A stretch of DNA of 32,994 bases from assembly GCA_900318175.1 (NCBI GenBank), contig ONJQ01000027.1:1-32994 (forward strand). The letters run 5' to 3'. Position 1 is the first letter of the stretch, and each line of letters opens with the position of its first letter. The notes beneath the pieces were generated by a model. The model was given only the letters and a program-made list of their open reading frames with translations, made no database searches and had not been told where the DNA came from. This document shows positions 1-32,994 of the stretch, piece after piece. Source of the DNA: an uncultured Bacteroidales bacterium. Lineage in GTDB: Bacteria > Bacteroidota > Bacteroidia > Bacteroidales > P3. Both the position numbers and the translations under genes were made by a program.

Positions 1-336
1 AATGTGTTTACGGAACCCTGACAATAGTTTTTGCACGGATTCCATCCTTCCGTCGATTCGACTCATGTCGTCTATGTATCCAAGAGTGTATGAAATAAAC
101 AACTGTGTTTCCACTTCGGCCAATGAACCTGACGCTATATTAAGGAAATGGTACAATTCCTTATTGGTCCCACGCCCGCATCCTTCGGCAATGTTTGAAG
201 GAATGGAAACCACCGCTCGGCGTATTTGCAATGAGAGTCCATACTCTTCATTTTTGGGGAAGTCTGTCAATAAATCATAAACCTCTTTTACAAGTACAAC
301 GCTTTCCTGCCAGACCTTCAAGTCGCGGTGATACAT
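1..336 (-). CDS. four-helix-bundle protein (23S rRNA intervening-sequence / S23 family), 3' end cut by window
   Basis: Reading the minus strand from the ATG at 336 gives 112 codons without a stop, running off the window at base 1. The protein starts MYHRDLKVWQ and contains the family hallmarks SLQIRRAVVSIPSNIAEGCGR at about residues 42-62 and a second helix pair beginning ELYHFLNIA. These match the small four-helix-bundle family first found in 23S rRNA intervening sequences and related to the Avd accessory protein of diversity-generating retroelements. Stand-alone copies are common in Bacteroidota, and their function is not established. The frame stays open upstream of 336 as far as a stop near 403, but MYHRDLKVW is the usual N-terminus, so 336 is preferred. 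It lies 77 bases downstream of serC on the same strand, just past a strong inverted repeat, so it may be transcribed separately. No reverse transcriptase or variable repeat is visible in the window. Confidence 0.85.
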   Translation of the reverse strand, partial: MYHRDLKVWQESVVLVKEVYDLLTDFPKNEEYGLSLQIRRAVVSIPSNIAEGCGRGTNKELYHFLNIASGSLAEVETQLFISYTLGYIDDMSRIDGRMESVQKLLSGFRKHI

Positions 337-343
337 AGGTAAA

Positions 344-413
344 TCCAAAAACGGAAGAGTGAATAGTGATTCCTTATGTAATGTCGAATCACTATTCACT
401 TTTCACTATTCAC
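344..413 (-). terminator. 15-bp inverted repeat plus direct repeat after serC; possible terminator
   Basis: Bases 358-372 and 386-400 form a perfect 15-bp inverted repeat around a 13-base loop. On the minus strand the hairpin is followed, five bases on, by a run of five T (347-351), so it could end serC transcription. The 11-base TCACTATTCAC occurs twice (389-399 and 403-413), making a direct repeat that overlaps one arm. The element ends only about ten bases before the four-helix-bundle start codon. Confidence 0.5.
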
Positions 414-1529
414 TTATTTGTTGGCTTTCTCGAAGTCCTGCATGCACTGGACGAGAGCCTCAACGGCCTCGACGGGGCAAGCGTTGTAGAGGCTGGCGCG
501 GAAGCCGCCGACGCTGCGGTGACCCTTGATACCAACCATGCCGCGCTCCTTGGCGAAAGCCATGAAGGCATCCTGCAGGTTCTCGCGACCCTCGGCCATC
601 ACCCAGCAGTGGTTCATGATGGAACGGTCTTCCTTCTCGGCAGTACCGCGGAACATGCTGTTGCGGTCGATTTCCTCATAAAGCATGGCGCTCTTCTTGA
701 GGTTGATCTTGTTCATGTTCTCAACACCGCCGATGGTGTCCTTAACCCACTTCAGGGTCTCGTGCATGACGAAGATGGCGCTCACCGGAGGAGTGTTGAA
801 CATGGAGATGTTCTTAGCCTCTTCGGCAGCGTGGGTGCGGAAGTCCACCATGGTGGGCAGGGGGTTCATGTACTGGCGGTCGGTGATCTTGCCGAGGATG
901 TCCTTGCGGACGATGTAGAAGGTGACACCGGCAGGGCCTACGTTCTTCTGGGCACCGCCATAGATGAGACCATATTTCTTCACGTCGACGGGACGGCTCA
1001 TGATGTCGGAGCTCATGTCGGCAACAAGCATGACGTTGTTAATCTCGCTGGCGTCGAAATCGCGGCGAATCTCGGTACCGTAGATGGTGTTGTTAGTGGT
1101 GATGTGGAAGTAGTCGGCATCGGCAGGAACGGTCCAACCCTTGGGGATGTAGCTGTAGGTCTTGTCTTCGGAAGAAGCGACAATCACGGTCTCGCCGAAG
1201 TTCTTAGCCTCTTTGGCGGCTTTCTTTGCCCACACGCCGGTCTGCAGATAGGCAGCCTTCTTGTTGAGCAGGTTGGCGGGGACATCCATGAAGCCGGTGC
1301 TGGCACCACCACCGAGGAAAAGGATTTCGTATTCGGCGGGGATGTTCAACAGGTCGCGCCACAGCTGGCGGGTTTCTTCCATGGTGCGCTCCCAACCGGG
1401 GGTACGGTGGGAAATCTCGAGCAGACCGATACCGGTGTTGTCGAAGTCGCGGATGGCATTGATGGTGGACTCAATGGCCTCTTTTGGCAGGACGCAGGGG
1501 CCTGCATTGAAATTATAAGCTGTTTTCAT
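414..1529 (-). CDS. serC: phosphoserine aminotransferase SerC
   Basis: SerC is a PLP-dependent class V aminotransferase that makes 3-phosphoserine from 3-phosphohydroxypyruvate and glutamate. It is needed for serine synthesis and also acts in pyridoxal phosphate synthesis. The 371-aa product starts MKTAYNFNAGPC, the family's typical N-terminus. It contains HRTPGW (about 41-46), FLGGGAS (71-77) and the cofactor lysine motif GGAQKNVGPAG with K195. The C-terminus has GHRSVGGFRASLYNA. The reading frame extends 34 codons further upstream, but that part is Lys/Asn-rich with no family similarity, so the ATG at 1529 is chosen. A TAnnTTTG element lies about 63 bases upstream. Serine synthesis partner SerA is not adjacent, although an uncharacterised D-2-hydroxyacid dehydrogenase lies at 4441-5376 on the other strand. 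Confidence 0.96.
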   Translation of the reverse strand: MKTAYNFNAGPCVLPKEAIESTINAIRDFDNTGIGLLEISHRTPGWERTMEETRQLWRDLLNIPAEYEILFLGGGASTGFMDVPANLLNKKAAYLQTGVWAKKAAKEAKNFGETVIVASSEDKTYSYIPKGWTVPADADYFHITTNNTIYGTEIRRDFDASEINNVMLVADMSSDIMSRPVDVKKYGLIYGGAQKNVGPAGVTFYIVRKDILGKITDRQYMNPLPTMVDFRTHAAEEAKNISMFNTPPVSAIFVMHETLKWVKDTIGGVENMNKINLKKSAMLYEEIDRNSMFRGTAEKEDRSIMNHCWVMAEGRENLQDAFMAFAKERGMVGIKGHRSVGGFRASLYNACPVEAVEALVQCMQDFEKANK

Positions 1530-1591
1530 TTGATTTGAATTTAAAAGTGTTATACTTATTTTCTTACTTTTTTTCGTCTGAATTCTGTTTG

Positions 1592-1599
1592 CAAAGTTA
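1592..1599 (-). promoter_or_regulatory. Bacteroidota -7 element for serC
   Basis: On the minus strand these bases read TAACTTTG, a full match to the Bacteroidota -7 consensus TAnnTTTG. No clear -33 TTG is seen at the usual 19-21 base distance. Transcription would start near 1585, giving a leader of about 55 bases before the serC ATG. Confidence 0.5.
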
Positions 1600-1789
1600 C
1601 TCTTTTTTTTAATAATATTGATATATTTCATGTAAAAAAAATTTTCAGGGCAAAAAAGAGGGGTTTTGCGTCCGAGGGGTAAGGGGCCTGGAAGGGGCGT
1701 AGGACGGGCGTTTGGGCAGGACGAGGCGCGGAACAGGATGAGTGAGTTGGGTCTTTTTTTCTAACCGCGAACAGGGTCAAAAAAAAATA

Positions 1790-1797
1790 TACTTTTG
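1790..1797 (+). promoter_or_regulatory. possible -7 element (TAnnTTTG) next to a DnaA box
   Basis: The bases read TACTTTTG, matching the Bacteroidota -7 consensus. A transcript from here would begin close to 1805, immediately before or inside the DnaA box at 1808-1816, a layout that would fit DnaA self-repression. No -33 TTG was found at the right spacing, and the leader to dnaA would be about 550 bases long. Confidence 0.3.
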
Positions 1798-1807
1798 AAC
1801 TGGTTTG

Positions 1808-1816
1808 TGTGGATAA
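1808..1816 (-). promoter_or_regulatory. DnaA box (perfect consensus)
   Basis: The plus strand reads TGTGGATAA, the exact reverse complement of the DnaA box TTATCCACA. It lies 540 bases upstream of dnaA in AT-rich DNA. A perfect 9-mer can occur by chance, but its position next to dnaA favours a real site. Confidence 0.55.
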
Positions 1817-1968
1817 AAAAACATGCTTTTGAGGATTAGCGAGTTAAAAAAAGAGGGGGTCCAAAGTGGTGTGTGATTATCAGTATTTTGTGAGCAAATA
1901 GCTATAAAACAGTTCGTTGAAGAAGTTATTAATCAATATCAAACTACGGGTCAATGAGTTGGTTGGGT

Positions 1969-1977
1969 TATCAACAA
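1969..1977 (+). promoter_or_regulatory. DnaA-box-like 9-mer
   Basis: The bases read TTATCAACA, one mismatch from TTATCCACA. It is in the opposite orientation to the perfect box, 152 bases away. It is a plausible weaker DnaA site. Confidence 0.35.
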
Positions 1978-2191
1978 AAAGCAGCCTGAGGGGTGAAAAA
2001 TCGAAAAAAAATCTTGAAAAACGGAAAAAAAAGCGTATATTACGAAGGCTCGAAAAAGGGGGAGAAAGCGTAAAAGGGTTATTTTTCAGTTTTTTTGAGA
2101 GGGTGCTGTTGTGGATGGGGTGCGGAAAGGTGCCGTTGCTTTATATTTTTTTCTTGAAAAGTGCAAATTTATTTTTCACCTTGGTGGGTGA

Positions 2192-2199
2192 TATTTTTG
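2192..2199 (+). promoter_or_regulatory. possible proximal dnaA -7 element
   Basis: The bases read TATTTTTG, matching TAnnTTTG. A start near 2206 would give a leader of about 150 bases before the dnaA ATG. No TTG at the 19-21 base distance is seen, so this is suggestive only. Confidence 0.35.
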
Positions 2200-2354
2200 T
2201 TGCATTTTTGCATTACGAACGTCGGATGGAGGATGGTTCATAAGTGATACAGAGACAGAGCGCGGGGCAGTCTTTTCAACAGGCCGATGTTTGAAAAACG
2301 CGGAAAAAGCGACCACACGCAGCCCCTCCGCACCAACAAACGAAACTAAGGAAA

Positions 2355-3836
2355 ATGAACAATAATAACGAAACACAACAGAGGACAATGGAGAAGGACT
2401 ACCAGAAAGTATGGGAAGAGTGCCTGGGCTTCATCAAGGACAACTTGACAGGCAAGGAGAACGAAAAGGTGTTCAGCACATGGTTTGAACCCATCGTTCC
2501 ACTGAAACTGGACGGCAACACCCTTATTATTAAAGTGCCGAGTCCCTTCTTCTACGAGTGGTTGGAGCAGAACTATGCCGACCTGCTGAAAAGAGCCATA
2601 CAGCTGACTCTTGGCAACGAGGCATGCCTGCAATACAGCGTGGTGATGGACACGAGCATTGTCGAGCAGCCTATCACCACCCGCATGCCCTCGACGGGCA
2701 GGCAGTCGACCGTAAACCAGCCGCGCGACGTGCCTATGGACATCCGCCGGGGCGATACCCGCGAGTTTCCTAACCCATTTGTGATTCCCGGTATCCAAAA
2801 GGTGCGCATCAACTCGCAGCTGAGCTCGTCATACACGCTGCACAACTACGTGGAAGGCGAGTGCAACCGCCTGGCCCGCGCCGCTGGTTATGCCGTTGCA
2901 GAGAAGCCAGGCAAGACGGCTTTCAACCCCCTGATGCTGCACGGTGGCGTAGGGCTGGGCAAGACCCATTTGGCCAACGCCATTGGACTGAAGACCAAGG
3001 AGCTGCACCCAGAGTTGACCGTCCTATACGTCACTTCCGAACAGTTCATGCAGCAATATATGGACGCTGGCCGCAACGGCACCACGTCGGACTTTGTTCA
3101 TTTCTACGAGATGATTGATGTGCTGATAGTGGACGACATCCAGTTCTGGAGCAACAAGGCTGGCCGCACACAGGAGGCTTTCTTCCACATCTTCAACACA
3201 CTCCACCAAGCCGGAAAACAGATTATCATCACCAGCGACAAGGCTCCCAGCGAGTTGCAAGGCCTTGAAACACGCCTCACCTCGCGCCTCAAATGGGGAC
3301 TGGCCGCCGAGTTGCTGCCCCCCGACGTGGAGACCCGCATGAGCATACTGCGCCAGAAACTGGCCAACGACGGGGTTGAGATGCCCGACGAGGTGATAGA
3401 ATATATCGCCTACAACATTAATACCAATGTTCGCGAGCTGGAGGGAGCCCTCATCTCGTTGATGGCACAGTCGTCACTCAACCACCGCGACATCACCATC
3501 GACCTTGCCCGCCAGATGGTCGACAAGTTTGTCAAGAGCACCAACCGGGAGGTTACGATAGAATACATCCAAAAGGTTGTTTGCGACTATTTCAACATCC
3601 CCATTGAGAGCATACAGTCCCGCACACGCAAACGCGAGATTGTGCAGGCCCGACAGCTCACCATGTACTACGCTAAGAAACTCACCAAGTCGTCACTCGC
3701 CATCATCGGACTGCAGTGCGGCAACAAGGACCACGCCACCGTTCTCCACGCCTGCAAGACTGTCGCCAACCTGGCCGAGACCGACAAGCAGTTCCGTTTC
3801 TGGATTGAGGAGCTGGACAAGAAATTCAAAGAATAA
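2355..3836 (+). CDS. dnaA: chromosomal replication initiator DnaA
   Basis: DnaA is the AAA+ ATPase that binds DnaA boxes and opens the replication origin. The 493-aa protein has an N-terminal domain I (about 14-95), a short polar linker, and the AAA+ core with Walker A GGVGLGKT (197-204) and Walker B LIVDDIQF (257-264). The box VII arginine-finger stretch TSRLKWG is at 309-315. The C-terminal DNA-binding domain carries the diagnostic GNKDHATVLHA (456-466). The length is normal for the family. The ATG at 2355 is used; a second Met at residue 12 (MEKDYQKVW) is an equally likely start because domain I begins there. The next gene starts 12 bases after the stop, suggesting co-transcription. Confidence 0.97.
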   Translation: MNNNNETQQRTMEKDYQKVWEECLGFIKDNLTGKENEKVFSTWFEPIVPLKLDGNTLIIKVPSPFFYEWLEQNYADLLKRAIQLTLGNEACLQYSVVMDTSIVEQPITTRMPSTGRQSTVNQPRDVPMDIRRGDTREFPNPFVIPGIQKVRINSQLSSSYTLHNYVEGECNRLARAAGYAVAEKPGKTAFNPLMLHGGVGLGKTHLANAIGLKTKELHPELTVLYVTSEQFMQQYMDAGRNGTTSDFVHFYEMIDVLIVDDIQFWSNKAGRTQEAFFHIFNTLHQAGKQIIITSDKAPSELQGLETRLTSRLKWGLAAELLPPDVETRMSILRQKLANDGVEMPDEVIEYIAYNINTNVRELEGALISLMAQSSLNHRDITIDLARQMVDKFVKSTNREVTIEYIQKVVCDYFNIPIESIQSRTRKREIVQARQLTMYYAKKLTKSSLAIIGLQCGNKDHATVLHACKTVANLAETDKQFRFWIEELDKKFKE

Positions 3837-3848
3837 AGCGCTGCTGCC

Positions 3849-4427
3849 ATGAAAGTCCCCTTCAAGCCGGGAACACTTATCTACCCCCTGCCCGCAGTGA
3901 TGGTGAGTTGTGGCGACGAGCCGGACAACTACAACATCCTCACCATAGCCTGGACGGGAACCGTGTGCAGCGACCCGCCAATGTGCTACATCTCTGTCCG
4001 CCACGAACGGCACTCGTATGACCTGATTAAACGCACAGGCGAATTTGTCATCAACCTGACCACTACCAGTCTGGTCCATGCAACCGACTGGTGCGGTGTG
4101 CGCAGTGGCAGGGAATACAACAAATTCAAGGAGATGCACCTTACGCCCCAACAAGGGCAGGTGGTCAAGGCTCCGCTCATAGCCGAAAGCCCGCTGAACA
4201 TCGAATGTCGCGTGCGCGACATACGCCCCCTCGGCACACACGATATGTTTCTGGCCGACGTGGTGGCCGTCGATGCGGAGGACAACCTGATAGACAAAGC
4301 CACCGGGGCATTCCAGCTGAACCACGCCCAACCCATAGCCTTCTCGCACGGCAAATACTACTCCCTCGGCGAGAAACTCGGCAGCTTCGGTTTCAGCGTA
4401 AAAAAACAGAACAAACACAAACACTAA
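3849..4427 (+). CDS. flavin reductase-like, FMN-binding split-barrel protein (flavoredoxin type)
   Basis: The 192-aa cytosolic protein resembles the flavin reductase / flavoredoxin family. It begins with a PLPAVMVSCGD strand and continues with NILTIAWTGTVCSDPPM (about 29-45), which is the typical FMN-contact region. It then has GEFVINLTT (63-71) and ends with a lysine/histidine-rich tail. Such proteins bind FMN and move electrons from NAD(P)H or ferredoxin to a partner that cannot be told from sequence. It starts 12 bases after dnaA and is followed 13 bases later by a dehydrogenase gene, so all three are probably one transcript. The link with dnaA seems positional rather than functional. Confidence 0.85.
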   Translation: MKVPFKPGTLIYPLPAVMVSCGDEPDNYNILTIAWTGTVCSDPPMCYISVRHERHSYDLIKRTGEFVINLTTTSLVHATDWCGVRSGREYNKFKEMHLTPQQGQVVKAPLIAESPLNIECRVRDIRPLGTHDMFLADVVAVDAEDNLIDKATGAFQLNHAQPIAFSHGKYYSLGEKLGSFGFSVKKQNKHKH

Positions 4428-4440
4428 TTACCCATAAGCC

Positions 4441-5376
4441 ATGAAAATAGTATGCGTAGAGCCCTTAGGCATCAGCACCAGCCATTTTGAAGAACTGAAA
4501 CAGCAACTGGCCTCCACCGGCCATGAGCTGGTCTACTATATGGACCGCAACGAGCAGGCCGACACCCTGGTGGAGCGCATGCACGATGCCGACATCGTCG
4601 TCATCTCCAACATCCCCCTGCCTGCCGCTGTGCTTAGCCGCTGTCAGCATCTGCAATACCTCTCCGTGGCCTTCACCGGATTAGACCATATAGACCTCGC
4701 CTACTGCAAAGAGCACAACATCACCGTGCAGAACGCCGCAGGATACTCCACAACGGCTGTCAGCGAGCTGGCCATCGGCCTTATGCTTGACCTCATGCGC
4801 CAGATCACCCGCCTTGATGCAGCCACGCGCCAAGGTCAGGGGCGCGGCGCATTCTTGGGTCGCGAACTGCGCGGCAAGACCGTGGGTGTGGTGGGAACCG
4901 GCGCCATCGGCACCGCCACCATTCGACTGCTCTTCGCTTTTGGGTGCAAGGTGATAGCCTACAACCGCAGCCGCCATGCCGAGGTGGAACAACTGGGAGT
5001 GGAATACACAGACCTCGACACCCTGCTGCAACGCAGCGACATTGTCACACTCCATGTGCCCCTCAATGCTGAGACCAAGCACCTCATCAGCCGTGAGCGT
5101 CTCGCCATGATGAAGCCCACAGCCCTGCTCATCAACACCGCCCGCGGCAACGTGGTGGACATCCCCGCTCTTTCCGAAGCACTGAAGAACGGGCAACTGG
5201 CCGGAGCCGCTGTCGACGTCTACGAACAGGAGCCTCCCCTGCCCGCTGATCATCCCCTACTCGGAGCGCCCAACTGCATCTGCGTGCCACACATCGGCTA
5301 CGCCTCGCGCGAAGCATTTGACATCCGTGCCGACATCGTCTTCGACCACGTCAAGCAATTCCTGAGCAATAAGTAA
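4441..5376 (+). CDS. D-2-hydroxyacid dehydrogenase (NAD(P)-dependent)
   Basis: The 311-aa protein belongs to the D-isomer-specific 2-hydroxyacid dehydrogenases, which interconvert 2-keto acids and D-2-hydroxy acids. The Rossmann dinucleotide motif is GTGAIG (152-157). The catalytic residues are R235 in NTARGNVVD, E264 in YEQEPP and H284 in PHIGYAS. The N-terminal substrate domain has the expected SVAFTGLDHID (75-85). The substrate cannot be fixed from sequence: candidates are phosphoglycerate (SerA-like), glycerate/hydroxypyruvate, or lactate-type acids. There is no C-terminal ACT domain. The nearby serC makes a SerA role worth testing, but it is on the other strand and not in the same unit. 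Confidence 0.9.
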   Translation: MKIVCVEPLGISTSHFEELKQQLASTGHELVYYMDRNEQADTLVERMHDADIVVISNIPLPAAVLSRCQHLQYLSVAFTGLDHIDLAYCKEHNITVQNAAGYSTTAVSELAIGLMLDLMRQITRLDAATRQGQGRGAFLGRELRGKTVGVVGTGAIGTATIRLLFAFGCKVIAYNRSRHAEVEQLGVEYTDLDTLLQRSDIVTLHVPLNAETKHLISRERLAMMKPTALLINTARGNVVDIPALSEALKNGQLAGAAVDVYEQEPPLPADHPLLGAPNCICVPHIGYASREAFDIRADIVFDHVKQFLSNK

Positions 5377-5386
5377 CCTTTTCGGA

Positions 5387-5416
5387 TGCGATACAGGCCC
5401 AGCTGCCTTTATCGCA
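5387..5416 (+). terminator. hairpin after the dehydrogenase gene (no T-tract)
   Basis: TGCGATA (5387-5393) pairs with TATCGCA (5410-5416). Inside it AGGC (5395-5398) pairs with GCCT (5405-5408), with one C/T mismatch between the two stems and a six-base loop. It starts ten bases after the stop codon. No run of T follows on either strand, so it may be a 3' stability hairpin rather than an intrinsic terminator. Confidence 0.45.
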
Positions 5417-5752
5417 CATATGTCACCGTCCCTGTCACCACCCCAGGCCTACCCTTCGAAGTGGTGCGGGGACAGATGTATACATAGACCGACACTTGGC
5501 CTCCCGCCCCTCGGCAGATTCCGTTCCAACCCTCTTCGAAATTCTTTGTGTGGTAGTTGCAGACGCCCCAACGGGTATATACCTGCAAGACGTAGTACTT
5601 CACATTCACCCGATAGCCGCAGGAAAGGTTACACGTTGGCGAATCGGGTGTTAAGTCATACGGGAAACACCTACACCTTGTGCGCGGGAGATTGCGACAA
5701 TCACACCGCCAAGGCGTCCCGTACTGCCACAATCGCCTATCGGGATTCTCCT
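5417..5752. other. intergenic stretch with a doubtful Cys-rich ORF on the minus strand
   Basis: This 336-bp gap separates two convergent units. A minus-strand frame (5409-5732, TTG start only, 107 codons) encodes a Cys-rich sequence with segments such as VKYYVLQVYTRWGVC that looks mildly protein-like. A plus-strand frame (5420-5764) is also open. Neither has a good start, signal peptide or known motif. It may be the decayed end of a former secreted-protein gene, or non-coding. Confidence 0.25.
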
Positions 5753-6598
5753 TTAATTACTTAAACCGTACAGCCAGCTTATCTCCTCCGCCCATCGGGT
5801 GGGGTCGGGGGTCTCAAGGATGATGGGCATGTTGTCGAAACGCTGGTCATTCATAAAACGGACAAAGAAGTCGCGTCCCAAAGCCCCGTTGCCGAGCGTC
5901 TCATGACGGTCCACATGGCTGCCCGCACCTTTCTTGCTGTCGTTCAGATGGACCGCACGCAGGTAGCCGAACCCGATGACGCGCTCAAACTCATCCATCG
6001 CAAACTGGTAGCCCATCTCCGTGCTCAAGTCATAGCCTGCAGCCAAGGTATGGCACGTGTCGATGCAGACGCCCACACGACTCTTGTCCTCAATCCCCTC
6101 GATGATGCGGGCTATATGCTCAAAGCGCCAACCCAGGTTAGTCCCCTGCCCGGCGGTGTTCTCAATCACCGCCGTCACACCCTGGGTCTGGGCCAAGGCA
6201 GCGTTAATCTCACGGGCTATCTGGTCCAGGCACTCCTCCTCACCCATACGGTTCAGATGGCTTCCCGGATGGAAGTTCAGCATCGTCAGTCCCAACTGCT
6301 GGGCGCGTCGCATCTCGTCCAAGAAAGCGGCACGGCTCTTTGTCAGTGTCTCCTCGTCAGGCGAGCCGAGGTTGATCAAGTAACTGTCGTGCGGCAGCAC
6401 ATAGCTGGGTTCAAAGCCACGCTCAGCGAGAAGCTGTTTGAATGCTTCCACATCCTCCGTGGGCAGGGGTTTGCTCACCCAACTGCGCTGGTTGCGGGTG
6501 AAAAGGGCAAAAGCCTTGGCTCCGATGGCCTCGGCATTCAGGATGGCGTTACCCACGCCTCCGCTTGCGCTCACATGCGCTCCGATATATTTACTCAT
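5753..6598 (-). CDS. nfo: deoxyribonuclease IV / AP endonuclease Nfo
   Basis: Endonuclease IV cleaves DNA 5' of abasic sites in base excision repair using three zinc ions. The 281-aa protein keeps every metal ligand of the E. coli enzyme, shifted by one residue: H70, H110, E146, D180, H183, H217, D230, H232 and E262. They lie in the motifs [42 protein letters not shown] and LETP. The ATG at 6598 ([14 protein letters not shown]) is the family start; the frame also opens at a TTG four codons earlier. It is the last gene of a minus-strand series and starts 64 bases after the PAP2 gene. Confidence 0.97.
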
Positions 6599-6662
6599 AA
6601 TCTTGTTCAACTTTTTTATTCATAACGAATCATCCTGCCTTTTATTGCGGTTTCTCCGCCCT

Positions 6663-7424
6663 TCAAAGGCTATAACCGATGCACACTATGGGACAGGTGG
6701 CAACAGGTGCCGCCGCCGCGTCGGACTTGGAATAGAGCTTGCTGCAAAGGTGGTAGGAAAGCAACGCACTGCCCACCCCAATAAGGGCACCAACAAGGAC
6801 GTCCGAAGGATAGTGGGCGCCGATGTAGAGGCGGCTGAAACCCACAGCCCCCGCCCAGAGGTAGGCTGGAAGCCAGCAGTACCAGCGCGGGAAAGTCAAG
6901 GCAAGACTTGTGGCGGCAGCGAAGGTGAAGCTGGTGTGGCCCGACGGGAATGAGTGACTGGCCACATGCTGCAGGCAGACGAGGTCGCCATCATAGGCCA
7001 CCCATGGACGCGGACGCTTCACCACCGCCTTCAGCCCCATCGTCGTCGCTGCACAAATGGCCAGAGCCACGGAGCTGTGCAGTGCCGGCGGCGCACCCGC
7101 ACCGTTGCCTAAGGGGGAGGTGCTGCCACTCCCACTGCACAGCGACCCTACGGCAAAAGTCAGTGCCGGCACGGGAGCAAGAACAAACGTATTGCTCACC
7201 GCCACCATGGCACGGTTGGCCGCGGGTGTGCGCCCCTGCTGCAGGTGCTTCAGGACGGAATAGTCCACACGCTGCAACCCGACCTTGGGGGCGCGAGCCG
7301 TAAGGGAGGCCGTGGCAACACGCCGCTGAGTGCTGTCAGCCGGATGGAGCGGCTCCTGCGCCAAGGCCAAGGAGCATACCACTAATGTCGTGCATAGAGC
7401 TATCAAAAACCTGACTAAACGCAT
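6663..7424 (-). CDS. PAP2-family phosphatase with signal peptide
   Basis: The 253-aa protein starts with a signal peptide (about 1-22, ending ALAQ). It carries the three PAP2 phosphatase motifs: K132 with R139-P140 (KAVVKRPRP), PSGH (160-163) and SR-x5-H-x3-D (S197, R198, H204, D208). Hydrophobic segments around these motifs fit a membrane-bound enzyme facing the periplasm. Family members dephosphorylate undecaprenyl pyrophosphate, phosphatidic acid, phosphatidylglycerol phosphate or lipid A. Recycling of the undecaprenyl carrier is possible but unproven here. The gene lies 47 bases after the PPDK-like gene and 64 bases before nfo, on the same strand. Confidence 0.9.
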   Translation of the reverse strand: MRLVRFLIALCTTLVVCSLALAQEPLHPADSTQRRVATASLTARAPKVGLQRVDYSVLKHLQQGRTPAANRAMVAVSNTFVLAPVPALTFAVGSLCSGSGSTSPLGNGAGAPPALHSSVALAICAATTMGLKAVVKRPRPWVAYDGDLVCLQHVASHSFPSGHTSFTFAAATSLALTFPRWYCWLPAYLWAGAVGFSRLYIGAHYPSDVLVGALIGVGSALLSYHLCSKLYSKSDAAAAPVATCPIVCIGYSL

Positions 7425-7471
7425 ACCGGATGTGTTAATGTGCTAATGCTTGCGTCCTGTTTCCTCCCATT

Positions 7472-10129
7472 TCACGGCATTCTGTTCTGGTCCACCTGCT
7501 TGACCACATAGGGCTTCGACATGTCGAAAATCTCCTCCAAGGGATGGGAAAGCTTCTGGACAAGGATGTGCGTGTTGTCCTGATGCTCTATGCCCTCCAG
7601 CTGGCGGGCTATCTGGTTCCAGTCGTGCATGGAGCAAATGAGGGGCACAAAGGTGTAGAGGTCGAAATTGTTAATCGTCATGTTGTCGATGCCCTCTGTC
7701 TCAATGCGGCTGTGGGCGCGTGCGAGACGTATCTCACCCACCTCAGCCAGCACCTGCTGGTATTTCTCATAGAGCACATATTCGTTCAGCAGAAACGCCA
7801 CAATACGGTCACTCAGGCGATTCCATACTGACGTGCTGATGGGGCGCGACACGAAGCGTCCCAGCATAAACGAACCTGCCGTCAGGCCGTTCAGTCCCCT
7901 TTCCATGCAAATCCGGCTCACCGTTTGGAAGAACTGTACCTGCCGCTGAGTGTCCAGCAGCAGAAAGACGCGCGACTGGTCCAGATGCGACCCCATCTTG
8001 CTCTGCAGCACCTCCTGCACATACTGGTCCGCGTGGAAGCTGTACCAGTTGTTCACCAGCGCACGGGCCGTGTCAGGACGGTCCTGCAGCTCAAGGCGAA
8101 TCAGACGGGCCAGCTTGTCCAAGTCGTCGATGACCGAAGCCTGCTCGCTGGTCACGATGTCCTGATAAGTCTCATAAGCGCTCTTCATGTCGGCAAAAAA
8201 CTGAACCTCGTCGCCCTCCAGCTGTACCTGCTCGCCGTGCAAATACTTCGTGAAACGGGCCGGCTTGAAGTCAGCCGTGCCTTTATAGATGGTCTGCTGC
8301 TTGCTGGAGACCGTAATATTGTCACCCTCATGCAGCACGGCACCCTCAGCATTCACCACCACAGTTTCACCCTCGCGTTCCTCCATGCGTATGCCGAAGC
8401 TGTGCAAGTCCAACAACGCCGGGATGCCGTAGCCGCGGCAGGCCGTAACCACATGGATGGCCGCGGGCGTCATGCTCAGTATGGCATGCACCTCGTTCAG
8501 CGTGATTGTATCCTCCGGCACGAAACGCTCCTGGCACAGGCACACCTGGCTCCCTTTGGCCACCATCTCCCTTGCCCTTGCTGCGCTGAAGCACAGCACC
8601 GCGCTGATTGCCGTGCGGGGCAGCACACTGATGCCGCGCCCAAAGAACTGCAGCCGCTGCATCGAGCGGTCGTCAATGGCGGCGGAAACTATCTGACGCA
8701 AGTGGTACGGCTTGATGATGTCCATCACCTGGGCTCGGCCGATGCGGTGCTCCCGCAGCAGGTCGATGGCGGCCACAAGGGCTGCGCGGCCTGTCATCTC
8801 GCTCATGTTCAGTTGCAGGACGGAGAAGAGACTCACCTGCCTGGGTCGCGTCTCGACGGCAAACTCGATGGTCACAGGCGAGTGGTAACGCTCCTCCAGT
8901 TTCACCAACAGAGGATGGAAATGGTACACTGCGGGGAAACGCTTCTTGATAGTGTCACGGTTCGTATAGGCGCAATCGTCCGACGTCACATCGCCGGTCA
9001 TAATCTCTTCGCCAAAGATGTTGCGGTAGCTCTCTATCTGGCTGCCCTTGCCCGTGCGGCTGTGGCGGCTGTACAGCACCCCGGGGTAAGAGGCATTGTT
9101 GCCGATGGTCCACACCATGCGCTGGAGTATCAGCGAGGGCGAAGCCTCCTTGCCCTGCATAAACGTCAGGATGAGATCCTGATTATCCTTGTAGAACGCG
9201 TACACATGGCGCGTCAGCTGCAGAGCCTGGTAGAAGGCATCGGTCAGCAGCCGCCCGCCGTCGGCCCTTGCCTCCTTGATTTCGCGCTCCATCTCCTCGA
9301 TGCGCTGCTGCTGCAGCCTGAGCGAGAGGGCCACATCACTGCTGTCGTACTTCCTTTCTATGCCGACCAACTCGCAGAGCGTATGCAGCGTGGAGAGGTA
9401 GACGCGGTTACCCATGCCCTCGTCGTGGCTGCTGCAGAGCGACTCGTACACCTGCCGTGTCACGCCCACGTTCAGCAGCGTGGGCATCAGACCGGGGATA
9501 TACTGTGGCATGGCACAGCGGATGGCGAACACCAGCGGATTGTGCGTGGCCCCCAACACCTGCCGCGTCATCACCTCCAGATTGCCGATGGCCTGTGCCA
9601 GCCGCTCCTCCACATGCTCCGGATGGCGGAACAGATGGGCGGTCAGTATGACAAAGTCCGGCACGGGGTAGCAGTTCTGCGTCAAGTCTAATAGCATGCG
9701 GCCCTTGTAGCTGATTTCGTCGTCGGAATAGTGGTTCTCCGTGAGGGCTGTCACCAGCTCCTCATTCTCCTCCACGGGATGGTCCCTCACGTAGTCTATT
9801 ATGGAGCGGCGGAAGGCCGACCGATGGGCGGCGAGGGCCTGTAACTGCACGGGCGTTGCCGTGCCGTCGTGCTCGGCAAGCAGCAGGCGCAGAAAAGCCT
9901 CCTTCTCACCGCCGCGCGTTTTCAGCAGCAGGTACATGTCGTACCACCGCGGTGGGAACTCACTTGGAGCCTCCTCACCGTCTGGGGTATAGATTACCGT
10001 ACCGGGCTTGTTGCCCTCAAGCGTGTTGGAAGCATCGTCCACGTCGCAGTTAAACACTTCCGGCCCACATTGCGCATAGCGACGCACCATGTGGTAGTTG
10101 GGGTAGCTGGCTCTGATAAGTATCTTCAT
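7472..10129 (-). CDS. PPDK-derived ATP-grasp and phosphohistidine protein lacking the PEP barrel
   Basis: The 885-aa protein is a distant relative of pyruvate phosphate dikinase. After about 138 unrecognised residues, ISYKGRMLLDLTQNCYPVPD (139-158) lines up with the start of the PPDK nucleotide-binding domain. FAIRCAMPQYIPGLMPTLLN (201-220) matches the PPDK stretch with R-S-G and M-P-G-M. QRMVWTIGN...GVLYSRHSRTG (336-360) and VTIEFAVE (419-426) match the rest of the ATP-grasp fold. A swivelling domain follows (about 495-620), and H559 aligns with the phosphorylated histidine of PPDK's T-S-H-A-A motif, although neighbouring residues differ. The remaining 265 residues are helix-like and do not resemble the PEP/pyruvate barrel. 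The start MKILIRAS at 10129 is chosen over an upstream ATG at 10183 that would overlap the S41 gene. The acceptor of any phosphate is unknown. Confidence 0.7.
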   Translation of the reverse strand: MKILIRASYPNYHMVRRYAQCGPEVFNCDVDDASNTLEGNKPGTVIYTPDGEEAPSEFPPRWYDMYLLLKTRGGEKEAFLRLLLAEHDGTATPVQLQALAAHRSAFRRSIIDYVRDHPVEENEELVTALTENHYSDDEISYKGRMLLDLTQNCYPVPDFVILTAHLFRHPEHVEERLAQAIGNLEVMTRQVLGATHNPLVFAIRCAMPQYIPGLMPTLLNVGVTRQVYESLCSSHDEGMGNRVYLSTLHTLCELVGIERKYDSSDVALSLRLQQQRIEEMEREIKEARADGGRLLTDAFYQALQLTRHVYAFYKDNQDLILTFMQGKEASPSLILQRMVWTIGNNASYPGVLYSRHSRTGKGSQIESYRNIFGEEIMTGDVTSDDCAYTNRDTIKKRFPAVYHFHPLLVKLEERYHSPVTIEFAVETRPRQVSLFSVLQLNMSEMTGRAALVAAIDLLREHRIGRAQVMDIIKPYHLRQIVSAAIDDRSMQRLQFFGRGISVLPRTAISAVLCFSAARAREMVAKGSQVCLCQERFVPEDTITLNEVHAILSMTPAAIHVVTACRGYGIPALLDLHSFGIRMEEREGETVVVNAEGAVLHEGDNITVSSKQQTIYKGTADFKPARFTKYLHGEQVQLEGDEVQFFADMKSAYETYQDIVTSEQASVIDDLDKLARLIRLELQDRPDTARALVNNWYSFHADQYVQEVLQSKMGSHLDQSRVFLLLDTQRQVQFFQTVSRICMERGLNGLTAGSFMLGRFVSRPISTSVWNRLSDRIVAFLLNEYVLYEKYQQVLAEVGEIRLARAHSRIETEGIDNMTINNFDLYTFVPLICSMHDWNQIARQLEGIEHQDNTHILVQKLSHPLEEIFDMSKPYVVKQVDQNRMP

Positions 10130-10169
10130 GGTAATGAAATAAAAGATTATAAAATTAGAGATTAGCGCT

Positions 10170-11201
10170 TCAAGAATTATCAAGACTCAATATTATTGCA
10201 CAGGCGGAATCTATAATGTTGTCGCGTCCCTCGGTTTGGGACTTCCTGCGGTCGAAGGGCAGCAGGATGTCCGGCGGGACACCGTTCTCGTAGTTTTTCC
10301 CATCCAAGGCCAGTGTACGGGTGATGGAGAAGCGGTAGAGCCAACCGTTGGGGAGTGTCCCCATGGTGGGAAGACCCAATCCGCCTCCCGTCGTGTCGCC
10401 CATCAGGCGGATATTGTCGTAGGCCTGTGTGGCAATGGCAAAAGTACTGGTAGCACTGAAGCAGCCACGATCAACCAGCACCAGCACCGGAAGCTGGAAT
10501 GCCTCACCACTGTTCACAGGAGCATAGGTAGGCACTGCAGGGGAGAAAGCGTCGTGAGCCCGACCATTCTTAATCTGGCTGGTGTAGAGCACCTGCCCAT
10601 TCGAGGGCATCACGCTCAACAGCCGGTCGATATTTGAGAGGTTGCCGCCCCCGTTGCCACGCATGTCAATAATCATCCCCTTGGCATCAGGATAGGACTT
10701 TATGATGTGCCTCAATCCGGAGACTGAGACAGTATTGCTAAATGAGCCATAGAAAGCATATATCACCCGCCCGTCGCACAATGGAGTATGTGCCAGACCG
10801 CCAGTGCTGTGGTAGCCCACACCGAGGTAGTTCAGCACCACCACGTCCACATCAATGCCGCTTTGGGCGTAGAAACGGCGATGCACGGAGTCCGACCGCG
10901 AAGCGTCATGAGGCGAGTAGAGATTTACATGGCCGTCGTTTAGGCAATTCAACGCCGTCGCACACACCGCAAACAGGCTGTCCTCCCCCATTCCCTCATG
11001 CACCAGCGGACGCAGCGTGTCGTACACCCGCTGCCAGTCCACGCCCTTCACGTCGAACATCGAGTACTGCTCATCCACCCGTTGCCACAAATAGTCGAAC
11101 GTCTTCACCGCATCCGCCTCGCCCTTATACATAAAAGCCTTCTCACAACCCACAGTCAGAAATACACCCAGCATCACTAACGGAACAAAGAACCTCTTCA
11201 T
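10170..11201 (-). CDS. S41-family peptidase, lipoprotein
   Basis: The 343-aa protein has a lipoprotein signal peptide with lipobox LTVGC (C19). It has the S41 (C-terminal processing/tricorn-type) core: GMIIDMRGNGGGN (175-187), the nucleophile region DRGCFSATS with S249, and GDTTGGGLGLP (268-278). This pattern matches Bacteroidota S41 lipoproteins of unknown substrate. A classical PDZ domain is not evident. It is probably anchored in the outer or inner membrane facing the periplasm. It lies between an outer-membrane barrel gene (68 bases upstream) and the PPDK-like gene (40 bases downstream), all on the minus strand. Confidence 0.88.
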   Translation of the reverse strand: MKRFFVPLVMLGVFLTVGCEKAFMYKGEADAVKTFDYLWQRVDEQYSMFDVKGVDWQRVYDTLRPLVHEGMGEDSLFAVCATALNCLNDGHVNLYSPHDASRSDSVHRRFYAQSGIDVDVVVLNYLGVGYHSTGGLAHTPLCDGRVIYAFYGSFSNTVSVSGLRHIIKSYPDAKGMIIDMRGNGGGNLSNIDRLLSVMPSNGQVLYTSQIKNGRAHDAFSPAVPTYAPVNSGEAFQLPVLVLVDRGCFSATSTFAIATQAYDNIRLMGDTTGGGLGLPTMGTLPNGWLYRFSITRTLALDGKNYENGVPPDILLPFDRRKSQTEGRDNIIDSACAIILSLDNS

Positions 11202-11269
11202 ATTTACTTCATTTTTAAGTTCTACCCTTCTTTATTATCTCAACCACCATATCTTCCTCACTCGTTCCT

Positions 11270-12067
11270 CTAAAGTAGGAACAACAATTGAATAACCAGT
11301 CCATGTGTGGCTTGTTGGAAGCGCCACGGCGCCTTATCAACTGTTGCCGACTGCCTTGAGGTGACATACTGCCAGTAGTATGCCGCCCCAACCTCATTGC
11401 CTCCACGCAGCGAGTAGCGCACACCCACCTGCGTAGCCAACCCCGTGCAGCCCGCCAAGTACCATTCATATTGGTCGAACGCGCAGGCAACAGGATTGGA
11501 CACATCACGGTCATAATTATTCACATACGAAAACCCCGGACGCAACAACACCGCCATCGGGTCCGCCCACAGTTGCGCGTAGCCAATCCAACGCTTGTAG
11601 GCATATTCGGCGCGTGACGTGAGACGGAGCCGGATGAAGTTGGACATGCCAACACTGGCATTGCTCAATTGCGAGTTGTAACGTATGTCGAACAGGTCGT
11701 CAACCCTTACTCCAGCCCAGAGCCTCCAATTGTCACCATGCAGCATCCTTCGCAGCAGCTCGGCATGCACTGACAGCTGTCCGCCATAGGCAAACAACGA
11801 ACTCAGGCGGACACTGTAGCCGAAGCCCCCGGCGGCAAGGGCCGCACCAGCATCCCACCGCCAGAGCGTATCGCACCGTTCCACATGCACACCGCTGAGG
11901 AGTTCAGGACCGCGTAGCACCAAAGGCGATGCTCCATAATCGCGGAAAGAGCCCAATCCGACGCCACCCTCCAAACCTAAAAAGAAGGGTCGCGACGACA
12001 CCTCCTGCGCCCCGAGCGGAAGAGCTAAAAAGAGAGCTAAAAAGAGCGTTATCAACAACCGTTTCAT
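11270..12067 (-). CDS. predicted outer-membrane beta-barrel protein
   Basis: The 265-aa product begins with a clear signal peptide (about 1-20, LPLGAQ). The mature part is rich in alternating hydrophobic/polar strands with aromatic and glycine residues and ends in a hydrophobic strand (GLVIQLLFLL), as outer-membrane barrels do. No family motif was recognised. The start at 12067 (MKRLLITLF) is preferred over the longer frame from 12097 because it gives a normal signal peptide. It is the first gene of the minus-strand series, and a TAnnTTTG element lies about 61 bases upstream. Confidence 0.75.
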   Translation of the reverse strand: MKRLLITLFLALFLALPLGAQEVSSRPFFLGLEGGVGLGSFRDYGASPLVLRGPELLSGVHVERCDTLWRWDAGAALAAGGFGYSVRLSSLFAYGGQLSVHAELLRRMLHGDNWRLWAGVRVDDLFDIRYNSQLSNASVGMSNFIRLRLTSRAEYAYKRWIGYAQLWADPMAVLLRPGFSYVNNYDRDVSNPVACAFDQYEWYLAGCTGLATQVGVRYSLRGGNEVGAAYYWQYVTSRQSATVDKAPWRFQQATHGLVIQLLFLL

Positions 12068-12108
12068 AAATTTTTTGTCGAAAAATCGTCTATTCAAAAA
12101 AAAAGATT

Positions 12109-12116
12109 TATCTTTG
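12109..12116 (+). promoter_or_regulatory. -7 element for the lipoprotein-murL-murD2 unit
   Basis: The bases read TATCTTTG, matching TAnnTTTG. The predicted start is near 12123, about 55 bases before the lipoprotein ATG. It lies face to face with the minus-strand element at 12128-12135. No matching -33 TTG was seen. Confidence 0.55.
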
Positions 12117-12127
12117 CAATTCGATTA

Positions 12128-12135
12128 CAAAAGTA
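12128..12135 (-). promoter_or_regulatory. -7 element for the minus-strand barrel-S41-PPDK-like unit
   Basis: On the minus strand the bases read TACTTTTG, matching TAnnTTTG. The predicted start is near 12121, about 54 bases before the ATG at 12067. It overlaps the start region of the plus-strand promoter. Confidence 0.5.
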
Positions 12136-12177
12136 CAAAATATTTTTCACATAGATAAATATAAATCCATAAATACA

Positions 12178-13551
12178 ATGAAAACAATGAGAAAGGTATC
12201 CATTTTCAAGGTAGTCGCACTAACATTTATGACCATCGGCTGCCTTGTTTCCTGCAATCAAAACACTCAAAACGGACCCACCGTCAACGAAATGCAGACC
12301 CGCCTGAACGACATTATGAAAGAGTATCAGGAGATGCAGAGCACCTGCGATGACTACAGCCGTCAGCTGGCCGCAAAGGACAGTTCCATCCAGGCACAGG
12401 CCGCCGAAATCCAGCGCCTCATCGACCAACTGGGCACTGCCGGCAAGAGCACCGCTGTTAAGGGTGGCCGCACCGCCGCTAAGGCAAGCCCCGCTCAGCA
12501 GCGCAAACTCCGCGCCGAGCTCAAGGCTAAAAAAGCCGAAATCGCCCGTCTGCAGGAACGTCTCAACCAGCAAACTGCCGAACTCAATGCCCTTAAAGCT
12601 GCCGACAACTATGCCGACCGCGAGGCTTTAGCCCGTCTGCAAATGCTGGTGAAAGACCAGGAAAACCGCATCATTGCCCTGACCAACGACAAAGTAGCCC
12701 TCACCAATATCAACGACTCGCTGGTAGCCCACGTGGCCTATCTGATGGGTCAGCGAATGGACAGCGAGAAGACCTCCAATGCCGAATATGCCGCACAGGT
12801 TGCCGTGCTGCAAGACCAGGTGGCCAACCAGCAGACTGAAATCAACCGTCTGCGTGAAGAGCTGGCCAAGCAGACCGCAGCAGCCCAAGAGGCCGCCAAG
12901 AAGAGCAACACCGCTGCAACACAGACCAAGACTGATGTGGCCAAGACAAAAGGCTCCATCAACAAGAAACTTGCTCAGTTGCAAGCTCAGTGCGACGAGT
13001 ACTATGAAGAACTGGAGCGTCTCCGCGCCGAGAACATCATCCTGAAAAACGAGAACGACAGCCTCCGCAGTCAAGTGGTCACCATGAAGAAGAACGTCGA
13101 GAACGTAGCTGTCGAAAACGCCAAAATGGCCGCCAAGATGAGCCGCGCTTCCGTCCTCTCCACCTCCGAACTGAACGTCACCCCGCTGAAACGCCTCAGC
13201 AACGGTACTGGCAAGCCGACCTCCCGTGCTTCCGCAACCCACGCTTTCCGCATTGAAGGTTATCTGATGGGCAACTCGGTTGTCGAGCCCGGCACCATCA
13301 CCCTCTACGCTGTCATCACCTCTCCCTCCAACGTTGTGCTGCACAATGGCACTGTGGAGCAGAAATTCGACGCCAACGGCGTGCGCACCACCTACACGAT
13401 GGTTCAGGCCTACGAGTTCACCGGCCAAACCCGTCCCTTCGACATGAGCTGGAGCTGCGACGACCAGACGGAACTGGAATCCGGCGTCTATCGCCTGAGC
13501 CTCTATGCCAACGGCAACCTTATCGGTGTCACCGAGTTCAAGTTGAAATAA
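12178..13551 (+). CDS. coiled-coil lipoprotein with C-terminal beta domain
   Basis: The 457-aa protein has a lipoprotein signal peptide with lipobox LVSC (C26). Residues about 34-320 are a long Ala/Gln/Glu/Lys-rich coiled coil with heptad-like leucines, broken by a basic Ala/Lys-rich segment near 88-110 and an Ala/Thr-rich one near 235-260. The last 115 residues (from about 343) look like a beta-sandwich (FRIEGYLMGNSVVEPG, GVYRLSLYANGNLIGVTEF). No named family was recognised. A membrane-anchored periplasmic spacer or scaffold is plausible. It is the first gene of a unit that continues into murL 33 bases later. A second ATG three codons in is also possible. Confidence 0.8.
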   Translation: MKTMRKVSIFKVVALTFMTIGCLVSCNQNTQNGPTVNEMQTRLNDIMKEYQEMQSTCDDYSRQLAAKDSSIQAQAAEIQRLIDQLGTAGKSTAVKGGRTAAKASPAQQRKLRAELKAKKAEIARLQERLNQQTAELNALKAADNYADREALARLQMLVKDQENRIIALTNDKVALTNINDSLVAHVAYLMGQRMDSEKTSNAEYAAQVAVLQDQVANQQTEINRLREELAKQTAAAQEAAKKSNTAATQTKTDVAKTKGSINKKLAQLQAQCDEYYEELERLRAENIILKNENDSLRSQVVTMKKNVENVAVENAKMAAKMSRASVLSTSELNVTPLKRLSNGTGKPTSRASATHAFRIEGYLMGNSVVEPGTITLYAVITSPSNVVLHNGTVEQKFDANGVRTTYTMVQAYEFTGQTRPFDMSWSCDDQTELESGVYRLSLYANGNLIGVTEFKLK

Positions 13552-13584
13552 CAACTGTGCGGCAGGGCCGTTCCTAAACTTGTG

Positions 13585-14955
13585 ATGTCCAACCAGACAA
13601 AATACATTTCTTTCCGCCAGACTTACCCCGAGTTTGTCTATGAAAGCTACCGTTACGATGTGCAGTCCGATGGGCTGCACATCGTATTTACTTTCCGCAT
13701 AGGCAACCACGAGTTCCACCCCACAGCGAAAATCCCGCCACGTAGGTTCCTGAACTTCGATCTGGACAGTGAGCTGATGAAGAGGCTTGTGTTCAACATC
13801 GGCATGATTGAGCTCATCAGCTATTGGAAATGCTTCTGTCCCCCGAGGGTGGTCGTTGCTTGCGGGCAACTCTCGGCATCGGAGAGAGAGTTTTGGCGGA
13901 AGGTGTACTACAACGGTTTGGGCGAGTTCTTTTACATCAACGGCATCGAGGCCTCGATGGAGGATTTCATGGAGCTGATTAGCCCAGAGCGCGAGCCGGG
14001 TGATTATCCACAAGTGGCCCATCTGCCCAAGGAAGACTGCTGCCTTGTGCCCATAGGTGGCGGCAAGGACTCGGTGGTGACACTGGAGCTGACGGCTGAG
14101 GCCTTGGGCACGCGGGCACACATCGTGCCGCTGATTATGAACCCCCGTGGGGCGACGGTGAACTGCGCCGCCCAGGCAGGCTACACAATGGAGGAGGTGC
14201 TGGTGATTCACCGCAGCATCGACCCCCACCTGCTGGAGCTGAACGCCGCGGGGTGTTTGAACGGTCACACACCCTTCAGCGCGATGCTTGCTTTCTACAC
14301 GCTGCTGGCAGCAGCGTTGAGCGGCATCCCGCACATCGCCCTTTCCAACGAGGCCAGCGCCAACGAGGCCACTGTGGCCGCCACAGGGGTGAACCACCAA
14401 TACTCAAAGAGCAAGGCTTTCGAGGACGATTTCCGCAGCCATGTAGCCACAGCAGTGGGCAAGGGGTTCAACTATTACAGTTTCCTGCGTCCGCTGACGG
14501 AGTTGCAGATTGCGATGCTCTTCAGCCGGGAGCCGAAATATTTCGATGTGTTCCGCAGCTGCAATGCGGGCAGCAAGGAGGACCGCTGGTGCGGCAAGTG
14601 CGCCAAATGCCTCTTTGCCTACATCATCCTTTCCCCCTTCATTTCCCCAGAGCGTCTGGACGCCATTTTTGGACGCAACCTGCTGGACGACCCGCAACTG
14701 GAAAAGTACTTCATGGAGCTGACAGGCCACGGCGAGACGAAGCCTTTTGAGTGCGTAGGCACCATCGACGAGGTGAACGCCGCCCTGTGCATGGCAACAA
14801 CCCGCTGGTATGGCAAGCGGAAGCCTCTGCTTCTTCAGCGCCATGCACCACAACCCTGCAAGTTGCCACTCGACGCCCTAAGCGGCGACCACAACGTCCC
14901 TCCCCTATTGTTCAACAAACTGAAAGAGCATGTACAGGCAGCAGCAATGGGTTGA
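13585..14955 (+). CDS. murL: UDP-MurNAc-L-Ala-L-Glu epimerase MurL
   Basis: MurL converts the terminal L-Glu of UDP-MurNAc-L-Ala-L-Glu to D-Glu in an ATP-dependent reaction. With MurD2 it replaces the usual MurI plus MurD route; the pair was characterised in Xanthomonas oryzae. The 456-aa protein has an N-terminal domain of about 145 residues. It then has a PP-loop-like nucleotide motif IGGGKDS (157-163) and the conserved SNEASANEAT (254-263). A cysteine group follows, C326, C336, C339 and C342 (RSCN...WCGKCAKC). The size and motif order fit MurL. The GTG at 13582 precedes the ATG at 13585, and the ATG is chosen. The gene overlaps murD2 by 26 bases, implying translational coupling. The assignment rests on motifs plus the MurD-family neighbour. 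Confidence 0.85.
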   Translation: MSNQTKYISFRQTYPEFVYESYRYDVQSDGLHIVFTFRIGNHEFHPTAKIPPRRFLNFDLDSELMKRLVFNIGMIELISYWKCFCPPRVVVACGQLSASEREFWRKVYYNGLGEFFYINGIEASMEDFMELISPEREPGDYPQVAHLPKEDCCLVPIGGGKDSVVTLELTAEALGTRAHIVPLIMNPRGATVNCAAQAGYTMEEVLVIHRSIDPHLLELNAAGCLNGHTPFSAMLAFYTLLAAALSGIPHIALSNEASANEATVAATGVNHQYSKSKAFEDDFRSHVATAVGKGFNYYSFLRPLTELQIAMLFSREPKYFDVFRSCNAGSKEDRWCGKCAKCLFAYIILSPFISPERLDAIFGRNLLDDPQLEKYFMELTGHGETKPFECVGTIDEVNAALCMATTRWYGKRKPLLLQRHAPQPCKLPLDALSGDHNVPPLLFNKLKEHVQAAAMG

Positions 14956-16285
14956 ACGTCTGGCTAACCGTCGCATACTGATTGCGGGGTACGGCCGTGA
15001 GGGCAAAAGCACACATGCCTTGGTAGGGCAGCTTGCACCCACGGCAGAGGTGACTGTGGCCGCAAACGACCAAGAAGCCATCGCTCTGATGGACGCTGCA
15101 CGGGCCAAGGGCACACAGTACGACATGGTCGTCAAATCACCAGGCATCCCCACCATGAAACTGGAGGGGCACTGCGACCCCGAGACCATCACCTCGCAGA
15201 CCGACCTCTTTCTGCAAATTTATGGTGACCAGACTATAGCCGTCACGGGCACCAAGGGGAAAAGCACCACGACCAAGCTTATCGCACACGTGTTGGGGAC
15301 GGCACTTGCCGACGGCAGAAAGACCATACTGGCAGGGAATATAGGCATACCACTGTTCGACATCGTCCCTGAGTTGGATGACCACAGTATAGTTGTAGCG
15401 GAGCTGTCCTGCCACCAGCTGGAGAACATACACCGCGGGCCGCGGACGGGTGTGCTCCTCAACCTCTTCCCTGAACATCTGGACCATTACCGCGACTACC
15501 GCGACTACGAGCTGGCCAAAATGCAGTTGGTGCTGCGCCAAAGCAAGGGTGACGTCTGCATCGTCAATACCGACAGCAAGGATCTCCACACCCTCTGCCA
15601 CGAGCTGGAGGACCGTATACACTCCACGGTTCATTACTATTCCGGGCGGCAGGCCGACCAGCTGCTGGGCGCGGTCCCGTCGCCGCTGCAGGGCAGCCAC
15701 AACAGGGCCAACACCTATGCGGCCTGGCTTGCAGCGGAGCTGCAGGGGGTGACTTTCGACCGGTTCACAAAAGCCTTAGCCTCGTTCCAACCCCTGCCCC
15801 ACCGCTTAGAAAGGGTGGGCACTTACGGGGGCATCACCTTCTATAACGATTCCATCAGCACCATTCCGCAAGCCACGATTGCCGCGGTGGAGACGCTTGA
15901 GAGGGTGGACACGCTGATTGTCGGCGGCATGGACCGCGGCATAGACTACGGCGCGCTGGTGCAATACCTGGCCCATCCCACGCGGGCGGGTAGCCAAATC
16001 AGCAATGTGGCTTTTGTGGGGCAGGCGGGCAGGCGCATACACCACGACCTTGCACGGCTGCCCGATCGTCCGCTGGACAGGATGAATGCCTTGCTGCTGA
16101 GCGACGACTACAGAGTTATCGTCTCATGGTGTTTCGAGCATACGGCTGCGGGCAAGATCTGCCTCCTCTCCCCTGCCGCGGCAAGCTACGACGGTTTCAA
16201 GAACTTCGAGGAGCGCGGCAACACCTATAAGAATCTGATACGGTCCATGGGCGGGAGCGCCATGGATGCGACAAGTGAAAAGTGA
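14930..16285 (+). CDS. murD2: MurD-family ligase, MurD2 type (UDP-MurNAc-L-Ala : L-Glu ligase)
   Basis: The 451-aa cytosolic ligase has the Mur ligase layout. It starts with a UDP-binding N-terminal domain (ILIAGYGREGKS, 16-27), followed by the ATP P-loop VTGTKGKSTTTK (105-116). Next come ELSCHQLE (158-165), NLFPEHLDHY (178-187) and K197 in the position of the carbamylated lysine region. The C-terminal domain contains VGGMDRGIDY. Ordinary MurD enzymes usually have SSFQLE and a D-H-[LM]-D motif; here SCHQLE and E-H-L-D are seen, consistent with a divergent subtype. Because it overlaps murL it is assigned as the L-Glu-adding MurD2, which is an inference from context. The last codons, encoding T-S-E-K, fall in an AGTGAAAAGTGAAT tract also found near the four-helix-bundle gene. 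Confidence 0.85.
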   Translation: MYRQQQWVERLANRRILIAGYGREGKSTHALVGQLAPTAEVTVAANDQEAIALMDAARAKGTQYDMVVKSPGIPTMKLEGHCDPETITSQTDLFLQIYGDQTIAVTGTKGKSTTTKLIAHVLGTALADGRKTILAGNIGIPLFDIVPELDDHSIVVAELSCHQLENIHRGPRTGVLLNLFPEHLDHYRDYRDYELAKMQLVLRQSKGDVCIVNTDSKDLHTLCHELEDRIHSTVHYYSGRQADQLLGAVPSPLQGSHNRANTYAAWLAAELQGVTFDRFTKALASFQPLPHRLERVGTYGGITFYNDSISTIPQATIAAVETLERVDTLIVGGMDRGIDYGALVQYLAHPTRAGSQISNVAFVGQAGRRIHHDLARLPDRPLDRMNALLLSDDYRVIVSWCFEHTAAGKICLLSPAAASYDGFKNFEERGNTYKNLIRSMGGSAMDATSEK

Positions 16286-16303
16286 ATTACCCATCCGAAA
16301 AAA

Positions 16304-17389
16304 ATGACATACACTGACATACGACACGAGCTTCACAACCATCCCGGCATATCGGGCGACGAGCATTTTGCCCACGACCTGATTGTGGAGCGTCTTGCCG
16401 CGGCCCGTCCCGACGCCGTCCACTCCCATGTGGGAGGTTTTGGGGTCGTAGCCGTGTGGGGCAAGGACCGTTCGCTGCCCACCATAGCCATCCGCGGCGA
16501 TATTGACGCACTGCCCTCGGGGCACCGCTGCGGACATGACGGCCACACCACCATACTGCTGCAGGTGGCTGAAATGATCGGGAACAGGGAACTGCCAAAA
16601 AAGCACAACATCATACTCGTTTTCCAACCCGAGGAGGAGACGGGGAGGGGCTCGCAGAAGATGCTTGATGCAGGAATACTGCAACAGTACAACATCCGCG
16701 CCATCTACGGCTTCCACAACCTGCCAGGCTTCCCCTTAGGCACTGCGATACTGAACTACCACACATTTGCTGCCGCATCCACAGGCGTCATCTATCACTT
16801 GGTCGGTAGGCAGACACATGCCTCCACCCCGGAAAAGGGCATCAATCCCGGCCTTGCCATAGCTGAAATCATCTACGAATTCAACCGCCTGAACAGCCCC
16901 GCAAATGCACCGGACAACAATTTCCGCCAAAGCACGCTGATAGGTATTCGTGCCGGCGAAGAGGCATTCGGCACCTCGGCAGGCGAGGCGGAACTGATGT
17001 ACACCCTCCGCGCCTTCACCAACACCACGATGCACCAGCTGATTGCGGACACAAACACGATTGTGTCCGTAGCCGCAGCCCGCCACGGGCTGAAGGTGCA
17101 GCATTCTCTGATTGACACCTTCCGTGCCACCGAGAACCATTCGCTGATGGTGGAACAACTTGAGGAGGCTCTTAGCGATGCGGGCATCCCCTACCGCCAT
17201 ATCCTGACCCCCTTCCGCTGGTCGGAGGACTTTGCCAACTATCTGGTCTCTTTCCCCGGCGCCATGTTCGGCATTGGGAGCGGCGAGCATCAACCAGAGC
17301 TGCATCACCCCGAATACGACTTCCCTGACGACCTAATTCTCCCTGCCGCACAGACCATAATGGCTGTCATAGACGCTTTCAAACCCTGA
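16304..17389 (+). CDS. M20-family (M20D type) amidohydrolase
   Basis: The 361-aa metallohydrolase resembles the M20D amidohydrolases, which cleave N-acyl amino acids or related amides with a two-metal centre. Metal and catalytic residues are visible as C76 and H78 in HRCGHDGH, E111 and E112 in FQPEEE, H138 in GFHN and H334 in LHHPEYDF. A lid domain starts near HLVGRQTHAS (165-174). There is no signal peptide, so it is cytosolic. It follows murD2 by 18 bases. Family members include N-acetyl-diaminopimelate deacetylase, so a link to cell-wall precursor metabolism is possible but not shown. Confidence 0.88.
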   Translation: MTYTDIRHELHNHPGISGDEHFAHDLIVERLAAARPDAVHSHVGGFGVVAVWGKDRSLPTIAIRGDIDALPSGHRCGHDGHTTILLQVAEMIGNRELPKKHNIILVFQPEEETGRGSQKMLDAGILQQYNIRAIYGFHNLPGFPLGTAILNYHTFAAASTGVIYHLVGRQTHASTPEKGINPGLAIAEIIYEFNRLNSPANAPDNNFRQSTLIGIRAGEEAFGTSAGEAELMYTLRAFTNTTMHQLIADTNTIVSVAAARHGLKVQHSLIDTFRATENHSLMVEQLEEALSDAGIPYRHILTPFRWSEDFANYLVSFPGAMFGIGSGEHQPELHHPEYDFPDDLILPAAQTIMAVIDAFKP

Positions 17390-17433
17390 AGAGAATATAA
17401 AGAAAATAATAACAGTAATAATTACGCAACACT

Positions 17434-19038
17434 ATGAAAAAGTTTCTATTTACGATTGTCATGACGGCTCTGCTGCTCACCTGCGGGGCACAGGAGCTGA
17501 GCCAACCGGAATTTGACGGACAGAGCTGCACAAGCATTATGGTGGGTAAACGCGCCTCGAAGGACGGCAGTGTGATTACCTCCCACACCTGCGACGGCCG
17601 CTACCGCACTTGGATGCACATGGAGCCCGCTGCTGACCATGAGCCGGGTACGGTTCACGCAGTCTACAAGGGCACGCTGCACACCACTTTCCGTGGCGAC
17701 ACGACGGGTGTCCGCCTGGTGGGTGCCATCCCTGAGGCCGCTCACACCTACGCCTACCTGAACACGGCCTACCCCTGCCTGAACGAGCATCAGCTGGCCA
17801 TTGGCGAGAGCACCTTCGGCGGCCCCGACACGCTGCGCAACCCCGCCGGCATGTTCCTGATTGAGGAGCTGGAGCGCGTGGCCCTGCAACGCTGCACGAC
17901 AGCAAGAGACGCCATCCGCCTCATTGCCGGTCTCATCAAGGTATACGGCTACGCCGATGGTGGCGAGTGCATCACGATTGCCGACACGAAGGAAGTGTGG
18001 CAGATGGAGATTATCGGCGAAGGCAAGGACAATATCGGCGGCGTGTGGGCCGCACAGCGCATCCCCGACGACCACGTGGGCGTGAGCTGCAATATTCCCC
18101 GCATCGGTCGACTGCAGCGCGGCAACACGGAGTATTTCATGTGCTCCGACAATGCCGAGGCTGTTGCTCGTCGCTACGGCCTGTGGGACGGAAAGGGCGA
18201 GTTCATCTTCTGGAAGGCTTTCAACAGCAGCTATGCCAACGGGAAGAACTTCCGCGAAAGGGAGTTCTTCATCCTGAACGCCTTGGCCCCGTCGATGGGT
18301 CTGACGATGGACACGACCGAGCTGCCTTTCTCCGTCCGTCCCGACAAGAATGTGGATGTCCGCAAGGTGATGGAACTGCTGCGCAGCACCTATGAAGGCA
18401 CCGATATGGACATGTGCAAGAATGTGCGCATGCCTGTGACCCAGAAGGACAAAAACGGCAAGGAGTTTACGGACACAATTATCAGCCCGATCGCCAACCC
18501 GTGGCTGAGCTCCTCCATGCAGCGCACGCTGAACAACATCGCCCCCGGCACCATTGAGTTCCGTCGCACTGTGAGTGTGGCTTGGTGCTCCTACTCCTTT
18601 GTGGCGCAGCTGCGCGACTGGTTGCCCGACTGCGTGGGTGGTGTGTGCTGGATGAGTGTGGACAACCCTGGCCAGTCGCCCCGCGTGCCTATCTTCTGCG
18701 GCGGCAGCGAGCTGCCTCAGCCTTACAGCATTTGCGGCCAGAAGGAGTACAACCCGGATGCCATCATCTGGAAGTACCGCCGCGCCAACAAGCTGGCCAC
18801 CGTGGCTTGGCAACGCACTAAGGGCTCCATGCAGAACGAGCTGAAACGGCTTGAGGACAACGCCTTCGACCGCCTTGAGGCCATTGAGCGCGAGGCCACC
18901 CGTTTCAACCGCCTTAACCGCATCGACGATGTGCGTGCCACGCTGAACAACTTCACCCGTGACCAATACGAGAACACTTCCTTTGCTTGGAGCCAGTTGG
19001 AGGCCAAGTACTGGCACATGTTCGGCATGGGATTCTAA
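17434..19038 (+). CDS. C69-family dipeptidase (secreted)
   Basis: The 534-aa protein begins with a signal sequence (about 1-19). The C69 N-terminal nucleophile motif follows: C32 in SCTSIMVGKRASKDGSVI (31-48), which becomes the catalytic residue after processing. The remainder shows family features, including IGESTFGGPDT, GECITIADTKEVWQME and SCNIPRIGR. C69 enzymes hydrolyse dipeptides with broad specificity, here probably in the periplasm. The gene follows the M20 gene by 44 bases and is closed by a perfect terminator 11 bases after the stop, marking the end of the murL-murD2 unit. Confidence 0.9.
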   Translation: MKKFLFTIVMTALLLTCGAQELSQPEFDGQSCTSIMVGKRASKDGSVITSHTCDGRYRTWMHMEPAADHEPGTVHAVYKGTLHTTFRGDTTGVRLVGAIPEAAHTYAYLNTAYPCLNEHQLAIGESTFGGPDTLRNPAGMFLIEELERVALQRCTTARDAIRLIAGLIKVYGYADGGECITIADTKEVWQMEIIGEGKDNIGGVWAAQRIPDDHVGVSCNIPRIGRLQRGNTEYFMCSDNAEAVARRYGLWDGKGEFIFWKAFNSSYANGKNFREREFFILNALAPSMGLTMDTTELPFSVRPDKNVDVRKVMELLRSTYEGTDMDMCKNVRMPVTQKDKNGKEFTDTIISPIANPWLSSSMQRTLNNIAPGTIEFRRTVSVAWCSYSFVAQLRDWLPDCVGGVCWMSVDNPGQSPRVPIFCGGSELPQPYSICGQKEYNPDAIIWKYRRANKLATVAWQRTKGSMQNELKRLEDNAFDRLEAIEREATRFNRLNRIDDVRATLNNFTRDQYENTSFAWSQLEAKYWHMFGMGF

Positions 19039-19048
19039 AGCATTGAAA

Positions 19049-19090
19049 AGAGAAAGGTGAAAAAGGCTTTTCACCTTTCTCTTTTTTTTT
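19049..19090 (+). terminator. strong rho-independent terminator
   Basis: A perfect 15-bp stem (19049-19063 with 19068-19082) encloses a four-base loop AGGC and is followed by a run of eight or more T (19083-19090). It ends the unit from the lipoprotein to the dipeptidase. Confidence 0.93.
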
Positions 19091-19101
19091 CACTTTAATC
19101 G

Positions 19102-20475
19102 TTGGCCAATCTTGACGATAAATACCGAGAAATGACGCAAACACCAGTCCCACGGCTGGTGTTGCGTCTTGCTATACCCTCCATGATCAGCATGGTGGTG
19201 ACGGCGCTGTACAATGTGGTCGACGCTGCTTTTGTGGGCCGGCTCTCCACAGAGGCCACGGCTGGCATAGGCATCGCTTTTGCCTACATGACTTTTATTC
19301 AAGCGGTGGGGTTCTTTTTCGGCCACGGGTCGGGCAACTACATCTCCCGCGCCTTGGGAGCCCGCAGACACGACGATGCCGGTCGCATGGCTGCCGTTGG
19401 CTTCTTCTCTCCCATCATTGTAGGCACGGTGGCTGCCTTGGTGGGGTTGCCACTTCTGCCACAACTCGTGGTGCTGCTGGGAGCCCCGGAGGCCGTGGTC
19501 CCGCATGCCTGCAACTACCTCCGCTACATCCTCCTTGCATCGCCCTTCATGATGTCCGCCCTCACACTGAACAACCAGCTGCGTCTGCAGGGCAATGCGC
19601 GGTTCGGCATGGTGGGCATCGTCAGCGGGGCGCTACTGAATATTGCCCTGGACCCGCTGCTGATCTTCGGCTTGGGGATGGGTGTGACTGGCGCTTCTGT
19701 GGCCACGGCAGTGAGCCAGCTCTTTGCCTGGGGGCTGTTGCTGCGCGGCACGATGAGAGGGGAATCGGTCCATATCCGGATGGACAACTTCAAGCCTTCC
19801 TGGGCATGCTACCGCGAAATCGTGGCCGGAGGGCTGCCCTCGCTGTTCCGCCAAGCGTTCAACTGCGCCTCGGCGGTGATGCTCAACCATGCTGCCGCCC
19901 GCTTTGCGCCTGCCGGGTTTGAGGCCTCTTCGGTGGCGGCTTTTGCGGTTGTGTCCCGCACCACGATGTTTGCCTTCTCGCTCATACTGGGATTCACGCA
20001 GGGGTTCCAGCCCGTGTGCGGATTCAACTACGGTGCCCACCTCTACCGCCGCGTGAGACAGTCGTACCTCTTCACGCTCAGTGTGGCCACCGCCATGCTC
20101 ACGGTGCTTTCCGCGGCGGGCTACCTGTTTGCCCCGCAAATCATCGCCCTTTTCCGTAGCGAGGACCCTGTTCTCATCGACATCGGCAGCCGGGCGCTCC
20201 GCTGGCAGTGTATCGTCTTCCCGCTGTGCACCCTGGCAACCACTACGGGCATGCTGTTCCAGAACATCAGGCTGACGCTGCCCGCCACCCTCCTCTCCGT
20301 CGGGCGGCAAGGCCTTTTCTTCATCCCTGCCATCCTGCTGCTGCCCCAATGGGTAGGGCTGAGGGGTGTGGAGATGGCTCAGGCCACGGCAGACCTCCTC
20401 ACCTTCCTGCTCACCATCCCCTTTGCCCTGTGGATTACCCGCAAACTGACTAACGCGGCAAAACATAGCGGGTAA
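19102..20475 (+). CDS. MATE-family multidrug/sodium antiporter
   Basis: The protein of 457 aa (447 from the first ATG) is a polytopic membrane transporter with about 12 hydrophobic helices. The N-terminal LAIPSMISMVVTALYNVVDAAFVG pattern and the repeat of it in the second half (GLPSLFRQAFN, near 245) are typical of MATE exporters. These use Na+ or H+ gradients to expel drugs or metabolites. The frame opens with TTG at 19102, only 11 bases after the terminator T-run; the first ATG is at 19132. The residues before that ATG (KYREMTQTPV) fit the family, which favours the TTG start, but this is uncertain. No promoter was recognised between the terminator and the gene. Confidence 0.92.
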   Translation: MANLDDKYREMTQTPVPRLVLRLAIPSMISMVVTALYNVVDAAFVGRLSTEATAGIGIAFAYMTFIQAVGFFFGHGSGNYISRALGARRHDDAGRMAAVGFFSPIIVGTVAALVGLPLLPQLVVLLGAPEAVVPHACNYLRYILLASPFMMSALTLNNQLRLQGNARFGMVGIVSGALLNIALDPLLIFGLGMGVTGASVATAVSQLFAWGLLLRGTMRGESVHIRMDNFKPSWACYREIVAGGLPSLFRQAFNCASAVMLNHAAARFAPAGFEASSVAAFAVVSRTTMFAFSLILGFTQGFQPVCGFNYGAHLYRRVRQSYLFTLSVATAMLTVLSAAGYLFAPQIIALFRSEDPVLIDIGSRALRWQCIVFPLCTLATTTGMLFQNIRLTLPATLLSVGRQGLFFIPAILLLPQWVGLRGVEMAQATADLLTFLLTIPFALWITRKLTNAAKHSG

Positions 20476-20526
20476 CCAATTAGAAGCCAACCGTCGCGGA
20501 TAATAAATAAAAGTGAAAAAAACTTG

Positions 20527-20556
20527 TTGATATTTAATTTTTTATTCGTATTTTTG
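20527..20556 (+). promoter_or_regulatory. Bacteroidota promoter (-33 TTG, -7 TATTTTTG)
   Basis: A -33 TTG (20527-20529, part of TTGTTG) is followed after 19 bases by TATTTTTG (20549-20556), a full match to TAnnTTTG at the standard spacing. Transcription should start near 20563, about 24 bases before the lipoprotein ATG. This is the best-formed promoter in the window. Confidence 0.8.
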
Positions 20557-20586
20557 CAATCGTAATAACTATCAAAACCACACATC

Positions 20587-21267
20587 ATGAAAAAGTCATT
20601 AATCATTGTAGCAGTTGCAAGTAGCCTTGCTCTCACCTCTTGTACTTTTTTGGACAACCTGGCCAACAACCTCTCCAGCATTGCCAATCTGGCCAACTGT
20701 GAATACTCGCTGCAGAACGTCTCCAACGTCTCCGTGGCAGGTGTCAATGTCCGCAACATCGCCTCTGGGCAGATTTCCGCCACAGATGTCGTGATGCTGG
20801 CCTCCGCCATCACCTCAAAGAAAGTGCCCTTAGCCCTGAATGTCAACATCGGTGTGAAGAACCCCACCGATCGCAATGCCCTCCTCACCACCATGGACTG
20901 GGCTCTTGACATTGCCGCCAAGGAGTTCGCCACCGGCTCGACAAACCAGAACTACAACATCAACGCCAAGAAGACCACCACTGTCCCCCTCGGCGTCAGC
21001 ACCGACCTCTACCAGCTCTTCTCCTCGACAGGTGTGGAAGCCCTGAAGACTTTTGCCAGCAGCTTTTCCAAGGATGGCACCTCCTCGCAGCTGGGACTCC
21101 GCGTGCGCCCCGCCATCTCCGTTGCCGGACAGACCATCAAGTCCCCCTCCTACATTCAGATCATGTCTCCCTCCACCTCCAGCACCACCTCCAGCACCAG
21201 CACCTCCACCCCGAGCACTACCGGCAAAGGTTCAAAAAAGAGCAAATCGCCCGGCGTCGGACTTTAA
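20587..21267 (+). CDS. LEA14/WHy-like lipoprotein
   Basis: The 226-aa protein has a lipoprotein signal peptide with lipobox LTSC (C19). Its middle (about 40-170) has the beta-rich pattern of LEA type 2/WHy domains, in particular ALNVNIGVKNPTDRNALLTTMDWAL, where N-P-T follows a beta strand. The last 35 residues are a Ser/Thr/Pro-rich tail followed by a Lys-rich end (KGSKKSKSPG). Function is unknown. It has its own promoter and is followed after 192 bases by two barrel genes. Confidence 0.75.
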   Translation: MKKSLIIVAVASSLALTSCTFLDNLANNLSSIANLANCEYSLQNVSNVSVAGVNVRNIASGQISATDVVMLASAITSKKVPLALNVNIGVKNPTDRNALLTTMDWALDIAAKEFATGSTNQNYNINAKKTTTVPLGVSTDLYQLFSSTGVEALKTFASSFSKDGTSSQLGLRVRPAISVAGQTIKSPSYIQIMSPSTSSTTSSTSTSTPSTTGKGSKKSKSPGVGL

Positions 21268-21414
21268 TCCCAAAAAGATAGGAGCAACAAACATAACGCT
21301 CCGTCGAATGGTTTTGCCATTTCCGTCCACTTCACCCTCATCGCCATTTATCGCGACCACACTTTAGATTACCTTCCTAACTCAAAAACCACATCTGATA
21401 AACACACCAAATCG

Positions 21415-21440
21415 TTTGTAAAGACAATTAATCGTATAAT
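21415..21440 (+). promoter_or_regulatory. weak promoter candidate before the first small barrel gene
   Basis: TTTG (21415-21418) is followed 16 bases later by TATAAT (21435-21440), 19 bases before the ATG. The spacing and -7 sequence do not fit the Bacteroidota consensus well. Nothing else of note is seen in 21268-21459. Confidence 0.2.
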
Positions 21441-21459
21441 CACTAAAAAATCAAACAAC

Positions 21460-22095
21460 ATGAAAAAAGTATTTTCAATCCTTGCAGTGGCTGTTGCCAT
21501 GATGGCTTTCGGTAATGTACAGGCCCAGAACTTGAGTGTGAACATTGGTTATGCACCGCAGAGCACCAAATCCACCACCACCTTGATGGGCAACAACACC
21601 AACACTACGATGGATATGACGGGTTTCTTTGCCGGCGTAACTTACAATTCGCCCATCACCCGCAACTTCGGTGTCGCCTTCGGCTTGCAGGCCCGCTACA
21701 ACTACAAGACCATCACCAACACGCTGCTTTCCGCCACTCAGACCGTCAAGCACACACAGATTCTTCTCGACGTGCCTGTGCTGCTGAACTTCGGCATCCA
21801 GTTAGGCAATGACGCCCGCGTTTCGGTATTTGCCGGTCCCGCCCTGACGTTTGCCGTCAAGGGCAACACCCACACTTCGGAGAACGTGCTGAACACCAGC
21901 GACGATTTGAACTGGTATGGCGAGAATAGCAACAACCAGCAGTTGGATCTGATGGGTGCCGCCGGCGTGGCATTCCAGTTCAGAACCATTCGTCTGTTCG
22001 GTGGCTACCGTATGGGTTTCCTCGACCTTGACAAGCGCAACAATGTGAAGACTACCAACTCCGGCATGTTTGTGGGTCTTAGCTATGCCCTTTAA
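21460..22095 (+). CDS. small outer-membrane beta-barrel protein, copy 1
   Basis: The 211-aa protein has a signal peptide (about 1-22, NVQAQ). The mature part resembles the OmpA-like/PorT-type small barrels of Bacteroidota: NLSVNIGYAPQ, GFFAGVTYNSPITRNFGVAFGLQARYNY in strand-like repeats, LLDVPVLLNF (about 106-115), and a final strand GMFVGLSYAL. It is probably an eight-stranded barrel in the outer membrane; its role is unknown. It is paralogous to the next gene. Confidence 0.82.
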   Translation: MKKVFSILAVAVAMMAFGNVQAQNLSVNIGYAPQSTKSTTTLMGNNTNTTMDMTGFFAGVTYNSPITRNFGVAFGLQARYNYKTITNTLLSATQTVKHTQILLDVPVLLNFGIQLGNDARVSVFAGPALTFAVKGNTHTSENVLNTSDDLNWYGENSNNQQLDLMGAAGVAFQFRTIRLFGGYRMGFLDLDKRNNVKTTNSGMFVGLSYAL

Positions 22096-22116
22096 TAAAA
22101 TATGAATCCGTGGATG

Positions 22117-22192
22117 GGATGACGCGTGAATCGTTTTTCGAATGTGAGGATGTGTAACTGTGTGGCTGTGCAAATCGATTGACGCATCATCC
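22117..22192. repeat. imperfect inverted repeat between the two barrel genes
   Basis: Bases 22117-22133 and 22176-22192 are 17-base arms that pair with two mismatches around a 42-base spacer. Further flanking words (GAATCC, GGATGGG, CCACCC) recur in both orientations. No T-run follows. Confidence 0.5.
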
Positions 22193-22228
22193 GATTAACG
22201 AATCCACCCATTCAGAATGTTTTTCACT

Positions 22229-22864
22229 ATGAAGAAGAAGATACTAACCCTTTTTGCAGTGGCGGCGTCTCTGCTGTTTGCCACCGGTGCTCACGCCCAG
22301 AAGCTGGGCTTCAACGTCGGTTATGCGTCGGAGTACTTTCCCGCCTTCACGGTGCCAGAACACAATCAGGTGAACAATCCCCACCTGACGGGCGGGTTCC
22401 TCAACGTCACCTACACCTTCAACTTCTCCCAGTACTTGGGTGTGACGGTGGGTGTTGGCGGACGCTACAACATGCGCCAGTTTGACAGCCGCCTGCTGAT
22501 GCTGCCTGCCTCCACCAAGGAGAGCCAGATTGTGGCTGACGTTCCCGTGCTGCTCAATTTGTGCATACCCATGAGCGAGTACAGCGAGCTCTCGCTGTTT
22601 GGCGGCCCGCTGGTCAGTTTCGGCATCACGGGCAAGAGCACCAACACCGAGAGCCTCTACGGGCAGAGCGTCGAGGTGCCCTGGTACGGCGACCCCGCGG
22701 TCTACAAACGCCTCAATCTCCAAGCCACCGTTGGCATTGCTTTGGAGGTGCGCCACATCCGCCTGATGAGCGGCTACAGCATGGGCATCCTCAACATCGA
22801 CGGCCGCGAAGGCAAACACCTGACCTCCTCCGGCATCTACCTGGGCCTGGGCTATTGCCTCTGA
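22229..22864 (+). CDS. small outer-membrane beta-barrel protein, copy 2
   Basis: The 211-aa protein has a signal peptide (about 1-23, GAHAQ) and the same strand order as the preceding gene: KLGFNVGYAS, VADVPVLLNL, LSLFGGPLVSFGITGKS, RHIRLMSGYSMGILNID and a terminal GIYLGLGYCL. The pair clearly arose by tandem duplication with considerable divergence. The start at 22229 (MKKKIL) gives a normal signal peptide; an ATG four codons upstream is in frame. A strong terminator follows. Confidence 0.82.
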   Translation: MKKKILTLFAVAASLLFATGAHAQKLGFNVGYASEYFPAFTVPEHNQVNNPHLTGGFLNVTYTFNFSQYLGVTVGVGGRYNMRQFDSRLLMLPASTKESQIVADVPVLLNLCIPMSEYSELSLFGGPLVSFGITGKSTNTESLYGQSVEVPWYGDPAVYKRLNLQATVGIALEVRHIRLMSGYSMGILNIDGREGKHLTSSGIYLGLGYCL

Positions 22865-22879
22865 TTTCATTCTATCCAC

Positions 22880-22937
22880 AAAAGCGTTGATGTGTTGGTC
22901 GCTGACTCGCCAGCGATGGACACATCAACGCTTTTTT
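22880..22937 (+). terminator. rho-independent terminator with 16-bp stem
   Basis: Bases 22880-22895 pair perfectly with 22920-22935. A smaller partial stem (around GTCGCTG and CAGCGAT) lies in the loop, and the 3' arm runs into six T (22932-22937). It ends the lipoprotein-barrel-barrel unit. Confidence 0.88.
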
Positions 22938-22951
22938 GCATCTACGCTCTT

Positions 22952-23060
22952 CCTTCGCTCCTTCTCGCACCGTTCTACCTCATTTGTTATTTTAGTTGTC
23001 CAATGAAAAAGGAAGAAATATTAGAGAAATGAGGAACAACTGACCCAGAAGGAGCGAAGG
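22952..23060. repeat. nested inverted repeats upstream of glnS
   Basis: A perfect 14-bp inverted repeat (22952-22965 with 23047-23060) encloses a second perfect 8-bp pair (22978-22985 with 23027-23034). A competing 6-bp pair (22994-22999 with 23036-23041) would exclude the inner stem. No gene lies in 22938-23273. Confidence 0.5.
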
Positions 23061-23078
23061 GACACCGAGGGTGGGAAC

Positions 23079-23112
23079 AGGCCGCACTTTATTGCGAAAC
23101 GACATGCGGCCT
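23079..23112. repeat. 8-bp hairpin in the glnS upstream region
   Basis: AGGCCGCA (23079-23086) pairs with TGCGGCCT (23105-23112) around an 18-base loop. No T-run follows. Confidence 0.4.
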
Positions 23113-23163
23113 TCCAAACTGGGTTGGAGTTGGGTGTGGCAGTGGGCGTTTGGCAATGGAAAA

Positions 23164-23187
23164 GCATCTTTTTGAATTAAAAGATGC
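23164..23187. repeat. 9-bp hairpin directly upstream of the glnS promoter
   Basis: GCATCTTTT (23164-23172) pairs with AAAAGATGC (23179-23187) around a six-base loop. It ends 19 bases before the -7 element, so it sits where the -33 contact would be and may be a regulator site or a bidirectional terminator. Confidence 0.45.
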
Positions 23188-23206
23188 ATATTAAAAGTTT
23201 TTTTTG

Positions 23207-23214
23207 TATCTTTG
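23207..23214 (+). promoter_or_regulatory. -7 element of the glnS unit
   Basis: The bases read TATCTTTG, matching TAnnTTTG. The predicted start is near 23221, about 53 bases before the glnS ATG. No TTG is present at the expected -33 position. Confidence 0.6.
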
Positions 23215-23273
23215 TAGGTTGGTGTATTTTGGGTACATCACATTAATATATAGGAAATGAATATTTTATAAAG

Positions 23274-24965
23274 ATGGAAGAAAATCTGTCACTGAATTTT
23301 TTGGAAGAAATCATCGAACAGGGGCTCCGCGAGGGCACCTACAACTCTATTCTGACGCGCTTCCCGCCAGAGCCCAACGGTTACCTGCACATCGGCCACG
23401 CCAAGTCGATTTGCCTCAATTTCGGCCTCGCCAAGAAGTATGGCGGAAAGACCAATCTGCGTTTTGACGACACGAACCCGGTGAAAGAGGACACGGAGTA
23501 TGTGGACTCGATACAGCAGGACATCCGCTGGTTGGGTTTCGACTGGGCCGGAGTGCACTATGCCAGCGACTATTTCGAGCAGCTGTACGAGTGGGCCGTG
23601 GTGCTCATCAAGAAGGGGCTGGCCTACGTGGACGACCAGACGCAGGAGGAAATCCGCGCCGGACGCGGAACAGTGACGGAACCGGGCAAGAACAGCCCCT
23701 GGCGCGACCGCTCGGTAGAGGAGAACCTGGACCTGTTTGAGCGGATGCGCAAAGGCGAATTCGGCGACGGCGAGAAGGTGCTGCGCGCCAAGATTGACAT
23801 GGCCCACCCGAACATGCAGTTCCGCGACCCCATCATGTACCGCATATTGCATGCCCACCACCATCGCACGGGCGACAAGTGGTGCATCTACCCCATGTAT
23901 GACTACGCCCACGGACAGAGCGACTCGATTGAGCATATCACCCACAGCATCTGCACGCTGGAATTCGACATCCACCGCCCGCTCTACGACTGGTTTATCG
24001 AGCAGCTGGGCATTTTCCCGAGCCACCAGTATGAGTTTGCACGCCTCAACATCAACTACACAGTGATGAGCAAGCGCAAACTGCTGCAACTGGTCAAGGA
24101 GAACTATGTGAGCGGCTGGGACGACCCGCGCATGCCGACCATCTGCGGTTTCCGCCGCCGCGGCTACACGCCGGAGAGCATCCGCAACTTCTGCGAGGAC
24201 ATCGGAGTGGCCAAGCGCGACAACATCATCGACTACGTGCGTTTGGAGAACAGCCTTCGCGACCACCTGAACAAGGTGGCCCAGCGGCGCATGGCGGTGT
24301 TGGACCCCGTGAAGCTGGTAATAGACAACTATCCCGAAGGGCAGACCGAGATGCTGACAGCTGTGAACAACCCGGAGAACGAGGCCGACGGCACACGCCA
24401 GGTGCCCTTCAGCCGCGAGCTGTACATCGAGCGCGAGGACTTTATGGAGGAGGCCCCCAAGAAGTACTTCCGCCTCACCCTGGGCCGCGAAGTGAGGTTG
24501 CGCTATGCCTATTTCGTCACAGCACAGAGTGTGGAGAAGGATGCCGAGGGCAACATCACCTGCATCCACTGCACCTACGACCCCGCCACCCGTGGCGGCG
24601 ACGCCCCCGACGGGCGCAAGGTGAAAGGCACCCTGCACTGGGTAAGCGCACAGCATGCCGTGGAGGCCGAGGTGCGCATGTTTGACCGCCTCTTTGCCAC
24701 CGAGGCTCCGGACGAAGCCCCCGAAGGCAAGACGTTCCTCGACAACCTGAACCCCAACAGCCTGCAGGTGTTGCAGGGCTGCAAACTGGAACCGGCCCTG
24801 GCCGATGCCCACATGGTGGTGAATGAGCGCGGAATCGAGGAGCCCATGCGCTTCCAATTTGAGCGGATGGGTTATTTCTGCACCGACCGTGACAGCACAC
24901 CCGAGCATCTGGTCTTCAACCGTTCCTGCTCACTGAAAGACAGCTGGGCCAAGATTAAGGCATAA
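23274..24965 (+). CDS. glnS: glutaminyl-tRNA synthetase
   Basis: GlnRS is a class I synthetase that charges tRNA-Gln with glutamine in the cytosol. The 563-aa protein has the first ATP signature as [14 protein letters not shown] (31-44, HIGH at 39-42) and the second as VMSKR (264-268). It also has the acceptor-end-binding insert (for example [21 protein letters not shown]) and the C-terminal beta-barrel anticodon domains ending with [14 protein letters not shown]. The length is normal. It is the first gene of a seven-gene unit; the next gene begins only four bases after its stop. Confidence 0.97.
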
Positions 24966-24969
24966 CACT

Positions 24970-26406
24970 ATGAAAAACAGCTGTCTGCTATACACGCTCG
25001 TGGCATCGGTATTCTTGATGCTGATCAGTGGTTCGCTGCTGACCACGGGCATGTTTATGGACGGCTTGATTTACGGCAATGTGGCGGACAACATGGCATC
25101 GGGCCTTTGCACCTTCTGGCACCCGATGCACTCGCCGTCGCTCCATGCCGACTTCTACGAGCACCCCCCGTTAGTGATGGGGTTGCTGGCACTGTTCTAC
25201 AAGGTGCTGGGCACCCATGTGTGGGTGACGCGCCTGTTTACCATGGTCACCACGGTGCTCACAGCCTGGCTGACGGTGAGGCTGTGGGTGCGCCTGGGCT
25301 ACGAACGCCGTACGGGATGGCTGCCGCTGTTGCTGTGGGTGCTGATTCCCGCCATGACGCGCAACGCCCACGACAATATGCTGGAGTGCACCATGGTCAT
25401 CTTTGTCCTGGCCGCAGTGCTATGTCTGCTGCACTATGACTCGCGGCGCAGACTGCTGTGGGCTGCCGCCGGAGGCGCGATGCTCTATTGCGCTTTCCTC
25501 TGCAAAGGGTTCACGGGGCTGTACCCCTTCGCACTGCCCGCCATTGTGTGGGTGGTGGACCTCTGCTCATGCCGACACCGACATGCAGGGCGCGCCCTGC
25601 TGATGGCCGTGGCGGACACGCTGATGGCCGTGGGAGCCTTTGCCGTGTGCATGGCTACCACGGGGTTGTTGTTCCCCGAGTCGGTACACTACTTCGAGCA
25701 GTATATGACCCATCAGGTGCTGAGCAACCTGGACACCCCCATTGTCAGCAACCGCTGGACCATTGTGTGGAACTTCATTGAGCAGACCCTCATCGTGTGG
25801 GGCGTTGCGTTGGTGGTGTTGGTCATCGCTCATGCCCAAAGGAGGGAGCGCGTCGTGCTGCGCTCCGACTGGCGCAACTTTGCCATCTGCCTGCTTGTTG
25901 CCCTCAGCGGGGTGCTGCCCATCGCCATCAGCTTGAAGCAGCACGGCTTCTACATCTTGACGGTCTACCCCATCGTGGCCGTAGGAGCGGGAGCGCTGGT
26001 GCAGGGGCCTGTAAAGGCCTGGATGGAGGGCGGCGGCAAAAGGCTGCGTACGGCCTTGGCGATGCTGACTGTGCTGGCCGTGACGGGAGCCGTGGTGCTG
26101 AATGCCATGCACTATGGGCAGCCCGGGCGCGACGTGGCCATGCAGCAGGACATGCAGCAGATTGTCCCACAGGTGGCCGAAGGCGAACAGGTGGGCATAC
26201 CCATGAGCCTGGCACAGGAGTGGAGCCTCTATGCCTACTACTACCGCGAAAAGCACATAGACCTGACGCGCATAGACCTGCAGAACCTGCCCGAAGCGCT
26301 GCCCCGACACCTGCTCACCGACGGGCGCGACGCTGTGCCGCAGGAGCTGTACACCGAGAAAACACTTGCCACAAGGCAATACAAACTATACGAATTGAAA
26401 CAATAA
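24970..26406 (+). CDS. GT39/ArnT-like integral membrane glycosyltransferase
   Basis: The 478-aa protein has roughly 10-12 hydrophobic segments. It resembles polyprenyl-phosphate-dependent glycosyltransferases of the PMT/ArnT type: an acidic residue in the first periplasmic loop (MDGLIYGNVADNM, D31), YEHPPL (63-68, equivalent to the K-P-P-L motif) and TRLFTMVTT. The C-terminal 90 residues form a soluble tail. Such enzymes move a sugar from a lipid carrier to lipid A, a protein or a glycan; the acceptor here is unknown. It lies between two tRNA synthetase genes with gaps of 4 and 14 bases, suggesting operon packing rather than a shared function. Confidence 0.8.
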   Translation: MKNSCLLYTLVASVFLMLISGSLLTTGMFMDGLIYGNVADNMASGLCTFWHPMHSPSLHADFYEHPPLVMGLLALFYKVLGTHVWVTRLFTMVTTVLTAWLTVRLWVRLGYERRTGWLPLLLWVLIPAMTRNAHDNMLECTMVIFVLAAVLCLLHYDSRRRLLWAAAGGAMLYCAFLCKGFTGLYPFALPAIVWVVDLCSCRHRHAGRALLMAVADTLMAVGAFAVCMATTGLLFPESVHYFEQYMTHQVLSNLDTPIVSNRWTIVWNFIEQTLIVWGVALVVLVIAHAQRRERVVLRSDWRNFAICLLVALSGVLPIAISLKQHGFYILTVYPIVAVGAGALVQGPVKAWMEGGGKRLRTALAMLTVLAVTGAVVLNAMHYGQPGRDVAMQQDMQQIVPQVAEGEQVGIPMSLAQEWSLYAYYYREKHIDLTRIDLQNLPEALPRHLLTDGRDAVPQELYTEKTLATRQYKLYELKQ

Positions 26407-26420
26407 AAAAACAATAATAG

Positions 26421-28904
26421 ATGAAAATATCGTACAAATGGCTGCGTGAGTACGTCGACACCGACCTCACCCCCAACGAACTTGACGAATTGCTCACCTT
26501 CAGCGGACTGGAGATTGAAGGCGTAGAGAAGGTAGAAAGCATCAAAGGCGGACTGGAGCACGTGGTGATAGCCCAAGTGCTGACCTGCGAGCCCCACCCG
26601 GACAGCGACCACCTGCACCTCACCACCGTCGATGTGGGCACGGGCACACCCCTCAACATCGTCTGCGGAGCCCCCAATGTGGCTGCCGGGCAGAAAGTAG
26701 TGTGTGCACAGATTGGCACCAAGATTTACACCTCCGACACCGAGTTTTACGAGATCAAGAAAGGCAAGCTTCGTGGCGCAGTGAGCGAGGGCATGCTCTG
26801 CGCCGCCGACGAGCTGCAGTTAGGTTCAGACCATGCCGGCATCATGGTCCTGCCGGACGACGCCCTGGTGGGAATGCCCGCCAAGGAGTATTTTCATCTG
26901 GAAGAGGACTACACCCTTGAGGTGGCCATCACCGCCAACCGCAGCGATGCCACCAGCCACATCGGTGTGGCCCGCGACGTGGTGGCCGTGCTCAACACAC
27001 GCAACCATGCCGACAAGCACATCAACTGGCCGCAGGTTGCCGACCTCTCATCCGCCAAGGGCGAAGGCGGCATCCGCGTCACCGTCGAGGAGCCTGAACT
27101 CTGCCCCCGATACACAGGCATCACCTTGGAGAATGTCCATGTGGCCGACTCGCCGGACTGGCTGCAGAACAAGCTCCGCACCGTGGGCATCCGTCCCATC
27201 AACAACGTGGTCGACATCACCAACTTCGTGCTCATGGAAGTGGGCCAGCCCCTCCACGCCTTCAATGCCGACATGATTGCCGGCAACCACGTGGTGGTGC
27301 GCACCCTGCCGCAGGACACCCCCTTCGTCACCCTCGACGGCGTAGAGCGCAAGCTGGACCGTCGCGACCTTATGATATGCAATGAAGAGGAGGGCATGTG
27401 CATTGCGGGCGTTTTTGGCGGCGAGAAGAGCGGCGTCACTGCCGACACCACACGCGTCTTCTTGGAGAGTGCCTACTTCAACCCCGTCAGCATCCGCAAG
27501 ACCAGCAAGCGCCACGGCCTGAAGACCGATGCCTCCTTCCGCTACGAGCGTGGCTGCGACCCCAACATCACCCGCTGGGCGCTGCAACGTGCCGTCTACC
27601 TGATGCAGGAGCTGGCAGGAGCCACTGTGGCCTCCCCCGTCATTGACCTCTACCCCACCCCCATTGAACGTGCGCAAGTCGACATCGACTTCAACCGCGT
27701 CTTCAGCCTCATCGGCCAGAGCATTCCCATTGATGCCATCCGCACCGCCCTCGTGTCGCTCGACATTGAAATTGAGAGCCAGACCGACGAGGGTATGACC
27801 CTCTTAGTGCCCACCTGCAAAGTCGACGTCACGCGCGAATGCGATATTGTGGAAGAAATCATGCGCATCTACGGCTACAACAACATACACGTAGACGAGC
27901 GCATCAGCAGCTGCCTCAGCTTCGGTGCCAAACCCAACCCCAACAAGTTGCAGAACACCGTCAGCGACCTGCTCACCTACAACGGCTTCAGCGAGATTAT
28001 GAACAACTCGCTCACCAAAGCCGAATATTACGAGAACAATCCCGACTTCGACGCTGCCCGGAGCATCCACATCCTCAACCCCCTCAGCAAAGAGCTCAAC
28101 GTCATGCGCCAGACACTCCTCTACAGCGGTTTGGAGTGCATAGTGCGCAACCTCAACTACAAAATCCACGACCAGAAGCTATACGAGTTTGGCCGCACCT
28201 ACCAGATTTCCGCTGAAGGCCTTGCCGACACCAACAGCGAGATGCCTGTCACCAAGAAATATATCGAGACACCGCACCTCTCCCTCTTCATGACCGGCAA
28301 CGCCGAGCCCGAAAACTGGAAGACCAAGTCCGCACCCGTCGACTTCTACCACCTCAAGGCGCAAGTCACCAATATCCTGCGCCGCATGCGCGTCAACTTC
28401 ACCCGTCTGCAGATTGTCCCTGCCACAGAGCAATACTATGCCGAAGGCCTTGCCTACGTGTTCCGCGACAGCCACAAGACCCTCTGCACCCTGGGCCGCC
28501 TGAAACGCGACACCCTCAAGCGCATGGACTGCAAGCAAGAGGTCTTCTATGCCGACATAGATTGGTCCCTCATCCTCAAGAGCTACCCCACCAAGGAGGT
28601 GCAATACGCCGAGATACCCAAGTATCCCGAAGTGCGCCGCGACCTTGCCCTCATCCTCGACAGCAAAGTCGCCTTTGCCCAGATTGAGCAGGTGGCCTAC
28701 AACACCGAGAAGAAAATCCTCAAGCGCGTCAGCCTCTTCGACGTCTACAACGGCAAAGGCATTACCGAAGGCATGAAATCCTACGCGGTCAGCTTCATTC
28801 TTCAGGACAAGGACAAGACCCTCACCGACAAGCAGATTGAAGCCGTCATGTCCAAGCTGCAAAAGAACCTCGAAACCCAGCTGGGTGCTAAAATACGTCA
28901 ATAA
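26421..28904 (+). CDS. pheT: phenylalanyl-tRNA synthetase beta subunit
   Basis: PheT forms the alpha2-beta2 PheRS that charges tRNA-Phe. The 827-aa protein begins MKISYKWLREYVD and has the tRNA-binding EMAP-like domain (about 40-155, EPHPDSDHLHLTTVDVG). The B3/4 editing domain follows, including ITANRSDATSHIGVARD, INNVVDITNFV and IAGVFGGEKSGV. Next come B5 (VDVTRECDIVEEIMRIYGYNNI) and the catalytic-like core. The C-terminal anticodon-binding domain starts near YPEVRRDLALIL. The length is typical. No pheS is in the window, so the two subunits are encoded apart, as in some other Bacteroidota. It is separated by seven bases from the next gene. Confidence 0.97.
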   Translation: MKISYKWLREYVDTDLTPNELDELLTFSGLEIEGVEKVESIKGGLEHVVIAQVLTCEPHPDSDHLHLTTVDVGTGTPLNIVCGAPNVAAGQKVVCAQIGTKIYTSDTEFYEIKKGKLRGAVSEGMLCAADELQLGSDHAGIMVLPDDALVGMPAKEYFHLEEDYTLEVAITANRSDATSHIGVARDVVAVLNTRNHADKHINWPQVADLSSAKGEGGIRVTVEEPELCPRYTGITLENVHVADSPDWLQNKLRTVGIRPINNVVDITNFVLMEVGQPLHAFNADMIAGNHVVVRTLPQDTPFVTLDGVERKLDRRDLMICNEEEGMCIAGVFGGEKSGVTADTTRVFLESAYFNPVSIRKTSKRHGLKTDASFRYERGCDPNITRWALQRAVYLMQELAGATVASPVIDLYPTPIERAQVDIDFNRVFSLIGQSIPIDAIRTALVSLDIEIESQTDEGMTLLVPTCKVDVTRECDIVEEIMRIYGYNNIHVDERISSCLSFGAKPNPNKLQNTVSDLLTYNGFSEIMNNSLTKAEYYENNPDFDAARSIHILNPLSKELNVMRQTLLYSGLECIVRNLNYKIHDQKLYEFGRTYQISAEGLADTNSEMPVTKKYIETPHLSLFMTGNAEPENWKTKSAPVDFYHLKAQVTNILRRMRVNFTRLQIVPATEQYYAEGLAYVFRDSHKTLCTLGRLKRDTLKRMDCKQEVFYADIDWSLILKSYPTKEVQYAEIPKYPEVRRDLALILDSKVAFAQIEQVAYNTEKKILKRVSLFDVYNGKGITEGMKSYAVSFILQDKDKTLTDKQIEAVMSKLQKNLETQLGAKIRQ

Positions 28905-28911
28905 GAAAGCC

Positions 28912-29367
28912 ATGGCAGCCAGCACACCCAACACCCGCGAGGCTTTCCGCCGCAAAGGACTGCTTGCCTACAGTCCCCGCGTGCTCCTTGCCCTCGAACA
29001 GGCCATCGGAGGCAGCAAAGACTTCTTCCAATGGCTCGTCTCCGCGGGCTATACGGAGCTGGCCGCCTTCAGCAACTTCCTTCAGGACGATGTCGAAGCC
29101 GAGCAGTGGCTCGTACAGCACAACTACCACTGGCTCGGCCTCCTCAGCCACGCCATCGACGGCGACCCGCGGGCACGCCTATGGGTGCAGCGCAACCTCC
29201 ACGAGGCCAACCTCATGTTCGCCCTCGCCTGTCGCAAGGACGACAAAGCCGTCTCCTGGCTCAAATTCATGAAACTCGACATCCTTCTGCGCCTTGCCAA
29301 CCAAGTGGCAGCCCTCCGCAACAAACAAGAACTCGATGCCAGTTTCCCATACAAAATGCGATTCTAA
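28912..29367 (+). CDS. conserved-looking small helical protein of unknown function
   Basis: The 151-aa protein starts MAASTPNTREAF. The frame extends back into pheT, but this ATG, seven bases after the pheT stop, fits operon spacing. It is predicted soluble and helix-rich, with many Leu/Ala and Trp residues. Two loosely similar helical segments are seen (FFQWLVSAGYTELAAF near 43-58 and AEQWLVQHNYHWLGLL near 66-81), suggesting short helical repeats as in ankyrin- or HEAT-like proteins; this is only a visual impression. No known family was recognised. It ends four bases before the pseudouridine synthase gene, so it could act in RNA or translation processes. Confidence 0.8.
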   Translation: MAASTPNTREAFRRKGLLAYSPRVLLALEQAIGGSKDFFQWLVSAGYTELAAFSNFLQDDVEAEQWLVQHNYHWLGLLSHAIDGDPRARLWVQRNLHEANLMFALACRKDDKAVSWLKFMKLDILLRLANQVAALRNKQELDASFPYKMRF

Positions 29368-29371
29368 CACA

Positions 29372-30433
29372 ATGGAAAAAGACAATAACTTCAAGTCCTC
29401 CCGCCGTTCGCAAGGCGGCAAGAGCAACGACCAGAAACCCTATTCCCGCCCTGCACGCAGTGGCAATCGTCCCTTCCGCAAGGAGGGCGACAAGCCTTTC
29501 CACAAAGACGGAGAGAAACCTTTCCGCAAGGAGGGTGACAAGCCTTTCCGCAAGGAGGGCGAGAGACCCTTCCGCAAGGAGGGTGACAAGCCTGCAACCA
29601 AAAGCCCGCGCACAGAGCGACCCTCAACCGCCAAGGCCCCTCGCGTCAAGGACCCTAACCGTCCCAAGCGCCATCCCGTGCCCAAGGTGAAGACCCCGCC
29701 GCCGACACCCAAGCCCTATGACGGCACCACCCGCCTCAACAAATTCATTGCCAACGCTGGCATCTGCTCCCGCCGCGAGGCGGACAAGCTCATTGCCGCG
29801 GGCAGCATCACCGTCAACGGCAAAGTAGTCACCGAGATGGGCTTCCAAGTGCATGAAGGGGATGTTGTCAACTACGGCGGTGAGAACCTCCGTTCCGAGC
29901 GCAAACGCTATTTCCTCCTCAACAAGCCCAAAGGCTTCATCACCACCCTGGACGACCCGCAGGAGCGCCAAACGGTCATGATGCTTATCGACGGGGCATG
30001 CCCTGAGCGCATATACCCCGTAGGACGGCTGGACCGCAACACCACCGGTCTCCTCCTCTTCACCAACGACGGAGACCTGGCACGCCACCTCACCCACCCC
30101 TCCACAGGTGTCTACAAAATCTACCAAGTAGAGCTGGACCGTGCCGTCACCCGCGAAGACATGCGCCGAATGCTGGAAGGCATAGAGCTTGAGGACGGCC
30201 CCATCCACGTCGACGACATCCAGTACGTGCAAGGTCTCAACGACAAGCGTGTGGTAGGGGTGGAACTCCACTCCGGCAAAAACCGCATTGTCCGCCGTAT
30301 CTTCGAGCATCTCGGCTACAATGTCCACAAACTGGATCGCACCGTCTTTGCCGGACTCACCAAGAAAGACCTGCCTCGCGGCCACTACCGCGAACTGACA
30401 GAAAAAGAAGTTGGATACCTAAAAATGATTTAA
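29372..30433 (+). CDS. rluB: RluB/RsuA-family pseudouridine synthase with repeat-rich N-terminus
   Basis: The 353-aa enzyme isomerises a uridine in rRNA to pseudouridine. Residues 1-118 are a basic, disordered extension holding five octapeptide repeats (35-74, consensus FRKEGDKP). An S4 RNA-binding domain follows (119-165, TRLNKFIANAGICSRREAD). The catalytic motif is GRLDRNTTGLLLFTNDG with D221, and the C-terminus has SGKNRIVRRIFEHLGY. RluB (23S U2605) is the best guess; RsuA and RluE/F are related alternatives. Basic Lys/Arg extensions of this kind are common in Bacteroidota homologues. The ATG at 29372 is chosen because the upstream frame overlaps the previous gene. Its stop overlaps the next start by one base. 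Confidence 0.9.
   Translation: MEKDNNFKSSRRSQGGKSNDQKPYSRPARSGNRPFRKEGDKPFHKDGEKPFRKEGDKPFRKEGERPFRKEGDKPATKSPRTERPSTAKAPRVKDPNRPKRHPVPKVKTPPPTPKPYDGTTRLNKFIANAGICSRREADKLIAAGSITVNGKVVTEMGFQVHEGDVVNYGGENLRSERKRYFLLNKPKGFITTLDDPQERQTVMMLIDGACPERIYPVGRLDRNTTGLLLFTNDGDLARHLTHPSTGVYKIYQVELDRAVTREDMRRMLEGIELEDGPIHVDDIQYVQGLNDKRVVGVELHSGKNRIVRRIFEHLGYNVHKLDRTVFAGLTKKDLPRGHYRELTEKEVGYLKMI
29474..29593 (+). repeat. five 24-bp in-frame tandem repeats in the pseudouridine synthase gene
   Basis: Five 24-base units encode variants of FRKEGDKP (FHKDGEKP and FRKEGERP are the two divergent ones). The DNA units are nearly identical, so copy number could change by slippage without breaking the frame. Confidence 0.85.
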
Positions 30434-31137
30434 TGGCAGCCAAGCTCATACTCTTCCCCGTGCCCATAGGCGACAGTCCTGTCGACCTCGCCCTGCCTAC
30501 TTACAACCGCGACATGCTCAACACTTGCCGCCACTTCATCGTCGAGGACACCCGCACCGCGCGCCGCAATCTGAAGCGCATGGGCTACGACGGCAACATC
30601 GACGAGACCATCTTCCTTGAACTCAACGAGCACACCGCAGAGACCGACATCCTGCACTATCTCGACCCCGTGGCCGAAGGACACAACGTAGGCCTCATGA
30701 GCGAAGCCGGCCTTCCCTGCATTGCCGACCCCGGCAGCCTCATCACCGCCATGGCCCACCGTCAGGGCATTGAAATCCTGCCCCTCGTAGGGCCTTCAAG
30801 CATCTTCCTGGCCCTCATGGCCTCGGGCTTCAACGGGCAGAACTTCGCCTTTAACGGCTATCCGCCCATCGACGGCAACAAACTGGCCGTAAGCCTCAAA
30901 AACATCGAGACACACATCTACCGCGACAGCCAGACCCAAATATTCATCGAAGCCCCCTACCGCAACGACAAGCTGCTGGCCTTCTTCGCTGCGCGCCTCA
31001 TGCCCACCACACGCATCTGCGTGGCCTGCGACCTCACACTTCCCACCCAGTACATCCGTACGCGCATGGCCCGTCTCTGGCTAACGGACCCGCCGCAACT
31101 CCACAAACGGCCTGCCATCTTTCTCCTTTACAAATAA
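30433..31137 (+). CDS. RsmI-like SAM-dependent methyltransferase (tetrapyrrole methylase fold)
   Basis: The 234-aa protein has the RsmI pattern: LILFPVPIGD (5-14), EDTRTARR (38-45), NEHTAETDI (65-73), EAGLPCIADPG (91-101) and GPSSIFLALMASG (120-132). RsmI methylates the ribose of C1402 in 16S rRNA. This protein is shorter than standard RsmI (about 280 aa), lacks the usual C-terminal extension and ends LWLTDPPQLHKRPAIFLLYK. It may be the second, short RsmI-like paralogue seen in Bacteroidota, so no gene symbol is given. Its ATG overlaps the preceding stop by one base, so translation is coupled to the pseudouridine synthase. Both probably act on rRNA. Confidence 0.85.
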   Translation: MAAKLILFPVPIGDSPVDLALPTYNRDMLNTCRHFIVEDTRTARRNLKRMGYDGNIDETIFLELNEHTAETDILHYLDPVAEGHNVGLMSEAGLPCIADPGSLITAMAHRQGIEILPLVGPSSIFLALMASGFNGQNFAFNGYPPIDGNKLAVSLKNIETHIYRDSQTQIFIEAPYRNDKLLAFFAARLMPTTRICVACDLTLPTQYIRTRMARLWLTDPPQLHKRPAIFLLYK

Positions 31138-31181
31138 GCACAAACAACAAACAATAATTACAAACATATAAATCAAACAAC

Positions 31182-32387
31182 ATGAAAAAATTCGATCCCG
31201 CAACAGCCATCCAGCGTCTGGACGGCCGTGATGCCAACCGCGGCGTCAACCCCGCCATTTGCGACAGCGCAACCTTCACCTTTCCTGAGGCACACCTCAT
31301 GACCGAGACCTTCCACGGCGAAACCGAAGGCTACTTCCTCTACAGCCGCCACTGGAACCCCTCGAACCTCGCCCTCTGCCAGGCTCTCGCAGCCATGGAA
31401 GGCACCGAGGCCGCTTGGGTGACCGGCTCCGGCCTGGCAGCCATCACCAGCGCCCTCATCCACGAAGTAAAAGCCGGCGACCACATCGTCAGCTCCATGA
31501 CCACCTATGGCGGCACCTTCGCCTTCATGGCCAACTACCTGAAAAAGTTCAACGTTGAGACCACCTTCGTCAACATGCAGGACCTCAACGCTGTGAAGAA
31601 AGCCCTCGCCGAGCATCCCAACACCAAGGTTGTCTACACCGAGACCATGAACAACCCCCTGCTCCGCATCGCCAACATTCCCGAACTGAGCAAGATGGCT
31701 CATGCCGCAGGTGCCAAGCTCATCGTCGACAACACCTTCACCCCGATGATTTTCAGCCCCTGCCAGCTGGGCGCCGACGTCACCGTCTACTCCATGACCA
31801 AGTACGTCAACGGCACCAACGACTGCGTGGCCGGTGCTATCTGCGGCTCGGCTGAGTATATCAACAGCCTCATCGATGTCAACACGGGCACCTGCATGCT
31901 CCTTGGCCCTGTGCTGGACCCCATGCGCTCCGCCTCCATCAACAAGAACCTCCACACCCTTCATATCCGCATGAAAAAGCACGGCGAGAACGCCATGTAC
32001 CTTGCCAAGCGTTTCAAAGAGGTGGGATTCAAATACAACTACCCCGGACTGCCCGAGCACCCCGACTACGAGCTCTTCAACAGCATGTGCAATGAAGGCT
32101 ACGGCTACGGCGGCATGATCAGCATCGACATGGGCACTGCCGAGAAGGCCAGCCGTATCATGGAGATCATGCAGAACAAGGGCGTCGGCTACCTCGCCGT
32201 CAGCCTCGGCTACTTCAAGACCCTCTTCAGCAACAGCGGCAAGAGCACCAGCAGCGAAGTGCCCGAAGAGATTCAGAAGGAGATGGGCATGAGCGAAGGC
32301 CTCATCCGCTTCAGCATGGGTCTGGACAACGACATCGAAGCCACCTTCCAACTCATCAAAGAGTCGGTCGAAGAGAGCAACCGATAA
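31182..32387 (+). CDS. Cys/Met-metabolism PLP enzyme (trans-sulfuration family)
   Basis: The 401-aa protein belongs to the family of cystathionine gamma-synthase, O-acetylhomoserine sulfhydrylase and methionine gamma-lyase. Motifs seen are YSRHWNPS (54-61, phosphate contacts from the partner subunit), TGSGLAAI (81-88), DNTFTP (183-188) and the cofactor lysine K207 in YSMTKYVNG. The active-site cysteine that marks methionine gamma-lyase (Y-G-C-T-F-A-F) is glycine here (YGGTFAF, G111). This argues for a synthase or sulfhydrylase, but the exact reaction cannot be fixed. It lies 44 bases after the RsmI-like gene and is followed by a hairpin. Confidence 0.88.
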   Translation: MKKFDPATAIQRLDGRDANRGVNPAICDSATFTFPEAHLMTETFHGETEGYFLYSRHWNPSNLALCQALAAMEGTEAAWVTGSGLAAITSALIHEVKAGDHIVSSMTTYGGTFAFMANYLKKFNVETTFVNMQDLNAVKKALAEHPNTKVVYTETMNNPLLRIANIPELSKMAHAAGAKLIVDNTFTPMIFSPCQLGADVTVYSMTKYVNGTNDCVAGAICGSAEYINSLIDVNTGTCMLLGPVLDPMRSASINKNLHTLHIRMKKHGENAMYLAKRFKEVGFKYNYPGLPEHPDYELFNSMCNEGYGYGGMISIDMGTAEKASRIMEIMQNKGVGYLAVSLGYFKTLFSNSGKSTSSEVPEEIQKEMGMSEGLIRFSMGLDNDIEATFQLIKESVEESNR

Positions 32388-32415
32388 ACCCGGTCCTATA
32401 GCGACAAAACACCTG

Positions 32416-32447
32416 CGGGTGCGAAAGGTTGCGGCCTTTCGCACCCG
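32416..32447 (+). terminator. 13-bp hairpin, probable terminator of the glnS unit
   Basis: Bases 32416-32428 pair perfectly with 32435-32447 around a six-base loop. The following bases (TCTATTATA) are T/A-rich rather than a pure T-run. The hairpin lies 28 bases after the stop codon. Confidence 0.7.
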
Positions 32448-32580
32448 TCTATTATACCCCGCACACACAAGCCTCAATAACCAACGCACAGCCCACCGCT
32501 CAATCGGGTTTCATTAACCTAACGGGACCCCCAAAATCGGTCAATAGAAAGAATCAAAGCAACAGGGGGGCAATGAATAC
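32448..32580. other. gene-free spacer before the hairpin array
   Basis: No ORF, promoter or strong hairpin is seen here; it separates the terminator from the short-hairpin array. Confidence 0.5.
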
Positions 32581-32974
32581 ATAGCCATCATAGTGCATAA
32601 GGGCTGTTCCCGCAGGGAACAATGGCTATAGGAAGGGGCTCCTTGTAAACCTCACAACCCTATAAGGGTTGCAGCGTTGAAGCATATTGCCACCCCCTAC
32701 GGGGTGGATACAGCACATTATCGTTTTATAAGGGGAGTTTAAACCCTGACTATTGTCTGCCAGTCCTGCGGACTGGTATATCGCTCGGATAATGAAAAAA
32801 AGTCTGATGAGCCATTGGTGTCCAACAAAAGGAATCAGCAATATTATATGTCATGTATTGATTTATGAACGTTTGAGTGTGTCGAAGGCACACAATCCGA
32901 TTAACCCCACGCTGAACACCGTAGGTGTACAGTGTAGGGATATAATGCTCATCCCATGCGTTTAGAACAAACGC
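32581..32974. repeat. array of short perfect hairpins, non-coding
   Basis: Hairpins found by eye are: (1) an outer 8-bp stem 32581-32588/32622-32629 enclosing a 7-bp stem 32605-32611/32615-32621; (2) 7 bp, 32655-32661/32665-32671; (3) 7 bp, 32690-32696/32701-32707; (4) a weak 4-bp pair, 32731-32734/32744-32747; (5) 7 bp, 32760-32766/32770-32776; (6) 7 bp with one G-T, 32877-32883/32887-32893; (7) 5 bp, 32916-32920/32924-32928; (8) 6 bp, 32958-32963/32969-32974. Stems 1 (inner), 2, 5, 6 and 7 have three-base loops. No ORF longer than about 70 codons is convincing. It may be an intergenic mobile repeat or a structured RNA and may continue past the window. Confidence 0.65.
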
Positions 32975-32994
32975 TACAACATAACAATCAACAA

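Follow-up and report, generated by a model that had tools for sequence, protein, structure and literature searches.

The murL–murD2 gene pair of an uncultured Bacteroidales bacterium belongs to a new, large branch of the known MurL–MurD2 route, and in Bacteroidales that carry this route the canonical MurD has repeatedly been cut back, at one and the same point, to its C-terminal domain (CTD). The pair lies in a window of 32,994 nucleotides, the whole stretch of DNA that was analysed. The reduced murD sits elsewhere in the same genome, where it forms a short gene flanked by mraY and ftsW, and its product may well serve wall synthesis in a way that does not depend on ligase activity.

The murL relative occupies 13585..14955 on the plus strand (456 residues from its ATG; open reading frame 13582/13585-14955). 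It carries the IGGGKDS PP-loop-like motif and the group of four cysteines noted in a preliminary description of this DNA, and the profile search proposed there for 13585-14955 returns a strong MurL match rather than the failure that would have counted against the assignment: residues 14-420 align with positions 7-408 of 447 in NF041275 (E 6.3e-79, 265.5 bits). NF041275 represents a MurL equivalog set for Xanthomonadales with a cut-off of 700 bits; the window protein scores below it, and no Bacteroidales protein from the sets of 61 and 295 genomes introduced below reaches it. GGGKDS and C326, C336, C339 and C342 are invariant in all 28 aligned Bacteroidales MurL rows, which comprise the window protein and 27 of 80 fetched loci. 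Matches to PP-loop families are weak (QueC in 5/28 rows, best E 0.047; TtuA, E 0.006). Together with GGGKDS, they fit a MurL that would act as a PP-loop ATP pyrophosphatase and adenylate the carboxylate before epimerisation. AMP formation by MurL is described in the portion of one review available to us, which also proposes carboxylate adenylation chemistry (PMC8788868).

The second gene, 14930..16285 on the same strand, encodes a MurD2-type ligase of 451 residues and overlaps murL by 26 bases (14930-14955), as first described. The motifs that had marked it as a divergent MurD, SCHQLE and E-H-L-D, are both present (the latter within FPEHLD), and the protein exceeds the cut-off of the TIGR01087 murD profile (279.9 bits against 211.95). 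It spans profile positions 1-440, so its own C-terminal domain is complete, and it retains the MurD fold with the catalytic equivalents of K115, N138, E157, H183 and K198. Alignment with E. coli MurD places Glu at D182, Arg at K348 and Ile at K319. Across Bacteroidales MurD2, these specificity positions hold Glu in 62/63, Arg in 63/63 and Ile in 63/63 rows (the window's own and 62 of the 67 loci with a match; rows with stops or not longer than 250 residues were left out). In the review text available, specificity for L-Glu is set in Xanthomonas oryzae MurD2 by Glu197 and Arg358, which correspond to D182 and K348, and a K319T change makes E. coli MurD accept L-Glu (PMC8788868). Profiles and specificity residues support the original reading of a MurL–MurD2 pair. 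The products of 13585-14955 and 14930-16285 are accordingly named here as a MurL relative and a MurD2-type ligase, with enzyme reactions that are predicted from sequence.

The pairing is conserved. Among 80 named MurL loci that were fetched, the scope of the adjacency counts, a same-strand MurD2 match lies beside MurL in 67, at a distance of 200 bases or less in 66 of them, and MurL and MurD2 are fused in 9; the flanks of 13/80 loci hold no MurD2 match. The profile scores and this conservation exclude chance as the source of the murL–murD2 observation. It is very unlikely that the MurL-like protein acts as an epimerase on a different substrate or that the pair makes another glutamyl product. 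A score of 265 bits where the curated cut-off is 700, and the 13 loci with no MurD2 seen in the flank, would suit such a function, but the exclusion of MurI described below, the adjacency or fusion with MurD2 in 67/80 loci, the MurD2 specificity residues and the lack of any other D-Glu source found in the bacterium's own genome argue against it. An M20-family amidohydrolase gene follows at 16304..17389 on the plus strand (TIGR01891, 174.3 bits, above its cut-off) and is probably the third gene of the operon in the window's genus. An M20 gene is present in 20/80 MurL loci, and MurD2 and M20 are fused in one 787-codon frame in G014, the sole relative so reported. The coiled-coil protein encoded upstream of murL on the same strand (12178..13551, plus) has matches in 11/80 MurL loci and is probably a mere neighbour.

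The window belongs to contig C51 of a draft genome (G000) of 2.9 Mb in 70 contigs, 91.8% complete. A MurI profile search of this assembly gives no match (a control search was positive in 10/14 genomes), the best candidate for a D-amino acid transaminase (Dat), sought in this genome only, reaches 39 bits against a cut-off of 277, and nothing besides the window copy passes the MurD cut-off. MurC, MurE, MraY and MurG are found over their cut-offs; an FtsW-type protein falls below its own. The preliminary description had asked for a genome search for murI and a second murD and had left the choice between replacement of MurI/MurD and two parallel routes in one cell. Neither MurI nor a further full-length MurD is found, and Dat stays under its cut-off; replacement is upheld and the parallel routes are not. 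The combination of MurI with a full-length canonical MurD, part of what the description had named as a refutation, is likewise not seen in this genome. On this gene content, the bacterium seems to make its cell-wall D-glutamate through MurL–MurD2, which would replace the usual genes.

The exclusion of MurI extends across the order. A near set of 61 genomes comprises the bacterium's own and 60 relatives, 37 of them in the window's genus and 24 outside it. MurL is found in 33/37 genomes of the genus and 6/24 of the others, MurI in 0/37 (threshold E 0.001) and 17/24, respectively, and the two never occur together. In an order set of 295 Bacteroidales genomes, own included, for which at least 90% completeness was requested, MurL is present in 95 genomes from 56/177 genera, and MurI exceeds its cut-off in 186. 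The MurI model matches 22 of the 95 MurL genomes, none of them strongly, with a best E of 4e-21 (G295) and E 3e-12 or weaker in the rest; non-overlap of MurL and MurI gives a Fisher p of 1e-62 when relatedness is ignored. It is extremely unlikely that a normal D-Glu route also exists and that the draft simply lacks its MurI: the assembly does stop at 91.8% completeness, but all 37 members of the genus are free of MurI matches at E 0.001, and among the MurL genomes of the order set the match in G295 remains the best. About one third of the sampled Bacteroidales (95/295), with MurL and without a strong MurI match, should therefore not depend on MurI. Textbooks treat MurD and MurI as essential enzymes, and both are antibiotic targets. 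MurL–MurD2 would be a target in bacteria beyond the MurL lists in the available parts of two reviews (PMC8788868; PMC5808125).

Those parts place MurL in Gamma- and Alphaproteobacteria and in actinobacteria, with low-similarity orthologs in a fungus, in cyanobacteria and in an amoeba, and their lists do not include Bacteroidales (PMC8788868; PMC5808125). Searches of the open-access literature found no report of MurL in Bacteroidetes or of MurI absence in Bacteroidales. The route is known from X. oryzae XOO_1319/XOO_1320 and has also been shown in Micromonospora and Salinispora, according to the same excerpts (PMC8788868; PMC5808125). As in the X. oryzae route described there, the Bacteroidales genes for an epimerase and a MurD-like ligase are adjacent, neither MurI nor a D-amino acid transaminase is found in the bacterium's own genome, and the ligase has the same Glu and Arg specificity residues. 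Unlike the X. oryzae route as outlined in those excerpts, the Bacteroidales version belongs to another phylum, has Ile at the K319 position, includes the MurL–MurD2 fusions (9/80 loci) and retains the old MurD, whole or as a CTD, in 88/95 MurL genomes.

The retained copy in the bacterium's own genome lies on the minus strand of contig C55 (G000:C55 25537-26076; L009:9538-10077) and encodes 179 residues between mraY and ftsW. It matches the murD profile at 291-418 only, with 62.9 bits against the cut-off of 211.95, and is not a three-domain ligase. PF02875 is found in 5/5 CTD-only proteins at E 0.01 or better, with the bacterium's own protein under the Pfam gathering score, and a profile built from five CTD-only proteins (A1) matches the C-terminal domain of a solved MurD (7sir 276-455, E 9e-26). 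The CTD-only gene corresponds to the C-terminal domain of canonical MurD (TIGR01087; E. coli 2jff, S. agalactiae 3lk7) and holds the same gene position; unlike canonical MurD, its protein has no UDP- and ATP-binding domains, and its catalytic lysines are mostly gone. All but one of the genomes of the genus (36/37, own counted) carry it as an unbroken frame of 177-237 codons; the exception is G026, which is 81% complete. In G012, G017, G018 and G035, all members of the genus, the CTD is present and no MurL was matched in the drafts. Beyond the genus, the frame occurs in other families (G037, G039, G041 and, weakly, G051). Flanks were viewed in 38 of the 39 MurL genomes of the order set with the CTD alone (all but G332), and in these the CTD-only gene has mraY on one side and ftsW on the other; in G041 the contig holds just the end of mraY. 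The mraY frame itself is short in G298 and G215.

CTD-only genes keep company with MurL. Among the 95 MurL genomes of the order set, the CTD stands alone in 39, a full-length canonical-type MurD is present in 49, a contig end cuts the gene in one (G137), and no canonical-type MurD is matched in six (G056, G086, G104, G110, G157, G325). Among 161 MurI genomes, defined by a best match of E 2e-45 or better or by joined pieces over the cut-off (e.g. G044), MurD is full-length in 158, cut by a contig end in one (G179), without a match in two (G053, G158) and CTD-only in none. The comparison of 39/88 MurL genomes with 0/157 MurI genomes, the latter total one below the 158 counted, gives a Fisher p of 5e-21 with relatedness ignored. 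Six further genomes have neither a MurL match nor a single strong MurI match. The CTD stands alone in G051, and full-length MurD is present in G108, G141, G237, G255 and G271; G141, in which the MurI matches fall into two pieces (best E 5e-31), may belong with the MurI genomes. Since 6/95 MurL genomes and 1/37 genomes of the genus have no canonical-type MurD at all, the CTD may be dispensable, unless assembly gaps account for these cases. Searches of the open-access literature brought up neither a MurD C-terminal domain that stands alone nor its repeated origin; the "truncated MurD" in the available part of one Acinetobacter study is a two-hybrid fragment (PMC12208494).

Two artefacts were considered as causes of the short frames and rejected. 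In none of 47 CTD-only rows does the frame run up to the end of the sequence fetched, and the contig-end cases G137 and G179 were left out of the truncated counts. Assembly error is countered by the neighbouring mraY and ftsW frames, which have their normal length at almost every locus.

The reduction occurred at one point. The ATG of the CTD-only gene lies 1-274 nt past the mraY stop in 32 measurable loci (1-62 nt in 28/32), and, by eye, no codons from upstream of the start methionine are left among the loci listed. Of the CTD-only proteins, 43/47 start at a single alignment column, equivalent to position 270 of the G049 frame (residue 266 from the ATG). The reduction is also polyphyletic. 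A tree of MraY and FtsW from 46 fetched genomes (33 CTD-only, 13 full-length), built by a quick method, needs 10 state changes, of which strongly supported branches force at least nine. With regain excluded, midpoint rooting of this tree gives 14 losses, a count that back-transfer of whole murD into some lineages, itself conceivable, would lower. A single CTD-only clade is rejected, at a cost of 797 log-likelihood units (AU p 1.3e-6), and both MurD states occur within single genera (G070/G173, G084/G181, G177/G315, and G041 and G153 versus G236 and G300).

The CTD-only genes are constrained, though less than the same domain within the enzyme. In the three closest pairs listed, those with the lowest dN, dN/dS is 0.049 (G021/G027), 0.038 (G009/G022) and 0.129 (G007/G009), which is purifying selection; among the more distant pairs listed it rises to 0.71 (G088/G269, different families, dN 0.64) and 0.83 (G018/G171). 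The median is 0.37 over 103 CTD-only pairs with dS below 2, against 0.16 for the domain in 42 full-length pairs. Neither a broken frame nor an absence of selection, the marks of a pseudogene, is seen, with frames intact in 36/37 genomes of the genus and dN/dS of 0.04-0.13 in close pairs. Catalytic lysines are mostly lost (K348 kept in 10/47, K319 in 20/47), and family weighting leaves the HN-motif histidine with a share of 0.0. Other positions persist: D317 in 47/47, R302 as R or K in 47/47 and S415 in 45/47 (E. coli numbers placed by motif), and, at a family-weighted 91-100% in alignment numbering, E318, D331, N338, W341, W353, I354, V375, A408, V409, S425 and F444.

This pattern bears on the possibility that the gene is useless as a protein, a frame leftover whose 3' end holds the start or coupling signal of ftsW. 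The ftsW frame does overlap or abut the end of the CTD frame in several loci, and the decay of most catalytic residues and the raised median dN/dS would be expected of a leftover. This account is nonetheless unlikely, given the low dN/dS of the three closest pairs, the unbroken frame of 177-237 codons across nearly the whole genus and the retention of D331, E318, N338, W341 and S425; a short sequence would suffice for coupling, and 180 codons are needless.

A fuller account is likely, in which MurI was lost in MurL–MurD2 lineages and canonical MurD was no longer needed as a D-Glu ligase. Many separate lineages would then have deleted the first ~265 codons, encoding the UDP-binding domain and most of the ATP-binding domain, so that a short gene for the C-terminal domain stayed behind, flanked by mraY and ftsW, and selection would keep this domain for a second, ligase-independent role. 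That role would have become visible because MurL–MurD2 made the ligase dispensable. The position between mraY and ftsW makes docking, or a regulatory role, in the cytoplasmic MraY–MurG–FtsW machinery its likeliest form. Such contacts have precedents: in the portions of the literature available on MurG/MreB scaffolds of Mur ligases, a non-catalytic contact of MurD with the lipid I/II machinery is reported, and MurG is reported to bind MurD in T. maritima (PMC6420597; PMC4929429). Unlike the Bacteroidales CTD, the scaffold partners in these portions are whole enzymes from other phyla, and no stand-alone MurD domain is described there.

The CTD could instead be a subunit of the new route that docks on MurD2 or MurL and aids binding of the nucleotide or the glutamyl product. 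Its occurrence with MurL, or with neither enzyme in a few genomes (e.g. G051), and never with MurI in the genomes examined, would suit this role, as would the persistence of R302 and D317, which contact nucleotide in E. coli MurD, while K319 and K348 go. Such a subunit is nevertheless quite improbable: MurD2 already has a complete C-terminal domain, 49/95 MurL genomes carry a full-length MurD and no stand-alone CTD, and the CTD-only gene lies between mraY and ftsW, away from murL. We lean, with some reserve, towards a ligase-independent job of the Bacteroidales MurD CTD in wall synthesis; on this reading at least nine state changes on the tree lie between whole MurD and the stand-alone domain of 180 residues, whose usual start methionine, already conserved in whole MurD, may be an internal start. 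Repeated reduction of MurD amounts to a natural domain-deletion experiment that parts the enzyme role from a possible other role of the CTD, and a defined protein of 180 residues allows a direct test of the old question of Mur-ligase scaffolds.

The full-length MurDs that persist beside MurL look functional. In 34 aligned MurDs from MurL genomes, K115, N138, E157, D182, H183, K198, R302, D317, K319 and K348 are kept in 34/34, and N271 and S415 in 32/34. With catalytic positions intact and no strong MurI match, full-length MurD is not simply redundant there, and it is probably still an active D-Glu-type ligase.

Two features of the retained domain merit mention. The N-x-x-W of the retained set is absent from the non-Bacteroidota MurD chains listed and could be a Bacteroidales-specific contact. 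The column at which most CTD-only proteins start is a methionine in 48/50 full-length MurD rows, and this residue may be an internal translation start in whole MurD. S. agalactiae MurD (3lk7) also has Met at that column, so the residue may instead be structural. In full-length MurD genes, the frequency of A at -3 of this codon is 0.66 (0.38 for the remaining internal Met codons), and at -6 it is 0.16 (0.31); Met is likewise conserved in two further columns, in 87% and 81% of rows.

Full-length MurD is retained without a strong MurI match in 49 MurL-bearing genomes of the order-level (Bacteroidales) set, and the same holds for a further genome, G049. The catalytic residues of this MurD are intact in the 34 rows from these genomes that were aligned, with the exception of two rows at each of two positions. 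G051, a Bacteroidales genome of family f16 that is 98% complete, carries at locus L172 the C-terminal domain of canonical MurD as a stand-alone gene between mraY and ftsW; searches of this genome for MurI and MurL returned no match, and none for MurD rose above the cut-off.

MurL and the MurD2-type ligase are joined in a single frame of 882-937 codons at nine of the 80 named MurL loci (L190, L191, L193, L194, L199, L238, L241, L242, and L243). A 912-aa ORF in genome G033 (L083:1503-4241) is likewise a MurL-MurD2 fusion, and frames of about 900 codons occur in G005, G020, and G034 as well. No MurD2 match was found in the fetched flanks of 13 of the 80 loci (L219, L222, L226, L231, L233, L245, L247, L251, L254, L258, L261, L264, and L265).

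MurD2 is also fused to another partner. On contig C27 of G014 (L069), a 787-codon frame combines MurD2 with the M20-family amidohydrolase, whose gene comes next after MurD2 in the window; MurL of this genome lies at a different locus. A C69 dipeptidase-like gene (17434-19038) lies 3' of the M20 gene in the window and has matches at 10 of the 80 MurL loci.
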